A stretch of DNA of 64,000 bases. Source: Halogeometricum rufum (GTDB lineage Archaea; Halobacteriota; Halobacteria; Halobacteriales; Haloferacaceae). The translations under genes were made by a program, and so were the position numbers. Below, piece after piece: positions 1-64,000 of this stretch (position 1 is its first letter; each line of letters begins with the position of its first letter). The notes beneath the pieces were generated by a model. The model was not told the DNA's origin. It did no database searches and saw only the letters and a list, made by a program, of their open reading frames with translations. The stretch lies in contig NZ_FOYT01000001.1 of NCBI RefSeq assembly GCF_900112175.1, positions 806,001 through 870,000 on the forward strand, written 5' to 3'.

Positions 1-181
1 ACACCGCGTCTCGTCCGGGCCCCGCCCGCGAACGAGGACGGCTCCGGGTCCCCTCCGCACGACGCGTGTGATGTGCACCCACGTATCGTTTGGACGCCCG
101 ACAGATTACTCTGGAGCCGGTTTATTCCGGCATTTTAAATACACCCGTCGCCTCCGGCGTCCTGACGAACGCTCGAAACCG

Positions 182-823
182 ATGTTACTCGCCGAACTCA
201 CGCTCCAACACCCGATTCTCCTGGAAACGCTCGGTCGGGTCCCCGACATCGAAGTCGTCTGGCAGGAGACGCACAGACACGAGGACAGACCGACGCAGAT
301 GCTCTGTTGGATACTGGCCGACGACTTCGACGCGGTGGCGAGTGCGATGGCCGACGACCCGTCGGTGCGGGACTCCACCGTCGTCGCCGCCCTCGACGGC
401 CGCCGCCTGTTCCGCGTCGATTTCACGGACCCCACCGCCACCGTCGACGTCGTCCCGCAGTTGGTCGCCGTCGGCGCCGTCGTCGACGAAGCCGTCGGGA
501 CCGCCGCGGGATGGTGGCTCCGGATACAGTTCCCCGACCGAGACGCCGTCGAGTCCGTCTACGAGTTCTGCCGAGACCACGACATCCCCGTCACCGTCGA
601 GCGACTGTACGAGCAGACCGACTGGGAGATGCAGCACGTGCCGGCGCTGACCGACTCGCAGCGGGAGCTACTGTGCGAGGCGCTCGCGTCGGGCTACCTC
701 GAAATCCCGCGGCGGTGCTCGCTCGCGGAACTCGCCGCCGAACTCGGCATCTCCGAGAGCGCGGCGTCGGAGCGCTTCCGCCGCGGCGTGCGCGGACTCG
801 TCGAACAGACGTTGGGCACGTAG
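182..823 (+). CDS. Bat-like HTH-10 transcriptional regulator
   Basis: Predicted DNA-binding regulator of the bacterio-opsin-activator (HTH_10) family, 213 residues. The last 60 residues hold the family's C-terminal helix-turn-helix: LTDSQRELL, then AELAAELGISESAASERFRRG, the recognition part. The N-terminal 150 residues are the usual variable sensing region and show no recognisable PAS or GAF core. I chose the ATG at 182 (MLLAEL) because a TATA-like TTTTAAATA lies at about 133-141, the right distance for a leaderless start; longer in-frame starts at 68 would run through that promoter. Its target genes cannot be read from the sequence; it stands alone on this strand. Confidence 0.85.
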   Translation: MLLAELTLQHPILLETLGRVPDIEVVWQETHRHEDRPTQMLCWILADDFDAVASAMADDPSVRDSTVVAALDGRRLFRVDFTDPTATVDVVPQLVAVGAVVDEAVGTAAGWWLRIQFPDRDAVESVYEFCRDHDIPVTVERLYEQTDWEMQHVPALTDSQRELLCEALASGYLEIPRRCSLAELAAELGISESAASERFRRGVRGLVEQTLGT

Positions 824-861
824 CCGGTCCGCAGGAGTGGACCTCGCGTGCGTGACGCACT

Positions 862-919
862 GTCGACCGCCGACGTGGGTCGCCGTCGCGCGGGTCACCG
901 TCGACCGCCGACGTGGGTC
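862..919. repeat. 20-base direct repeat touching the TrkA-like stop codon
   Basis: GTCGACCGCCGACGTGGGTC occurs at 862-881 and again at 900-919, a 38-base period. The second copy covers two bases of the stop codon of the minus-strand RCK gene ending at 918. No gene is seen in 824-917. Confidence 0.85.
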
Positions 920-1568
920 ACCCGCGCATGAGGTTCATCACCTCGTCGCTCACGGCCGGTTCGGTGGCGACGAGGTAGGAGCTGCCGGCCTCCAGTCGCG
1001 TGTCGGAGCCGGCGATGCGGTGTCCCTCGGCGTCGGAGACGACGATGGCCCCGCGGGGGAACGTGACTTCGGTCAGTGACTTGCCCGCGACGGGAGCGCC
1101 CTCGGCGACGCGGATTTCCACGACGTCGATGGTCCCGGTGACGTCTTCCAGCGACCGCACTTCCCGTTCGACGGCGTTCGCGGTCGCCCGCGCACTCGCG
1201 GCGGCCGTGAACACCACCTCGTCGACGAACGGAGCGTACTCGTCGCCCACGTCGACTTCGCTCCGCATCACCGTCTCCACGTCTGGCGCGAGGTGGGTCG
1301 CCGCCATGCAGATTGCGAGGTTGGTGCCCGTCTCGCCCGTCAACGCGGCGACGACGTCCGTCCGTTCGAGACCCGCCTGTTCGAGGATTGACGGGCGCGT
1401 CGCGTCTCCGCGGATGACCGTCGCGAAGTACTCGTCCGCTATCTCGTCGACCACGTCGCCGTCCTCCTCGACGACGACCACGTCCTGTCCTCGGTCGTCG
1501 AGCACTCTGGCGGTGTTTCGGCCGACGCGACCGCCGCCCGCCACGACCGTTCGCTGTGTTCCCGGCAT
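918..1568 (-). CDS. RCK/TrkA-type nucleotide-binding regulatory protein
   Basis: Cytosolic regulator of a transporter, 216 residues. The N-terminal TrkA_N Rossmann domain shows the dinucleotide-binding GGGRVG (about residues 11-16) and an acidic end of the second strand (VVVVEEDG); the C-terminal TrkA_C domain covers about residues 140-216. It starts two bases after the stop of the APC permease upstream on the same strand, so the two are almost certainly one transcript. Haloarchaea often pair APC permeases with TrkA or UspA proteins; here the partner is probably the permease rather than a Trk K+ channel, since no TrkH is nearby (inference). Confidence 0.85.
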   Translation of the reverse strand: MPGTQRTVVAGGGRVGRNTARVLDDRGQDVVVVEEDGDVVDEIADEYFATVIRGDATRPSILEQAGLERTDVVAALTGETGTNLAICMAATHLAPDVETVMRSEVDVGDEYAPFVDEVVFTAAASARATANAVEREVRSLEDVTGTIDVVEIRVAEGAPVAGKSLTEVTFPRGAIVVSDAEGHRIAGSDTRLEAGSSYLVATEPAVSDEVMNLMRG

Positions 1569-1570
1569 AG

Positions 1571-3139
1571 CTAGTCGTCTTCCGCCTCTCCCTTATCAAC
1601 CCCCGTCCCGGCACCGACGCTCGACGGCGCGGTTCCGTCGCCGTCGGCGGTCGCTGCGCCGTCGGCAGACCCGTCGCCGGGGACGTCTCCGGTATCGGCC
1701 GTCTCCGCCGCCTCGACCGCCTCCGTCCGTCGGTAGCGCCGGCGAGCGTAGTACGCGACCACGCCGAGGACGATCCAGGCCGCGCTCAGACCGAGCGCCA
1801 GCGGGTCCGTCCGCGAGAGGTACTCGACCAGAACCGCGGTCAGGACGAGGTTCAGGACGATGCCGAGTATCGGAGGTATCGGGTAGTAGGGTATCTCGTA
1901 CGGGCGGTTCATGTTCGGCCGCTCCCGTCGGAGTTTGATGACCGCGCCGTTGACGACGACGAACGAGAGGAGGAAGAACAGACTCGACATGTTGCCGGCG
2001 CTCTCGGTCGGGAGCGCCACCGAGGCGAGCATCACGACGGCGCTGCCGAGGATGGCGAGGAAGGGCGTCCCGTAGCGGTGGTGGATGGTGCCGATCGACG
2101 AGGGCAACTGTCGCTCCCGACCCATCGAGAACGCGACGCGCGAGGAGGCGATGACGACGGCGTTCAACGCGGTGATGGTCGAGAAGACGGCGCCGAAGAC
2201 GATGATGGCCCCGCCGTTCCGGATGAGGGGCAGGTCGGTCGGCATGAACGTCGTCGCCGCCTCGGCGATGCCCGCCTCGCCGGCCGCCGCCAACCCTTCG
2301 GCGCCGAGCGTTCCGATGGCGACGGAGACGACGAGGAGGTAGACGAGGACGGTCACTCCGAGGCTGACGAAGATGGCCTTCGGGATGTTCTCGCGGGGGT
2401 TCTTCACCTCCTCGGTGACCGTGGTGATGAGGTCGTAACCCTCGAAGGCGATGAACGTCAGCCCCATCGCGGGGAGGATGCTCGCCGCCGACCGACCGCC
2501 GGGGAACAGGGGCTCGAACTGGTCGAGGGAGAAACTCGTCTCGGTCCCGCCGCCGGCCGAGAGGAAGCCGAACGCGACGAACACGACGAGGATGGCGACC
2601 TTCGTCGCGGTGAATATCGTCTCGACGCTCCCGCTGGCGGCCGTCGAGACGGCGTTCACCGCGACGAGGAGGACGACGGCGCCGAACGCGAGGGCGAGTT
2701 CCGGCGGCACCGCGACGGCGACGGCGGGGAGGTCGACGGCCGCGACGTTCTCGGGCGCGGGTACGACGCCGTAGAGGTGGAGCAGTTCGAGGAAGTTCGG
2801 CGCGAAGCCGAGGGCGTACAGGCCGCCGGCGATCATGTACGCGAACCACAGCATCCACCCCATGACGAACGAGGGCAGGTCGTCGAAAATCTCGCGGACG
2901 AACGCGTACCCGCCGCCGGACTTCGGAATCGCCGAGGCGAGTTCGGCGTAGGAGAGCCCGGTGAACGCCGTCACAACGCCGTTGAGCGCGAAGACGAATA
3001 TCGCCGCCGGGCCGGCGATTTCGGCCGCGAGGCCGGTCAACACGAATATCCCCGCCCCGATCATCGCTCCCATCCCGATCATCGTCGCGTCGAGGAGGCC
3101 CAGATTGGCCGCCGGTTCGCGCGTTCGGTCCGCACTCAT
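1571..3139 (-). CDS. APC-family amino-acid permease
   Basis: Integral membrane transporter of 522 residues. The N-terminal segment NLGLLDATMIGMGAMIGAG is the typical first helix of APC permeases with the glycine-rich substrate-binding bend (GAMIGAGIF). About twelve hydrophobic segments follow up to residue 455, then a hydrophilic, low-complexity acidic tail (Asp/Gly/Ala-rich, about residues 470-522) in the cytoplasm. The substrate is probably an amino acid or polyamine and cannot be told from sequence. It is the first gene of a two-gene unit with the RCK protein. ATG at 3139 is preceded by CATTTTTGTC-like AT-rich DNA fitting a leaderless promoter. Confidence 0.9.
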   Translation of the reverse strand: MSADRTREPAANLGLLDATMIGMGAMIGAGIFVLTGLAAEIAGPAAIFVFALNGVVTAFTGLSYAELASAIPKSGGGYAFVREIFDDLPSFVMGWMLWFAYMIAGGLYALGFAPNFLELLHLYGVVPAPENVAAVDLPAVAVAVPPELALAFGAVVLLVAVNAVSTAASGSVETIFTATKVAILVVFVAFGFLSAGGGTETSFSLDQFEPLFPGGRSAASILPAMGLTFIAFEGYDLITTVTEEVKNPRENIPKAIFVSLGVTVLVYLLVVSVAIGTLGAEGLAAAGEAGIAEAATTFMPTDLPLIRNGGAIIVFGAVFSTITALNAVVIASSRVAFSMGRERQLPSSIGTIHHRYGTPFLAILGSAVVMLASVALPTESAGNMSSLFFLLSFVVVNGAVIKLRRERPNMNRPYEIPYYPIPPILGIVLNLVLTAVLVEYLSRTDPLALGLSAAWIVLGVVAYYARRRYRRTEAVEAAETADTGDVPGDGSADGAATADGDGTAPSSVGAGTGVDKGEAEDD

Positions 3140-3324
3140 CGTTCGTGGTAACTCGTATCATCGTCCGACAAAAGTGTGCGTCCTCGCGGGCGGACCGTTC
3201 GCTCCCCGCGTCGGTCGGAGCGGGTGCGCCCTCGGTCAGAACTCCTCTGCGGTGTCGACGCCGACGACCACGCCGCCGTCGTCGTCGCCGCGAGGACGGT
3301 ACCGTCCCAGCACTCCCCGCGGAC

Positions 3325-3654
3325 TCACAGTTCGTCGCCGCCCTTCGGCTTCCAGGTGTTGCCCTCGAGGACGACCAGGTCGTACCGCTTGAGGACGTGG
3401 AGCAGTTCGACCACCGCCTCGGCGTCCAACTCGGCGGCCGTCTCCGTGGGGAGGTTGTTGGCGACGGCGCTTCGGGTCCCCTCGCCCATCCGTTCCAGCG
3501 TCTCGAGGACGACTTCGACGTCCTGCAGCAGCGGTTCGACGCCCTGTCGGCGTTCCTCGGTGGGACTCAACCGCGACAGCACGTCGTCGTACGTCCCCGT
3601 AATCTCCATCGAAACTGTCACGTCGTCGGCCGCTGGCTCCGTCTCGTCGCTCAT
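3325..3654 (-). CDS. conserved haloarchaeal hypothetical protein
   Basis: Soluble 109-residue acidic protein, not recognised. The ATG at 3654 (MSDETEP) is preferred to an upstream in-frame start because the region before it lacks coding character. The middle is predicted helical (ERRQGVEPLLQDVEVVLETLERMGEGTRSA), and residues 70-109 (AEAVVELLHVLKRYDLVVLEGNTWKP) look like the last helix and wing of a winged-helix fold, but the recognition helix is not convincing. It sits between the permease unit and a lipoprotein gene, all on the minus strand but with gaps over 110 bases, so probably transcribed alone. Confidence 0.7.
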   Translation of the reverse strand: MSDETEPAADDVTVSMEITGTYDDVLSRLSPTEERRQGVEPLLQDVEVVLETLERMGEGTRSAVANNLPTETAAELDAEAVVELLHVLKRYDLVVLEGNTWKPKGGDEL

Positions 3655-3772
3655 GGTCGTGGTACGTGCACAAATCGAGTTAGATGTTCCTATATCTCGC
3701 ACGGAGAGATTCGTCTCGGCGCGACGTGAGAACGAAACGAGGCGAGCGAGAACCGGTCGGCAGGATACGGTC

Positions 3773-4774
3773 TCAGCGGCCGTCCGCCTCGGTCAGTCGG
3801 AGGCGATACTCGAAGTACTCGTCCCCGTACCGAATCAGGTCGTGCGGCGGATACTCGTCCGCGCCGGCGTCCTTCGTCACGTTGCCGTCGACGTAGGCGC
3901 GTTCGTCCAGTCGTTTCAGCACCGAGACGAAGGCGTCGGGGAACGGGTGTTCGGCGCTGTAGCCGTCGCCGCTCTGCGCTCTGCGGAACACGTCCCGTTC
4001 GGCCGACGAGAGCGACGCGGGGTCGATTCGCGCGCCGACGAGGCGGCCGCGCAGGACCGTCTCCACCTCCGCTTCCGTCTCGGCGACCGGTTCCGCGACC
4101 GGTCGGTACACAGCCTCGTGGAACGTCTCGCGTTCGACTTCGACCCGCCAGATTCGGTCGCGGTGAGCGACGTACGCCGGCCCGTCGTCCGCGAGGAGTT
4201 CGCTCGACTCGACGGCCGACTCGTCGCGGTAGACGTAGCCGCCGCGCTGGACGAGTCCCCACGGGACGCCGCCGACGTCGCCGCGGGCGCGGGCCGCCAT
4301 GTAGGCAATCTGTACCGCCCGTTCGTCCGACTGCGGGAGCGCAGCCTTGTCGACGTGTTCGGGCGCGCCGGACTCGTCCTCGCCGAGTCGCCCCTCGTCG
4401 TACAGTCGGAGCACCGGGCGGGTCACCGTCTCCTCGCCGACGACCACCTCGTCGAGGCGGTAGTACCGCCCCTCGTACTTCGCCCACTGGGGTTCGCTGC
4501 GCGGGAACGGCTCGACGTACTGCGTCGTGAACTCCGACCCGTTCACGGCCGCGGCGAGGGCGTCCTCGTCCCACGGCACGCGCGTCTCGTTCAGGTCGCG
4601 GACGTACCGGTCCCGCAGCGTCGCGGTTCGGTCGTACAGGTGGAAGTCGATGGTCGCGGTCGGTTCGCCGTTCCCACCGCTCCCGAGTCCGGTCGAGCAC
4701 CCGGCGAGCGCGGAGAGTCCGGCCGCGCCGACGGCCGCGAGTGCGCGCCGCCGAGAGCATCGGTTGGAGGGCAT
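3773..4774 (-). CDS. Tat-exported lipoprotein of unknown function
   Basis: 333-residue surface lipoprotein. The N-terminus has the twin-arginine group (RRRALAAVG) and a lipobox ending LSALAGC at residue 25, so the mature protein should be lipid-anchored outside the membrane. The mature part is acidic, rich in Tyr and Arg, with no catalytic motif that I recognise; it contains several YRP/RYYRLDEV-like beta-rich segments. The ATG at 4774 follows a region with AT-rich promoter-like DNA (about 4798-4806). It is probably a conserved haloarchaeal hypothetical lipoprotein. Confidence 0.75.
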   Translation of the reverse strand: MPSNRCSRRRALAAVGAAGLSALAGCSTGLGSGGNGEPTATIDFHLYDRTATLRDRYVRDLNETRVPWDEDALAAAVNGSEFTTQYVEPFPRSEPQWAKYEGRYYRLDEVVVGEETVTRPVLRLYDEGRLGEDESGAPEHVDKAALPQSDERAVQIAYMAARARGDVGGVPWGLVQRGGYVYRDESAVESSELLADDGPAYVAHRDRIWRVEVERETFHEAVYRPVAEPVAETEAEVETVLRGRLVGARIDPASLSSAERDVFRRAQSGDGYSAEHPFPDAFVSVLKRLDERAYVDGNVTKDAGADEYPPHDLIRYGDEYFEYRLRLTEADGR

Positions 4775-4845
4775 CGTCGGCCCGTCACGCTACCGAGACT
4801 AATGTCTTCGGTGTCTCTGAGAAATCGCGGCGGGGGGCGGGTGAC

Positions 4846-4883
4846 CGACTCAGGCCGACTCGACCGATTCAGGCCGACTCGAC
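4846..4883. repeat. 19-base tandem duplication over the peroxiredoxin stop
   Basis: Two adjacent 19-base copies, 4846-4864 and 4865-4883, identical except one base (CGACTCAGG versus CGATTCAGG). The second contains the stop codon and last codons of the peroxiredoxin gene; the first repeats them, stop included, just outside the gene. Confidence 0.9.
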
Positions 4884-5342
4884 GGCCTCGACCAACTCGT
4901 CGTAGTCGGGTTCGTTCTCGGGCGACTCCGCCTCCCACGCGTAGGTGACAGTGCCGTCGTCGTCGAGGACGTACACCGCGCGGTTGGCGACGCCGTGCAG
5001 GCCCAGGTCCGCGACGTCTATCTCCAGCCCGTACGCCCGAATCGCCTCCCGGCTCATGTCGCTGACGAGGGGGAAGCCGAGGCCGTGTTCCTCGCGGAAC
5101 GCGTTGAGCGTGAACGGCGAGTCCGCGCTGACGCCGTACACCGACGCGCCGGCGTCCTCGAACCGGTCGAGGTGCTCCTGCAGGGCGGTCATCTCGTTGG
5201 AGCACGGCGGCGTGAACGCGCCGGGGAAGAACGCGAGGAGGGTCGATCCCTCGCCGACGGCGTCCGCGAGCGAGAACTCCTCGACGTCGCCGGTTGCCAC
5301 CTTGTTCGTGAACTCGGGTGCGTCGTCGCCTTCGGAAACCAT
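4869..5342 (-). CDS. peroxiredoxin (AhpC/TSA family, 1-Cys type)
   Basis: Cytosolic thiol peroxidase of 157 residues that reduces hydrogen peroxide or organic peroxides. The active-site segment FFPGAFTPPCSNEM carries the peroxidatic cysteine at residue 47 with the conserved preceding Pro/Thr. There is no other cysteine in the protein, so a resolving cysteine must come from a small thiol (gamma-glutamylcysteine in haloarchaea) or a partner protein. The start MVSEGDD at 5342 is preferred to the longer MRFMPLC form, whose upstream part lies in the promoter (ATAAATCG at about 5369). Monocistronic. Confidence 0.88.
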   Translation of the reverse strand: MVSEGDDAPEFTNKVATGDVEEFSLADAVGEGSTLLAFFPGAFTPPCSNEMTALQEHLDRFEDAGASVYGVSADSPFTLNAFREEHGLGFPLVSDMSREAIRAYGLEIDVADLGLHGVANRAVYVLDDDGTVTYAWEAESPENEPDYDELVEAVESA

Positions 5343-5529
5343 GTCCCCAGATTGGGCACAGAGCGGCATAAATCGCACACCGAACGTGTTCCTCGCCGCG
5401 AACCCGGACGGTTTCCGTGGCCGATTCCACCGACTTCAGCGTTGTCGCCGTCGTCGCCGCGGCGTCGGGTCCGATACCGGCGTCGGCGAGCAACTCGGCC
5501 GCGACGCCGGATTCGGAGGCGGTGCCGAC

Positions 5530-7302
5530 TCAGTCCGTCCCGGTCCCGCCGGCCGGTTCGTCCTCGTCGTCGACGGGGGTGAGGTCGAGGTCCGACTCGT
5601 CGGTGAGCGCTTCGACCTCGTCCTCGTCGAGTACCTCCTCGCCGACTTCGAGGCCGAACTCGGCGGCGCGTTCGCGCCAGAACTCGCGGTACCCCTCGTG
5701 CTCGACGTCGCTCGTCACCGTCGTCTCGCCCCGTTCCAGTCGCGCCTGCTTCTCGCGGACCTCGGCGATGAGGTCCTCGGCGAGGTCGGTCGAGAGTTGG
5801 CCGCTCAACTCCGCCTCCGTGATGGCGCTCTCCTCGGCCTGTAGAATGCGCCGTTCGCTCTGCAGTAGTTCCTGTTTGAGCAGGGAGGGCTCCCGCTCCA
5901 GTAGCGAGCGGATGACGTGCTCGAGTTCGCGCTTCTCGCGCCCGTACTCGCGCTTGAACCGTTCGTACACGCCGGTCCGGATGAGGTTCTGCGTGTGGAG
6001 GCGTTCGGCCTCGTTCAGCGCCTCGTCAACCGCCTTCGCCCGCGTGAGGAGGAGGTCGTACAGTTCCCGTTCCTTCCCGGACGTCTGCACGCCCACCGCG
6101 CGGAGGAACCGCTTCATCGACAGGCCCTGGACGACGAGACTGAACGCGGCGATGCCGAACACGAGGACGCGGAGTTGCTGGCGCGGTCCGACGGACTCCG
6201 GCAGTCCGAGGACGAGCGCGATGGGTATCGAACCGTGGAGGCCGCCCCAGACGAGGACGTGCTGGTAGTTCCGCGGCACGTTCGCGTCCGAGAGCCGGTT
6301 GGCCACCTCCGTCAGGGGGTAGACGGCGACGGCGCGCGCGGCGAGGACGAGGACGATGGCGGGCAGCAGCAGTTCCGCCTCGGCGATTATCTGCCGAATC
6401 GGCGTCTTCACGCCGAGCAGGAGGAAGATGAACGTGTTGACGACGTACGCGGCCGTCTCCCACGTGTTGAACACGGCCGTCTTCGTCTGCGCCGACATGG
6501 CGTACTCGCGGCCGCGGTTGCCGATGAGAAGCCCGGCGGCCACGGTGGCGATGACGCCGCTGACGTGGAGGTAGTGCTCGGCGACGAGGAACGCCCCGTA
6601 GGCGAGGACGACGGTGAGCACGATTTCGGTCATGTGCTCGTCGAGGTTCGCCATCAGGCGGTAGACGAAGTAGCCCGCGGCGAGTCCGACGACTGCGCCG
6701 CCGCCGGCGGAGACGACGATGCCGCCCGCGAGTTCCCCGACGCCCGCTATCGTCGCGAGGTCCGCGGCGCTGTCGCCCGCCTCGACCAGCGCGAGGAGGG
6801 CGGAGAAGATGACGACGGAGATGCCGTCGTTCAGCAGGCTCTCGCCCTCCACGAGGACGGCGAGGCGGTCCGGAACCCCCACCTGCTTGAACAGCGCCAA
6901 CACGGAGACGGGGTCCGTCGGGAGGACGATGGTGCCGAACAGGAGGCCGATGAGCAGGGTGTAGCCGAGCAGTTCCGTGGCGACGAGTCCGACGACGACG
7001 ATGGACGCCGCCAGTCCCACCGTCGCGAGCGTCAGCATCACCGGGAAGTTCGACCTGAACTCGTCGATGTCCGTCGTCGCCGCCCCCTCGAACAGCAGGG
7101 GCGGCAGGACGACGAGGAGGATGATGTCGTGCGTGAGCGTGATGTCTATCTCCAGTCCGACGATGGACGCGCCGAACCCCGCGATGAGGAGCGCGATGGT
7201 GTACGGGATGCGTCCGATTTTGGCCAGTACCGCGCCGACGCCGCCCGCGATGAGAAAGACGGTCAACAGGTCGATGAGTTGTTGTTCCAGCCCACTCGCC
7301 AT
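5530..7302 (-). CDS. Na+/H+ antiporter, CPA1/NhaP type
   Basis: Plasma-membrane cation/proton antiporter, 590 residues. Residues 1-410 contain about twelve membrane segments with the CPA1 motifs PTDPVSV and ESLLNDGISVV, the latter holding the ion-binding Asn-Asp. Residues 410-590 form a long charged cytoplasmic tail, largely helical and coiled-coil-like (rich in Glu, Arg and Leu), then an acidic end. In halophiles such proteins expel Na+ and help pH homeostasis. The ATG at 7302 (MASGLEQQ) is preferred to 7326 (MGPENELS); both are possible. Monocistronic. Confidence 0.88.
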   Translation of the reverse strand: MASGLEQQLIDLLTVFLIAGGVGAVLAKIGRIPYTIALLIAGFGASIVGLEIDITLTHDIILLVVLPPLLFEGAATTDIDEFRSNFPVMLTLATVGLAASIVVVGLVATELLGYTLLIGLLFGTIVLPTDPVSVLALFKQVGVPDRLAVLVEGESLLNDGISVVIFSALLALVEAGDSAADLATIAGVGELAGGIVVSAGGGAVVGLAAGYFVYRLMANLDEHMTEIVLTVVLAYGAFLVAEHYLHVSGVIATVAAGLLIGNRGREYAMSAQTKTAVFNTWETAAYVVNTFIFLLLGVKTPIRQIIAEAELLLPAIVLVLAARAVAVYPLTEVANRLSDANVPRNYQHVLVWGGLHGSIPIALVLGLPESVGPRQQLRVLVFGIAAFSLVVQGLSMKRFLRAVGVQTSGKERELYDLLLTRAKAVDEALNEAERLHTQNLIRTGVYERFKREYGREKRELEHVIRSLLEREPSLLKQELLQSERRILQAEESAITEAELSGQLSTDLAEDLIAEVREKQARLERGETTVTSDVEHEGYREFWRERAAEFGLEVGEEVLDEDEVEALTDESDLDLTPVDDEDEPAGGTGTD

Positions 7303-7406
7303 TGACAGTTCGTTCTCGGGGCCCACGGTTAGGTTCGGTGGCAGGCGGACGGAGGGTGCGGAGGGGGCGACGGAGCGCGGTGGTAAGGAGAAGGCGATGG
7401 GGGCCC

Positions 7407-8207
7407 TCAGAGCGGGCGCGTCGGGGCGACGTCACCGACGGGCGTCGCGTCCCGCCACACCCACTCGAACAGGTCGTTCCCGAACCGCACCGCGGTGTCG
7501 GAGTCGGCGACCAGTTCCGTACTCGGGTCGTACGACCCGTCCAGTCGCGGCAGCGAGAGGAACGTCGTTCCGTCGGCGACGGCGAGGGCGAACGACACGT
7601 CCGCGACGCGGACGGTGAGGTTCTCGGGGATGGGGACGTCGCCGTCGTCGTGCCGGCGAACCTCGTCGACGACGGCTTCGGTGACGAGGAGGCGGCCGGG
7701 TCTGTCCTCGCACACCTCCCGGAGCGTCTGTCCGAGGTCCGGGAAGTGGACCGGCGAGACGACGGCCACCTCCGCGGCGTTCCGGAGACTGTCGTGGATG
7801 AGCCGAATCGCGCCCGCCGGGTCCGTCTCGGAGACGCGAAACACGTCCAGCCCTTCCAGTTCGGACAGGCGGGCACGGAAGGGGTCGGGGAGCGCTCGGA
7901 TGTCGTGGGTGCGCCAGTAGTCGAGGTCGGTCCACAACGTCGACTCCAACCGCCGCCGCCGTTCGACGGCGTCCGCGACGACGATTCCCACGCCGGTGAG
8001 TCGGAGTCGTTCGCCGTCGTCCACTTCGAGCACGCCGTGCTCTCGGAGGTCGTTCACCGCCGCGTAGACGCCCGACTCGCTGGCGTCGAGGGCGGAACAG
8101 AGCGCCCGGGTCGTCGCAGACTCTGCGGCGAGCGTCGTCACGACGGACTCGCGAGTGGTGGAACTCGTGACGTACTCGACGACCGGCGGTGCCCCGTCTT
8201 CGTTCAC
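7407..8207 (-). CDS. winged-helix regulator with FilR1-type effector domain
   Basis: Transcriptional regulator of 266 residues. Residues 10-75 form a winged helix (TRESVVTTLA, then CSALDASESGVYAAVNDLRE as recognition part, wing GVLEVDDGERLRLT). The C-terminal 150 residues match the FilR1 (methanogenesis-regulator-like) domain common in haloarchaeal regulators of this kind. The likely start is the GTG at 8207 (VNEDGAPP); the longer reading frame to 8429 would cross a promoter-like CCTAAACCC at about 8231 and low-quality Arg/Pro-rich sequence. It diverges from the DUF4129 operon across 375 bases containing two palindromes. Confidence 0.8.
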   Translation of the reverse strand: MNEDGAPPVVEYVTSSTTRESVVTTLAAESATTRALCSALDASESGVYAAVNDLREHGVLEVDDGERLRLTGVGIVVADAVERRRRLESTLWTDLDYWRTHDIRALPDPFRARLSELEGLDVFRVSETDPAGAIRLIHDSLRNAAEVAVVSPVHFPDLGQTLREVCEDRPGRLLVTEAVVDEVRRHDDGDVPIPENLTVRVADVSFALAVADGTTFLSLPRLDGSYDPSTELVADSDTAVRFGNDLFEWVWRDATPVGDVAPTRPL

Positions 8208-8582
8208 TCCTTCGAGTCGACGTGGTGCGAACCTAAACCCAACGGTGCGGCCTCGGTGACCGCAGGGGCCGAAGAGTTGCGGGGAAAAGGTGGGCGGCAG
8301 ATGAGGTGCGCGTCGTCGACTGGCGGGGTCGACTTCGAGGGGTCTCACGTCCCACGGACGGACCTGCACGGGCACACGTCCGCTGGGACGTATCGTTCTG
8401 AGTGCGCATCCCACTTCAAAGTTTATCAATTCTGATAATAATTCTCCGGGAGAATTTCAAAGTTCCAGTCCAGCTTGAATCTCTCGCCCCGGCTGGAAGC
8501 AGGGGGTCGGGGCCGCGGGTTTCTGTCAGCACGACACGACAACCTCGAAACGCATTTACTGTGTGTCCCGGTATGTCGTGGC
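8208..8582. other. 375-base divergent intergenic region
   Basis: No convincing gene. It holds promoter-like DNA for both neighbours (CCTAAACCC near 8231 for the minus-strand regulator; CATTTACT near 8552 for the plus-strand gene at 8583) and a strikingly AT-rich island at 8415-8465 with two palindromes. Confidence 0.7.
8415..8465. promoter_or_regulatory. twin palindromes flanked by a direct repeat
   Basis: TTATCA-ATTC-TGATAA at 8423-8438 and AATTCTCC-G-GGAGAATT at 8440-8456 are both perfect inverted repeats, one base apart. They are bracketed by TTCAAAGTT at 8415-8423 and 8456-8464. The AT content is far above the surroundings. Likely an operator or the promoter/terminator of a small RNA; the distance to both flanking starts (over 115 bases) argues against a simple promoter-overlapping operator. 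Confidence 0.55.
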
Positions 8583-9512
8583 GTGGATAGAGACGCCGCC
8601 CGGACGCTCGCTCTCGCCCTCCTCGCCGTCCTCGCCCTCGGTGTCGCCGCGGCCACCATCGACACGGCCGTCACCGGCGGGTCCGGCGGCGTCGGAGGCG
8701 GGGTGGGTCCCGCGACTGGAATCGGACCGTCGGACGAGAGCGGTGTCGGCGTGGACGACACGGAAGGCGGCACGGGCACGTTCGGTTCGCTCTGCCTGCC
8801 CGCCCTGACGGAACCGGCGGCCATCGCGGCCATCCTCGCCGTCTTCGTCGGGCTCTTGGCCCTCGTCTACTACGACACCCGGTCGCTGTTCCCCGTCGCC
8901 GTCTTCGGCATCACGTTCGGTATCCCCGGCTACGTCTTCTGGGCGCTTCTCACCTCCTGCCGAGGGGTCGAGTTCTCCGGCACCGGTCTCGGCGCGAGCA
9001 ACGGGACGTTCTCGTTGCCGCAGGGTGGCGGCGGCCTCCCGGGGGCCGGCGAGGGTCCGGTCTCCCCGCCGACGGCGATATTCGGCTTCATCCTCCTGCT
9101 GGCACTCCTCGGCGCCGTCGCCCTTCTGTTCGTCTCGACGGGCGACGACGAGGTGGCCGAACGCGAGACGGTCGACGACGACGACCCGGTGGACGTGCGC
9201 GAAATCGGCCGGGCCGCCGGCGCCGCCGCGGACCGCATCGAGGCCGACGCCGACGTGGAGAACGAGGTGTACCGCGCGTGGGCGGAGATGACCGCCCTCC
9301 TCGACATCCCGAACCCCCGGTCGAGTACGCCCGGCGAGTTCGCCTCGGCCGCCGTCGAGGCCGGGATGGACCGCGGCGACGTAGACGAACTGACGCACCT
9401 GTTCGAGGCGGTGCGGTACGGCGGCGAGTCGGCCACCGAGGACAGGGAGACGCGCGCCGTCACCGCCCTCAGGCGCATCGAATCGACCTACGGGGAGGGT
9501 GAGGACTCGTGA
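8583..9512 (+). CDS. DUF4129 membrane protein
   Basis: 309-residue membrane protein. A helix at residues 5-22 is followed by a Gly-rich external segment, three further hydrophobic segments (about 75-95, 98-120, 160-182) and a cytoplasmic C-terminal DUF4129 domain (about 215-305) with the typical VYRAWAEM, STPGEFA and HLFEAVRYGG motifs. DUF4129 proteins recur beside DUF58 proteins and MoxR ATPases; the function is unknown, with cell-surface or protein-assembly roles proposed for the module. GTG start at 8583 fits a leaderless transcript from the CATTTACT box. First gene of a four-gene operon; its stop overlaps the next start (GTGA). Confidence 0.85.
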   Translation: MDRDAARTLALALLAVLALGVAAATIDTAVTGGSGGVGGGVGPATGIGPSDESGVGVDDTEGGTGTFGSLCLPALTEPAAIAAILAVFVGLLALVYYDTRSLFPVAVFGITFGIPGYVFWALLTSCRGVEFSGTGLGASNGTFSLPQGGGGLPGAGEGPVSPPTAIFGFILLLALLGAVALLFVSTGDDEVAERETVDDDDPVDVREIGRAAGAAADRIEADADVENEVYRAWAEMTALLDIPNPRSSTPGEFASAAVEAGMDRGDVDELTHLFEAVRYGGESATEDRETRAVTALRRIESTYGEGEDS

Positions 9513-10075
9513 ACACGGACGCCCTCACCGCGGCCGTCGGCGTCGTCGCCGTCCTCGGCGGCGTCGCCGGCCTCGCCGGCTTCGTCGTCCCCGGCCTGAG
9601 CGCGACGTTCGTGTTCGTCATCGTCGTCGGCGTCGTGGCGGGCGTGCAGGGCCTCCGCTACGCGCTCGGACGCCGGCACGTGGACTACCGCGCGACGGAC
9701 ACCGGCGACCCCGAACTCCGCTACCGCGTCCCGACGCCCGGCGACGACGTCGACCGACGGTTGTCCGAGCGCGGATGGCGCGCGTCGAACGTGACGGAAC
9801 TCAAGACGCGCCTCCGCGAGGCGGCCGTCGAGACGCTCGTCCTCCACGACAACTGTTCGACCGACCGGGCCGAACGGCACCTCGAGGAGGGGACGTGGAC
9901 GTCCGACCCCGTCGCGGCCCGCTACCTCGGCGCAGACGTCCCCCTCTCGCTCGTCGACCGGGTGCGACTGGTCGTGCGCGGGCAGTCGTCGACGTCGGCG
10001 CGCGCCGCGCGAACCATCGCGGCCATCGAAGCGGTTCACGACAGCGACGACGCCGTCGCGGAGGCGGGCCGATGA
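9509..10075 (+). CDS. DUF7269-type membrane protein
   Basis: 188-residue protein with two N-terminal membrane helices (about residues 7-28 and 31-50) and a soluble C-terminal part (residues 55-188) rich in Arg and Asp. It has no catalytic motif. The haloarchaeal family always lies between DUF4129 and DUF58 genes, as here, which points to a structural role in the same membrane complex. GTG start at 9509 overlaps the preceding stop by four bases, and its own stop overlaps the ATG of the DUF58 gene at 10072, so translation of the operon is probably coupled. Confidence 0.8.
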   Translation: MNTDALTAAVGVVAVLGGVAGLAGFVVPGLSATFVFVIVVGVVAGVQGLRYALGRRHVDYRATDTGDPELRYRVPTPGDDVDRRLSERGWRASNVTELKTRLREAAVETLVLHDNCSTDRAERHLEEGTWTSDPVAARYLGADVPLSLVDRVRLVVRGQSSTSARAARTIAAIEAVHDSDDAVAEAGR

Positions 10076-11343
10076 AGGGGTTCGACACGAACCGCTGGAC
10101 CGGTATCGAGGGGGCGGCCCTCGTCGCCGGCGCCGTGGGCGTCGTCTTCCAGCGGCCGGCCCTCATCCTCGTCGCCGGCCTCGGCGTCGCCTACACCGGC
10201 TTCGCGTGGTTCACAGACGCGCCCGCCCCGACGCTCGAAGTCGTTCGCGAACTGTCGGAGTCGAACCCGGACACCGAGGAAGACGTGCGCGTGACCGTCA
10301 CCGTCAGGAACGTCGGCGAGACGGCGCTGACGGACCTCAGACTGATAGACGGCGTCCCGCCGGCCCTCGAAGTGACCGACGGCTCGGCGCGCCTCGGAAC
10401 GGCGCTTCGCCCCGGCAAGTCCGCGACGTTCTCGTACTCGGTCGAGGCCGTCCGCGGCGAACACGCGTGGGGACCGCTCGAAGCCGTGACCCGCAGTCCG
10501 AGCGCCGAGACGGAGCGCACCGAGGCCCTCGACGCCGAGTCGGAGACGGTGCTGCGCTGTGCACCGTCGCTCGAGGCCACCTCCGACCTTCCGCTGCGCG
10601 GCCTGACGACGCAGTACACGGGTCGCGTCGCGACGGACGTCGCCGGCGACGGACTGGAGTTCTACTCGACTCGCGAGTACCGCCGCGGCGACCCGCTGAA
10701 CCGCATCGACTGGAACCGCCGCGCCCGGACCGGGAAGATGGCGACGCTGGAGTTCCGCGAGGAACGCGCGGCGACGGTGGTCCTCCTCGTGGACGCGCGG
10801 GCGGACGCCTACGTCGCCACCCACGAGGGCGACCAGAACGCCGTCGAGCGGAGCGTCGACGCCGCGACGCGCGCGTTCTCGTCGCTCCTCGACAGCGGCG
10901 ACCGGGTGGGCGTGGCCGCCCTGTCGCCGCACGACTGCTGGCTCGCGCCGAGCACCGGCAGCGACCATCGCGCCCGCGCCCGCCAACTGTTCGCCACGAA
11001 CCCCGCCCTCGCGCCGACGCCCTCGGACGACGCCTACTACCCAGTCGTCGCCGTGCGACGCCTCCGACGGCAGTTGCCGTCCGACGCGCAGGTGCTGTTC
11101 TTCTCGCCGATGGCCGACGACTTCGCCGTCGTCGCCGCGCGCCGCCTCGACGCCTACGGCCACCTCGTCACCGTCGTCAGCCCCGACTCGACGACGGACG
11201 ACACGCCGGGGCACCGACTCGCGGGCGTCGAACGGGAGAACCGGCTGGCGCGACTCCGCCGGTCGGGGATTCGCGTCGTGGACTGGGGTGAAGGACCGCT
11301 GGCGACCGAACTCGCCCGCGCCGAACGGCGGTGGTCGCGATGA
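10072..11343 (+). CDS. DUF58 family protein
   Basis: 423-residue protein. Two membrane helices near the N-terminus (about 14-50) precede an extracellular-type beta-sandwich (about 55-160, CARDB-like: VTVTVRNVGETALTDLRL) and the DUF58 signature STREYRRGDPLNRIDWNRRA, followed by a VWA-like fold starting TVVLLVDARAD. DUF58 proteins accompany MoxR ATPases and may be their clients or scaffold. The ATG at 10072 overlaps the previous stop. Third gene of the operon. Confidence 0.88.
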   Translation: MKGFDTNRWTGIEGAALVAGAVGVVFQRPALILVAGLGVAYTGFAWFTDAPAPTLEVVRELSESNPDTEEDVRVTVTVRNVGETALTDLRLIDGVPPALEVTDGSARLGTALRPGKSATFSYSVEAVRGEHAWGPLEAVTRSPSAETERTEALDAESETVLRCAPSLEATSDLPLRGLTTQYTGRVATDVAGDGLEFYSTREYRRGDPLNRIDWNRRARTGKMATLEFREERAATVVLLVDARADAYVATHEGDQNAVERSVDAATRAFSSLLDSGDRVGVAALSPHDCWLAPSTGSDHRARARQLFATNPALAPTPSDDAYYPVVAVRRLRRQLPSDAQVLFFSPMADDFAVVAARRLDAYGHLVTVVSPDSTTDDTPGHRLAGVERENRLARLRRSGIRVVDWGEGPLATELARAERRWSR

Positions 11344-11876
11344 CCGAGATAACCCGGCGCCCCGCCACCGCGGGCGTGTCGCTCTCGATGGTCGCCGCCA
11401 CCGTCGGCTTCGTCGGCGTCGCGCTCGCGGCCGCCGGGGCCGCCGCACCCGCCGCCGTCGGCGTCGTCGTCCTCGCACTCGGCCTCTACCGAGGCTCTCG
11501 CCGGGTCGTCACGTTCGGCGCGTCGGCGCTGTTCGTCGGCATCCTCTACGCGGGCGTGCAGGGTGGGGCGGCAGAACCCCTCCTGCTCGCCGCGCTCGGC
11601 ACCGTCGTCTCGTGGGACGCCGGCGAGTACGCCATCGGCGTCGGCGAGCAACTCGGTCGCGACGCGGACACGACGCGGTTGACGCTGGTCCACTCGGCGA
11701 CGACGCTGCTCGTCGGCGTCGCCGGCGCCGCCGTCGTCTACGCCGTCTATCTCTCGGTCGGCGGGAGCCAACCGGTCGCCGCCCTCGTCCTCGTGCTCCT
11801 CGGGGCCATCGCGCTGGTGGCGGCCCTGCGCGGGCGGCGCGAGGAGGGCGGGACGGTCCGCGGTCACCGGCGGTAG
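11340..11876 (+). CDS. DUF7519-type membrane protein
   Basis: Small integral membrane protein of 178 residues with about five to six hydrophobic segments and hardly any soluble part except the basic C-terminus (RGRREEGGTVRGHRR). ATG at 11340 overlaps the DUF58 stop, making it the last gene of the operon. The family is known only from haloarchaeal operons of this type; no function assigned. The operon converges on the DehI-like gene, 48 bases away. Confidence 0.78.
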   Translation: MTEITRRPATAGVSLSMVAATVGFVGVALAAAGAAAPAAVGVVVLALGLYRGSRRVVTFGASALFVGILYAGVQGGAAEPLLLAALGTVVSWDAGEYAIGVGEQLGRDADTTRLTLVHSATTLLVGVAGAAVVYAVYLSVGGSQPVAALVLVLLGAIALVAALRGRREEGGTVRGHRR

Positions 11877-11924
11877 GTTCGCCCTCGCCCGCCCGACTCA
11901 GAGCCCAGTTCGGCTCGGCTCCGT

Positions 11925-12812
11925 TCAGATCAGTTCGCGCTCGCCGGCGGCGTCGACAGTCGCGGCGAACACCGGCAACGCCGGCAGCACGGTCTCGACC
12001 GGCCCCGCGTTGAACTGCCGAAACAGCCCCTGCACGTCCGCCACCGTCTCCTCGTCGAACCCGACCCCAGTCAGGTCGTCGGGCGCGACGCGCGGTCGGT
12101 AGGGGGTCGCGTCCACGAACGACGAGACGAGGTCGTCGGTGCGTTCGAGCGCGTCCGCGAAGGCGTCGCGCTCCAGTCTCGGCTCCACGTCCGCCCACAT
12201 GCGTTCGAAGAACGGCGGCCACTGCGCGAGCGTCCGGTAGATGCTCGGGAGCCCCCCGTCGAAGCCGTGGAACGACCGGACTCGGTCGACGGTGTCCGCG
12301 AGTTCGTCTGCGACGTCCGCGTCGTCGAGCAGTGTCGGCGCGCGCCCCCGGTCGCGGTCCAGCCAGTCGGGGAACGGCTCGGTCGCCGCCGACACCTCCC
12401 CCGGTTCGTGTCCGACCGGGTCGCCGTGGAGCGCCCTGTCCATCGTCTCGAACAGCACCGCCAACCGCGGCGCGACCACGTCGTAGGTGGCGAGTTGTCC
12501 GCGGAGTTCGCGGGCGGCGGCGGGGTCGAGACCCGTCTCGCTCGGCCGGTAGCGCGGAAGCGGGTCGTCGGGCGCGTCCATCGCGTCGAGGACGGCGTCC
12601 CGGTAGCGGACGGAGAGGCGAGCGAACGCCCGCGTCTGGAACACCGGCTTGACCTGTCCCCACGCGTAGCGGAGGAACCCCGGTTCGTTCGCCATCGTCG
12701 TCCGGAATATCCAGTTGACGATGGGCGCGCGGAACGTCCGCTGGACGTCGGCGTAGAGGCCTCGTTTCCAGCCCCGGGCGTCGAGTTCGTGGAGTTGCCG
12801 GTCGGTGTCCAT
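11925..12812 (-). CDS. DehI-like (halocarboxylic acid dehalogenase family) protein
   Basis: 295-residue soluble protein resembling the DehI fold proteins that haloarchaeal genomes carry. All-helical in appearance, with duplicated halves, as in DehI: FRAPIVNWIFRTTMANEPGFLRYAW near the N-terminus is echoed by GGLPSIYRTLAQWPPFFERMWADV after residue 200. Bacterial DehI hydrolyses 2-haloacids without a covalent intermediate; whether this archaeal member keeps that activity cannot be told, because I cannot align its catalytic Asn/Asp. Start chosen at MDTDRQL (12812). It follows moxR by 59 bases on the same strand. Confidence 0.7.
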   Translation of the reverse strand: MDTDRQLHELDARGWKRGLYADVQRTFRAPIVNWIFRTTMANEPGFLRYAWGQVKPVFQTRAFARLSVRYRDAVLDAMDAPDDPLPRYRPSETGLDPAAARELRGQLATYDVVAPRLAVLFETMDRALHGDPVGHEPGEVSAATEPFPDWLDRDRGRAPTLLDDADVADELADTVDRVRSFHGFDGGLPSIYRTLAQWPPFFERMWADVEPRLERDAFADALERTDDLVSSFVDATPYRPRVAPDDLTGVGFDEETVADVQGLFRQFNAGPVETVLPALPVFAATVDAAGERELI

Positions 12813-12871
12813 GGTGCCCGATGGGACGGACGCCACGTATGACTGTCGCGGTCGCTACCGCGGACGCCCGG

Positions 12872-13822
12872 TCACTCCACGGTCGGCACTTCGACCCGTT
12901 CGAGCACGTCAGCGATCACGTCCTCCTTCGCCACGTCGTTCACCTGCGCGTCCGGCGTGAGGACGAGGCGGTGCGCGAGGACGGCCGGCGAGACGCGTTT
13001 CACGTCGTCCGGCGTGACGAACTCGCGGCCCGAGAGGACGGCGCGGGCGCGGGACGCCTCCAGCAGTCGCTGGGTCCCGCGCGGGGAGACGCCCACCTCG
13101 ACCCGTCTGTCCGTGCGCGTCGCCCGCGCCACGTCGGCCATGTAGCGCAGCAGGTCCTCGTCCACGCGCACGTCCTCGGGGACGACGCGCACGTCGAGTA
13201 CCTCTTCGCGGGTCAGCACCGACCCGACGCTCGGACTGCGCGCCTCCCGGCCGACGCGGCGTCGCAGGAGTTCGACTTCGCCGTCGGTGTCGGGGTAGCC
13301 GATACTCGTCTTGACGACGAAGCGGTCTATCTGCGCCTCGGGGAGGGGGAACGTGCCCTCGCTCTCGACGGGGTTCTGCGTGGCGATGACGACGAACGGC
13401 TTCGGGAGTTCGTGCGTCTCGCCGTCCACCGTCACCTGTCCCTCCTCCATCGCCTCCAGCAACGCCGCCTGCGTCTTCGGTGGCGCGCGGTTTATCTCGT
13501 CGGCGAGGACGACGTTGGCGAAGATTGGCCCCTCGGAGAACTCGAAGGACTTCTCGCGCTCGTTGAAGATGTTCGTGCCGGTCACGTCGGAGGGGAGGAG
13601 GTCCGGCGTGAACTGCACGCGGGAGAAGGAGAGGCCGAGGGCGGTGGCGACCGACCGTGCGCTCAGGGTCTTCCCGGTGCCGGGGACGTCTTCGAGGAGG
13701 ACGTGGCCGCGGGCGAGGACGCCGAGCATGATGCGCTCGAGGAACTCCTGCTCGGCGATGACGGCCTTCGAAACCTCTGCGAGGACGCTGCTACACGCCT
13801 CGTTCGCTTCGGGGATGTCCAT
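12872..13822 (-). CDS. MoxR-type AAA+ ATPase
   Basis: Cytosolic AAA+ ATPase of 316 residues, thought to remodel or insert partner proteins. Walker A is EDVPGTGKT (residues 44-52); Walker B is VVLADEINRAPPKTQAALLEAMEE; the sensor region FVVIATQNPVE and arginine-finger segment LPEAQIDRF are present. Start at MDIPEAN (13822) rather than 13879. In most haloarchaea MoxR lies next to the DUF58/DUF4129 operon in the same direction; here it points the opposite way with the DehI gene between them. It diverges from the tRNA-Ser gene. Confidence 0.93.
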   Translation of the reverse strand: MDIPEANEACSSVLAEVSKAVIAEQEFLERIMLGVLARGHVLLEDVPGTGKTLSARSVATALGLSFSRVQFTPDLLPSDVTGTNIFNEREKSFEFSEGPIFANVVLADEINRAPPKTQAALLEAMEEGQVTVDGETHELPKPFVVIATQNPVESEGTFPLPEAQIDRFVVKTSIGYPDTDGEVELLRRRVGREARSPSVGSVLTREEVLDVRVVPEDVRVDEDLLRYMADVARATRTDRRVEVGVSPRGTQRLLEASRARAVLSGREFVTPDDVKRVSPAVLAHRLVLTPDAQVNDVAKEDVIADVLERVEVPTVE

Positions 13823-13889
13823 ACCAGCCCTCGGGGCGGCATGGGACTTAGTAATCTGGGTCACATCGCCGTGGTCCACCGAAATCGAA

Positions 13890-13902
13890 ACCGATTAAAC
13901 GC
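13890..13902 (+). promoter_or_regulatory. TATA box of tRNA-Ser
   Basis: ACCGATTAAACGC with core GATTAAA about 28-35 bases before the mature tRNA 5' end, in otherwise GC-rich DNA. Confidence 0.5.
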
Positions 13903-13926
13903 GGCGTCTCCCAACAGCGTATGCAA

Positions 13927-14011
13927 GCCGAGGTAGCCTAGCCCGGCCAAGGCGGTAGATTCGAAATCTACTGTCCATTCGGACACGTGAGTTCAAATCT
14001 CACCCTCGGCG
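13927..14011 (+). tRNA. tRNA-Ser, anticodon CGA
   Basis: 85-base type II tRNA reading UCG. Acceptor arm GCCGAGG pairs with CCTCGGC and the discriminator is G. The anticodon arm GTAGA-TTCGAAA-TCTAC gives CGA at the centre of the loop; the long variable arm GTCC-ATTC-GGAC marks a serine tRNA; the T arm is GTGAG-TTCAAAT-CTCAC. CCA is not encoded (the gene is followed by CCTTTTC, whose T-run may stop transcription). No intron. Confidence 0.97.
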
Positions 14012-14336
14012 CCTTTTCACAGACTCACCCGGCGAGCGACGCGTCTCGTCGCGCCGCGATGCGCGTGAGCGTCGCGCGAGTCCGCCGTCGACGTGACGTT
14101 CAGACGGGACTCCGGGCGCGCAGTCCCGACCGGTCGGTGGTGACGCGTTTCGGGCACAGGAAATATGACGATGAAACTACAACTGTGGATGGGTGCCTCC
14201 CCACAGGCACCCACCTACCGCGTCCGGTACGCGGCGTTCGACCGTCTCCCGACTACCCTCTGCGGCAGTCCTCCGCCCCGACCCGAGACTGACTGATGTT
14301 CGGAACACACACGACGACGCGACGAGGTGACGCGCG
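14012..14336 (+). other. 325-base leader region with hairpin and mini-ORFs
   Basis: No standard gene. A TATA-like GGAAATATGA at about 14158-14167 lies before a perfect 9-base hairpin (14190-14213), a 43-codon reading frame at 14165-14296 and a 14-codon frame starting at its stop (ATG 14296) and ending on the GTG of the next gene. The region may be a transcribed leader of the winged-helix gene. Confidence 0.5.
14190..14213. ncRNA. hairpin in leader of winged-helix gene
   Basis: TGGGTGCCT-CCCCAC-AGGCACCCA is a perfect nine-pair stem with a six-base loop. It is 124 bases before the GTG of the winged-helix gene and just downstream of a TATA-like box, so it should be in the 5' leader. It could be an attenuator or the core of a small RNA; no known riboswitch class fits. 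Confidence 0.4.
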
Positions 14337-14657
14337 GTGAACGACCGGTACGACCCCGACGAACTCGACAAGGACGACGCGTTCGAACTCGCGACGACGG
14401 AACGGCGACGACACCTCCTCAGAGTCCTCTCTGAAGAGGGGCGAACGCCGCTCGGAGAACTCGTGGACGCCATCGTCACCGAGGTGCACGCCGACCCGTC
14501 GCACGACGGCGCCGGCCTCCCCCACGAGAGCGTCCGTATCTCGCTTCTCCACACCGACCTCCCCAAACTCGTCGCCGAAGACGTGGTCGTCTACGACGAG
14601 AGCGACGGCGCCGTCGCGCCGGGCGAGAACATCGACGACCTGGACCCACTCGTTTGA
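14337..14657 (+). CDS. small winged-helix protein (DUF7344-like)
   Basis: 106-residue acidic protein with a winged-helix core: FELATTERRRHLLRVLSEEG, TPLGELVDAIV, then VRISLLHTDLPKLVAEDVV as recognition helix and wing strand, ending in an acidic tail. Haloarchaea have many such single-domain proteins, mostly unassigned regulators. GTG start at 14337 is supported by a Shine-Dalgarno-like GAGGTGA at 14324-14330, unusual in a genome where most genes look leaderless, which agrees with a transcribed leader. It lies 248 bases before a gene for a secreted cysteine-rich protein that it could control. Confidence 0.78.
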   Translation: MNDRYDPDELDKDDAFELATTERRRHLLRVLSEEGRTPLGELVDAIVTEVHADPSHDGAGLPHESVRISLLHTDLPKLVAEDVVVYDESDGAVAPGENIDDLDPLV

Positions 14658-14661
14658 CGAA

Positions 14662-14692
14662 AACTCTCTGCGCTAGGAGCGCTTAGAGAGTT
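14662..14692 (+). terminator. hairpin after winged-helix gene
   Basis: AACTCTCT-GCGC-TAGGA-GCGC-TT-AGAGAGTT forms a twelve-pair stem with a TT bulge and five-base loop, four bases after the stop codon. There is no T-run after it, so it may stabilise the mRNA end rather than terminate. Confidence 0.45.
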
Positions 14693-14905
14693 CTCGATGA
14701 GTCTCCTACCCGGCAGTGAATACCTTTCACCGACCAGAACTGGACGATATCTACCCACGAACCCGGATCGTATCCGTACTGGCGGTTCTTCGTATTCACG
14801 ATGGCAGTTCCTCGGATTGTCAGCGAGAGCGACCTCTCCGCCACAAGTGACAATTGAGCTAAATTATTTGCCGTTCAAACTCGAGGACCGGAGCAGGGGA
14901 CGTAA

Positions 14906-15595
14906 ATGACTGACAATACCACACATGGGGAGCCGACGCGACGACTCAGTCGTCGAACCGTTCTGCGGGCGACGGCAGCATCGGGAATCGGGACGCTCGC
15001 GCTCTCGTCGACGGCGAGCGCAGAGGGGGCGAAACTCGCGCAGGTCAACTTCTGCGGCTGTAGCGAGGTGTGCGTCGTCCGCGAGAACGACAACGGTGAC
15101 GAGTCGTTCGGGAACAACGAGGACGACGAGGCCGACAGCATGGGTCCGATAACGGTCATCCGGGCCCGGGAAACCGGCGACGGATGGGAGTTCGACAACG
15201 TCATCTACTCGACGACGGGATACTTCTGCGACGACAGCGGCGAGGACGGCTGGAAGATTATCGGCGTCTACACCGGAAGCGAGGCGCCGTTCCCCTCGAA
15301 TCCGACCTGTTTCGTCTGCAATCCGAACCAGTGCGCTCGGAAGGCGCTCGACGCCTACTTGGAGGAGGCACTGGCTATCTGCGTGAACGGCGACCCGGCG
15401 TCGTTCGGGCGGTTCAGCCACTCCTGTAACGGAAAGCCGTACCGGTTCCACGTCGTTCGCGGACGCTGCGGTACCCCGGGGAAGGACCCCAAAGGCCGGA
15501 AGAAGTCAGCGGACGAGGATCAGAATGGCGATACTGACAACGGCAATCGGGGCGGCCGAAAACGGGGCAAGAACCGCGGCCGCGGCAACTCGTGA
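14906..15595 (+). CDS. Tat-exported ten-cysteine protein of unknown function
   Basis: 229-residue secreted protein. The N-terminus has a twin-arginine signal (SRRTVLR at residues 15-21) and a cleavage-like ASTASAE/ASA site near residue 39, with no lipobox cysteine, so it should be released. The mature part has ten cysteines (50, 52, 56, 108, 135, 138, 143, 159, 174, 188), an even number suited to five disulfides or to metal sites, including CGCSEVC and CFVCNPNQC. The last 40 residues are Lys/Arg/Gly/Asn-rich, hence basic, which is rare in haloarchaea. An AT-rich promoter-like CTAAATTATTTG lies at about 14859-14870. I do not recognise the family; a bacteriocin-like or signalling role is possible. 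Confidence 0.75.
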   Translation: MTDNTTHGEPTRRLSRRTVLRATAASGIGTLALSSTASAEGAKLAQVNFCGCSEVCVVRENDNGDESFGNNEDDEADSMGPITVIRARETGDGWEFDNVIYSTTGYFCDDSGEDGWKIIGVYTGSEAPFPSNPTCFVCNPNQCARKALDAYLEEALAICVNGDPASFGRFSHSCNGKPYRFHVVRGRCGTPGKDPKGRKKSADEDQNGDTDNGNRGGRKRGKNRGRGNS

Positions 15596-15665
15596 CGAAG
15601 CGACCGACGGAACCGGCCGGTAAATCCGACGTCGTCGGCTAGGACTGCGCTGCCTCACCTTTCCT

Positions 15666-15687
15666 GTTCGTTCGTACCGAACGGTAT
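15666..15687. promoter_or_regulatory. overlapping palindromes between two genes
   Basis: CGTTCG-TAC-CGAACG and, overlapping it, TACCG-AA-CGGTA are both perfect inverted repeats, about 160 bases before the sulfite-oxidase-like gene. Possible operator; the weak context gives little else. Confidence 0.35.
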
Positions 15688-15844
15688 AGGCCCCGCTCTT
15701 CTGCGCGGAGACGCCCTCTCGTTCACGAACTCGGCCGGGGGGATTGAGACCACGCTCGAGGGGGGTGACGGACCGAGTTTCCCGAGATTATGTATAGATT
15801 CTGAATAAGGTACATCCCCATTCAGCCCCGACTACAGACAACAG

Positions 15845-17470
15845 ATGTCTTCGATACAGCCCGCACGGCAACCGCGGCGGACACCCATCGTCGCACTCCT
15901 CGCAGGCGTCGCCGCCGTCGCCGGGTCGTACGCGACGGCCGGGTTCACCCCCGCGTTCGTCGTCGCGCCCGTCGAGGCGTTCCTGACGCGGACGGTCCCC
16001 GACGCGGTACTCCGGTTCGCCGTCACCACCCTCGGGACGTTCGCCGGCATCGACCACTTCGGCCAGTTGCTCAACCTCGCGCTGGCCGTCGGTCTCGCGA
16101 CGGCGACGCTCTCGGCCGTCTCGTTCGTCGCCCTCGTCGCGGCCCGTCGGTTCGGCGGCCGGTCCGCGTCCGCCCGACTCGCGTCGGTGGGTCTGGTCGG
16201 CGCAGCCACGTGGGCGACCACGGCCCTGCTCACGGGTCGCCCGACGCTCTCGCTCGCGGCGGGTCTCGGCGGGGCCGCCGTCGTCGCCGTGGCGGAACTC
16301 GCCGCCGCGACGGGCGGGTCGGCCGCCGGTGCCGACTCGACGGCGGCCGACCGGCGGCGTCTGCTCGGCGGCGTGGCGACGACGTTCGGCGTGGGCGTCG
16401 TCGGTTACCTGCTCGGGTCGTCGTCGGACTCCGCCGACACCGCGGCGTCGGTGAGCACCGACTCCGCACCGGCGGACGCGGAGGCGGTCGAATCGGGTTC
16501 GTCGGCCGAACGGACCGCCGCCGACGAGGTATCCGAGGAACCGTCGGTGGTCGACCGCTACCTCGCCGAGGCCGAACGCCGGTCGCTCGACGTGGCGGGG
16601 TTGGAGGGACTCGTCAGCACCGACTTCTATCAGGTCGACATCAGCAACGTGGACCCGAACCTCCGGGCCGACCAGTGGTCGCTCTCGGTGACCGGGAGCG
16701 TCGAACGCCCCCTGTCGTACACCTACGACGAGTTGACCGCGATGGGAACCGAACACCGGTTCGTCACGCTCCGGTGCGTCAGCGACCCCGTCGACGGGAA
16801 ACTGATGGACACCGACCTCTGGACGGGCGTCCCCATCTCGCGCATCTTAGAGGAGGTGAACCCGCAGGGAAGTCACGTCATGCTCCGCGCGGCGGACGGC
16901 TACTTCGAGGAGTTCCCCGTGGAGGCGCTGACGGAGGGGTTCCTCGCCTACGGGAAGGGTGGCGGACCGCTCCCCCGCGGGCACGGCCACCCCGTCAGAG
17001 CGCTCATCCCCGGTCACTGGGGGGAGATAAACGTCAAGTGGGTCACCGAGATGGAGATTCTGGACGGCCCCGAGAAGGGCTTCTGGGAGCGGCGAGGCTG
17101 GCACGGCACCGGCCCGGTCAACACCGTCGCCAAGCTCTCGGCCAGCGAGCGACTTGACGGCCGGCGACGGGTGGGCGGCCACGCCTACGCCGGCACGCGC
17201 GGCATCGAACGCGTCGAAGTCTCCGTCGACGGCGGCGAGACGTGGGCCGACGCGACGCTGTCGGACCGCCTCCCCGCCGGCACCGACGAGTCCGGCGAGG
17301 CGGCCGAAGACGCGTGGCGGCAGTGGACGTACACCTACGACGACCCCGGCCGCGAGCACACCGTCGTCGTCCGCGCCACCGACGGCACCGGCGCGGTCCA
17401 ACCGCGCGAGGAGGAGGGCCCCTATCCCAGCGGTGCCACCGGGTGGGCGTCGAAGACGTTCCCGAAGTAG
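15845..17470 (+). CDS. membrane-anchored sulfite-oxidase-like molybdoenzyme
   Basis: 541 residues. Four to five membrane helices (about 13-40, 72-101, 113-131, 136-156, 174-191) precede a linker of Ser/Ala/Asp, then a molybdopterin domain (about 255-420) and the sulfite-oxidase dimerisation domain (about 425-541, Ig-like). The expected molybdenum cysteine is C311 in FVTLRCVSDP, and GHGHPVRALIPGHWG is the conserved pterin-site motif. The fifth helix is preceded by DRRRLLGG, similar to a Tat motif, suggesting the catalytic domain is outside the cell. The substrate is unknown; sulfite or an S-/N-oxide are options. An AT-rich promoter (TTATGTATAG) lies at about 15788-15798. Confidence 0.88.
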   Translation: MSSIQPARQPRRTPIVALLAGVAAVAGSYATAGFTPAFVVAPVEAFLTRTVPDAVLRFAVTTLGTFAGIDHFGQLLNLALAVGLATATLSAVSFVALVAARRFGGRSASARLASVGLVGAATWATTALLTGRPTLSLAAGLGGAAVVAVAELAAATGGSAAGADSTAADRRRLLGGVATTFGVGVVGYLLGSSSDSADTAASVSTDSAPADAEAVESGSSAERTAADEVSEEPSVVDRYLAEAERRSLDVAGLEGLVSTDFYQVDISNVDPNLRADQWSLSVTGSVERPLSYTYDELTAMGTEHRFVTLRCVSDPVDGKLMDTDLWTGVPISRILEEVNPQGSHVMLRAADGYFEEFPVEALTEGFLAYGKGGGPLPRGHGHPVRALIPGHWGEINVKWVTEMEILDGPEKGFWERRGWHGTGPVNTVAKLSASERLDGRRRVGGHAYAGTRGIERVEVSVDGGETWADATLSDRLPAGTDESGEAAEDAWRQWTYTYDDPGREHTVVVRATDGTGAVQPREEEGPYPSGATGWASKTFPK

Positions 17471-17578
17471 CGCGGGCGCGTCGCCGACCCGACTCGAAGG
17501 CCGGTCCGACGCCGTCCTGCGGTTTCACTTTCACTCCACTAGGATTGCCTACTTATCCGTTCTCGCGAATGTATCGGT

Positions 17579-17761
17579 ATGAACGCGCTCGCCGTCGAGC
17601 GAACCGACGAACGGACAGGGCAGACACGCCGAATCGAGGTCACCGAGTTCCGAACCGCACGCGTCGTCGAGTACGCCCGGACGCGGTTCGCCGGCGACGC
17701 GGACGTCCACTTCGAACGGCGGGCGGGAACGACGACGCTCGTCGCCGACGAACGTCGATAA
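17579..17761 (+). CDS. small hypothetical protein, 60 residues
   Basis: Short reading frame with ordinary haloarchaeal codon use and composition; the sequence alternates beta-like stretches (RRIEVTEFRTARVVEY, DVHFERRAGTTTLVADE). ATG at 17579 is preceded by TACTTATCC at about 17551, at TATA distance. No family recognised; it could be a false call, but the promoter and codon bias support it. Confidence 0.5.
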   Translation: MNALAVERTDERTGQTRRIEVTEFRTARVVEYARTRFAGDADVHFERRAGTTTLVADERR

Positions 17762-17837
17762 GAAGGGAGCCGAGGGCGGAGCGGTTACCGCTCGGACTGC
17801 TGCCGCTTCGACGGTCACCGCGCCGACGGCCGACGCC

Positions 17838-19409
17838 TCAGTCGTCCGCGTGCGGCGGCGACTCGGCCGTGTCGTCCGGTTCGCCGTCGGCGGCGACGAG
17901 GAGTCGGTCGAGGGCCTCGACCATCGCCTCGACGCTGCAGCGAGTGATGTCCGAGTCGCTGGTCGCCACGGTGACCGAGCGGTCGCCGTAGGACATCTCC
18001 ACCTCGACGGTGACGACGGCGTCCGTGCCGCCGGTGATGGCGTCCACGTGGTAAGAGTCCAGTTGCGCGTCGGCGTCGGGGCCGAGCGCAGAGCGCACCG
18101 CCTCGACGGCGGCGTCCACCGGACCGCTCCCGGTGCCCGACGCGACGCGTTCGTCGTCGTTCACGCGGAGGCGAACGGACGCTGTCGGCGTTCCGCCGCC
18201 CGACGCGGCCGTGAGGTCGAGGAGTTCGACCCGCCGGTCGCGGTCCCGCCCCTGTACGTCCTCGGCGATGGCGAGGAGGTCGGCGTCCGTGACGCGCTTG
18301 CCCCGGTCGCCGACGTTCTTCACGCGTTGGACGACGGCCGCGAGTTCGTCGTCGTCCACCTCCACGTCGTGTTCGTCGAGGGCCGCCGCGACGCCCGCGC
18401 GTCCGGCGTGTTTTCCGAGGACGAGGCGACGCTCCCGCCCCACCGTCTCCGGCGAGTAGGGTTCGTACATCGCGTCGTCCTTCAGCGTCCCGTCGGTGTG
18501 GATGCCGCTCTCGTGCGTGAAGGCGTTCTCGCCCACGACCGCCTTGTTCGGCGGGAGGGGGACGCCCGTCGCGTGGGACACCTTCTGCGCCAGCGCGTAG
18601 AGTTCGTCGAGTTTCGCCGTCTCGACGCCGTAGCAGTGCGAGAGCGCTATCGCCACCTCTTCGAGGGCGACGTTGCCGGCGCGTTCGCCGATGCCGTTGA
18701 CCGTGCCGTGGACCATGTCGGCCCCGGCGGCGAGACTGGCGTAGACGTTCGTCATCGCCAGTCCGAGGTCGTCGTGCGTGTGCGTCGACACCGGACCGAG
18801 TTCGGCCAGCGCGGAGACGTACTCGTACGTCGTCTCGGGACTCGCGTGGCCGACGGTGTCGGCGTAACACGACCGGTCGGCGCCGGCGTCGAGCGCGGCC
18901 GACGCGATGTCGACGAGGAAGTCGAGGTCCGCGCGGGACCCGTCCTCGCCGATGACCTCGACCCACAGGTCGTGATCCTTCGCGTAGGCGACGAGGTCGC
19001 CGGTCGTCTCGACCACCTCGTCGCGCGTCGTGCCGACCTTGCCCTCGACGTGCTTGTCGCTGGCGGGGACGACGATGGTGACGCCGTCCACGTCGCAGTC
19101 GAGTGCGAGGTCCACGTCGCGCTTGACGCCGCGGGCGAAACTGGTTATCGTCGCGTCCAGACCGAGGTCGGTGACGCGACGGATGGTCTCGCGTTCGCCC
19201 TGCCCGGTGCAGGCGCTCCCGGCCTCGATGTACGGGACGTTCGCCCGGTCGAGGGCGCGCGCGATGTCCGCCTTCTCCTCCGGCGAGAGCGAGATACCCG
19301 GCGCTTGCTCGCCGTCGCGGAGCGTCGTATCTAACAGCTGTACGGTGTCGTCAGAATCCAGAACGGATGCGAGGGGTGTGTTGGGGTTACCCCCGAATAA
19401 ATCGACCAC
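17838..19409 (-). CDS. cimA: (R)-citramalate / 2-isopropylmalate synthase
   Basis: 523-residue enzyme condensing acetyl-CoA with pyruvate (citramalate, toward isoleucine) or with 2-oxoisovalerate (leucine). The DRE-TIM barrel opens with QLLDTTLRDGEQAPG and has the metal-binding STHTHDDLGLAM motif; NAFTHESGIHTDG follows, and the C-terminal regulatory LeuA dimer domain (about 390-500) is present, allowing feedback control by isoleucine or leucine. No other branched-chain genes are adjacent, which favours the citramalate role typical of the stand-alone haloarchaeal copy; the substrate choice is not provable here. GTG start at 19409; TTTTAAG at about 19448-19454 is the TATA box, so the transcript is nearly leaderless. 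Confidence 0.85.
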   Translation of the reverse strand: MVDLFGGNPNTPLASVLDSDDTVQLLDTTLRDGEQAPGISLSPEEKADIARALDRANVPYIEAGSACTGQGERETIRRVTDLGLDATITSFARGVKRDVDLALDCDVDGVTIVVPASDKHVEGKVGTTRDEVVETTGDLVAYAKDHDLWVEVIGEDGSRADLDFLVDIASAALDAGADRSCYADTVGHASPETTYEYVSALAELGPVSTHTHDDLGLAMTNVYASLAAGADMVHGTVNGIGERAGNVALEEVAIALSHCYGVETAKLDELYALAQKVSHATGVPLPPNKAVVGENAFTHESGIHTDGTLKDDAMYEPYSPETVGRERRLVLGKHAGRAGVAAALDEHDVEVDDDELAAVVQRVKNVGDRGKRVTDADLLAIAEDVQGRDRDRRVELLDLTAASGGGTPTASVRLRVNDDERVASGTGSGPVDAAVEAVRSALGPDADAQLDSYHVDAITGGTDAVVTVEVEMSYGDRSVTVATSDSDITRCSVEAMVEALDRLLVAADGEPDDTAESPPHADD

Positions 19410-19497
19410 GAGTCATGTGCTCACACGCACCCTTACCGCGGACGGACTTAAAATGGACCTTCATGACAGATTTCGCCGTCGGACCGGAACCGCCCCG

Positions 19498-19845
19498 TCA
19501 CTCGACGACGCGGACGGTGTCGCCGCGTTCGACGCCGTCGGCCGCGCCGGCGGGCAGTTCGACGATGCGGTCCGCGAGCCCGAACCCGATTCCCGTCCAC
19601 CCCGAGAGTCGCTTCTTCTTCGTCACTTCCTCGCCGACCAGCCAGAGGGCGTCGATGTCGAACGGGACGAACAGCATGTGGAGGCTCCGCCTGTCCACGT
19701 CGTCGAACTCGAAGACGAGGGCGTAGTCGTCCGGAATCCGGCGGCGGAACATCAGTCCGCGCGACTTCGACAGGAACGAGTCTGCGACTTCCACGTCGCT
19801 GGCGATGGTTCGGGGCTTGCCGTCCCGACGGTGTTCGACGTGCAC
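19498..19845 (-). CDS. DUF192 family protein
   Basis: 115-residue protein of the DUF192 family (compact beta-barrel, often exported in bacteria; here without signal). The family motif SRGLMFRRRIPDDYALVF and the core LHMLFVPFDIDALWL are clear, as is the C-terminal RIVELPAGAADGVERGDTV. The molecular function is unknown. The likely start is GTG at 19845 (MHVEHRRD). It converges on no gene and is separated from cimA by 88 bases. Confidence 0.88.
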   Translation of the reverse strand: MHVEHRRDGKPRTIASDVEVADSFLSKSRGLMFRRRIPDDYALVFEFDDVDRRSLHMLFVPFDIDALWLVGEEVTKKKRLSGWTGIGFGLADRIVELPAGAADGVERGDTVRVVE

Positions 19846-19941
19846 GACGGGCCGTCACCCGGTGACCACATAAAGTCAACGCGCCCGGTGACGGTCGCTG
19901 CCGGTCCGCGGATTGAAGGCCGACGGCGCGCAAGGCGGGTC

Positions 19942-20499
19942 ATGGAGGAGACGCCCACGGGAACCCCCGTCGGCGTGGACGACCCGTACGACCACGCTGG
20001 CGTCTGCGACCACCTCACGGGCGACGGCCGGTGTCGCTTCGCCCTCGACCGGGCCGGCGACGACCCGTCGTTCGCGGCCGACCGCCGCGCCGCCGACTAC
20101 GACTGCGTCGCCGCCGACTACGACTGCGTCGCCGCCGACGAGGACTGCGAGTTCCGCGACTGCCCGCACTACCGTTCGACGACCGACGGCCGCGAGTGCG
20201 TCCGGTGCGGACTGGAGGAAGTCCGCATGGCCCACGAGGGGGGTGCGCGGCCCCTCCTCGAAGAACACCACCTGTCGTACGGGGGCGGGAGCGACCGGAC
20301 CGAGGGGTCGGAGCCGAGCCACGAGATAACCGTCGCGCTCTGCCGGTGGTGTCACACGAAGGTCCACAAGTCGTTCGCGCGCGTCGACGACGACGCCTCG
20401 CCGGACCCCGAGGCGTTCGCCGCGCGCGAGGAGCGACGCTCCCGCGAACAGGCGGAGTTCGGCTTCAGTTCGGCCGCCGAGCGATTCGACGACGGCTGA
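19942..20499 (+). CDS. HNH-like zinc protein (DUF7097-type)
   Basis: 185-residue acidic protein. Residues 85-145 look like an HNH nuclease fold: CVRCGLEEV, then LEEHHLSYG, then VALCRWCHTKVHKSF, i.e. two CxxC pairs around a His-His and a final His. A nuclease or DNA-binding role is therefore possible, but no partner is nearby. Residues 51-64 hold a 7-residue tandem repeat (ADYDCVA twice), made by a 21-base DNA duplication. ATG at 19942. Confidence 0.72.
   Translation: MEETPTGTPVGVDDPYDHAGVCDHLTGDGRCRFALDRAGDDPSFAADRRAADYDCVAADYDCVAADEDCEFRDCPHYRSTTDGRECVRCGLEEVRMAHEGGARPLLEEHHLSYGGGSDRTEGSEPSHEITVALCRWCHTKVHKSFARVDDDASPDPEAFAAREERRSREQAEFGFSSAAERFDDG
20092..20133 (+). repeat. in-frame 21-base tandem duplication
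   Basis: GCCGACTACGACTGCGTCGCC-type unit occurs twice in a row (20092-20112 and 20113-20133), adding a second ADYDCVA to the HNH-like protein; a third, decayed copy follows (ADEDCEF). Confidence 0.8.
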
Positions 20500-20517
20500 G
20501 GCGGGAGACGGCGTTTC

Positions 20518-21558
20518 TCACGTTTCGAGCGTCGCCAGCAGTCCGGCCGCGGCGGCGTCGACCACGACCACGACCCAGTAGCTACACACCCGGTAGAGGA
20601 GGGCGACGGCCGCCGCGGCGCTGACCGGGACGCCCGCGGTGGCGGCCAGTCCGGCGGTGACGGCGACTTCGATGCCGCCCGACCCGCCGGGCAGGGGCGA
20701 CCAGCCGACGAGTCCCGACGCGGGCGCGACGAACAGCGCGGCCCCGAAGGGGACGGCGACGTCGAGGGCGGCGGCGGCGACGGCCAGCGAGGTGCCGAAC
20801 GCCACCCAGCCGAGGGCGGCGAAGACGGCGGCGAACGCGACGCGCCGCCGGTTCTCCGCCACCGCGTCCAGCGTCGCGAAGTAGCTCTCGATGCGCCGGC
20901 CGACGGCGTCGGGGTGGAGGTGTCGCTCGGCGGTCGACAGTCCGAGTCGCGCCGCGAGTCGGTGGCCGACGCCGACGACGCTCACCACCGCCCGTTCGAG
21001 CAGGGCGCGCCGACGCGTCACGAGGACGACGACGCCGCCGGCGACGAAGACGGCGCCCGTGAGGCCAGCGACGAACGTCCGCACGTCGCCGAACCCGGAC
21101 CCGAGGACGAGGAGGAGCAGCCCCGTTCCGGACACCGTCACCGCCGAGAGGAGGTTCAGCAGGTCCGCGACGGTGACGGCCGCCAGCGCCTCCTCGTACT
21201 CCAACTCGAACGGCCGGGAGACGGCGTAGCTGATTATCGCGGAGCCGCTCAGCCGACCCATCGGGAGAATCTGCCGCGCGAAGTCCCCCGAGAGGTAGGC
21301 GAGTCGGTAGCGGAGCCCCCCGACCGGTTTCGTCGTCGTCAGGGCGTGACGGAGCGACTCGCCCCACGCGGAGATGGCGGCGACGCCGGCGACGCTCCCG
21401 ACGGCGACCAGTCCGAGGTCGGCGCGGGCGACGGCGACGACCACCTCCCGGCCGCCGGTCAACCGGACGAAGACGGCGAGGACGACGACTGCGAGGGCGA
21501 TGCCGACCGCGGCGCGGACGGCGGGTCTGACACGCGTGCGAGAATGCGGGGGCTCCAC
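20518..21558 (-). CDS. lysylphosphatidylglycerol-synthase-TM/UPF0104 flippase-like membrane protein
   Basis: 346-residue integral membrane protein with about eight helices, of the family related to the flippase half of MprF and to YbhN. The signature GDFARQILPMGRLSGSAIISYAVSRPF and the late motif GWSPLPGGSGGIEVAV are present. These proteins are thought to move lipids or lipid-linked sugars. GTG start at 21558 (VEPPHSR); upstream of it (to 21798) I see no gene, only Arg/Pro-rich GC-rich DNA. Converges on the HNH-like gene. Confidence 0.82.
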   Translation of the reverse strand: MEPPHSRTRVRPAVRAAVGIALAVVVLAVFVRLTGGREVVVAVARADLGLVAVGSVAGVAAISAWGESLRHALTTTKPVGGLRYRLAYLSGDFARQILPMGRLSGSAIISYAVSRPFELEYEEALAAVTVADLLNLLSAVTVSGTGLLLLVLGSGFGDVRTFVAGLTGAVFVAGGVVVLVTRRRALLERAVVSVVGVGHRLAARLGLSTAERHLHPDAVGRRIESYFATLDAVAENRRRVAFAAVFAALGWVAFGTSLAVAAAALDVAVPFGAALFVAPASGLVGWSPLPGGSGGIEVAVTAGLAATAGVPVSAAAAVALLYRVCSYWVVVVVDAAAAGLLATLET

Positions 21559-21798
21559 GTCCGGTCGAACGGGGGCGAGGGACTTCAGTCCGATGTCACG
21601 GGGCCGGGGGCCCCCGCCGACGTTCGGTCGCGCACTCGCTCTCGTCCGTCCGCGGACCCGTCGCCGCCACCGACGAACCCGTTCCCGTCCGGTCGCGACC
21701 CCCGTGTCGCCGGTCAGTCGGCCGATTCGCCCTCCGTTCGTTCCGTCGCCGCGTTCCGGACGCTTTTTGACCGCCTCCCGACTACGACGCAGTAACTG

Positions 21799-22350
21799 AT
21801 GACTCGCATCGTCGTCATCGACAACCACGGTCAGTTCACGCACCTCGAACACCGGGCGCTCCGTGACCTCGGTATCGAGACCGAACTCGTGGACAACGAC
21901 ACGCCGCCCGAGGAGATAGACGCAGACGGCATCGTCCTCTCGGGCGGACCCGACATGGACCGCATCGGCAACTGCCCCGACTACCTCGAGTTGGACGTGC
22001 CCGTCCTCGGCATCTGCCTCGGCATGCAGATAATCGCCGCCGAACTCGGCGGCCGCGTCGGATCGGGCGAGTACGGCGGCTACGCCGACGTGAGCGTCGA
22101 CATCCTCGACGAGGACGACCCGCTCGTCGGGTCGCTCGCCCCCGAAACCCGCGTCTGGGCGAGTCACGCGGACGAGGTGAAGGAGGTTCCGGACGGCTTC
22201 ACCCACACCGCTCGCTCCGACGTGTGCGACGTCGAGGCGATGAGCGACACCGACCGCGACCTGTACGGCGTCCAGTGGCACCCGGAAGTCGCTCACACCG
22301 AGGAGGGCGAGGAAGTGTTCGAGAACTTCCTCGACATCTGCACCGCCTGA
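21799..22350 (+). CDS. guaAA: GMP synthase glutamine amidotransferase subunit
   Basis: 183-residue class I glutaminase that supplies ammonia to the separate ATP-pyrophosphatase subunit, converting XMP to GMP. The catalytic cysteine is C73 in GICLGMQ, with H161 and E163 in the WHPEVAH motif. Archaea split GuaA into two genes; the synthetase subunit is not in this window. TATA-like GCTTTTTGACC at about 21767-21777 supports a leaderless start at 21799. Confidence 0.93.
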   Translation: MTRIVVIDNHGQFTHLEHRALRDLGIETELVDNDTPPEEIDADGIVLSGGPDMDRIGNCPDYLELDVPVLGICLGMQIIAAELGGRVGSGEYGGYADVSVDILDEDDPLVGSLAPETRVWASHADEVKEVPDGFTHTARSDVCDVEAMSDTDRDLYGVQWHPEVAHTEEGEEVFENFLDICTA

Positions 22351-22391
22351 ACGCACGGGTTTTTAGATATCTCCAACTGTCTCTCTCGACT

Positions 22392-24302
22392 ATGACTGCC
22401 ACTCAGAGCGATTTGGCGGGGCTGTCGCGGTTCATCTTCCGCGCGCCGAGCTGGTACACCAGCCTCGCCTTCGCAGTCCTCATCGCGGCGATGGCCGGCG
22501 TCGCCGCGTTCGATTCCGGCGAGTCGATGCGGACGTGGCGCGGCCTGTTCTTCCTCGGAAAGGACGCCTGGGAGGGCATCTTCTTCATCGGCGTGCCGAC
22601 CGTCGTCGCCGCGTTCGGCACCTCCGGCGTGGACCGCTTCGTCGGCGGGACGCTCACGCCGAACCGGTCGTCGCTGCTCGCACTCGTCTGCGAGGTACTC
22701 ATCGTCGCCATCGTCACCCTCGCGGCCATCGTCTCGGTGTTCACCGGCCTCGGTCAGCGGTTCGTCTTCGACGCCCTCGTCGTCGCCCTCGCGTCGGTGT
22801 TCGCCTTCCGACTCCTCGTCGTGATGGCCGTCTCGCGGTCCTCGCTGCTCGTCGCGGCGATACCGGCGAGCATCCAGACGCTCGCGGCGGCGGTGTTACT
22901 GTTCATCTACAGCGGGACGCTCACCTTCATGTCCGTGGGCGGACCCATCCTCGACGCCTACCTGATTCCGTACCTCGCGCGCGCGGACCACGCCCCGTCG
23001 GAACTCTCGACCGTCTCGCCGGACCACTTCCTCCTCCTCGGCCTGACGTGCGCCGTCTACGCCTTCGGCGTCTACGTGTTCATCGTCGTCGTGGACCGCC
23101 CGTGGCGCAGAAGCCTCGGCGTCTCGGTCCTCGACTTCCTCCGCGGGTTCGTCGGCCACATCGCCGAGGGGACCGACGAGCTAGAGGAGTTCTTCGAGCA
23201 ACTCGGCGAGAAGGCCATCGTCCCCGTCACCGTCCTCGCGTTCCGGTCCAGCGTCGGCGAGAAGGCCCGCTTCATCCTCCCGATGATACACCCCGGGCCG
23301 ATGGGCGAAATCGGCGGCGGCAACTTCCCGGAACGCGTCGCCACCCGCTCGGACGGGCTGGCGTTCCCCCCGCACGCCACCGCCGGCCACGACTTCAACC
23401 TCGTCACCGAACGCGAAGTCGACACCATCCTCGAAGCCGCGGACGCCGCGTACGACAGAATCGAGTACGGGTCGGAGGCGACCCAGAGCGTGCAGGTGCA
23501 GTCGGGCGAGGCGAAGATGCTGGGGCAGGCGTTCGGCGACGACGCCCTCCTTGTCTCGACGTACGCGCCCGAGTTCGCCGACGACGTGGAGTACGCCGTC
23601 GGCCTCTCGGCGGCGGCGGAGGCGCGGACGGCCGGACTCGACGACGTCCTCCTCGTCGACGCCCACAACAGCAACAACGGACTCGACGGCCCGGACCTCG
23701 GCCACGTCACGCCGGGGTCCAAGCGGTCGTTCGACATGATAACCGCCGCCGGCCTCGCGGGCGAACACCTCTCGGCGGCCGCCCGCGGCGACCTCTCGAT
23801 GGGCGTCGCGTGGGACCGGACGGAGTGGGAACCGACCGACGGCATCGGACCCCTCGGCATCCGCGTCGCCGTCACCGAAGTCGCCGGCCAGCGGACGGCG
23901 TACGTCCTCGTCGACGGGAACAACATGGAACCCGGCCTCCGGGACGCCATCGTCGCGGACCTGACCGAGGGCGAGGAGTCGCTCGTCGACGTGGCCGAGG
24001 CGATGACGACGGACACCCACATCGTCAACACCGTCGAGGCGGACAACCAGGTCGGCGCGGCCATCGACCAGGGGGAACTCCGCCGCCTCGTCGCGGACCT
24101 CACCCGGGAGGCGGTACGCGACGTCGAACCCGTCGAGGCGGGGATGGCCGTCGAGCGAACCGAGGTGACCGTGTTCGGCAACGACCGGACCGAGACGCTC
24201 GCCAGTCACGCCAACGCCGTCGTCGCCATGGGCGGCGCGTTCGCCGTCTCCATCATCCTCGCGGCGATGGCGGTGAGCGTCCTCATCTTCCTGTTCGCCT
24301 GA
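22392..24302 (+). CDS. DUF2070 family membrane protein
   Basis: 636-residue protein with about seven N-terminal membrane helices (residues 25-220), a large hydrophilic region (about 235-605) and a single helix at the very C-terminus (about 612-633). The soluble part contains ILPMIHPGPMGEIGGGNFPERV, a conserved motif rich in His and Gly that looks metal- or nucleotide-binding, and LVDAHNSNNGLDGPDLG. The family is restricted to archaea and has no assigned function. ATG at 22392 lies 39 bases after the guaA stop, with its own TATA-like TTTTTAGATATC at about 22361. Confidence 0.85.
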   Translation: MTATQSDLAGLSRFIFRAPSWYTSLAFAVLIAAMAGVAAFDSGESMRTWRGLFFLGKDAWEGIFFIGVPTVVAAFGTSGVDRFVGGTLTPNRSSLLALVCEVLIVAIVTLAAIVSVFTGLGQRFVFDALVVALASVFAFRLLVVMAVSRSSLLVAAIPASIQTLAAAVLLFIYSGTLTFMSVGGPILDAYLIPYLARADHAPSELSTVSPDHFLLLGLTCAVYAFGVYVFIVVVDRPWRRSLGVSVLDFLRGFVGHIAEGTDELEEFFEQLGEKAIVPVTVLAFRSSVGEKARFILPMIHPGPMGEIGGGNFPERVATRSDGLAFPPHATAGHDFNLVTEREVDTILEAADAAYDRIEYGSEATQSVQVQSGEAKMLGQAFGDDALLVSTYAPEFADDVEYAVGLSAAAEARTAGLDDVLLVDAHNSNNGLDGPDLGHVTPGSKRSFDMITAAGLAGEHLSAAARGDLSMGVAWDRTEWEPTDGIGPLGIRVAVTEVAGQRTAYVLVDGNNMEPGLRDAIVADLTEGEESLVDVAEAMTTDTHIVNTVEADNQVGAAIDQGELRRLVADLTREAVRDVEPVEAGMAVERTEVTVFGNDRTETLASHANAVVAMGGAFAVSIILAAMAVSVLIFLFA

Positions 24303-24422
24303 CCGAGGGCCGCCGCCGGTCCGCGCCCGCCGCGTCCGTCCGCGCGCCGCGGCACCAACAGACCCAATACCGATACGGAGAGACTTCTTTCCGATGCGCT
24401 CACGCGACGAGAGAGGTGGACC

Positions 24423-25250
24423 GTGATAGCCGACCAGTTCTCGGCCCTGTTCGGGACGAACCCGGTGGTCCACGGACTCGTCGGCGGACTGGTCATCGCC
24501 GGACTCAACCTGCTCGGGGCGTCGCTCGTGTTCGTCTGGCGGAACCCCTCCGACCGGGCGATGGACGGTGCCCTCGGCTTCGCCGCCGGCGTGATGCTCG
24601 CCGCGAGTTTCACGAGCCTCATCATCCCGGGCATCGAGACGTACTCGAACGGCAACCCGCTCCCGGTGCTGTTCGGCGTGGCGCTCGGCGCTCTGTTCTT
24701 GGACCGGTCGGACGTGCTCGTCCCGCACGCGCACTTCCTGCTCTCGGGGCGCCGGCGCGCGGACGCGGCGAACCCCGGCGATGACCTCCCGGTGGACGAC
24801 GAACGACTCGCCGGCGTCGTCCTGTTTATCCTCGCCATCACGCTCCACAACATGCCCGAGGGGCTGGCCGTCGGCGTCGGCTTCGGCAGCGGGGACCTCT
24901 CGACGGCGATTCCGCTGATGCTCGCCATCGGCATCCAGAACATCCCCGAGGGGCTGGCCGTATCGGTTGCGGCCATCAACGCCGGGCTGGACAAGCGGTT
25001 CTACGCCGTCTTCGCCGGCGTTCGCTCGGGCGTGGTCGAGATTCCGCTCGCCGTCCTCGGCGCGTACGCGGTGCAGACGGTGTCGACGCTGCTCCCGTAC
25101 GCGATGGGCTTCGCCGCCGGCGCCATGCTGTTCGTCATCAGCGACGAAATCGTCCCGGAGACGCACACGAAGGGCCACGAACGCGTCGCGACGCTCGGCA
25201 CCATCTTCGGCGCCATCGTGATGCTCTACCTCGACATCTCGCTCGGCTGA
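24423..25250 (+). CDS. ZIP-family metal transporter
   Basis: 275-residue divalent-metal (Zn/Fe/Mn) importer with eight predicted membrane helices. Helix 4 carries the metal ligands LHNMPEG (His142, Asn143, Glu146) and helix 5 the paired IQNIPEG (residues 171-177), the second lacking the usual His, as in other archaeal members. The loop before helix 4 (residues 108-128) is hydrophilic but has no histidine cluster. GTG start at 24423. Monocistronic. Confidence 0.9.
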   Translation: MIADQFSALFGTNPVVHGLVGGLVIAGLNLLGASLVFVWRNPSDRAMDGALGFAAGVMLAASFTSLIIPGIETYSNGNPLPVLFGVALGALFLDRSDVLVPHAHFLLSGRRRADAANPGDDLPVDDERLAGVVLFILAITLHNMPEGLAVGVGFGSGDLSTAIPLMLAIGIQNIPEGLAVSVAAINAGLDKRFYAVFAGVRSGVVEIPLAVLGAYAVQTVSTLLPYAMGFAAGAMLFVISDEIVPETHTKGHERVATLGTIFGAIVMLYLDISLG

Positions 25251-25310
25251 CCGCCGCCGTCGGCCGCGCTCACGGTGAATCTATTACTGGCTGTGGCGCG
25301 TCTATCCGTT

Positions 25311-25733
25311 ATGTACGACGCCATCCTCTTTCCGACCGACGGGTCTGCGGGGGCGACTCGGGCGTTCGACCACGCCCTGGAACTGGCCGAAGACCAGGAG
25401 GCGACGCTCCACGTCCTCCACGTCGTGGACGTGCTCTCGCCCGGGGCGTCCCTCCACGAGACGATACGCGAGCGCATGGTCGAGCGAGGGGGGAGCCTCG
25501 TCGAGACGCTCGCGGCGGAGGGGCGAGAGCGCGGCGTCACCGTCGAGACGGCGGTCCGCGAGGGCGACCCGGCGGCCACCATCGTCGACTACGCGTCGTC
25601 GGAGGGCGTCGACGTCGTCGTCATGCCGACGCACGGCCGCCGCGAACTGACGAAGGCGGTCCTCGGGAGCGTGACCGACAAAGTCGTCAGGACGGGCGAC
25701 GTGCCGGTGCTGGTCGCCACCTTCGAGGACTGA
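25311..25733 (+). CDS. universal stress protein (UspA family)
   Basis: 140-residue cytosolic single-domain UspA protein. The N-terminal strand YDAILFPTDGSAG and the ATP-binding loop MPTHGRRELTKAVLGSVTD (G-x2-G/R ... GS type) indicate an ATP-binding member. Its start (25311) is 61 bases after the ZIP stop, with a TATA-like ATCTATTACTG at about 25277. Haloarchaeal UspA proteins often partner transporters; whether this one acts on the ZIP protein is only inference. Confidence 0.9.
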   Translation: MYDAILFPTDGSAGATRAFDHALELAEDQEATLHVLHVVDVLSPGASLHETIRERMVERGGSLVETLAAEGRERGVTVETAVREGDPAATIVDYASSEGVDVVVMPTHGRRELTKAVLGSVTDKVVRTGDVPVLVATFED

Positions 25734-25815
25734 ACGACCGCTCTGTGGTCCTTGGCGCTCGTTTCGCCGACGCTGACGACGCCCGCTCTTCCGGTACCGC
25801 CCGCAGACGGGACGC

Positions 25816-26016
25816 TCAGGTCTCGATGACCACGCGGTCGGTGTAGCGACAGCTCGGACAGACGTGCTCGTACGTTATCTCGCTGCCCGTCGTCGCCGCC
25901 GTCCACCGGCCCTCGGTGTCGACGTGTCCACAGGCCGAACAGCGCATTCGCGTCCGCTCGTAGTGCCCGCGAAGTCGGTCCAGCGGCGTGTCTCCGATGC
26001 CACTCCTGATTGCCAT
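25816..26016 (-). CDS. small zinc-ribbon protein (HVO_0649-like)
   Basis: 66-residue protein with a C-terminal zinc ribbon: CSACGHV and CPSCRYTD, spaced by a basic/beta stretch. It closes the minus-strand cluster starting at the DUF2103 gene. The family is conserved in haloarchaea and may bind nucleic acid; function not assigned. ATG at 26016. Confidence 0.78.
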   Translation of the reverse strand: MAIRSGIGDTPLDRLRGHYERTRMRCSACGHVDTEGRWTAATTGSEITYEHVCPSCRYTDRVVIET

Positions 26017-26085
26017 ACGGTATCATATGGCAACCAAATTGATAACGATTCCTCACGGAAGCGTGAACGAAAGAGAAGACGCGGG

Positions 26086-26415
26086 TTACGCCGCGTCGGT
26101 GTCACCAGACTCGGTCTGGTGGCCCGCAGAGTCGCTCTCTGCGGTATCGGCATCGGCGTCTGCGTCGGCGTCCGCGTCGTCGGCGAACAGTTCGTCGACG
26201 GCGTCCCGTGCGGTCCGCGCCGCCTCGTCGGCCACGTCCTCGGCGTCGGCGTCCGCGTCGTCGGGCGCGTTGACGTAGACGTCCACTTCGAGGATTCCCT
26301 CCTCGAACGTGACCGTCACGTCGAAGTCCGTGACCTCGGACTGCTTGTAGCGGGCGAAGATGACGCCTTCGGCCGCTTCTGCGGCCGTCTCGACGACCGT
26401 CTCGTCCGTCGGCAT
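26086..26415 (-). CDS. DUF3194 family protein
   Basis: 109-residue acidic protein of the archaeal DUF3194 family. A helix (ETVVETAAEAAEGVIF) and a beta strand pair (FDVTVTFEEGILEVDVYV) form the family core; the C-terminal 30 residues are an Ala-Asp repeat (DADADADAD), low in information. It starts four bases after the prefoldin beta stop, in the conserved archaeal cluster pcc1-pfdB-DUF3194, which suggests translation- or chaperone-linked work. Confidence 0.85.
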   Translation of the reverse strand: MPTDETVVETAAEAAEGVIFARYKQSEVTDFDVTVTFEEGILEVDVYVNAPDDADADAEDVADEAARTARDAVDELFADDADADADADADTAESDSAGHQTESGDTDAA

Positions 26416-26419
26416 TCGC

Positions 26420-26809
26420 TTACGCGCCGCCTGCGCCGCCGGGGCCCATCGGACCGCCGCCCGCGCCGCCCTGCAGCATCTGCTGGAGTTCGCTCTGGAG
26501 ACTCTCGAACTGCTCCTGCACGCGCTCTTCCTGTTTCTGGAGCTGTTCGACGCGCACTTCGAGGCTCTCGACCTTCTCGCTGAGGTCGTCGTGGGCCGTC
26601 TCGTAGTCCGTCTCGACGAGGAGTTCGCCGACTTCGCGGTACATGACGGTGTCCTCGTCGATGTCCTCGAGGGCGTCGAGTGCCGTCTCGGACTCGGTGA
26701 GCGTCGACTCGGCGGACTGCTTCTGCGCGGCCACCTGCTGTGCCGTCTCCTGAAGGTCCTGCAGTTCTTCGAGCTTCTCCTGCGCTTCTGGCGGCAAATT
26801 ACCCTGCAT
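26420..26809 (-). CDS. pfdB: prefoldin subunit beta
   Basis: 129-residue beta subunit of the hexameric (alpha2-beta4) holdase chaperone that delivers unfolded proteins to the thermosome. Two long amphipathic helices (about residues 5-45 and 70-110) form the coiled coil, joined by the beta-hairpin with [14 protein letters not shown]-like sequence; the end is Gly/Ala-rich. Start MQGNLPPE at 26809 as in other archaea. Co-transcribed with its neighbours. Confidence 0.93.
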
Positions 26810-26876
26810 ACCCAGACCCATGTGACCCGGACTGAAAAAGACCAGTATTCTCCCCGCGCCGTGTCAGTCGCCGAAA

Positions 26877-27128
26877 TCAGGCCGCACAGTCCGCGACGCG
26901 TTCGGCGACGCCGACGAGACGGGTCCACGTGTTCACGCCCGCGCGGAGGGCGACGAGGTCCGCCGCGGCCACGGTGACGCGGACGGTTCGCCCGTCGCGT
27001 TCGACGCGCACGGCCGACCGGTCGTCGGCTATCGCGCCCTCCTCGACGCGGACGCTCTCGGCGACGGTCCGTGCGCGTCGCTCGTCGGGGTAGGTGAACG
27101 CGAGGGTGACGTCGTGTCGGCGGTCCAT
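26877..27128 (-). CDS. pcc1: KEOPS complex subunit Pcc1
   Basis: 83-residue protein of the Pcc1 fold (beta-alpha-beta), needed with Kae1, Bud32 and Cgi121 for N6-threonylcarbamoyl-adenosine at position 37 of ANN-reading tRNAs; Pcc1 dimerises Kae1. The family pattern FTYPDERRARTVAESVRVEE and the final helix ALRAGVNTWTRLVGVAERV fit. ATG at 27128 follows rpoP by 20 bases on the same strand. Confidence 0.88.
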   Translation of the reverse strand: MDRRHDVTLAFTYPDERRARTVAESVRVEEGAIADDRSAVRVERDGRTVRVTVAAADLVALRAGVNTWTRLVGVAERVADCAA

Positions 27129-27148
27129 CCGCGAGAACGGGGGGGTCG

Positions 27149-27283
27149 CTATTCGACCGGGACTTCCTTGACGGTCGGTGCGCGCTCCTTCAGGAGCACA
27201 CGGTGGCCGCAGTAGGGACACCGCACGCCGCCGTACTCGTCGAGTTCGACGTCGCGCTTACACCGAGAACACTTGTAGCTCAT
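27149..27283 (-). CDS. rpoP: DNA-directed RNA polymerase subunit P
   Basis: 44-residue zinc protein (start ATG at 27283, sequence [17 protein letters not shown]). It has CSRC and CPYC pairs, the zinc ribbon of the archaeal Rpb12/P subunit, and the ending [14 protein letters not shown]. It forms part of the RNA polymerase assembly platform (with D, L, N). It lies between L37Ae and pcc1, the usual archaeal order. It is too short for many gene callers. Confidence 0.95.
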
Positions 27284-27315
27284 CGTTTAGGGGTTGTCGT
27301 CGGGCGTGATGTCTC

Positions 27316-27597
27316 TTACGCGCTCTCCTCGCCGTCGTCGCTCGAGAGAGCGGCGCGGATGGAGCGGCGGACCTGCTTGCCACCGGGCGTCTCGGGGCGG
27401 TACGTCCCGCCCGTGAACTTCTCGCCCGTCTCCTCGTTCATCCAGATGCCGGTGCCGACGCGGGTGACGGAGTCGCCGTCCACCTTCGCGTCGCGCATGT
27501 CGGCCTCTATCTCTTTCACACGTCGTCGGGCGACGCGTCCGTAGCGCGCACCGAAGCGCCCGGCACTCCCAGTCTTCCGTGCCTTCTGTTCGGCCAT
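27316..27597 (-). CDS. rpl37ae: 50S ribosomal protein L37Ae, zinc-finger-less form
   Basis: 93-residue ribosomal protein. The family head [22 protein letters not shown] and tail [21 protein letters not shown] are clear. Between them, where most L37Ae proteins carry CPxC...CxxC, there is [20 protein letters not shown] and MNEETGEKF without any cysteine, so this copy should not bind zinc. Start MAEQKARK at 27597. It is 32 bases upstream of rpoP. Confidence 0.9.
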
Positions 27598-27718
27598 AGT
27601 ATCGCGTCGTAGCCCCGGTACCGGGATAAAGCCTGCGAGTCGGACTCGGAGCGTGCGTCGGTGTGGCACGGGTCGAGACGGCCCTCGTCGGCCTCTCGTC
27701 GCACCGCCGCCCCGTCGG

Positions 27719-28441
27719 TCACTCCTGCAACTCCGCCTCGCGCAACGCCTCGTTCAGGTCGTCGCGGACGAACTCGCCCGTCTCGGTGTCCATCGCGGTG
27801 GTGACGATGCGGTTCTCCTGGACGCTCGACCCGTCGCGCAGGAGGAGGCGGACGTTGCCGTTGCGGTCCGCGCGCGTCACCTTCGCGCGGAGGCTCTTCT
27901 GCGACCCCATCCCGCCGGCGTCGATGGGGCCCGGGATTATCTTCTTCACGTGCGGGTGGTCGGCGACGACGCCGATGGCGCGCCTGCCCTCTCGGTCGCC
28001 GATGAGCGTCGAGTGCGTCCCGCCCATCTTCTCTCTCGGCGGCGTCTCCACGACTTCCAGCGAGCGTTCGCCGCGCCGTTCGAGGACGCGTCTGACGGGC
28101 TCCTCGCCGGCGACGCGGTAGAACTCGTGGTGCAACTGCGCGCGCGTCTCCCTGAGCACGTCTCTGTCGCCCGCGGCGTACACCTCCTCGGGTCGCTTCC
28201 GTCGAATCTCGTCGGCGACGAGGCCGGCGAAGTTCCGGAGTTCGACCACCATCGCCTCGTCGTCCTCTTCGGGGATGGTCGTCACCGTCGTCGTCCCCAC
28301 CACCTCCTCGCCGTCCAGCATCGTCAGTTCCGCTCTGTCGCGTTCGAAGGCGGCGACGACGGTGTCGCAGTTGGCGGTGTTGCACGTCAGACAGTAGTCT
28401 CCCGGCTTCTCCAACGGCGTGCCGCACCGCCCGCAGTCCAT
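27719..28441 (-). CDS. DUF2103 family zinc-ribbon protein
   Basis: 240-residue archaeal protein. The N-terminus has a zinc ribbon ([10 protein letters not shown] and CLTCNTANC, residues 3-25), and the rest is the DUF2103 domain with the motif [10 protein letters not shown] and the segment [16 protein letters not shown]. Proposed to be a metal-dependent or RNA-linked protein; no activity is shown. ATG at 28441 is the promoter-proximal end of the seven-gene minus-strand cluster, with TTATGCGG-type AT DNA at about 28463-28470 upstream. Confidence 0.8.
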
Positions 28442-28543
28442 GTGCGAGAGCAGGCGACGGCCGCATAAAAGCCGACTGTTCGACTCGGCACCCGCGCCGA
28501 CCGAGGGAGAAACGCTTTCAGGGTCGACGGGGAGTCTCGAACG

Positions 28544-29860
28544 ATGACCGGTCGCCGCCCCGTCACGTTCGCCCTCCTCGCCCTCCTCGTCGCGCCCCTC
28601 CTCCTCGGCGTCGGCCCCGCCCCCGCCGCGGCGTCGAGTCCGCCGGAGGCGACACCGTTCTGCGAGCGGTCGCTGACTCGGTCGCTCACGTACTCGCTGC
28701 CGAACGCGACGGTCGAATCGACCACCGCGCACGCGACGGTGGTGAACGGCACGGCCGCGGACTGGCGCGTGAACGCGACGTTCCGGAACCGCTCGACGGT
28801 GACCCGACTCCGCGGCGACGAGTCGCTCCGACGCCGGGTCGTCGCGGACGCCTCCGGCACCGTCTCGCCGGCGAACGTGACCGTCGCCGCCGCCGGACCC
28901 CGGACGCTGGCGTTCCGGTTCCGAACCGACGACTTCGCCGCCCGGACGCCCGGTGGCCTGCTTCGAGTCGACTACTTCCACGTTCGCGGCAGCGAGTTCC
29001 GAACCCTCTCCTGCGACCGACTGACGCTCGTCGGCCCGCCCGAGACGACGCTGTCGAACCGGCCGACGGAGACTCGGACGACGGTCCGGTCGACGGGGAA
29101 CCGCGTCGTCGTCACCGACACCGCCGACTACCGCCCGGCGTCGTTCTTCGTGTTCGCGCCCGACGGGACGCCGCCCCTCCTGCGCGACGGACTCACCGCC
29201 GCCGCACTCGCCCTCGCCGTCTCCGGCACCGTCGCGGGGAACCTCGCGTTCGTGGTCTGCGTCCCGACGGCCGTCCTCGCGGCCGGGTTCGTCTCGGTCC
29301 ACCGCCTGTTCGGGTCGCTCCCCCGTTCGGGCCTCCGCGCCCGCGCCCGCGAACTCGGGCTGACCGTCCTCGGCCTCGTCGTCGTCGGCGTCGTACCGAC
29401 GGCGCTACTCCTGTTCTTCGACCAGTCGGCGCTCCTCGTCGCCGTCCCCGGACTCGCCGTCGCGGGGGCGGCCGTCGTCGTCGGCCCGTGGACGCACTCC
29501 TCGCGGGCGTCGCTCGTCCCCGTCGTCGCCGGCGTCGCCGCGGCCGGTGTCGCCGCCGGCGTCGGCACCCTCCTCGGACTGCTCGCCCTCCGGACCGGGG
29601 TGGCGACGACGCTCGCCCTCGCGGCCGTCTTCGCGGGGTATCCGCTCGGCGTCGCGGCGTCGTCGGGCCGCCCCGCGCGGCGTCCGACCGCCCTCGCCGC
29701 ACTCGCCTTCGGCCTCGCGGCCGCCACGTACCTCCCGCTCACCGTCGCGGGCGGGTCGCTGTACGCCGTCGCCGTCGTCTTCGTCGCCCTCGTCGCGTTC
29801 GGCCTCGCCGTCGCCGCCGTCCCGTTCGCCCTCGTCGGTGTCGGGAGCGTCGGGCGATAG
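28544..29860 (+). CDS. membrane protein with extracellular domain, unknown function
   Basis: 438 residues. A signal-like helix (residues 7-28, ending AAA|SSP) precedes an extracellular beta-rich part (about 30-200) with two cysteines (C40, C164) that could form a disulfide, then about six to seven membrane helices (215-430) rich in Ala, Val and Gly. No family recognised; this looks like a haloarchaeal-specific protein. It diverges from the DUF2103 cluster. ATG at 28544. Confidence 0.7.
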   Translation: MTGRRPVTFALLALLVAPLLLGVGPAPAAASSPPEATPFCERSLTRSLTYSLPNATVESTTAHATVVNGTAADWRVNATFRNRSTVTRLRGDESLRRRVVADASGTVSPANVTVAAAGPRTLAFRFRTDDFAARTPGGLLRVDYFHVRGSEFRTLSCDRLTLVGPPETTLSNRPTETRTTVRSTGNRVVVTDTADYRPASFFVFAPDGTPPLLRDGLTAAALALAVSGTVAGNLAFVVCVPTAVLAAGFVSVHRLFGSLPRSGLRARARELGLTVLGLVVVGVVPTALLLFFDQSALLVAVPGLAVAGAAVVVGPWTHSSRASLVPVVAGVAAAGVAAGVGTLLGLLALRTGVATTLALAAVFAGYPLGVAASSGRPARRPTALAALAFGLAAATYLPLTVAGGSLYAVAVVFVALVAFGLAVAAVPFALVGVGSVGR

Positions 29861-29930
29861 GGCGGCGGTCGGGGGCCGAGGATGGGTCGGCGGTCGGAGC
29901 AGGCCGCCGGTTGCGGACGCGGCGGCCCGC

Positions 29931-31337
29931 TCAGAGGTCCTGCGGCGTCGTCTTCAGGTACTCCCGCAGGAGCACCGTCGCGTACGACCCCGACGGGAGC
30001 GAGAAGGAGAGTTCGTAGGCGTCGTCGTCGGCGTCCACCGCCGTCTCCACGTCCGTCCGGAGGAGGACCGCCCGGCGCGTCCCCGAGGAGTCGAACTCGC
30101 CCGGCAGGTCGAAGTCCGACGGGGCGAGGTCCAACTCGTCCAGCACGGCGCGTTCGACCTCGCCCGCCTCCCCCTCGGCCAACTCGGTGTCGGTGCCGAC
30201 GAGGGGCGCGGTGACGAACGCGCGGCCGCGTTCGCAGTGGCGGGCCATCACCTCGACGCGGCGGCCCGTCGCCACCTGCGTCCGGTCGGGGTCGGCGCGG
30301 GACAGTCTCTCGGGTGCGTCCCGGTCGGCGAAGCAGACGACGTCGCCCTCGACGGGGCGGGTGAGCGGCAGGCCGCGTTCGAGGCGTTCCGAGAGGATGC
30401 GGTTGAACGCGTACGACTGCGCGGCGTTGACGAACAGTCGCTGGAGGTTCCGGGGGACGGCTTCGAGGGCGTGCCGCCAGTCGTCGTCCGTCTCGTCGCC
30501 CTCGTCGGCGAGTCGGTGCAGCATCGACCGTTCGTAGCGCAGGCGGTGCGGCATCTCGTCGAGGGCGGCGTGCCAGTCGGGGTCCGGCGAGTCGGCCTGT
30601 TCGTCGACGAACCGGCGGGCCGCCTGCGTCCCCTCGGGTTCGGCGTCGGCGGGGTTGCCGACGTACGAGAGCACCGCCTCGCGCCATTCGCCGCGGACGA
30701 CGTGCAGGCCCACCTCGTGCGTGACCGGGCGGCGACTGCCGAACCGCTGGTGGCCGAAGTAGTTCGGGACGGCCACCGGGACGGGGCCGTCGGTCGCTGT
30801 GTCGCCGTCGGCGTCGCCCTCGCCGCCCACCGGTTCCTCGCCCGTCAGGAACGCCCCCAACTCGGCGGTGACGGCCGCGGCGTTCTCCGGGGCGTCGGCG
30901 TCGCGGACGCGCACGTCGAAGTCGTTGCCCGCGAGGTCACCGAAGCCCAGGTCGCGGCCGATGCGGCCGACGACTTCGACGTCGGCGTCCGAGATGTCGG
31001 GGACGGCCTCGGGCGAGACGTCGCGCACCGAGAACAACTGCGTCGTGACGGCGTACTTGTCCTTCGTGCCGGCCCACGCGACGCGCTCTCTGCTGACGCC
31101 GAGGGCGTCCGAGAGGCGGCGCGCGAAGTCGTTCGTGTCCCACCCGCGGAGCGTCACGCGGAGGAGCAGGTTCGGGTAGTCGCCGGGGTCTTCGTCCACG
31201 TCGACGGAGTCCATCGCCTCCACCTCGCGCACCCGGAAGTCCTCCGGGGCGACCCGGAGGCGGCCGCCCGTCCCCTCCGCGTCGCTGACGTAGTGGTCGA
31301 TACCGACGCGCCGTTCGAGTGAGTGTGCGTCGCGCAT
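29931..31337 (-). CDS. truD: tRNA pseudouridine(13) synthase TruD
   Basis: 468-residue enzyme isomerising uridine 13 of tRNA. The catalytic aspartate is D93 in [11 protein letters not shown], followed by the F-rich [10 protein letters not shown] motif, and the archaeal insertion (TRUD domain) is long here. Start MRDAHSL at 31337. In many archaea it follows pth2; here a histidine kinase gene lies between them. It converges on the membrane-protein gene ending at 29860. Confidence 0.92.
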
Positions 31338-31395
31338 GTCGGTCGTGGTCTGTCCGGCGTTCTCGCCGCGCGGGTAAGCCCTCTCCGGTTCGGCC

Positions 31396-31431
31396 GTCAC
31401 GCGGACGCGGATTGTCACGCGGACGCGGATT
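31396..31431. repeat. 18-base tandem repeat between kinase and truD
   Basis: GTCACGCGGACGCGGATT twice in a row (31396-31413, 31414-31431), 19 bases downstream of the histidine kinase stop. Confidence 0.85.
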
Positions 31432-31449
31432 CGCCGCCGCCGTCGCCCG

Positions 31450-32844
31450 TCACTCCGGCGGTGTTCCGCCGTTCACGCCGGTAATCTCGAAGCGCGCACC
31501 GCCGGACTCGCTCTCGGCGGCGACGACGTTCCAGTCGTGGGCGTCCGCTATCTCGGCGACGATGTTGAGTCCGAACCCCGTCCCGTCGTCGGCCGTGGAG
31601 TAGCCGTACTCGAACACGTCGTCGCGTTCTTCGGCGGGGATGCCCGGTCCGTCGTCGGCGACGGCGAACCCGTCCGGCAGGGGGTCGACGGTGACGGTCA
31701 CGTCGTCGCCCCCGTGACGGGTGGCGTTGCTGAACAGGTTCTCCAGCAGGCGGCGGACGCGCTGTCTGTCGCCCTCGACGGTCCCCAACTCCCCGTCCGC
31801 GGCGAGCGTCGCCGCCTCGGCGGTCACCGTGTTCCACGCCTCCGCGACGACGTCGCCGAGAGGGAACCGCTCGGGGTCGGTGACGTACTTGCCCTCCCGC
31901 GTGAGCGTCAGGACGTCGTCGATTATCTCGGCCATCCGGTCGGTGAGGTCTTCGACCGTATCGACGTACTCGTTGTCACAGCCCTCGACCTCGCGGAGGA
32001 GCGTCAACTGCGCCATCGCGGCGTTCAGCGGGTTCTTCAGGTCGTGGCTGAGGACGCTCGCGAACCGTTCGAGTTTCTCCTCGCGGCGCTTCCGGCGCGT
32101 GATGTCGCGGGCGACGCCCACCGCGCCGCCGAACGACCCGTCCTCGTTCGGCGGCAACAGCGCCATGTGCGACTCGATGGTCCGTTCGCTGCCGTCCTCG
32201 CGGGTGATGGTGCCTTCGAGTCGAATCGACTCCTCCTCGGAGTCGACGAGGTCGTGAATCGCCTCGAGGTGCTCCATCGACTGGTCCCCGGAAGCGGCCA
32301 CCTCCCGCGGATGCGACCCGAGCAACTCCTCGCGCGAGTGTCCCGTGAGTCGAAGCGTCGCGTCGTTCACGTAGTCTATCTCGTCGTTCTCGTCGAACGT
32401 GAACACCGGGTCGGAGATGAGCGAGATGAGGCGGTCGCGCCGTTCGAGTTCGAGTTCGCGCACCTTTCGCTCGGTGATGTCGCGGACGACGTTCACGAGG
32501 ACGGGCCGCCCGTCGAGTTCGGTCCGCGAGATGTTTATCTCGGTCCAGAATTCGCTGCCGTCGGCGCGTTCGGCCTTCCACTCGAAACTCGTCTCTCCCG
32601 TCTCGCGCGCCTCCGAAATCAGTTCCTTCGCCCGCCCTTCGGTGTACTTCGGCGGACCCGCGCTGTAGTCGGCGATGGAGAGTTCGCGGAACTCCGCGGG
32701 CGTGTAGCCGTACATCTCCTCGACGGCACCGCTGACTGCGAGCGTTTCGCCGGTCTCCGCGTCTCGGACCGTGATGACGTCGTTGACGTTCTCCAGCACC
32801 TGGAGAAGCGTCTGGCCCGTCTCGGAGGCGGCGAAGTCGTCCAT
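31450..32844 (-). CDS. soluble PAS-PAS histidine kinase
   Basis: 464-residue cytoplasmic sensor kinase without membrane helices. Two PAS domains (about 10-130 and 135-252) precede HisKA with phosphoacceptor H267 in [16 protein letters not shown], then HATPase_c with [12 protein letters not shown] (N box), ADDGPGIP and [10 protein letters not shown] (G boxes). The second PAS resembles [17 protein letters not shown]-type sensing modules. No response regulator is adjacent, so it may signal to a distant partner. It lies between pth2 and truD on the same strand. Confidence 0.9.
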
Positions 32845-32933
32845 CGTCGGCACATCGGCAGTCACCCGATGTAAGTCGTTCGGCCGACGACGCCCGCGAG
32901 TGCGACCGTTCGGGCCCTGCGGCGCTTCCGCGG

Positions 32934-33272
32934 TCAGTAGAGAGAGAGGTCCCCGGTCACCTCGTCCACGAGGTCGTCGCGCCCCGGGCCGACGGCGAGG
33001 CAGGTAACGGTCCCTGGGTCCAGTTGCGTGTGTCCGGCGTCGCGGACGACGGCGTGCGGGAGGCCCCGGCGTTCGGCCTCGTCCGCCAGGCGGAACAGCG
33101 CCTCCTCGCCGTTCGCCTTCAGGACGACCTTCTTCTGACCGGACCCCTTCCACTCCGTCCGCGCCGTGCGGTCGGCGTCCTCGAACGCCGAGAGACTCGC
33201 GTGGGCGACCTGTGCGGCGAGTTTCCCGCGACTCATCCCGAGGTCGGCCCGCGCGACGATGGCCTGCTTCAT
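32934..33272 (-). CDS. pth2: peptidyl-tRNA hydrolase, archaeal type
   Basis: 112-residue Pth2 that recycles peptidyl-tRNAs. The typical [26 protein letters not shown] opening and the ending [18 protein letters not shown] are present, with [11 protein letters not shown] and [11 protein letters not shown] around the active site. Start MKQAIV at 33272 rather than the 7-residue longer form. The AI-2E transporter gene lies 39 bases upstream on the same strand. Confidence 0.93.
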
Positions 33273-33311
33273 ACGGCCGCATCCCCCGTCCACGGATAAA
33301 TCACTGCCGAG

Positions 33312-34535
33312 TCACTGTCCCTCTCCGCCCGCAACGTCGGAGGCGGCGTCCGCGTCGTCGCCACCGTCGCTCCCGCCGTCGCCGGCCACTTCCGGTTCGC
33401 TCGACCCGAGCGACGCCGCCGACTCCACCTTCGGCGTCAGCGAGTCGCCGTGGACGAGGTCGGTGAACGTGACGCGCACCACCTCGATGACGAGGACGAC
33501 GACGAGGGGGAGCAGGAAGAACCCGTACCAGCCCCAGACGACGGGGCCGAGGATGTAGGCGAACAGCAGGAGCCCCGGATGCAACTGCCGCCCCGTGACG
33601 TACGGTTGGATGACGCCCTGCGGGAGGAGGTCCAGGACGACGAGACAGACGACGAAGAACCCGCCGACGAACAGGTAGTGGTTCGGCGACGTTCCCACGG
33701 CGCTGACGGCGAGGTACGCCGTGATGGGGACGTAGACGAGTTTGCTCACGACGAGGGGGATGAGGCTCGACACCCCCGAGAGCACCGCGAGTACCAGCGG
33801 CATGGGGACCGACAGCCCCGACGGAGCGACGGCGTTCGTCCCGAGGTAGACGGCGGCGGCGATGACGGCCATCGTGGCGACGAACAGCACGTTTCCGAAG
33901 TAGAGCGACTCCAGGTCGTCGTCCACCGCCGCGGCGTACTGGCCGGTCGGCGAGTCCCGTTCGGCGACGTTCGAGTGGAACCACGCGGCGATGCTGTCGT
34001 CGTCGCGCAGGAGGTAGAACCCCATCGCCAGCGCGAGCGTCAGGTGCAGCAGGCCGTTCAGGACGGTCCCGAGGACGCTCGCCGCCCGCCCGACGAGCGA
34101 CGTGATCGACTGCTGGTTCAGACTGAGCGACTGCGGCGGGTTCGTGACGAGCGTCGAGAGCGTCTCCCACTGGGCCTGCGGCATCGACTGGACGCCGGTG
34201 AACCGGGTGACGAGCGACTGGACCGGCGGCGGAACGCTCCCGAGCGTCGCCTGCAGACTCGTCGCCGTGTGGACGCCGGCGTACACGAGCAACGCGAGGA
34301 CGGGGAGGACGAACCCGAGCATCGTCGCGGCCGCGGTGATGCCGTCCGAGTCGGTCACGCGGCTGATTCGGTCGTACAGCGGTCGCGCCGCGTAGTAGGC
34401 GAAGACGCCCAGCACGAACGTGCCGACGAACGAGTAGACGACGAACGCGAGGACGAGGCCGAGTCCGAGGACGTACGCCCACCACCCGAGGCGAGAGCGC
34501 TCCACCGACGACGAGGACGAGAGCGACCACATCAC
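33312..34535 (-). CDS. AI-2E family transporter
   Basis: 407-residue membrane protein with eight or so helices. Family hallmarks are the central [20 protein letters not shown] and the late [30 protein letters not shown]. It is often grouped with PerM; substrates range from autoinducer-2 to Na+/H+ in bacterial members, and are unknown here. The C-terminal 35 residues are acidic and disordered. Start at 34535 or 34532 (MM). Probably leads the unit with pth2. Confidence 0.85.
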
Positions 34536-34660
34536 TGCTCGGTTCGCCCGGGGCGGGGGAAGTTCTTATGCCCGTCGTACCGGAAATTAAGCCGAATCGG
34601 TCACACCGGCGTCCGGCCGAGAGGAGTGGCTTTACGTCGTCCGAACGCGCCTCCCCGAAC

Positions 34661-35299
34661 ATGATACTGTCCGACGCGGACATCCTCGAACGACTGGGCG
34701 AGGGTGACCTCGTGGTCGAACCGCTGGACGACCTCGACATGCAGGTCCAACCGGCGAGCATCGACCTCCGACTCGGCGAGGAGTTTCTGGAGTTCCAGCG
34801 GACGAACATCTCGTGCATCCACCCCAACCGCGAGGAGGAGGTGTCGAAGTACGTCCGCGAGACGCACGTTGAGGAGGGCGACGAGTTCATCCTCCACCCC
34901 GGCGACTTCGTCCTCGGGACGACCAAAGAGCGGGTGGAGATTCCGCCGGACCTCCTGGCCACCGTCGAGGGCCGGTCGTCGCTCGGCCGTCTCGCCATCG
35001 TCATCCACGCCACGGCGGGCATCGTCGATCCGGGGTACCACGGGCAGATAACGCTCGAACTGTCGAACCTCGGCACCGCGCCCGTCGCTCTCTCGCCGGG
35101 GATGCGCGTCTCGCAACTCGTCTTCACCGAACTGAAACAGCCCGCCGACCGACCGTACGGCGTCGAACGCGGCTCGAAGTACCAGGACCAGGAGGGTCCG
35201 CAGGCCTCGCGTATCGGCCACGACCCCGAGTTCGCCGCGGCCCGCGCCGACGCGGCGGACGCCGAACGTGAGTCCGGACCCGACGGGGGAACCGACTGA
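34661..35299 (+). CDS. dcd: dCTP deaminase
   Basis: 212-residue trimeric enzyme converting dCTP to dUTP for dTTP synthesis. The opening [12 protein letters not shown] and the signature [35 protein letters not shown] identify it, with the catalytic Glu in the LEL stretch. Its C-terminus is longer than usual (Ala/Asp-rich). A TATA-like CTTTACGTC at about 34630 suits the leaderless ATG at 34661. Its stop overlaps the ThiR start (TGATG). Confidence 0.93.
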
Positions 35300-36207
35300 T
35301 GCGCTTCATCGAGGAGATCGTCGTCGAGGAGTTCCTCCCGACGTTTCGCTCGATGCTCGCCGAGGAGTTGCGCGAACGCGGGTTCACCCAGCGCGAAGTC
35401 GCCGACGCCCTCGGCATCAGCCAGTCGGCCGTCTCGAAGTACGCTCACGGCGAGGTGAGCCGCAACGACCTGTTCCTCGAAGACGACCGCGTGCGGGAAC
35501 TCGTCGAACGCGTCGCGGAGGGACTCTCGACTGGCGACATGACGCCCGTGCAGGCACTCGTCGAGGCGGAAGTGCTCGTCCGCCGTCTGGAGGAGGGCGA
35601 CCTGCTCGCGACCCTGCACGAGGAACAGATGCCCGCACTCGCCGAGTACGACGGCGCGCTGAGCGTCCACGACCCCGACAGCACCCTCCGGACGGCCGAA
35701 CGCGTCCGGTCGTCGGTCCGGCGCGGCCTCCGGACGCTGACGAACGCCAGCGGGTTCGCCGGCCTCATCCCGAACGTGGGCTCGAACCTCGCGGAGTGCC
35801 TCCCGGAGGCCGACGACATCGAGGACGTCGCGGCCATCCCCGGCCGCATCTTCGACGTGAAGGGGAAGGCGACGGTCCCCTCCGACCCCGAGTTCGGGGT
35901 GAGCGAGCACGTCGCCTCCGTCCTCCTCTCCGCGCGTGCGGCGGGCCGAGACGTCCACGGCGCCGTCAACGTCCGCTACGACCCGGACCTCGTCGATGCC
36001 CTCGAAGCCGCCGGGTACGACACGCTGGAGTTCGACCCCGACGCGCCCGAGGACCCCATCGTCGCCGCCCTCGAGGGCCGCGACGACCTGACGGACACGT
36101 TCGTCCTCTACCAGACCGGCGCGTACGGCATCGAGGCCATCACCTACGTCCTCGGCCCGGACGCGCCGACGGTGGCCCGCGCCGTCCGGACCCTCCTCAC
36201 CGACTGA
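35299..36207 (+). CDS. thiR: thiamine-responsive regulator with ThiN domain
   Basis: 302-residue protein. Residues 25-52 form a helix-turn-helix (FTQREVADALGISQSAVSKYAHG); residues 130-302 form a ThiN (thiamine-phosphate-synthase-like) domain ending YQTGAYGIEAITYVLG. Family members described as ThiR repress thiamine genes in archaea and sense thiamine phosphate through ThiN, which may have lost enzyme activity. ATG at 35299 overlaps dcd's stop, an odd operon. The thiazole gene thi4 is 1.3 kb downstream on the other strand, a likely target. Confidence 0.85.
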   Translation: MRFIEEIVVEEFLPTFRSMLAEELRERGFTQREVADALGISQSAVSKYAHGEVSRNDLFLEDDRVRELVERVAEGLSTGDMTPVQALVEAEVLVRRLEEGDLLATLHEEQMPALAEYDGALSVHDPDSTLRTAERVRSSVRRGLRTLTNASGFAGLIPNVGSNLAECLPEADDIEDVAAIPGRIFDVKGKATVPSDPEFGVSEHVASVLLSARAAGRDVHGAVNVRYDPDLVDALEAAGYDTLEFDPDAPEDPIVAALEGRDDLTDTFVLYQTGAYGIEAITYVLGPDAPTVARAVRTLLTD

Positions 36208-36209
36208 CG

Positions 36210-36881
36210 ATGGCGGACGGCGTCACCGCCACGCAGGAGTTCTACACCCGATACGCGGCCCTGTACGACCGGATAGCCAGACGGACGCCGGGCGTGGGGG
36301 GCCTCCGCGAGTCCGTCGCCGACGCACTCGACCCCGCACCCGGCGACACCGTCGTCGAGATGGGGTGCGGGACGGGCGCGAACTTCCCGTACCTCCGAGA
36401 GCGAGTCGGCCCCGCGGGGACCGTCGTCGGCGTGGACTTCACGCCCGGCGTCCTCGAAGTCGCCCGCGACAGGGCGCACGCGTGGGAGAACGTCCACGTC
36501 GTCCGCGGCGACGCCACCCGCCCGCCCGTCGCGGACGCCGACGCCGTCCTCGCGACGTTCGTCTCGGGGATGCTGGCGGACCCCGCCGCCGCGGTGCGGA
36601 CGTGGGGTGAACTCGCCGGGCCGGGCGGCCGCCTCGCCCTCGCGGACCTCGGCCGGACGACGCGGACGCCGTTCAGACCGCTCAACGGTCTGTTCAGGGG
36701 TATCGTCCGCGCGTCGTCACCGCCGGGGACGCGAAGCCAGTTGGCGCAGTCGCCGACGGCGACGCTCGACGCCAGGCTGGTCGCCGCCCACCGCGAACTC
36801 GACGCGGTCTGCGAGGACGTCCGCCACGAGACGCGTGCGCTCGGGTTCGCTCGGGTGTCCGGCGGACGGGTTCGCGAGTAG
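36210..36881 (+). CDS. SAM-dependent methyltransferase, class I
   Basis: 223-residue methyltransferase. SAM motif I is VVEMGCGTGANFPYL, then VVGVDFTPGVLEVAR (post-I acidic Asp), and motif IV-like ADAVLATFVSGMLADP. The substrate is unknown. It starts two bases after thiR, so it probably belongs to the dcd-thiR transcript. Confidence 0.85.
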   Translation: MADGVTATQEFYTRYAALYDRIARRTPGVGGLRESVADALDPAPGDTVVEMGCGTGANFPYLRERVGPAGTVVGVDFTPGVLEVARDRAHAWENVHVVRGDATRPPVADADAVLATFVSGMLADPAAAVRTWGELAGPGGRLALADLGRTTRTPFRPLNGLFRGIVRASSPPGTRSQLAQSPTATLDARLVAAHRELDAVCEDVRHETRALGFARVSGGRVRE

Positions 36882-36977
36882 GTCCGCCCGGCCCCGACTG
36901 CGGGCCTCCCCGGGCGCGCACTCTGCGACCGTGCGAACCAGCACCACTATACTCGACAGCGGCCTATCACTAGATGC

Positions 36978-37481
36978 ATGTTAACAAGCACGCGGCGGGC
37001 GGTGCTCAGAGGGGTCGGCGTCGCGACGGCCGTCGGGGTCGCCGGCTGTGCCGGCGGGGGCGACGGCGGCGTGTCGGGGAGCGACTACCCGGCGATGGAC
37101 GAGTGGCTGACCGAGACGGAGGTGGGTGCCGCGACCGACGGCTACGACGGTCGGGTGGCGGACCGGACGGGGAGCGACACGGTCACCGTGGCGGTCGGTG
37201 CCGAGGGCAACGGCGGCTACTTCGTCTTCGACCCGCCGGCGCTCCTCGTCTCGACGGGGACGACGGTCGAGTTCTCGTGGACCGGTCGGGGGAACCCGCA
37301 CAACGTCGAGGCTGAACCGGCCGAACAGATCGGCGAGTCGGATTACGAGTTCAGTTCGGGCGAGGCGGAGGGCGGCGAGGGCGTGAAGTTCACGCAGACG
37401 CTGGACCGTGCGGGTGTCGCGCTGTACCACTGCGAACCGCACCTCTCGCTCGGGATGAAGGGCGGTATCGCCGTGGAGTGA
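36978..37481 (+). CDS. halocyanin-type blue copper lipoprotein
   Basis: 167-residue electron carrier. The twin-arginine signal (RRAVLRGV) and lipobox cysteine C24 (VAGC) show a lipid-anchored extracellular protein. The copper site is complete: H108 (NPHN), C152 and H155 (YHCEPH) and M160 (GMKG), with a plastocyanin-like beta-sandwich. Its redox partner is not adjacent. TATA-like CTATCACTAG at about 36964 and overlapping ATG choices (36974, 36978); 36978 gives the complete signal. Confidence 0.92.
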   Translation: MLTSTRRAVLRGVGVATAVGVAGCAGGGDGGVSGSDYPAMDEWLTETEVGAATDGYDGRVADRTGSDTVTVAVGAEGNGGYFVFDPPALLVSTGTTVEFSWTGRGNPHNVEAEPAEQIGESDYEFSSGEAEGGEGVKFTQTLDRAGVALYHCEPHLSLGMKGGIAVE

Positions 37482-37562
37482 CCGACGGGCCGGCGGACGC
37501 GGGGACGGTCGTCCGCGACGGCCGTCCGCGACGTTTGCCGGCGGCGCGGCGACCGTCGAGCG

Positions 37563-38489
37563 TCAGTCGTCCGCGGGCGCGGGCGTCGAGAACTCCACCG
37601 CCGGCGCGTCGCGGCCGAGTTCGTCCAGAATCGACTGCGCGGCGCGCTTGCCGGAGACGAGCATCGCGCCGAACGTCGGTCCCATGCGCGGCAGGCCGTG
37701 GACGGTGGCGACGGCCATCCCCGAGGCGGCGACGCCGGGGTGGACGACGCCCGTGTGTTCGACCACCGCGTCCTCGGACTCACCGACCCACATCGAGTCG
37801 TGGCCGGGCGAGTCGTGGCCGGGTGCGCCGTACTCGTCGTCGCCCGTCTCGTCCATCCCGGTGTTGTGTTCGGCGGCGTGTTCGATGCCCGGCGCGTCGA
37901 GGACGCCCCGTTCGGACAGTTTCGAGACGACGACGGCGTCGTGGCCCGTCGCGTCCAGCACCATCTCGGACTCGACGGCGACGGGGTCCACGCAGGTGAG
38001 TTCGCGCGGGAGCGCGTGAACCGGCGTCCAGTTGAGGACGACGCCGCCGACGCGGTGGTCCTCGCGGACCACCACGTCCGTGAACTCGGTCATGTTCTGG
38101 ACCGTCGCACCCGCGTCACAGGCGGCCTGAATCAGCGCCGAACAGGCGTGCGGGCCGTCCGCGACGTACAGCCCTGGTGCCTCGTCGGACTCCTCGTGGG
38201 GAACGCCCAGTTCGTCCAGTACCTGCTGTGCCGGGTCGCGCACCGTCACCTTGTTCATCAGGAACCCGCCCAGCCAGAACCCGCCGCCGAGGTAGTTGTT
38301 CTTCTCCACGATGGTCACGTCCACGTCGCGTTCGGCCAGTTCCTTCGCCGCCATCAGCCCCGACGGGCCGCCGCCGACGACGATGACCTCCGTGTCGACG
38401 CGGTCCAGGAACTCCTCGGACCAGTCGGAGGCGATGGCGCGCGTCACCTGTGCTTCGCTGACGTCCGCGAATCCGCCGAATTCGGACAT
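37563..38489 (-). CDS. thi4: thiamine thiazole synthase Thi4
   Basis: 308-residue FAD/NAD-fold protein making the thiazole of thiamine from NAD, glycine and sulfur. The dinucleotide motif [19 protein letters not shown] is near residue 35; the segment [10 protein letters not shown] follows. The sulfur-donor cysteine corresponds to C166 in LTCVDPV, so this seems the single-turnover type, as in Haloferax and yeast. The acidic insert with HDSPGHDS is unusual. Upstream of the start, AT-rich DNA (about 38500-38525) is the promoter. ThiR nearby is the likely regulator. Confidence 0.93.
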
Positions 38490-38642
38490 ACCACCTAGTG
38501 TTATTACTGGCTACTAAACAGTTTCGGCGCGCGAGGGTGGCGGGGTCGTGTGTCCGCCGCGTCCGCGCGCCGAACGACTTACTGGTTCACGTCGCTAACG
38601 GGAGACGATGACGCGACGACTCACCAGTGGGGGAATCGGCCG

Positions 38643-39644
38643 ATGAACATGCTCGTCGACGGCGAGTGGCGGACGGACGCATACGAATCGACGAACGAGG
38701 AGGGGGAGTTCGACCGGCAGGAGACGTCGTTCCGCGACTGGATACAGGACGACGAAGACGCCGAGTTCCCGGCCGAGGCGGGTCGCTACCACCTCTACAT
38801 CTCGCGGGCGTGTCCGTGGGCGCACCGCGCGGCGATGACGCGCCGCCTGAAGGGACTGGAGGACGCAATCTCGCTGTCCGTCGTCGAACCGGTCCGCATC
38901 GACGACGGCTGGGAGTTCTCCGCGGAGTACCCCGACCCTCTCTACGGCGAGGACTACCTGCGCGACGTCTACACACGCGCGGACGACGACTTCACGGGGC
39001 GAGTCACGGTGCCCGTCCTCTGGGACACGGAGACGGAGACCATCGTCAACAACGAGTCCCGCGAGATAATGCGGATGTTGAACACCGAGTTCGAGGCACA
39101 CGCGAAGCACGACGTGGACCTCTGGCCCGAGGGCTCTCGCGAGGCGGTCGAAGAGATTCTCGACGACATCTACGAGCCGATAAACAACGGCGTCTACCGC
39201 GCCGGATTCGCCGGGTCTCAGGCCGCCTACGACGAGGCGGTGGACGAACTGTTCGACGCCCTCGACCGCTGGGAGTCGGTCCTCGACGACCGGCGGTTCC
39301 TCGCGGGCGACGCCCCGACGGAGGCGGACGTGGCGATGTTCGCCACGCTGATTCGATTCGACCACGTCTACCACACGCACTTCAAGTGTAACCGGCGGGC
39401 GATACACGAGTACCCGAACCTCTGGAACTACACGAAGGAACTGGCGCAACTGCCCGGCGTCGCCGAGACCATCAACCTCGACCACATCACGCGCCACTAC
39501 TACGAGAGTCACGGCGACGTGAACCCCTCGCGTCTCGTCCCCACCGGCCCCGACATCGACTTCTTCGAGTCGCACGACAGGGACCGACTCCCCGCGGACC
39601 TGCCGGACGCGCTTCGCGGCGACGCGGCGCCGGCCGACGACTAG
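38643..39644 (+). CDS. glutathione S-transferase family, glutathionyl-hydroquinone-reductase-like
   Basis: 333-residue soluble protein of the Xi-class. The thioredoxin-fold domain has CPWAHR with active C57, and the helical domain includes EADVAMFATLIRFDHVYHTHFKCN, typical of these reductases. Haloarchaea use gamma-glutamylcysteine in place of glutathione, so the thiol partner is probably that. Start MNMLVDGE at 38643 (or 38649). Monocistronic. Confidence 0.87.
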   Translation: MNMLVDGEWRTDAYESTNEEGEFDRQETSFRDWIQDDEDAEFPAEAGRYHLYISRACPWAHRAAMTRRLKGLEDAISLSVVEPVRIDDGWEFSAEYPDPLYGEDYLRDVYTRADDDFTGRVTVPVLWDTETETIVNNESREIMRMLNTEFEAHAKHDVDLWPEGSREAVEEILDDIYEPINNGVYRAGFAGSQAAYDEAVDELFDALDRWESVLDDRRFLAGDAPTEADVAMFATLIRFDHVYHTHFKCNRRAIHEYPNLWNYTKELAQLPGVAETINLDHITRHYYESHGDVNPSRLVPTGPDIDFFESHDRDRLPADLPDALRGDAAPADD

Positions 39645-39815
39645 CCACCATTCTGCAGACTCGGGTCGCACTTCGCGCGACCGCTCGTTGCAAAAAGCTG
39701 GACCAAAAAGGTTCCGCGAGACTCGGCCTGACGGCCTCGCTCGCGGTACGACCGATAGCGGGACGCCGCCCCGCACTGGCGACGCCTTCTTTCTCTCCGA
39801 CTCCCTAGCGACGCC

Positions 39816-40949
39816 ATGGCAGACCGGCGCACGGGTCCGTTCGCTCGCCTCCGTCGACTCCTCGCGAGGGTCGAACCGTCGCCGCGACTCGTCGACTGGT
39901 CCATCCTCGCGTGCGTCCTGTTCGAGGTGGGGAGCGGCGTCCTCAGTTTCGGCGCGGGCGCGCCCGCGAACTGGCCCCTCTTCGAACTCCACGCCGTCGT
40001 CGGTCTCACGCTCTCTGCCCTCCTCGTCTACAAGTTCCGTCGCGTCCGCCGGCGCGTCACCGACGCGCGCCTGTGGGACCGCGCGACGGGCCTCTCCGTC
40101 CTCACCGCCGTCGTCGCCGTCTCCGCCCTCCTCACGGGGGTGTGGTGGGCGCTCGGCGGCAACGCCCGCGTCCTCACCTACTGGAACCTCCTGAACCTCC
40201 ACGTCGGCCTCGGACTCCTCCTCGTCCCCCTCGTCCTCGGCCACCTCTACACTCGATTTCGGACGCCCGCGCGCGCGGACTTCGAGGGCCGACGGACCGC
40301 CCTGCAGTACGGGACGCTCCTCGTCGGCGGCGCACTCCTCCTGCGCGCGCAGGAACTCGTCGTCGCCGCTTTCGACACCGGCGGCCGAGTGCGACGGTTC
40401 ACGGGGTCGAAACCGGTCGAGGACGACGGACTCGCGCCCGAGGGAGACGTGGGCGACGGCAACGCCTCCTTCCCGGTGACGAGTTGGGTCGCCGACGACC
40501 CCGACCCGGTGGACGCCGCGGCGTGGCGACTCCGCGTCGGCGGCCTGGTCGAGTCCCCGCATTCGCTCTCCGCGGCGGACCTGACCGCCGACACGGAACG
40601 GCGCGTCCTCCTCGACTGCACCAGCGGGTGGTACGCCGAACGCGACTGGCGCGGCGTCCGACTCGGGGACGTCCTCGACGCCGCGGGCCCGCACGCCGAC
40701 GCCGCGTGGGTGACGGTCCACTCGGTGACGGGCTACCGCTGGTCGTTCCCCCTCGACGAGGCCCGCGAGATGCTCCTCGCCACGCACGTCGGCGGCGAAC
40801 GACTCACGCACGGCCACGGCTCCCCCCTCCGCCTCGTCGCGCCCGACAGGCGCGGCTTCCAGTGGATAAAGTGGGTCGACGGCGTCGAGGTCAGGCGCCG
40901 GCGCGACCCGGCGCAGTGGCTGGCCGTGCTGGTCAGCGGTTTCGAGTGA
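39816..40949 (+). CDS. cytochrome b561-like/sulfite-oxidase-type Moco fusion
   Basis: 377 residues. Five membrane helices (about 26-46, 56-73, 93-112, 125-148, 165-183) with candidate heme histidines H59, H129 and H143, followed by a molybdopterin domain (about 225-377) with the molybdenum cysteine C268 (LLDCTSGW) and HGHGSPLRLV. The domain lacks the C-terminal dimerisation part of full sulfite oxidases. A b-type cytochrome plus Moco domain suggests a membrane oxidoreductase passing electrons to or from the quinone pool; substrate unknown. This is the second Moco protein in the window. Confidence 0.85.
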   Translation: MADRRTGPFARLRRLLARVEPSPRLVDWSILACVLFEVGSGVLSFGAGAPANWPLFELHAVVGLTLSALLVYKFRRVRRRVTDARLWDRATGLSVLTAVVAVSALLTGVWWALGGNARVLTYWNLLNLHVGLGLLLVPLVLGHLYTRFRTPARADFEGRRTALQYGTLLVGGALLLRAQELVVAAFDTGGRVRRFTGSKPVEDDGLAPEGDVGDGNASFPVTSWVADDPDPVDAAAWRLRVGGLVESPHSLSAADLTADTERRVLLDCTSGWYAERDWRGVRLGDVLDAAGPHADAAWVTVHSVTGYRWSFPLDEAREMLLATHVGGERLTHGHGSPLRLVAPDRRGFQWIKWVDGVEVRRRRDPAQWLAVLVSGFE

Positions 40950-41003
40950 ACGGGAGCCACCGTCTTCACTAATCACAAGGCATTTCCACTACGTTTCAGA
41001 CAG

Positions 41004-41273
41004 ATGACCATGCTCGACGGTCCCGCCGGAGACTCCTTTCGATACGCACTGAACCCCGAATTGGCCAAACTGTACGGAATCACCGTTCTCGGCTATCTCG
41101 TCGCCGTACACTCACAGCGTTGGTTCGACATCGTCGGTCGCGAACCGTTGCAGAGTCTCGTCGAACTCCCGTTCCTGCTCTGCGGGTTGGCGCTGTTCTT
41201 CGGCGGATTAGTCGGCGTCCTCCACCGCGTCGTCTCGGATGCGGGCCGAATCCGAGGAGGCGGCCGAATCTGA
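41004..41273 (+). CDS. small haloarchaeal membrane protein
   Basis: 89-residue protein with two hydrophobic helices (about 26-40 and 55-75), the second in FLLCGLALFFGGLVGVLHRVV. No function recognised. ATG at 41004; TATA-like CATTTCCACTAC at about 40981. Confidence 0.72.
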   Translation: MTMLDGPAGDSFRYALNPELAKLYGITVLGYLVAVHSQRWFDIVGREPLQSLVELPFLLCGLALFFGGLVGVLHRVVSDAGRIRGGGRI

Positions 41274-41315
41274 CCGTTCCCGTCCGAACCGACCACCGAC
41301 GAGACGGTCCGAAGA

Positions 41316-42065
41316 CTACGCCAACTCGCCGCCGCGAATCGCCGCTTCGGCCTCCCGCAAGGCGGCTTCGCGGTCGAACGTCTCGACGATTCGCTCCAGT
41401 TCCTCGCGGGAGGCGTCCGACAGGTCCCGGGCGTGTGCGGTGACGTTCGGCACCGCGCGGACGATGTTGTCGACGATGGGGACGGCCGCCGACTGCGCCG
41501 AGCGAGACATCGGGTTGAGGTCGACGACTATCTCGACTTTCCCCATCGCCGCCAGCGCCTCCGCCCGGTCGCCGTCTTCGAGGGGGACGAGGACCACGTC
41601 CGCCGACCCGATGCCGTCGGCGTCCACCTTCGCGCGTTCGTGGTCGAGGCCCGGGATGCGACCGTCGGCCGTGAGCCCCTTCACTTCGCTCGCTCCGTGG
41701 TCGCGCAGGTGGTCTGCGATGGCGCGGAGTCGCTCCTCGGTGCGGTTGAACAGGTTCACTTCGATGTCCGCGCCGACGGCGTCGGCGAGTTCGACCATCT
41801 CGCCGGGGACGAGTGCCGCGACGTTGCCGTTGACCGAGAGCACCGGGTGCTCGGCGAGGAGCAATCGGGCGGCCGCGGCGCGTGCGGCGGCGTCCGCCGA
41901 GGGGATGGTCTCCTCGCCGAGGAGGTAGTCGAACGCCTCGCCCCTGCCCTCGGCGATGAGGCCCTGCTTCGAGGTGATGCCCTTCTCCACGCCCTCCTCG
42001 ATGCGGTGTCTCGTGAGCAACGAGAGGTATCGCGGGTGACTCTCCGGAATCTCGATGTCGCTCAT
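41316..42065 (-). CDS. 4-phosphopantoate--beta-alanine ligase
   Basis: 249-residue archaeal ligase that joins 4-phosphopantoate to beta-alanine, giving 4'-phosphopantothenate, in the archaeal CoA route that reverses the bacterial order. The opening SHPRYLSLLTRHRIEEGVEKGITSKQGLIA and DLNPMSRSAQSA are family hallmarks. It lies next to pantoate kinase on the same strand (94 bases), the usual pair. Confidence 0.92.
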   Translation of the reverse strand: MSDIEIPESHPRYLSLLTRHRIEEGVEKGITSKQGLIAEGRGEAFDYLLGEETIPSADAAARAAAARLLLAEHPVLSVNGNVAALVPGEMVELADAVGADIEVNLFNRTEERLRAIADHLRDHGASEVKGLTADGRIPGLDHERAKVDADGIGSADVVLVPLEDGDRAEALAAMGKVEIVVDLNPMSRSAQSAAVPIVDNIVRAVPNVTAHARDLSDASREELERIVETFDREAALREAEAAIRGGELA

Positions 42066-42159
42066 GGTCGAACGTGCGCGGTCCGCCGAGAAAAACGGGA
42101 CGATGCGCCGCGGGGCGTCGCCGACCGACGCCGGGTGCCGCCGACGCGGGTGCCGACGG

Positions 42160-43080
42160 CTACTCCGGGACGAGACTCGACCCCGCGGGGTGGACGCCGC
42201 ACACCTCGGGGTCGTAGCCGGCGTCCGACAGCGCCGTCCCGAACGCGAACACCGTGTCGCCGAGCATCGCCATCGAGGCGTCGCCGCCCGCGTCGCGCAC
42301 GTCGGCGACGATGGCCGCGACCCGGTCGGTCGTCAGACCCGCCTCGCGGGCGAACCGCCGCGAGAGCGACACGAGTCGCTCCGGCGTCGGGTCCGCTCGC
42401 AGGTCCGAGAGGGCGCGTTCGCCGGCGGCGGTGAGGCGCGTCGTGTCGCCCGACAGCACGTCTTCGGTCGACACCTCGCCGAACGTGACGTACTCCACCC
42501 GCGGGCGGGCCGGGACGCCGTCCATCGCGCCGTGCCCCGGCGCGCCGGGTTCGAGGCGTATCGGCAGGCCGCCGCGGGCCTGCGCCACCACGTCGCCGAG
42601 GCCCGTGCCGGCCTCCACCTCGGCGCAGTGGGCGACGTCGACGAGTTCGTTCTCCGACCGGCCGATGCCGAAGACGCGGTTGGCGGCGTAGGCCGTTCCC
42701 AGCGCCATCGCACCGCTGACGCCGAACCCGGCGCCGAGGGGAAGCGGCGTCTCCGCGTGCACCGCCGCGCCGGGGACGCCCAGCGACCGCCGGACGGCGT
42801 CCACCGGCGGCATCGAGACGGCGTCTCCGTCCAGAGTCGTCGGTCCGGGTGCGCCGCCGTCGGTCTCACCATCGTCGCTCGAATCGTCACTCGCCGTCTC
42901 TCCGCTCGTCTCGTCGCTCCGCCCGTCGGTCGCGTCGGTTCGCCGCACCGTCACGCGCACCCCGTGGGAGAGGGCGACGCCCGCGCCCCGCGACCCGGCC
43001 ACCGCCGGGTCATCGTGGGGGTGGGCGCTGAAGAAGCCCGTGACGTGCCCGGGGACGAACGCCGTCGCCTCGTCGGTCAT
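42160..43080 (-). CDS. pantoate kinase
   Basis: 306-residue GHMP kinase phosphorylating pantoate to 4-phosphopantoate. The ATP-binding glycine loop is PLPLGAGFGVSGAMALGTAY. Between residues 51 and 85 there is an acidic, Ser/Thr/Asp-rich insertion (SDETSGETASDDSSDD) that is probably disordered and absent from other archaeal homologues (inference). Start MTDEATAFVPG at 43080. It precedes the ligase, as usual. Confidence 0.9.
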   Translation of the reverse strand: MTDEATAFVPGHVTGFFSAHPHDDPAVAGSRGAGVALSHGVRVTVRRTDATDGRSDETSGETASDDSSDDGETDGGAPGPTTLDGDAVSMPPVDAVRRSLGVPGAAVHAETPLPLGAGFGVSGAMALGTAYAANRVFGIGRSENELVDVAHCAEVEAGTGLGDVVAQARGGLPIRLEPGAPGHGAMDGVPARPRVEYVTFGEVSTEDVLSGDTTRLTAAGERALSDLRADPTPERLVSLSRRFAREAGLTTDRVAAIVADVRDAGGDASMAMLGDTVFAFGTALSDAGYDPEVCGVHPAGSSLVPE

Positions 43081-43187
43081 GCTCGCAGTTGGCGCGCCGA
43101 CCGTTATGTCCGGTGCGGTTTCGCCGCGCGCCTGACCGCACTCACGCGACCGGTCGTCATCGGTCCGCTCGTCCGTACCGGCGTCGC

Positions 43188-43529
43188 TTACGTCTCGTCC
43201 GCCGAACGGTCCTCGGCGATGGGTTCGACGCGGAACACGTAGTCCTCGTAGACGCCGTCGAGGTTGGTCGGACTCTCTTCGGCGGTGTGCGCCCGGCACA
43301 GGTACGCTTCGGCCTCGACGGCGCCGTGGCCGGTCTCCTCCTGGTACCGTTCCAGAACGAGGAACGCCGCGAGTTCGTTGCAGTCGCGGCGATGGCAGGT
43401 CCGCGGCGCCTCCTCCTGCGGCGGTTCTTCCTCGTCGCCGCGTTCGAGCGACTCTTCGACGTCCCGCCGGCGTCGGCGCTTCTCGGCGTCGCGAGCCTGT
43501 TTGTCTCGTCCCTGCTTCGTGTCAGGCAT
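43188..43529 (-). CDS. conserved haloarchaeal hypothetical with Cys/His motif
   Basis: 113-residue protein. Basic N-terminus (KQARDAEKRRRRRDVE), acidic middle, then TCHRRDCNELAAF and YLCRAHTA, four Cys/His residues likely to bind zinc. Function unknown. Start MPDTKQGR at 43529. Confidence 0.7.
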   Translation of the reverse strand: MPDTKQGRDKQARDAEKRRRRRDVEESLERGDEEEPPQEEAPRTCHRRDCNELAAFLVLERYQEETGHGAVEAEAYLCRAHTAEESPTNLDGVYEDYVFRVEPIAEDRSADET

Positions 43530-43637
43530 ACGCGTGTACACGGGGATGCGGGGGATAACGCTGTGGGGGAAACGAACGCGCTCACCGCACGCCCGCCGGT
43601 CGATTCGAGGCCCGCTATCGAGGCCCGAACTGTCGTC

Positions 43638-44228
43638 TTAGCCGTGGTCCACGCCGACCAGTTCCACCCGCGCGTCGGGATGTTGGTCGAGGCGTTCGGC
43701 GACGACGTCGTCGTCGCGCAGGCTCTCGAGTTGCGCCTTCGCTTCCTCCCACGTCGGCGTGCCGAGGACCGTCACCGCGTTCAGCAAGACGTTCTCGGGA
43801 ACGCCGGGGCCGCGCCCGCCGCCCTCGCCGAACGCCGCCTCCGAGTCGCCCACCTCGGCGATGATGGTCTCGACGAACCGACGGACGTCGTCCTCACCCG
43901 CCAGCGCTTCGTGCCACTCGCGCGGGTAGACGCTCACGTGGTCGTCGCCGGTGGCGTACAGCCTCCCGCCGCCGACCCACGACTCGCTCTCGACCGCTTC
44001 GGCGGCGGCGGCCCGGACGTCGTCGGGAGTCACCTCGTGTCCGCCCTCCGGGAGCGCGTCGGCGTACGCGACGAGGCGGTCGACCGAGACGCCGAACGCG
44101 TTGGATTCGATGGCGACCGGGTCGTGCCGTTCGACCAGCGCCGTCAGTTCCGTCGTCACCAGGTTGTCGCCGCGGTCCGCGGCCGCGTCGACGACGTCGT
44201 CGATGAGGTCGATGTCGGTGTCGGCCAT
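43638..44228 (-). CDS. conserved haloarchaeal hypothetical protein
   Basis: 196-residue soluble acidic protein, unrecognised. Predicted alpha/beta; the C-terminal part includes GTPTWEEAKAQLESL and a 'GVPENVLLNAVTVLG' segment. ATG at 44228. It is separated from the previous gene by 108 bases, and its start is 96 bases from the TA antitoxin start, on the opposite strand. Confidence 0.68.
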   Translation of the reverse strand: MADTDIDLIDDVVDAAADRGDNLVTTELTALVERHDPVAIESNAFGVSVDRLVAYADALPEGGHEVTPDDVRAAAAEAVESESWVGGGRLYATGDDHVSVYPREWHEALAGEDDVRRFVETIIAEVGDSEAAFGEGGGRGPGVPENVLLNAVTVLGTPTWEEAKAQLESLRDDDVVAERLDQHPDARVELVGVDHG

Positions 44229-44301
44229 GTCAGTCGGTGGTTCGACTGTGCAGGGAAAGGTGGCACGGCCGTTCGGGGACGGGGCGTAGGTTCAAGTACG
44301 A

Positions 44302-44322
44302 ATACGTTGTAACACAACGTAT
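44302..44322. promoter_or_regulatory. perfect operator palindrome of toxin-antitoxin pair
   Basis: ATACGTTGT-AAC-ACAACGTAT, a perfect 9-base inverted repeat ending two bases before the antitoxin ATG at 44325. It should cover the start of transcription (leaderless gene), so binding would block the promoter. This is the classic layout of autoregulated toxin-antitoxin operons. Confidence 0.8.
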
Positions 44323-44324
44323 AC

Positions 44325-44627
44325 ATGCCGTCGATAAGCGCGAGAATCCCCGACGACGAACGCGACGAGTTGGAGGAAGTCGCCGAACTCCTCGGCGAGG
44401 ACAAGAGCGCGACGATTCGGAAGGCGCTGGACGAGGGCTTGAAACAGATACGCGTCCGTATCGCCGCAGAGCGTTACCAGTCGGGGGAGATTTCGGTGAA
44501 TCAGGCGGCCCGCGTCGCCGGTGTCTCGCTGGCAGAGTGGCTGGAGATATGTCGCGAGCGGAATCTGACGACGCAGTTGAAGCCCGAGGATATAGAGCGA
44601 GACGCGGATACGGCGCTGGACCTGTAG
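44325..44627 (+). CDS. UPF0175 family antitoxin
   Basis: 100-residue protein with an Arc/MetJ-type N-terminus (MPSISARIPDDERDELEEVAE, a ribbon-helix-helix) and the UPF0175 domain EISVNQAARVAGVSLAEWLE. Such proteins neutralise and co-repress PIN toxins. The stop is followed directly by the ATG of the toxin. The genes are visibly less GC-biased (TATATT, GAAAAT) than neighbours, suggesting acquisition. Confidence 0.88.
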   Translation: MPSISARIPDDERDELEEVAELLGEDKSATIRKALDEGLKQIRVRIAAERYQSGEISVNQAARVAGVSLAEWLEICRERNLTTQLKPEDIERDADTALDL

Positions 44628-45152
44628 ATGGACATCTACGTCGACGCGACGACGCTTATCTCGTTGGGGAACGTCGGGGAACTGGAACTGCTGACGAACT
44701 TCGACGGACGAATCGTCGTTCTCGATGCCGTGCGCCAAGAGGTCACTAGCCCTGCCGCCTCTGTCGAAGTCGAACGACTTCTCGATCAGGGTTCTGCCTC
44801 CAGAGCCGCCCACAAGGGTGCGTATATTCCTTCCGCCGCAGACATCCTCGGAGATGACGAACTGAACGGGGATATCGCCGTCGTTACTGCGGTTCTTCGA
44901 GCGAACGAACAGAGTAAGTCCGTGGCCGTCGTCTCTGACGACCGACGCGTCAGGACCGTCGCCGAAAATTTGGGTGCAACCGTCACCGGAACTATCGGTG
45001 TCGTCGTCCGGGCCGTTCACGAGGGGATGTCGCCCGACGAGGCAAAAGAACTCGTCCGCCGCCTCGACTCGCAGGGCCTTCATATGACGGGCGAACTCCG
45101 CGAGACGGCGTACCGTCTCGTCGACGAGGCTGCGAAAGAACACGAGGAGTGA
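44628..45152 (+). CDS. PIN-like (DUF3368-type) toxin
   Basis: 174-residue candidate RNase. The PIN-like core opens MDIYVDATTLISLGNVGELELL, with the first acidic Asp (D6), and continues to AVVSDDRRVRTVAENLGATVTGTIGVVVRAV (further acidic residues), matching DUF3368 proteins that form TA pairs with UPF0175. It should cut RNA when the antitoxin is lost. Start abuts the antitoxin stop without a gap. Confidence 0.85.
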   Translation: MDIYVDATTLISLGNVGELELLTNFDGRIVVLDAVRQEVTSPAASVEVERLLDQGSASRAAHKGAYIPSAADILGDDELNGDIAVVTAVLRANEQSKSVAVVSDDRRVRTVAENLGATVTGTIGVVVRAVHEGMSPDEAKELVRRLDSQGLHMTGELRETAYRLVDEAAKEHEE

Positions 45153-45494
45153 TTGCGGCGTCGCCTACGGAGAGAGCCGCTGTCGGTCCGACGAGAGTCG
45201 CTGACGCTCCTCTCGTTGGCTCGCCACGTCTTCGCCCTCCGGCGACAGCCGCTGCCGGTCTCGCGGGAACACGGTCGCGGCGAAGCCGCTCCCCGTTCCC
45301 GCTCGCCCGCGCCGCGACTCTACGGAGAGAGTCGCTGCCGGTCTCGCGGGAACAGCGAAAAGCTCGCTTCGCTCGCTTTTCTGGCCCCCGCGCTCGTCGT
45401 CGCGGCGTCGCCTACGGCGACAGCCGCTGCCGGTCTCGCGGGAACACGGTCGCGGCGAAGCCGCTCCCAGTTCCCGCTCGCCCGCGCCGCGACT
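45153..45494. other. intergenic region made of aspS-end repeats
   Basis: 342 bases without a gene. It consists of an almost perfect second copy of the 115-base segment that covers the aspS 3' end, a partial copy at about 45162-45203, and a haloarchaeal-style hairpin GAAAAGC-11 bases-GCTTTTC at 45357-45381. Translation in any frame gives only Arg/Pro/Ala-rich nonsense. Confidence 0.75.
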
Positions 45495-45529
45495 CTACGG
45501 AGAGAGCCGCTGCCGGTCTCGCGGGAACA
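45240..45529. repeat. 115-base direct repeat (113/115) with internal 24-base repeats
   Basis: Copy 1 at 45240-45354 and copy 2 at 45415-45529 differ at two bases. Each copy contains GCCGCTGCCGGTCTCGCG (or GTCGCTG...) at both ends, so four copies of this 24-base unit occur, at 45248-45271, 45331-45354, 45423-45446 and 45506-45529. The last one is the C-terminal coding end of aspS (minus strand, encoding PRDRQRL). Copies 2 and 4 also repeat the stop codon. Confidence 0.93.
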
Positions 45530-46799
45530 ACACCGCTTCCCGGATGTTGTCGAGTCCGAGCATCGTCATCACGAGACGCTCGCCGCCGAGGCCCCAGCCC
45601 GCGTGCGGAGGCATGCCGTACTTGAACATCTTCGTGTAGTACTCGAACTGGTCGGGGTCGAGCCCTTGCTGTTCGAAGCCGGCCACGAGGTGGTCGTAGC
45701 GGTGTTCACGCTGACCGCCGGAGACGAGTTCCATCCGCGGGTGCATCATGTCGAAGCCCGTCGAGAGCTGCTCGTCGTCGTCGTGGTCCTTGATGTAGAA
45801 CGGCTTTATCTCGGAGGGCCAGTCGGTGATGAAGTAGTGCTCGCCGACGTCCTCGCCGAGCGCTCGCTCCGCCTCGGTGGACAGGTCGTCGCCCCACACG
45901 AGTTGCACGTCGAGTGCGCCCGTGGCGTTGACGCGTTCGATGGCCTCCTCGTAGCTGAGACGCGGGAACTCGCCCTCGGGCACCTCGAACTCCTCGTCCA
46001 GACCGAGCAGTTCGAGTTCGCGTTCGCAGTTCTCGGCGACGCCCTCGTAGGCGGCCTTGACGACGTGTTCGCAGGCGTCCATCGCCTCCGTGTGGTCGTA
46101 GAACGCCGACTCGAAGTCGATGGACGTGGCCTCGTTCAGGTGCCGCGGCGTGTTGTGCTCCTCCGCGCGGAAGATGGGGCCCACCTCGAAGACGCGTTCG
46201 AGACCCGAGCCGACCATGAGCTGTTTGAACAACTGCGGCGACTGGTTCATGAACGCCTCTTTGCCGAAGTACGTGATGGGGAACAGCTCCGTGCCGCCCT
46301 CGGTGCCGGTGGCGACTATCTTCGGCGTGTTGATCTCCGTCGCGTTGAGGCCGCGGAAGGCGTCGCGGACCGAGCGGAGAATCTCCGCCCGAATCTCGAA
46401 GATGGCCTTCACCTCGTCCTTTCGGAGGTCGAGCGTCCGGTTGTCGAGTCGCGTCGAGAGTTCGGCGTCGACCTTTCCCGAGGGGTCGAGGGGGAGTTGC
46501 GTGTCCGCCTCGGCCATCACGTCGATGCTCTCCGGGACGATTTCGACGCCCGTGGGCGCGCGAGGCTCCTCCTTCACGTCGCCCGTGACGGAGACGACGC
46601 TCTCGCGGGCGACGTCGAGGCCCGTCTCGACGAGGTCCTCGTCCATCTCGTCCTTCTCGAGTTTGATCTGTATCTTGCCGCTCTTGTCGCGCAGGATGAG
46701 GAAGGCGATGCCCCCGAGGTCGCGCACCTCGTGGACCCACCCCGCGACGGTGACGCTGTCGCCGGGCGCCGCGTCTGCCGTGTAGGTACGGTTCTGCAT
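45495..46799 (-). CDS. aspS: aspartyl-tRNA synthetase, non-discriminating type
   Basis: 434-residue class II synthetase. The N-terminal OB domain has [12 protein letters not shown] with His23, the mark of non-discriminating archaeal AspRS, and the catalytic core ends with the motif-3 [15 protein letters not shown]. The end is [17 protein letters not shown], as in relatives. It would charge both tRNA-Asp and tRNA-Asn, with amidation by GatCAB (GatB is at 54 kb). Start ATG at 46799 after TTAAAAAC at about 46824-46832. Confidence 0.95.
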
Positions 46800-46965
46800 G
46801 TGCCGTGATTCCGGCCGCCCGGTCTTAAAAACGGTCGTTTCGGACTGCCGACCGCGCCGGAACCACACGTTCGATGCGGCACGACGCGGCCCGTCCGCTC
46901 GCTCGCTGACTCGCGTCTCCTCGCCTGAAGGTATATGTAGGGAGACGGGGCCAGACGGCTCACCG

Positions 46966-47697
46966 ATGTTCGACGCACTCGCCGACCGCGCACCGTTCGA
47001 CGCCGACCGGACAGACACGCTCCTCGTGGGGACGCTCCTCACCCTCGCGACGGCCTCGGCGCCCGTCGTCGGACTCCTCGTCCTCGGCTACGCCGTCCGC
47101 ACGACGCGTCGGCGGGCGCGCGGTGAGGGCCTCCCGGCGTTCGACGACTGGCGCGCTCTCGCCGGCGACGGCGTCCGCGCCGCCGCCGCGACGAGCGTAC
47201 TCCACCTCCCGGCGGCCGCCGTCGTCGCCGTCGTCGGCCTCGACCGGATGCTCCGCGGCGCGTCGTCGCTGGCGTACCTGAGTCACTACGCGCTCTCGCC
47301 GGACTACGGAGCGGTGGCCGCCATCGCCGCCGTCGCCCTCCTCGAACTGGTCGCCGGCTACCTCTCGGTTGCGACGCTGGTCGGCCTCGCCCGCACGGGG
47401 GCCGTGGACGCCCGCCTCCCGTCCGTGGTCGCCGAACTCGTCCGAGACCCCCGGTTCGGCCGCGCGTTCGGCCTCACCCTCGCCGTCGGCGGCGGCGCCC
47501 GCCTCGCGCGACTCGCACTCGCGACGCTCCCGGTCGTGGGCGAACCGCTCGGCGCGTTCGTCTCGTTCGTCGGCGTCGTCGTCGCGGCGTCCGTCCTCGC
47601 GAGCGTCGTCGACGGCCGCGACGACCGACTCGCGTCCGCCGCCGAGGCCCTCGGCCGCGACGGCGTCGATTCCGACGGCTACCGCTCGAACGCCTGA
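46966..47697 (+). CDS. DUF4013 family membrane protein
   Basis: 243-residue protein with about five membrane helices. Family features are the early [23 protein letters not shown], between helices 1 and 2, and [24 protein letters not shown] late. Function unknown. TATA-like GGTATATGTAG at about 46930-46940 gives a leaderless start at 46966. It diverges from aspS. Confidence 0.83.
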
Positions 47698-47860
47698 TGG
47701 ACGCCGACGCGCCCGACGAGGTGCCGGAGGACGACGCGGACGGTCGACGAGTCGGCGAGACTGCGAGGAGAGACGTGTAGGGGAAAGGAGTGCCGTAGAG
47801 ACCGAGAGCGGTCCGGAACCACTCTCGGCGCTCACGTCGCTGCGACGCCGCGCCGCGACC

Positions 47861-48583
47861 TTACGCTTCGGCGCGTTCCTTCATCGCGTCGCGCGCGCCC
47901 TCGACGGTCTCTCGCACCGCGTCGACGCCCTCGTCGTGGAGGAGGTCGCCGACCACGACGACGTCCGTGTGCTGACCCATCTCGTACGCGGAGTCGTAGT
48001 CGTGGATGCCGCCGCCGTAGAACAGCGTGCAGTCGTCCAGCGCGTCGTGTGCCGCCTGCACCTTCTCGGTGTCGCCGAACGTGCCCGAGTACTCTACGTA
48101 CACGATCTCTTGGCCGAACATCCGCTCTGCGACGGCGGCGTAGGAGGCGACGTCGTCCACGGCGAGGTCGCAGTTGGCGTCGGTCAGTTGGGCGACGGAC
48201 GCCTCGGGGTTGAGGACGATGTACGCCTCGGTGTGCGTCCGCTCCCAGTCCATGCCGTTCTCGATGCGGACCCACTCCTTGTGGGCACCCGTGATCCAGA
48301 AGGCGTCCTTGGCGTTGAACACCGTCGGGATGAGGTAGCCGTCAAGCGCCTCGTCGTCGACGACGACGCCGGGGTTCGACGGCTCCTGATACAGGGGGAC
48401 GTCGTACTCCGCGCAGGCATCCACGACGCGTTGCATCTTGTCCGCGGTGATGTCGAGGGTGCCGCCGATTTCGATGGCGTCCGTGCCGGTCCGGCAGACG
48501 TCCTCGAACGTCTCGTCTCCCACGAGGTCTTTGTCTGGGTCCACTTTGAGGACGTGGTTCCAGTCGGTCCAAGGCCCGGTCAT
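47861..48583 (-). CDS. phosphoglycerol geranylgeranyltransferase (GGGP synthase)
   Basis: 240-residue TIM-barrel enzyme making 3-O-geranylgeranylglyceryl phosphate, the first ether bond of archaeal lipids, from sn-glycerol-1-phosphate. The opening [13 protein letters not shown] and the [17 protein letters not shown] and [12 protein letters not shown] motifs are typical. The ATG at 48583 follows a TATA-like ATTTTTATCG at about 48609-48617. It lies downstream of topA on the same strand. Confidence 0.93.
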
Positions 48584-48814
48584 TGGGCGTACTACCACCG
48601 GGGAGCGATAAAAATGGCGCGGATGAGATGTCTCTCTGCAGATGGTGAAGTTGGTCGAACAGTCGTTCTCGGCATCGCGGAGACGTCCGAGCGACGAACT
48701 CCTCTTTCGCCCCGGAGACACCGTCTCGTACGAAAATCGCGGCGCGATTTTCGGCCGACGACCGAGCGGAGTGAGCGAAGCGAACGAAGCGAGGGAGGAG
48801 CGCTTTTGGCCGAG

Positions 48815-48854
48815 CTTTTGCCGAGGGCCAGCTTGCTGGCCCGCAGCGCAAAAG
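48815..48854. terminator. strong hairpin after topA
   Basis: GGGCCAGC-TT-GCTGGCCC (48825-48842) is a perfect eight-pair stem, extended by an outer CTTTTGC (48815-48821) pairing with GCAAAAG (48848-48854). It lies eight bases beyond the topA stop (48862) and inside a stretch rich in GCGAACGAAGCGAG. Likely end of the topA transcript. Confidence 0.5.
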
Positions 48855-48861
48855 GTCGTAG

Positions 48862-51471
48862 TTAATCCGCCGCCGACTGCCACTTCCGGACCGTGTCGGG
48901 ACCCACGCCGTCCATCAGGTCCGCCAGCGCGTCGGGTTCGGCCTCCTTCAGCGAGGGAACGTCCTCGACGCCGGCGGCCTTCAGTTTCTCGGCCGTCTTC
49001 TCGCCGATGCCCTTCACGCTCTCCAGTTCCGAGCCGTCGACCTGTTCGGCCTGGTACTCCCGGTAGTTGCAGATGGGACAGCCCAGGTCCCACGGTTCCC
49101 TGTCGCTGTCGCCGTAGGTGATGCGAATCTTCGGCAGGTCGTGTTCCTCGCACTCCTCGTCGGTCACCTCGATGTCGCCGCGACGGGGGAGGGGCAGCGA
49201 GTAGTCGCAGTCGGGATAGCGCGTACAGCCGACCAGTCGGGACCCCGACCGGAGGCGCTTGATGGCGAGTTCGCCGCCGTGTTCGCCTTCGACGGCTTCA
49301 CCGTCTCCGTCTCGCGGCGTCTCCGACGCTGCGCCTTCCCCACACTCCGGACACGCGCCGATGACGAGGTCCTCCTCCTCGTCGGCCTCCTCGGCCTTGC
49401 AGAGCGGACAGCCGTGGACGAACGTCTTCCGGCCGGCGAGCATCTTGATGTGGCTCAGCCCGTGTTCCTCGCACTCCTCGTCCATGATGAGCGGTTTGCC
49501 CGTGGAGGGCAGGGGGAGCGTGTACGTGCAGTCGGGGTAGCCGTCACAGCCGATGAAGTACGACCCGCGGCGACTCTTCCGAATCACCAGGTCGTGGTCG
49601 GACTCGGGACACGTGCCGACCGTCTTGTCCGCCTTCAGCGACTTCTGGAGGTGTTTGCCGACCTCCTCGCCGGACTCCATCAGCCCCTCGAACACGTCCT
49701 CGAGAATCTCGCGGGACTCCTCGGTCACGTCGTCGAGGGTGGCCTCGCCGCGCGCGATGGCCTGCATGTCCGCCTCCAACTGGGCGGTCATCTCTTCGGA
49801 CACGATGAGTTCGGCGAACTCCTCGGACGCCTCGACGACGGCGCGGGCCAGTCGGGTCGGCCGCGGCGGGTCGCTCTCGATGTAGTTGCGGTCGTACAGT
49901 TTCTGGATGACGTCGTGCCGCGTCGCCTTCGTCCCGATACCCATCTGCTCCATCGTCTCGATGAGGCGCGACTGGCCGTAGCGACGGGGCGGTTGGGTCT
50001 GCTTGGCCTCCATCTCCGTGTCGGTGACGGCGAGTGCCTCGCCCTCCTCCACGTCGGGGACGAACGACTCGCTGGAGTTGAAGTAGGGGTACACCTCGTG
50101 GTAGCCGGCCTTCACGAGACGCTTGCCGTTGGCCTTCAGCGACAGGCCGCCCGCGTCGGCGACGACGCGCAGGTGTTCCCACTTCGCGGACTCCGCGACG
50201 GTGGCGAAGAAGCGCCGAACGACGAGTTCGTACACCTCCCACTCGTCCTCGGTGAGGTCAGCGCGCGAGGGGAGTTCGCCCGTCGGGTGAATCGGCGGGT
50301 GGTCGGTCGTCTCCTCGTCGCCCGCGGTTGGCTCTATCTCCTCCTGTTCGAGGAGCGTCTGCGCGTCCTCGCCGAACGTCCGGTTGGCGGTGAACTCGTC
50401 GAGGAGTTCCCGCGGGTCGAGGTCTTCGGGGTAGACGGTGTTGTCCGTCCGCGGGTAGGTCATGTAACCCGCGGTGTAGAGGTCCTCCGCGATGCTCATC
50501 GCTCGCTGGGCGGAGTAGCCGAGCGACCCCGCGGCGCGGATGAACTGCGTCGTGTTGAACGGCGCGGGCGGGTCGTCCGTCCGGGTGCGACGGCGGACCG
50601 ACGTGACGGTGGCCGTCTCGACGTTCCGGAGGGTCTCGTAGGCCTCCTCGGCCGCCTCGCCGTCCCAGACGCGTTCGGCCTCGTTGCCGTCCTCGTCGAG
50701 GTAGAAGTACTGCGCCTCGAACGACTCCTCGTCCCGAGCGGACTCGTCCGCTCGGGGGTCAGCCGAGGGCTCCTCGGTGGAGTCTTTCTGCAGGTCGGCG
50801 AACAGTTCCCAGTAGTCCTCGGGGTCGAACGCGTCTATCTCGCGTTCGCGGTCCACGATGAGTTTCAGCGTCGGCCCCTGCACCCGGCCGACGGAGATGA
50901 AGTCGTCGCCGAGTTGCCGGGCGGACAGGGAGAGAAAGCGCGTGAGGGCGGCGCCCCAGACGAGGTCCACTATCTGCCGCGCCTCGCCCGCCGCCGCGAG
51001 GTCGAAGTCCAGTTCGTCGGGGTTCTCGAACGCCTCGGTCACCTCGCGGTCGGTGATGGAGGAGAAGCGCACCCGGTCGACGGGCACGTCCTCGTTCACC
51101 TCCCGCACGAGTTCGTACGCCTCCTTGCCGATGAGTTCGCCCTCGCGGTCGTAGTCGGTGGCGATGACGACGCGACTGGCGTGCCGAGACAGGCGGCGCA
51201 GGGCCGCGACGATGTTCTCCTGCGTCGGGTGTTTGTCGATGGGCGCGTCGATGAGTTCGACCGGTTCCACGTCGCGCCAGTCGTTGTACTCCGGGGGGAA
51301 GTCGACGCCGACGACGTGGCCCGACAGGCCGATGCAGCGCTTGCCACCCCACTTGTAGACGTTGACGCCGTTGACTCGGTCGGACTCGGCGGACTCGCCG
51401 CTCAGGATGTCGGCGATGCGCCGGGCGGCGTTGTCCTTCTCGGTGATGATGAGTTCGGGGCCCTTACTCAT
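48862..51471 (-). CDS. topA: DNA topoisomerase I (archaeal type IA)
   Basis: 869-residue enzyme relaxing negative supercoils. The toprim motif [16 protein letters not shown] and the active-site tyrosine in [12 protein letters not shown] are present; the C-terminus has several C4 zinc motifs (CPESDHD..., [23 protein letters not shown]) and ends with a helix-hairpin-helix ([16 protein letters not shown]). The helix-hairpin-helix tail is a haloarchaeal addition. ATG at 51471, with CCTAAACC as a possible TATA box at about 51497. The upstream 288 bases contain alternating purine/pyrimidine runs. Confidence 0.95.
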
Positions 51472-51759
51472 TGGCCGGCGATATGCGAGGGCGTGGCCTA
51501 AACCTTTCGCGCCGATTCCGCGGAAATCGCCGGCCAGCGCGGGCGTGCGAGCGAACGTGCGTGCGGGCGAACGTGTGTGCGATGCGACGTGCAGAGGTGC
51601 ATGCGTCGCGGCGTGGTGCGGAATGCGGTGCGGGAGAGACGACGCGGACGGGGTGGCGGGCGCCGACGACGGGGAGAGGGGCGCATCCACGACGAGGCAA
51701 CCGGCAACGGGGGACCGTTCCCCAACGCATAGGTAGCGGCACGTGGTGTTGCACGTACC
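51472..51759. other. intergenic region with alternating purine-pyrimidine runs
   Basis: No gene. It holds ACGTGCGTGCG (51555-51565), ACGTGTGTGCG (51571-51581) and GTGCATGCGT (51597-51606), all strictly alternating, which could form Z-DNA under superhelical stress, about 84-135 bases before topA. The rest is GC-rich and shows nothing else. Confidence 0.6.
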
Positions 51760-53193
51760 GTGTCCGACCGCGAGAGCCGAATCGACGTGACCGAGGGAGC
51801 GGTGACGCCGAAACTCCTCTCCCTGTCGTGGCCCCTCGTCGCGGGCAACCTCCTGCAGACGTTCTACAATCTCGCGGACATGTTTTGGGTCGGTCGCGTC
51901 GGGTCGGAGGCCGTCGCCGCCGTCTCGCTGATGTTCCCCACCGCGTGGATGTTCGTCTCCGTCGCGATGGGCGTCACCGCGGCCGCGGTGGCTCTCGTCT
52001 CCCAGCACGTCGGCGCGGGCGACGACAGGGCGGCGGAACGAGTCGTCGGCCAGACGCTCCTGCTCGCCGTCGCCGTCGGCGTCCTCCTCGGTATCGTCGG
52101 CTACCTCGGGAGACACCCGTTGCTCGCCCTCATCGGCGCGGAGGGCCGCGTCTACACCGAAGCGCTCGCCTACGCCGAAGTGCTGTTCGTGACGCTGCCG
52201 TTCACGTTCGTCTTCTTCGCGTTCCGCGCCGTCCTGCGCGGCGCGGGCGACACCCGGACGGCGATGTGGCTGGTGGTCGTCAGCGCCGGCCTCAACGTCG
52301 TTCTCGACCCGCTCTTCATCCTCGGCTGGGGCTCCCTCGGCGTCGAGGCGATGGGGACGCGCGGTGCCGCCGTCGCGACACTCGTCGCGCGCGTCGTCGC
52401 CGCCGTCGCCGGCCTCGCCATCCTCCTGCACGGCGGGTGGGGGGCGCGCCTCCGCCTGCCCGACTTGCGCCCGGACCCCGCGCTCCTCCGGAAACTCGTC
52501 GACGTGGGCTACCCGGCGACGCTGGACGGTCTCGCGCGGAGTTTCGCCGCCGTCGCCCTCGCCGCCCTCGTCGCCCGGTTCGGCGCCGTCGCCACCGCCG
52601 CCTACGGCATCGGTCTGCGCCTCATGTCCGTCTCCTGGACCGTCAGCGGTGCGGTGGGGCAGGCCGCGGCGACGGGCGTCGGCCAGAATCTCGGCGCGGG
52701 CACGCCGGACCGCGCGGCGGAGGTGACGTGGAAGGCGACGGCGGGGACGATGGCGATTCTCGGCGCCGTCGGCGCCGTGGTCTGGGCGTTCCCCGCCGTC
52801 TTCGTGCGCGTGTTCATCGGCGACGCCGCCGTCGTCGCCGCCGGCGTCGAGATGCTCACGATAGTCGCCCCGTTCTGGGCGTTCCTCGGCGGACTGATGG
52901 TGATCCAGGGCGCGTTCCGGGGCGCGGGTCGGACCCGCATCTCGATGGCGCTGTCGCTGATTTCGCGGTGGGTCGTCCGCTTCCCGGCGGCGTTCGTCCT
53001 CGCGTACGCGCTCTCGTGGGGCGTCACCGGGCTCTGGTGGGCGCTATCGCTGTCGGGCGTCGTCACGTTCGCCGTCGGCTGTCTGTGGTTCCTCCGCGGC
53101 GATTGGCGCTCCGCCGTCGTCGGGAGCGCCGACGAAGACGCGTCCGACGACGCTCGACAGGACGACGAGGACGCGCCGTCCGTCGCCGACTGA
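51760..53193 (+). CDS. MATE family efflux transporter
   Basis: 477-residue exporter with twelve helices in two six-helix halves, using an H+ or Na+ gradient. The first half has LADMFWVGRVGSEAVAAVSLMFP, the second GLWWALSLSGVVTFAVGC; the repeat of the PxxGA-type segment is visible. The acidic tail (Asp/Ala-rich, 35 residues) is cytoplasmic. Likely substrates are drugs or metabolites. GTG start at 51760. Confidence 0.88.
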   Translation: MSDRESRIDVTEGAVTPKLLSLSWPLVAGNLLQTFYNLADMFWVGRVGSEAVAAVSLMFPTAWMFVSVAMGVTAAAVALVSQHVGAGDDRAAERVVGQTLLLAVAVGVLLGIVGYLGRHPLLALIGAEGRVYTEALAYAEVLFVTLPFTFVFFAFRAVLRGAGDTRTAMWLVVVSAGLNVVLDPLFILGWGSLGVEAMGTRGAAVATLVARVVAAVAGLAILLHGGWGARLRLPDLRPDPALLRKLVDVGYPATLDGLARSFAAVALAALVARFGAVATAAYGIGLRLMSVSWTVSGAVGQAAATGVGQNLGAGTPDRAAEVTWKATAGTMAILGAVGAVVWAFPAVFVRVFIGDAAVVAAGVEMLTIVAPFWAFLGGLMVIQGAFRGAGRTRISMALSLISRWVVRFPAAFVLAYALSWGVTGLWWALSLSGVVTFAVGCLWFLRGDWRSAVVGSADEDASDDARQDDEDAPSVAD

Positions 53194-53265
53194 GGCCGGT
53201 CAGCGCGCCAGAGTCTCCCGTTTCCCAGAAAAAGTGACAAGTAGATGTATGTCCCACGTTCACGC

Positions 53266-53445
53266 ATGTCGCACACACCAGACCTCCCCGAGGAGTACGT
53301 CTGTACCGGCTGTCACGCCATCTACGCCGGGACGGTGTCTAACGACGGCGACACCCACCGCTTCGAGGCGCCGGACGAGTGCGCGGCCTGCGGTTCGACG
53401 GCGTTCGTACCGCTCGAACAGTACGTTCACGAGGCGAGTGCGTAA
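53266..53445 (+). CDS. small zinc-ribbon protein
   Basis: 59-residue protein with CTGCHAIYAG and CAACGSTAF, a CxxC-CxxC zinc knuckle. Start MSHTPD at 53266. Function unknown; similar tiny zinc proteins are common in haloarchaea. Confidence 0.8.
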   Translation: MSHTPDLPEEYVCTGCHAIYAGTVSNDGDTHRFEAPDECAACGSTAFVPLEQYVHEASA

Positions 53446-53546
53446 GCGGGACGTGGGGTTCACCGGGCGTGGGGGCGGTCCACCGGACGTGAGAGCCGAG
53501 ACGGACCGCCCGTAGATTCATCCCTCTGGCGGCCCACGGTCGAGCG

Positions 53547-53900
53547 ATGGCTGGCGAGTCCGCGGCCGTACGATGGGTGAATCTGGGCGTCCGGTTCGGA
53601 CTGGAGATGGGGGCGTTGGCCGCCCTCGCGTACTGGGGAGTCCGAACCGGTGACGGTCTGCCCGCGCAGGTGGGTCTGGGACTCGGCGCTCCCCTCCTCG
53701 CGGCCGTCGTGTGGGGACTGTTCGTCGCGCCGAAGGCCCGGTTCACGCTCGCGCCGGTCGCTCGACTCGGCGTCGGACTCGGGGTGTTCGCCGCGGCGGC
53801 GGCCGCCCTCGTCGTCTCCGGGTTTCCGACGCTCGGCGTCGCGTACGGGGCCGTCGCACTCGTCAACAGCGTGTGGGTGTACGCGAACGGCGACCTGTGA
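53547..53900 (+). CDS. YrdB family membrane protein (DUF2568)
   Basis: 117-residue protein with four helices. The conserved NLGVRFGLEMGALAALAYWG and VWGLFVAPKARFTL identify YrdB. Function unknown. Its stop codon lies at the start of a 28-base tandem repeat. Start ATG at 53547. Confidence 0.85.
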   Translation: MAGESAAVRWVNLGVRFGLEMGALAALAYWGVRTGDGLPAQVGLGLGAPLLAAVVWGLFVAPKARFTLAPVARLGVGLGVFAAAAAALVVSGFPTLGVAYGAVALVNSVWVYANGDL

Positions 53901-53977
53901 CGGGTCGTCGGAAGGCGGTGATCTGTGACGGGTCGTCGGAAGGCGGTGATCTGTGACGGGTCGTCGGAAGGCGGCGA
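53895..53977. repeat. three tandem 28-base units over a stop codon
   Basis: Unit CTGTGACGGGTCGTCGGAAG... of 28 bases begins at 53895, 53923 and 53951; units 1 and 2 are identical, unit 3 differs at its end. The first contains the TGA of the YrdB gene, so three TGA copies in the same context follow. No spacers: not CRISPR. Confidence 0.93.
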
Positions 53978-53986
53978 CGGACGGGG

Positions 53987-55477
53987 CTACTCGTCCAGTT
54001 CGTCGCGGAGCATCTGGTTCACGTCGCCGGGGTCGGCGCTCCCGCCGGTCTTCTGCATCACCTGACCGACGAGGAAGTTGATGGCGCCGCCCTCGCCCGC
54101 GTGGTAGTCCGCGACGGCGTCGGGGTTCTCCTCGATGGCCGCCGAGACGGCGGTGACGACTTCGTCGTCGTCGGCCGCGCCCAGCCCCTCTGCCTCGACG
54201 ATTTCGTCGGGCGCGTCGCCCTCGTCCAGCATCCGGCGGAGCACTATCTCCTCGGCGTTCTTCGTCGTAATCTCCCCCTCGGCGACGAGTTCCACGAGTC
54301 GGGTGAACTCGTCCAGTCGGTGGGTCACGTCCGTAATCTGCATGTCGCGGTAGTTGAGTTCGCCGAGGAGGTTGTCGGCCACCCACGTCGCCGCGAGGTC
54401 CGGGTCGAACTCCTCGGCCACGTCCTCGTAGAAGTCGGCGACTTCCTTCGTGGAGGTGAGCTTCGACGCCGACTCGGCGTCCAGTCCGTACTCCGCCTGG
54501 AAGCGTTCGCGGCGGGCGTCGGGGAGTTCCGGGATGTCGATTCGCTCCTTCCAGTCGGCGACTTCGAGAGGCGGGAGGTCGGCCTCGCGGAAGTAGCGGT
54601 AGTCCTTCTCCTCCTCCTTCGAGCGCATCGAGACGGTGATGCCTCGCGACTCGTCCCAGTGGCGCGTCTCCTGTTCGACGGCGCGGCCGCGTTCGATGGC
54701 GTTCTTCTGCCGCGTCACCTCGTAGGCGAGGGCCTTCTCCGCGCCCTTGTGGCTGGAGATGTTCTTCACCTCGGTGCGGTTCGCCGACGCGAGGGCGTCC
54801 TCGGAGATAGAGCCGTCGTCGGCCACTTCGTCGTCGGGCACCATCGAGATGTTCGCGTCGATGCGGAGCGACCCGTCGCGCGTCGCGTCGAAGACGCCCA
54901 GATACTCCAGCACCTCCTCCAACTTCGCGAGGAACGCCCGCGTCTCCTGCGGACTGCGGAAGTCCGGCTTGGTGACGATCTCCATCAGGGGCGTCCCCGC
55001 GCGGTTGTAGTTGACGAGCGTGTAGTCCGCGGTGTCGATGCTCCCGCCCTTGTGCTGGAGGCTCCCGGGGTCTTCCTCCAGGTGGGCGCGTTCGATGCCC
55101 ACCTCGCGGCGGTCGCCCTCGACGGACACCTCCAGCGTCCCGTCGGCGCAGATGGGGGCGTCGTACTGCGTTATCTGGAAGTTCTTCGGCAGGTCGGGGT
55201 AGTAGTAGTTCTTCCGGTGGAAGCGGGTCTGCTCGGCGACGGTGGCGTCGAGCGCCTTCCCCACCTTGACGGCCGCCTCGACGGCCCCTTCGTTCAGGAC
55301 GGGCAGTGCGCCGGGGAGTCCGAGACAGACCGGGCACGTCCGCGTGTTCGGTTCCTCGTCCTCGGCCGCGTCGGTCGAACACCCGCAGAATATCTTGGTG
55401 TCCGTTTCGAGCTGGACGTGGACCTCCAGCCCGATGACGGTGGCGAGGTCGCGCTGAGAGAGCGCCTTCGCGGTCAT
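53987..55477 (-). CDS. gatB: aspartyl/glutamyl-tRNA amidotransferase subunit B
   Basis: 496-residue kinase subunit of GatCAB, which phosphorylates and amidates Asp-tRNA-Asn (and Glu-tRNA-Gln). The start VIGLEVHVQLETDTKIFCGCS and CPVCLGLPG form the zinc-binding cradle; RAGTPLMEIVTKPDFRS is the kinase core; the tail domain is YqeY-like. The ATG at 55477 is preceded by GCCTAATG-type DNA. GatA and GatC are not here. Confidence 0.95.
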   Translation of the reverse strand: MTAKALSQRDLATVIGLEVHVQLETDTKIFCGCSTDAAEDEEPNTRTCPVCLGLPGALPVLNEGAVEAAVKVGKALDATVAEQTRFHRKNYYYPDLPKNFQITQYDAPICADGTLEVSVEGDRREVGIERAHLEEDPGSLQHKGGSIDTADYTLVNYNRAGTPLMEIVTKPDFRSPQETRAFLAKLEEVLEYLGVFDATRDGSLRIDANISMVPDDEVADDGSISEDALASANRTEVKNISSHKGAEKALAYEVTRQKNAIERGRAVEQETRHWDESRGITVSMRSKEEEKDYRYFREADLPPLEVADWKERIDIPELPDARRERFQAEYGLDAESASKLTSTKEVADFYEDVAEEFDPDLAATWVADNLLGELNYRDMQITDVTHRLDEFTRLVELVAEGEITTKNAEEIVLRRMLDEGDAPDEIVEAEGLGAADDDEVVTAVSAAIEENPDAVADYHAGEGGAINFLVGQVMQKTGGSADPGDVNQMLRDELDE

Positions 55478-55600
55478 TAGGCGCGATTTGGCGTCAGGCG
55501 GCTAAAGAGTAACGGGAAGCGCCGCGCGGCCGTCGGCCGACGCTGCCCGGTCAGCGGACGAACAGCAACTACATGTCCCGACCCGGCGTCCGACCGTCGT

Positions 55601-56353
55601 ATGAGCCTGCGGTACTTCGAGATAGCCGAAGCCGACCACCGGATTCAGAACCCCCTCTCCGAGGAGAAGCTGCGACTGTTGGGCGACGTCTGCGGGGTCT
55701 CGGCGGACACGACGTTGCTCGACCTCGCCTGCGGGAAGGGCGAGTTGCTGAGTCGGTGGGCGGCGCGGCACGGCGCCGCCGGGACTGGAGTGGACGTCAG
55801 CGACGTCTTCCTCGCTGCGGCCCGCGAACGCGCGGCGGACCTCGGCGTCGCCGACCGCGTCGCGTTCGTTCGCGAGGACGCCGCCGAGTACCCGGTGGCG
55901 GACCACGACGCGGACGTGGTGAGTTGCCTCGGCGCGACGTGGATCGGCGGCGGGCTTCGGGGGACGCTCCGCCTCCTCGCGCCCGCGACCCGAGACGAGT
56001 CCAGTTTCGTCCTCGTGGGCGAACCGTACTGGACCGAAGAGCCGCCGGCCGAAGCCGTCAGCGCCCTCGCGGACGGCGACCGGGACCGCTACGGTACCCT
56101 GCCGGAGGTCCTCGACCGGGTGGCGGCCGAGGGGTTCGACCTCGTGGAGATGGTCCTCGCGGACGGCGACGACTGGGACCGGTACGAGGCGCGCCACTGG
56201 AAGACGGTCGACGAGTGGCTCCGAGCGAACCCGGACCACCCAGACGCCGCGGACCTGCGCGCGCGGCGCGACGAGAGCCGGCGGGAGTACCTGACGTACG
56301 GGCGCCGGTACTTCGGCTGGGGGGTGTTCGTCCTGCGCAGAGCGCCGGTCTGA
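55601..56353 (+). CDS. class I SAM-dependent methyltransferase
   Basis: 250 residues. SAM motif I is LLDLACGKGELLSRWA, with VDVSDVFLAAAR next; motif IV-like DVVSCLGATWIGGGLRG. The N-terminal FEIAEADHRIQNPLSEEKL recalls UbiE-type enzymes acting on small molecules. Substrate unknown. ATG at 55601. Confidence 0.86.
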   Translation: MSLRYFEIAEADHRIQNPLSEEKLRLLGDVCGVSADTTLLDLACGKGELLSRWAARHGAAGTGVDVSDVFLAAARERAADLGVADRVAFVREDAAEYPVADHDADVVSCLGATWIGGGLRGTLRLLAPATRDESSFVLVGEPYWTEEPPAEAVSALADGDRDRYGTLPEVLDRVAAEGFDLVEMVLADGDDWDRYEARHWKTVDEWLRANPDHPDAADLRARRDESRREYLTYGRRYFGWGVFVLRRAPV

Positions 56354-56470
56354 GTCGTCCGCCGCCGACGCCCGGGACGACCGACTCCCGCCGCGAGTCC
56401 GAGTCGGCGCCGCCCGTCCCGACAAGCGCAAGCTATTCATTCCCGAGATGCGACGCGTTCACAGACACAG

Positions 56471-57289
56471 ATGCGCCCATCGTTCGGTTCGCCGCCCGTC
56501 GAAGTCGTCCGCGACGTGGCGTTCGCCTCGCCGCCGGAGCGACCCCTCTCGCTCGACGTCTACCGCCCGGCCGGCGGGTCGGGCGCGAGACGGGCGCTCG
56601 TCGTTCTCCTGCACGGCGGCGGCTGGCACGCGGGCGACCGACGCGACCTGACGCAGGTGGCGCTCTCCTTGGCCGAACGTCGGTTCGCCTGCGCCGTCCC
56701 GGAGTTCCGGTCGAGTCGCGAGGCGACGTTCCCGGCGGCGATACGCGACGTGAAGGCGGCGATTCGGTGGTGCCGCGCCCACGCCGACGCCGTCGGCGTC
56801 GCACCGGACCGCGTCGCCACCTTCGGTCCCTCGACGGGGGCCCACCTCGCGGTGCTGGCCGCCCTCACGGGCGACGACCCGCGCCTCGCGCCCGACCCGA
56901 GCCACGTCTCCGACGCCGTCGCCGACGCCTCCGACGCGGTGGCCGCGACGGTGGGCGTCGGCGGACTCTACAACTTCGAACACACGCCCGACCGGGCCGA
57001 ACTGACGGCGTTCCTCGGCGGGTCCCGCAGCGACGTTCCGGAGCGCTACGAACTCGCGTCGCCCTCCACGCACCTCGACGGCGGCGGGCCGCCGACGCTC
57101 CTCCTCCACGGCGGCGACGACGACGTGTTGCCCGCGATGGCCTCCGAACTGTTCTACGACGGCCTCGAAGACGCGGGCGTCGACGCGGAGTGCGTCGTCG
57201 CCGACGGCGTCGGCCACCGCGTCCTCGACGAGCAGTTCGACTGGGTGCTCGACTGGTCCGAGGGATTCCTCGACAGACACCTCCGGTAG
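56471..57289 (+). CDS. alpha/beta hydrolase
   Basis: 272-residue esterase-like hydrolase. Oxyanion-hole motif HGGGW (residues 48-52), nucleophile S121 in GPSTGAH (the HSL/BD-FAE-like GxSxG), acid in LLHGGDDDVLP and histidine in DGVGHRVLD near the C-terminus. The natural substrate is unknown. ATG at 56471. Confidence 0.87.
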   Translation: MRPSFGSPPVEVVRDVAFASPPERPLSLDVYRPAGGSGARRALVVLLHGGGWHAGDRRDLTQVALSLAERRFACAVPEFRSSREATFPAAIRDVKAAIRWCRAHADAVGVAPDRVATFGPSTGAHLAVLAALTGDDPRLAPDPSHVSDAVADASDAVAATVGVGGLYNFEHTPDRAELTAFLGGSRSDVPERYELASPSTHLDGGGPPTLLLHGGDDDVLPAMASELFYDGLEDAGVDAECVVADGVGHRVLDEQFDWVLDWSEGFLDRHLR

Positions 57290-57433
57290 ACCGCCGGAGA
57301 CGGCCACTGAAGGCGGAACTGACGGGGGACCGGCGCGCCGCCGCCGGACCGCGCCGCGTCGTGACTCCCAACTGTCACATCGCGTCTGTATGTCTGACGT
57401 ACGTTTATGTGTAAGCGGCCGGGGAATACACGC

Positions 57434-57934
57434 ATGAGTAACCGGGTGGAGGAACTCGAGTCGAAAGTCGCGGAACTGCAGGCCGCCGTCAACGGCCTGA
57501 CCGAGGAACTGGTCGAGACGAAAGAGCGCGTTCGTCTCCTCGAAGACCAGGTCGAAGTGGACCTCACGGCGGGGACCCGCCCCGTGGGCCACGCGCCCTC
57601 CCAACCGGACGCCGACGCGGAACCGCAGCGAACCGAACAGACCGAACGGGCCGGTACCGACGAGAGCCGAGGGGCCGAGGAGGCCGACGAGGAGAGCGAC
57701 CCGCACCTCCGCGAGTCGCCGGCACAGGCGCAGTCCCGGGCCGCGACGTCCCAACAGCCCTCCGACGACGCGAGCTTCATCGACGCGGACGCCGACGCGG
57801 ACGCGACCGAACCGCCGGTCGAGACGACCGAGGAACCGGACGAACCCGCGGACGACGAAGTCAAGTCCGACGAAGCCGACGGTGAGGACGAGGCGGAGTC
57901 GGCCGAAGACGACAGCGATATCATCGTCGCGTAA
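57434..57934 (+). CDS. DUF7518-type coiled-coil protein upstream of smc
   Basis: 166-residue acidic protein. Residues 3-45 form a short coiled coil (VEELESKVAELQAAVNGLTE), the rest (about 50-166) is low complexity, rich in Asp, Glu and Ala, and probably disordered, ending DSDIIVA. No enzymatic motif. It precedes smc by 29 bases on the same strand, and a family with this context is known in haloarchaea; a role with SMC is an inference. TATA-like TTTATGTG at about 57403. Confidence 0.8.
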   Translation: MSNRVEELESKVAELQAAVNGLTEELVETKERVRLLEDQVEVDLTAGTRPVGHAPSQPDADAEPQRTEQTERAGTDESRGAEEADEESDPHLRESPAQAQSRAATSQQPSDDASFIDADADADATEPPVETTEEPDEPADDEVKSDEADGEDEAESAEDDSDIIVA

Positions 57935-57963
57935 CTGGGTGGCTCCGCCCCTACGAGCAACCC

Positions 57964-60900
57964 ATGCACATCAAAGAGCTCGTCCTTGACGGATTCAAGA
58001 GCTTCGGGCGCAAGACCCGAATCCCGTTCTACGAGGACTTCACGGTGGTCACCGGCCCCAACGGGTCGGGCAAGTCGAACATCATCGACGGCGTGCTGTT
58101 CGCGCTCGGCCTCGCGCGCACGCGAGGTATCCGAGCGGAGAAACTGACGGACCTCATCTACAACCCCGGACACGCCGGCGACGACGCCGGCCGCGGCGGC
58201 GGCACGAAGGAGGCCAGCGTCACCGTCGTCCTGGACAACTCCGACGGCAAACTCGACCGCTCGCAGGTGGTCAACGCCGCCGGCAGCGACGACGTGGGCG
58301 ACGTGTCCGAGATACGCGTCAAGCGCCGCGTGAAGGAGACGGACGACAACTACTACTCGTACTACTACCTCAACGGCCGCTCCTGTAACCTCTCGGACAT
58401 CCAGGACCTCCTCGCGCAGGCCGGAATCACGCCCGAGGGCTACAACGTCGTCATGCAGGGCGACGTGACCGAGATAATCAACATGACCCCGTACCAGAGA
58501 CGGGGCATCGTCGACGAGATAGCGGGCGTCGCCGAGTTCGACGCGAAGAAGGAGGACGCCTTCGGCGAACTCGAAGCCGTCGAGGAGCGAATCGACGAGG
58601 CGGACCTGCGAATCGAGGAGAAGCAGTCCCGCCTCGACCAACTCGAAGACGAACGCGAGACGGCGCTGAAGTACCAGTCGCTCCGCGAGGAACGCGAGGA
58701 GTACGAGGGCTACCTCAAGGCCGCCGAACTGGAGGACAAGCGCGCCGACTTAGAGCAGACGGAGTCGAAGGCAGAGGCGAAAGAGACGAAGCTCGAATCG
58801 CTCCGCGAGGAACTCGACACGCGACAGGGTCGGGTCTCTCGCCTCGAATCCGAGTTAGAGGAACTCTCGAAGGAGATAGAGCGGAAGGGCGAGGACGAAC
58901 AGCTCCGAATCAAATCGGAGATAGAGTCAGTCAAAGGCGAGATAGACAGGCTCGAAAACGCCATCGAGGCCGCCGAGGACCGCATCGACGAGGCCGAGAC
59001 CGAACGCCGGAAGGCGTTCGTCGAACTCGACCGCAAGCAGGAGAAGATAGACGACGTCGAGGACGACATCCGCGGCGTCAAGGTCGAGAAGGCGTCGGTC
59101 AAATCCGAGATCAAGTCCAAGGAGACCGAACTCGCCGAAGTCGAGGCCGAGATAGCCAGCGTGGACACCGAGTTCGACGAACTGAAAGAGGAACTCGCAG
59201 AGCGGAAGTCGCGACTGGAAGAACTGAAGACGGAGAAGAACGACCTCCAGCGCGAGAAAGACCGGCTCCTCGACGACACCCGACGACGCTCCTCGGAGAT
59301 TTCGGAGACGCAGGAGAAGATAGCCGAGGTCCGCGAGGAACTGCCGGAGTTGAAGGCGAAGCTCTCGGACCTGCACTCGGAACTCGACAAGGCCGAGAAG
59401 AACAAGGCGAAGATAGACGGCGTCATCGAGGACCTGCGCGAGGACCGCTCGGCGCTCAAATCCGACCTCGACGAGGTGGAGGAGGACCTGCGCTCGAAGC
59501 AGTCCGAGTACGCCGAACTGGAGGCCCGCGCGGGCGAGAACGGCGACACGTCGTGGCCGCGGGCGGTCACGACCATCCTCAACTCCGGACAGTCGGGCGT
59601 CCACGGCACCGTCGGCCAACTCGGTTCGGTGCCGGGCGAGTACGCGACGGCGTGTGAGACGGCCGCCGGCGGGCGTCTCGCGCACGTCGTCGTCGACGAC
59701 GACGGCGTCGGCTCCTCCTGTATCGACTACCTGAAGTCCCGGAACGCGGGGCGGGCGACGTTCCTGCCCATCACGAAGATGGACGACCGGGGACTGCCGT
59801 CGAAACCGAACCGCCCCGGCGTCGTCGACTTCGCGCGCAACATCGTGGAGTACGACGCCGAGTACGAGCCCATCTTCTCGTACGTCCTCGGTTCGACGCT
59901 CGTCGTCGAGGACATGGAGACGGCCCGGTCGCTGATGGGCGACTACCGGATGGTGACGCTCGACGGCGACCTGGTGGAGCGCTCCGGCGCGATGACCGGC
60001 GGTTCGGGCGGCGGCTCTCGCTACTCGTTCTCGAAGTCCGGGTCGGGCCGACTCGAACGGCTGGCCGTCGAGATTTCGGACCTCGAAGACGACCGGCGCG
60101 ACCTCGAACAGGAGATTCGCGAGGTCGAGTCCACGCTCGACGACGCACGCGAGAAGGCCTCTGACGCCGCCGACCGGGTCCGGTCGGTCGAAGCCGACAT
60201 CGAACGAGCCGAAGAAAGCGTCGAGGAGAGAGAAGACGAGATAACGCGCCTCGAAGACCGCATCGAGGAACTCCGCCAGAAGCGCGCCGAGGTGGACGAG
60301 GAGATGCAGTCGCTGGACGAGGACATCGACGCCGTCGACGCCGACATCGCGGACGTGCAGTCGGACATCGACGAGTTGGAGGCCGAACTGGCGGACTCGG
60401 AGATTCCCGAACTCACGGCGCGGGCCGACGAGATTCGCGCCGACATCGAAGAGCGCGAGGACCGGATGGACGAACTCGACGGCCGCCTCAACGAACTCCA
60501 ACTGGAACAGGAGTACGCCGAGGACGCCATCGAGGACCTGAACGAGACGGTCGAGAGCGCACAGGAGCGGAAGGCGGACGCCCGCGACCGGATAGGCGAG
60601 GCGGAGGCGGCCATCGAGGAGAAGGAGGCCGTCCTCGAAGAGAAGCGCGAGGCCGTCTCCGACCTCGAAGCGGAGTTGAAGGAGCTGAAGGCCGAGCGTT
60701 CGGACCTCCGCGAGGACGTGCGCGAGGCGAAGTCCGAACGCGACGAGCAACGCGACGCGGTCGACCGGGTGGAGTCGCGCGTCGAGAGCCTTCGGGAGAG
60801 CGCCGAACGCCTCGCGTGGGAGATAGACGAACTCGAATCGCAGGTCGGCGACTACGACCCCGAGGAGATACCCGACCACGACGAGGTGCAGGAGAACATC

Positions 60901-61560
60901 GAGCGGTTGACGGGGAAGATGGAGTCGTTAGAGCCCGTCAACATGCTCGCCATCGACGAGTACGACGAGGTGCAGGAGAGCCTCGACGACATGCAGGAGC
61001 GTCGCGACGTCCTCGCCGAGGAACGGCAGGGCATCCAAGAGCGCATCGAGCAGTTCGAGGCGCAGAAGAAGGCGACGTTCATGGAGGCGTTCGACGCCAT
61101 CAACGAGAACTTCACCGACATCTTCGAACGCCTCTCCGACGGGACCGGCGAGTTGCACCTCGAGAACCCCGAGGACCCGTTCGAGGAGGGGCTGACGATG
61201 AAGGCCCAACCCGGCGACAAGCCCATCCAGCGACTCGACGCCATGTCCGGCGGCGAGAAGTCGCTGACGGCGCTGGCGTTCATCTTCGCCATCCAGCGGC
61301 ACAACCCCGCGCCGTTCTACGCGCTGGACGAGGTGGACGCGTTCCTCGACGCCGCCAACGCCGAACGCGTCGGCGAGATGGTGGACGACCTGGCGGGACG
61401 GGCGCAGTTCGTCGTCGTCTCGCACCGCTCTGCGCTGTTGGAGCGCTCCGAACGCGTCATCGGCGTCACGATGCAGGGCGACAACGTGAGCGCGGTGACC
61501 GGCATCCAGTTGAGCGACGACGAGGACGAGGAGGCCACGGAGGCGACGGCCGATGACTGA
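57964..61560 (+). CDS. smc: chromosome segregation protein SMC
   Basis: 1198-residue SMC ATPase. Walker A is VVTGPNGSGKSNIIDGVLFALG (about residues 28-50), hinge at about 520-680, coiled coils on both sides, signature LDAMSGGEKSLTALAFIFA and Walker B PFYALDEVDAFLDAANAERV near the C-terminus. It forms a ring that organises and helps segregate the chromosome, with the kleisin ScpA next to it. The ATG at 57964 is preceded by the DUF7518 gene. The stop overlaps scpA's start by eight bases. Confidence 0.96.
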   Translation: MHIKELVLDGFKSFGRKTRIPFYEDFTVVTGPNGSGKSNIIDGVLFALGLARTRGIRAEKLTDLIYNPGHAGDDAGRGGGTKEASVTVVLDNSDGKLDRSQVVNAAGSDDVGDVSEIRVKRRVKETDDNYYSYYYLNGRSCNLSDIQDLLAQAGITPEGYNVVMQGDVTEIINMTPYQRRGIVDEIAGVAEFDAKKEDAFGELEAVEERIDEADLRIEEKQSRLDQLEDERETALKYQSLREEREEYEGYLKAAELEDKRADLEQTESKAEAKETKLESLREELDTRQGRVSRLESELEELSKEIERKGEDEQLRIKSEIESVKGEIDRLENAIEAAEDRIDEAETERRKAFVELDRKQEKIDDVEDDIRGVKVEKASVKSEIKSKETELAEVEAEIASVDTEFDELKEELAERKSRLEELKTEKNDLQREKDRLLDDTRRRSSEISETQEKIAEVREELPELKAKLSDLHSELDKAEKNKAKIDGVIEDLREDRSALKSDLDEVEEDLRSKQSEYAELEARAGENGDTSWPRAVTTILNSGQSGVHGTVGQLGSVPGEYATACETAAGGRLAHVVVDDDGVGSSCIDYLKSRNAGRATFLPITKMDDRGLPSKPNRPGVVDFARNIVEYDAEYEPIFSYVLGSTLVVEDMETARSLMGDYRMVTLDGDLVERSGAMTGGSGGGSRYSFSKSGSGRLERLAVEISDLEDDRRDLEQEIREVESTLDDAREKASDAADRVRSVEADIERAEESVEEREDEITRLEDRIEELRQKRAEVDEEMQSLDEDIDAVDADIADVQSDIDELEAELADSEIPELTARADEIRADIEEREDRMDELDGRLNELQLEQEYAEDAIEDLNETVESAQERKADARDRIGEAEAAIEEKEAVLEEKREAVSDLEAELKELKAERSDLREDVREAKSERDEQRDAVDRVESRVESLRESAERLAWEIDELESQVGDYDPEEIPDHDEVQENIERLTGKMESLEPVNMLAIDEYDEVQESLDDMQERRDVLAEERQGIQERIEQFEAQKKATFMEAFDAINENFTDIFERLSDGTGELHLENPEDPFEEGLTMKAQPGDKPIQRLDAMSGGEKSLTALAFIFAIQRHNPAPFYALDEVDAFLDAANAERVGEMVDDLAGRAQFVVVSHRSALLERSERVIGVTMQGDNVSAVTGIQLSDDEDEEATEATADD

Positions 61561-62473
61561 GGGAGCGCCCGTCCGCGAGGCGGTGATGCCCGACGACGTG
61601 GACGTCCCCGACGGCGACGACTCGGAGGTCGAACCCGTCGAACTGCTCGTCCAACTGGCCGAGGAGGGCGAGATAGACCCGTGGGACATCGACGTGGTCG
61701 AGGTGACGGACGCGTTCCTCGACCGCCTCGACGCGACGGACCTGCGGACATCCGGGCGTGCGCTGTTCTACGCCTCAGTCCTGCTCCGGATGAAGTCCGA
61801 CGCGCTGTTGGAACCCGACGCCGAGCAGGAGGAACCGGAGATGGAACCGTGGGAGATGGCGCTGGAGGGCGGCGGCGAGATGGCCGGCGGCGACGACGGC
61901 GGGCCGGGCGGCTTCGACCCGGTGGACGCCCTCGAAGCCGAGATGGACCGCCGACTGGAGCGCAAGCACGCCCGCGGCAACCCCGAGACGCTGGACGAAC
62001 TCGTCCGCGAACTCCGGGAGGCCGAACGCGAGTCGTGGTGGAAGCGCCGCCGCGAGTACGACACCTCCGACTCCCCGCGCGGGTACAGTCGCGGGACGCA
62101 GACGCTGGACTACCGCTCCGCGGACGAGTTGCGCGCGGACGAGGAACCGACGGCCGCCGACGTGACGGGGACGGCCCACACCGAGGACATCGAGTCCTCG
62201 ATAGCCGACGTCGAGGCCGCGCTCCGCGAACAGTACGGCAACGGCCGCGACGAGGTGCTGTACGCGGAGATTCGGACGGTGACGACGACGCCGGTGACGA
62301 CGTACCTCTCGCTTCTGTTCCTCTCGCACCGCGGCGTCGTCCGCCTCCAGCAGGACGACCTGTTCGGCGACCTGTGGGTGCAGGACCCCGAGGCCGTGGA
62401 CCCCGACGACGCGGGCGACGACGGCGTGGAGACCGAAGAAGAAGAGGAAGCGGTCGAAGCCATCGCCGACTGA
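61553..62473 (+). CDS. scpA: segregation and condensation protein A
   Basis: 306-residue kleisin joining the SMC heads. The N-terminal VELLVQLAEEGEIDPWDIDVVEVTDAFLDRL and SGRALFYASVLLRMKSDALL, and the C-terminal winged helix (TTPVTTYLSLLFLSHRGVVRLQQDDLFGD), are typical. The middle has a Gly/Asp-rich linker. No ScpB is adjacent. Start ATG at 61553 lies inside smc. Confidence 0.93.
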   Translation: MTEGAPVREAVMPDDVDVPDGDDSEVEPVELLVQLAEEGEIDPWDIDVVEVTDAFLDRLDATDLRTSGRALFYASVLLRMKSDALLEPDAEQEEPEMEPWEMALEGGGEMAGGDDGGPGGFDPVDALEAEMDRRLERKHARGNPETLDELVRELREAERESWWKRRREYDTSDSPRGYSRGTQTLDYRSADELRADEEPTAADVTGTAHTEDIESSIADVEAALREQYGNGRDEVLYAEIRTVTTTPVTTYLSLLFLSHRGVVRLQQDDLFGDLWVQDPEAVDPDDAGDDGVETEEEEEAVEAIAD

Positions 62474-62608
62474 ACCGGCCGCCCGAGTGGGGTCCCTCTG
62501 TTCCGTCAGCGCCGTGTCGTCTCGCTCCCGTTCGCCGCACTCGCCGGCGTCCTCGTGGCCGGTTCCGCCTCGACCCGAACGGCTACGAGCGACCCGCCGA
62601 GAACGCCG

Positions 62609-63847
62609 TCAGACGTCTCCCGCGAGGACGTCCGCGACCCGTCGGTGGTCGAACAACTGCTCGCCGGCCCCGAACTCGGGATAGTCGTCGCCGCTCTCGT
62701 ACTCGGGCCACGCGCCGAACTGGTCGGGGTAGAGCTGTTTGGCGGTCATCTCGAGTTGGAAGAGGTTCATCAGCGGCCCCTGCCACCGCGTCCCCTGCGG
62801 GTACACCCGGCCGTTCCGGACGGCGGTCAGTTCCCCGCCGACCGGGTCGTCTTCGAGGTTCTGCGTCAACGTTCCGAAGTCGAACGTGTCCGTGACCGTC
62901 CACAGCGCGAGGACGACGTCCGGGTCGGCCTCCGCCAGCGCCTCCATGTCGACCTGCGCGAACGGCCCCGAGAACTCCTCGCCGCCGAACGCGTCCGTCG
63001 CGCCGAGCGGGCGGGTGTGGGAGTTCCAGTAGCCGGGGGCGTTCAGACGGAGCCGGTAGATGGAGGAGAGGTCCTCCGAGATGGAGAGGTACGCGACGGT
63101 CGGCCGCTCCGACTCCGCCGGGAGCCCGTCTTCGACGGTCTCGAGGAGGTCGTCGTGAACGGACGCGAGCGCCTCGTACCGCGAGCGCTCCCCGTAGAGG
63201 GCGGCGACGCGGCCGAACGTCTCCCACAGCGTGTAGTACTCGTACTCGTCGGCCCACTCGTCCGGGGGGCTGGCGTGATAGCTGCTGTAGTAGTTCCCGA
63301 GCCACGGCCCCACGTTGTCCGCGACTTCGTCGACGTCGTCCCGGGTCCAGTTGTCCTGCGTCGTCACCCACGCCGGGTCCACGAGGTGGAGGTCGCTGTC
63401 CAGTTCGTACAGCCGTTCCTTCGAGAAGCCGTACTCGGTCGCCTCGTCGGCCCACTCGACGTCGAAGCCGTCGAACTCGGCGGTGAAGTAGTCGAGGCCT
63501 GCGGCGGTTCCCTCCCACCAGAGACTGTTGACGGTGTCTCCCCGACCGAGTGCGCTGGCCATGTCCGGGAACCACGGGAAGTGCGTGAAGACGTTCTCGG
63601 GGGGCGAATCGAGCGTGACGCTCCCGACCGGCGCCAGTTCGGTCGCGTAGTTCGACTCCGCCGTCGCCGTCTCCGATTCGGTCTGCTCGGCCGTCACCGC
63701 CTCGGTCGTCGCCGTCTCGGAGTCGGTCGCTGGCGAACTCGTCTCGGTGGTCGCGTCGGAGTCGCCGGAACAACCGGCGACGAGTCCCGCGCCCACGAGG
63801 GCGCCGGTCCGCTTCAGATACGTTCTCCGCGTGGGTGTGTCGGCCAT
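62609..63847 (-). CDS. iron-siderophore/cobalamin-type substrate-binding lipoprotein
   Basis: 412-residue periplasmic-binding-like ABC protein. Twin-arginine-like start (TRRTYLKRTG) and lipobox VAGC (residue 26), then a Thr/Ser/Glu-rich anchor of about 40 residues and the binding fold (about 75-412). The fold matches Fe3+-siderophore/cobalamin receptors (PF01497-like), e.g. ENVFTHFPWFPDMASALGRGD. Permease and ATPase genes are not seen. The box just before its start suggests iron control. Start ATG at 63847. Confidence 0.85.
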   Translation of the reverse strand: MADTPTRRTYLKRTGALVGAGLVAGCSGDSDATTETSSPATDSETATTEAVTAEQTESETATAESNYATELAPVGSVTLDSPPENVFTHFPWFPDMASALGRGDTVNSLWWEGTAAGLDYFTAEFDGFDVEWADEATEYGFSKERLYELDSDLHLVDPAWVTTQDNWTRDDVDEVADNVGPWLGNYYSSYHASPPDEWADEYEYYTLWETFGRVAALYGERSRYEALASVHDDLLETVEDGLPAESERPTVAYLSISEDLSSIYRLRLNAPGYWNSHTRPLGATDAFGGEEFSGPFAQVDMEALAEADPDVVLALWTVTDTFDFGTLTQNLEDDPVGGELTAVRNGRVYPQGTRWQGPLMNLFQLEMTAKQLYPDQFGAWPEYESGDDYPEFGAGEQLFDHRRVADVLAGDV

Positions 63848-63851
63848 CTGT

Positions 63852-63867
63852 TTTAGGTAGGCCTAAA
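63852..63867. promoter_or_regulatory. DtxR/SirR-like box at iron-type SBP promoter
   Basis: TTTAGG-TAGG-CCTAAA is a perfect six-base inverted repeat with four-base spacer, five bases upstream of the start codon. It matches the TTAGG...CCTAA sites of DtxR-family metalloregulators in archaea. A TATA-like CATTTACC lies at about 63875-63882 on the minus strand, so the box sits over the transcription start. Confidence 0.7.
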
Positions 63868-63915
63868 CAGAGGTAAATGAGTTCTGGTTCGCGTGAAACG
63901 GCGCGTTCCGGGCGG

Positions 63916-64000
63916 TCAGTCCACGTAGCGGCCGATGAGGGGGCCGAGATCGGACTTCACGTCCTCGGGGATGGCCTCGTCGGGGGTGTTGATGGTCCCC
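63916..64000 (-). CDS. partial gene, C-terminal end only
   Basis: Minus-strand reading frame cut by the window edge; the visible part ends GPLIGRYVD and reads TINTPDEAIPEDVKSDLG before it. The stop TGA is at 63916-63918. Too short to identify. Confidence 0.55.
   Translation of the reverse strand, partial: GTINTPDEAIPEDVKSDLGPLIGRYVD

Follow-up and report, generated by a model that had tools for sequence, protein, structure and literature searches.

The window, by which we mean the whole stretch of 64,000 nucleotides of Halogeometricum rufum DNA that was analyzed, carries a small gene pair beside a tRNA-Ser(CGA) gene: a DUF7344 helix-turn-helix (HTH) gene and a gene for a secreted protein with ten cysteines (Table 1).

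Table 1. The gene pair, its parts and its island (positions in the window)
Feature	Coordinates	Strand	Basis or remark
tRNA-Ser(CGA), left edge of variable island	13927..14013	+	ARAGORN; conserved in four congeners
Species-specific island	14077..15795	.	blastn and tblastn against four congeners
DUF7344 (PF24035) helix-turn-helix gene, candidate regulator	14337..14657	+	106 aa; E 1.3e-14
Inverted repeat AACTCTCT...AGAGAGTT, possible terminator or operator (weak)	14662..14692	+	just past the HTH stop codon
AT-rich TATA-like stretch, possible own promoter	14861..14869	+	~40 bp before the start codon; sequence reading only
Secreted ten-cysteine protein gene	14906..15595	+	229-aa ORF; single copy in this genome
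Tat-type signal peptide, residues 1-39 (SRRTVLR ... ASA/E)	14906..15022	+	sequence inspection; sub-threshold Pfam TAT_signal; arrangement recurs in relatives
Conserved family domain, residues 43-150 (FCGCSEVC ... C108 ... KIIG ... NPNQCA, terminal helix)	15032..15355	+	profiles A2, A3; predicted beta-sandwich
C-terminal cysteine extension, residues 151-193 (C159, C174, C188)	15356..15484	+	
Low-complexity tail, residues 194-229, end GNRGGRKRGKNRGRGNS	15485..15592	+	

The Tat signal was read by inspection: the motif LSRRTVLRA is followed by a likely A-x-A cleavage site after residue 39, and the protein scores below the cut-off of the Pfam TAT model. Cysteines stand at residues 50, 52, 56, 108, 135, 138, 143, 159, 174 and 188 and make up ~5% of the mature protein, against a mean of 0.8% in neighboring proteins, of which 4 of 305 reach 5% or more. 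The body (residues 40-193) is acidic, with a pI of 4.5; the G/N/K/R tail (residues 194-229) is basic, with a pI of 10.5 and a net charge of +6 over the last 19 residues. GC3 is 0.80 in the secreted-protein gene and 0.83 in the HTH gene, versus 0.905 in each of two flanking genes. An earlier note on this DNA had described a Tat signal, an even count of ten cysteines, a basic Gly/Asn/Lys/Arg tail, a flanking winged-helix gene and lower GC, and was right on each of them. The inverted repeat folds at -20.6 kcal/mol (z -1.84), and 10 of 200 shuffles did as well. A search of the same genome for extra copies gave two further matches, both weak; the better of them (L002) was rejected as low-complexity and overlapping an unrelated acidic ORF.

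The surroundings of the pair are conserved up to about 14040-14076 on the left and from about 15796 on the right, and the flanking MoxR-type ATPase and molybdopterin oxidoreductase genes are present in all four congeners. The tRNA-Ser(CGA) gene stands at the left junction in 5/5 genomes (window and congeners), while the pair itself is absent from 4/4 congeners. The same site is an empty gap of 480 bp in G635; it holds polysaccharide genes (flippase, glycosyltransferase, DegT) in G287, and in G634 and G636 it encodes an SBF-family permease together with an Excalibur-like protein. A 24-bp segment of the tRNA 3' end occurs a second time downstream in G635 and G636, not in the window, and likely reflects an earlier integration there. 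Elsewhere, the nearest sequence comes from G322, a genome of another taxonomic family: a decayed copy, interrupted by stops and frame changes, that still aligns over residues 14-198. The empty or variable sites of the congeners, the tRNA junction and the decayed distant copy together argue that the pair is accessory, as the earlier note had supposed, and mobile.

Some further observations concern this site and its cargo. Positions 13927-15845 of the window form a tRNA-Ser(CGA) hotspot, occupied by other cargo or by none, up to the molybdopterin oxidoreductase gene, in every congener examined. In two congeners the hotspot encodes proteins (L133 7171-7941, L134 6995-7714) in which long Thr-Pro repeats are combined with an Excalibur-like DYDCxxF motif at the C-terminus. 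The window protein has a decayed full-length counterpart in another taxonomic family (L099, about 6765-7319, minus strand), amid carbamoyltransferase and polysaccharide deacetylase genes, and the VVRGRCGTPG part of the cysteine extension is also found in the decayed copy. Proximity to a tRNA gene was considered as a trait of the whole family described below and dropped: it holds at 2 of ~20 loci, which by a rough estimate is not significant.

A patchy haloarchaeal domain family

Residues 43-150 belong to a family, collected in alignments A1-A3, for which a profile from a 20-row alignment was searched against 392 haloarchaeal genomes. Checked for universal presence, the domain proved patchy: 26 of the 392 genomes and 20 of 95 genera have it, the last few of these matches being weak. 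It occurs in 8 of 170 genomes of the window's own taxonomic family and, within the genus, in this genome only; in a phylum sample of 295 genomes, matches were confined to genomes of the same order. Weak profile matches (L119-L123, L139) were left out of the statistics below.

The motif F-x-G-C-S-Q-V-C...C...[IV][IV]G...NPNxCA defines the domain as a modular unit: F-x-G-C, the cysteine four residues on, a mid-domain cysteine, a KIIG-like strand and NPNxCA are near-invariant or invariant in the alignment. The window protein has FxGC-x-x-[VIL]-C, the mid-domain cysteine, [IV][IV][GA] and NPNxCA, in that order. As it is a row of its own model, its profile score is not independent; independent support for membership comes from the G322 copy, with a 57%-identical N-terminus, and from matches outside the model. 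The core cysteines and motifs are found again in relatives, and among the 392 genomes these distant relatives share more with the window protein than a Tat signal. Proteins beginning FCA...ETFSY (L005, L009, L011 and others) were set aside since they match mainly through the Tat signal; with L017, L019 and L022 they form a separate Tat-exported haloarchaeal family, repeated across one genus-level group.

The earlier note saw no sequence match. This stands for named families and fails overall, as there is a haloarchaeal family. The domain has no match in Pfam, NCBIfam, PHROG or PDB, two PHROGs matches (one at E 0.05, one at 0.078) being taken as chance; PADLOC gave no match; and no enzyme or adhesin family was among the matches. 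Viral contigs, plasmids, phages and PDB contained no close relative of the window protein, and single relatives used as queries against viral contigs and plasmids likewise found nothing. The window protein as a query gave no matches in a genome-collection scan. A motif scan returned three haloarchaeal members, from Natronococcus pandeyae (L055), a Haloarculaceae MAG (L058) and Halapricum (L063, frameshifted), and 13 other matches, all bacterial and chance-like. Neither the motif strings nor DUF7344 appeared in the literature searched. The domain is new to the libraries and literature searched; the secreted disulfide-rich module, as a kind, is already known.

AlphaFold predicts a seven-strand beta-sandwich at moderate confidence (pLDDT 66 and pTM 0.67 for the window domain, modeled with four other rows). 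The model of the Natronococcus relative (pLDDT 80, pTM 0.75) has the same strand order, with a helix following NPNxCA. The models were built on five-row alignments in which a single frameshifted gene supplied two rows, one for each half. The predicted topology resembles that of fibronectin type III (FN3) and Ig-like modules, and the nearest structures are generic sandwiches of this kind (VIA Z of at most 4.6 for the window model and 5.7 for L055), mostly below 15% identity, or 19-20% for two small de novo designed proteins. Any small beta-sandwich is expected to have neighbors of this sort, and the added cysteines and NPNxCA helix are particular to the family. Foldseek gave no structural match with E < 0.001, and the FN3/Ig matches are too weak for the family to be named. 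Structure prediction and remote homology, which the earlier note recommended, have yielded a plausible fold class, at moderate confidence, and no named family.

A fold of this kind often mediates protein binding, and a small, disulfide-rich, exported protein might inhibit or chaperone a secreted enzyme, for example halolysin, outside the cell. Against this, family members have no recurrent neighbor that encodes a protease or another enzyme, and we consider the idea very improbable. The C-terminal extension of halolysin SptA is likewise haloarchaeal, extracellular, cysteine-bearing and part of a secreted protein; compared by description, it differs from the window protein in having two cysteines and in being carried on a protease (PMC3158780).

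Cysteine parity, tails and architectures

Cysteine counts of the mature protein are even in all strong full-length members (22/22), versus 37 of 72 controls (neighboring proteins with at least four cysteines) and 6 of 19 Tat-like controls. Over 18 independent loci the excess gives a Fisher p of 4e-5; signal peptides were delimited by a simple rule, and individual counts could be off as a result. Strong relatives have from 2 to 24 cysteines, always even, and ten is not a family constant; the two halves of the frameshifted Halapricum gene total eight by manual count. L114, the Ferritin_2 fusion, has lost its core cysteines as a set (FYGTEKLS, NYT and NEVA stand in their place). Even parity and this concerted loss point to disulfides; parity is evidence for such bonds, not proof of them.

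The cysteines might instead hold a metal or redox cofactor (CxCxxxC, residues 50-56), making this an extracellular metal-binding protein. The clustered FCGCxxxC is suggestive, and one family copy is joined to Ferritin_2; but that fusion is the copy without these cysteines, the first cysteine of the cluster is missing in many members (FYGC, FIGC, FEGC), and disulfides better explain the even parity. Metal binding therefore seems quite improbable.

Basic tails, with a charge of at least +4 in the last 25 residues, end 5 of 19 independent members (the count takes in the second frame of L063) and 8 of 305 neighboring proteins (p = 4e-4); the rarity of such tails and of such cysteine contents agrees with the unusual composition claimed in the earlier note. 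Several relatives have similar basic or Gly/Asn/Arg tails; in other members tails are neutral, acidic or amphipathic, and many members have no basic tail. With tails this variable, a basic tail recurs in the family but does not define it. The ends differ even between two tandem relatives in G704 (L138 5684-7463): one finishes with a long Gly-Asn repeat and its partner with a basic amphipathic stretch, LFTLLMRIISRFIRAITRLM.

The settings of the domain vary as well. It stands alone after the Tat signal in the window protein, L100, L101/L102, L103, L107, L108, L055 and L058; it is duplicated in tandem, with an R/G tail, in L109/L110; it precedes Ferritin_2 repeats in L114, and repeat-rich or acidic regions in L113 and L111/L112; and it forms the C-terminal end of secreted proteins of 580-750 aa in L115 and L116. 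The L114 protein (6770-8401) is Tat-exported and 543 aa long, and combines Ferritin_2 repeats with a family domain devoid of core cysteines. Fusions to Ferritin_2, to repeat-rich regions and to secreted proteins of 580-750 aa are easier to reconcile with an extracellular module than with a killing peptide.

A killing peptide is what the halocin-like alternative supposes: the exported disulfide-rich protein, or its basic tail, possibly set free by proteolysis, would inhibit neighboring haloarchaea. Tat export, many cysteines, the basic tail and patchy distribution on islands are consistent with this, as are the basic amphipathic ends of some relatives (the second G704 paralogue, L117). Halocin C8 (TIGR04449) is likewise haloarchaeal, Tat-exported and cysteine-rich, and mature HalC8 has ten cysteines. 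TIGR04449 matched nothing in the window protein (E up to 1), in ten relatives (E up to 0.1) or in the genome, and the earlier note was correct to keep halocin C8 apart. ProC8 is a precursor of 283 aa that yields HalI and a peptide of 76 aa on cleavage (PMC11509114). Unlike ProC8, the window protein has its domain right after the signal, an acidic body and a basic tail; the family layout, with the cysteine domain beginning directly after the signal peptide, is not that of an immunity half followed by a short C-terminal cysteine-rich peptide, and the N-terminal immunity half is missing. Protease-released antimicrobial fragments are documented in haloarchaea (PMC12893001): HmHapP (HFX_0892) of Haloferax mediterranei, also secreted and with no obvious enzymatic function, is a protease-activated precursor whose activity lies in an N-terminal alpha-helical fragment, set apart by description from the predicted disulfide-rich beta-sandwich of the window domain. 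An immunity gene was sought near family copies, and no small or membrane gene recurs there. Lacking a halocin C8 match and an immunity gene, and with the domain fused into Ferritin_2 and long secreted proteins, the bacteriocin idea of the earlier note is unsupported, and its alternative of a signal fares no better; a halocin-like role we judge unlikely.

Neighboring genes and a proposed role outside the cell

In the window and at the Natronococcus copy, a DUF7344 gene is the immediate upstream neighbor, in the same orientation; beside the orthologous L115 and L116 copies (G062, G389) it is convergent. This amounts to 3 of ~20 independent loci (binomial p about 0.002, with a background rate from one genome, the window's own, which has 26 copies). 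One could suppose that the secreted protein is a signal or regulator whose state is read via the adjacent DUF7344 protein, as the same-strand order of HTH gene and secreted gene in two genera and the recurrence of DUF7344 might suggest. Most loci, however, have no DUF7344, no receptor or membrane sensor accompanies the pair, DUF7344 is a common family, and simple transcriptional control suffices as an explanation; little probability attaches to such signaling.

Genes of glycan synthesis (DegT, flippases, polysaccharide deacetylases, a carbamoyltransferase) lie near several copies of the family, within a few kb of L055, L099, L107 and L117 as well as of two weak members, L120 and L138; such genes also occupy the window's own insertion site in one congener, G287. 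Flippases, the sole indicator set against a background rate, number 5 in the window's genome and occur near the family at 2 of ~20 loci. The association was spotted after looking, and is therefore treated as a lead.

The account we prefer, to which we give about an even chance, is that of an accessory exported protein with an undescribed haloarchaeal domain, a beta-sandwich held by disulfides, that is bound by its tail to the acidic envelope or exopolysaccharide and controlled by the HTH protein. That is, the DUF7344 protein probably controls transcription of the secreted-protein gene; the Tat pathway, judging from the signal, would export the protein already folded; disulfides, as parity and concerted loss suggest, would form and lock a beta-sandwich domain of ~100 residues; outside the cell, the domain would serve in binding or as a structural unit; and the flexible basic tail may hold the protein electrostatically to acidic envelope or exopolysaccharide. 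Acidic envelope glycans may be the tail's binding target, which the nearby glycan genes weakly support. A mobile, horizontally exchanged module of the cell surface or matrix seems a better description of the protein than a new antibiotic peptide.

A broader view, which we think rather unlikely, supposes that the family is a system of 'sticky modules': a disulfide-locked domain is swapped among secreted proteins and carried on tRNA islands; variable tails adjust, strain by strain, what is bound outside the cell, rivals included; and some tails may be antimicrobial.

Disulfide-rich secreted proteins of this kind stand out from neighboring genes, whose products are low in cysteine, and family analysis has corrected a bacteriocin lead. 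A new domain is set by its motif, cysteine parity and architecture, and its profile can be used for annotation. The family offers a test set for surface-glycan binding in archaea and for the turnover of surface genes at a tRNA hotspot.
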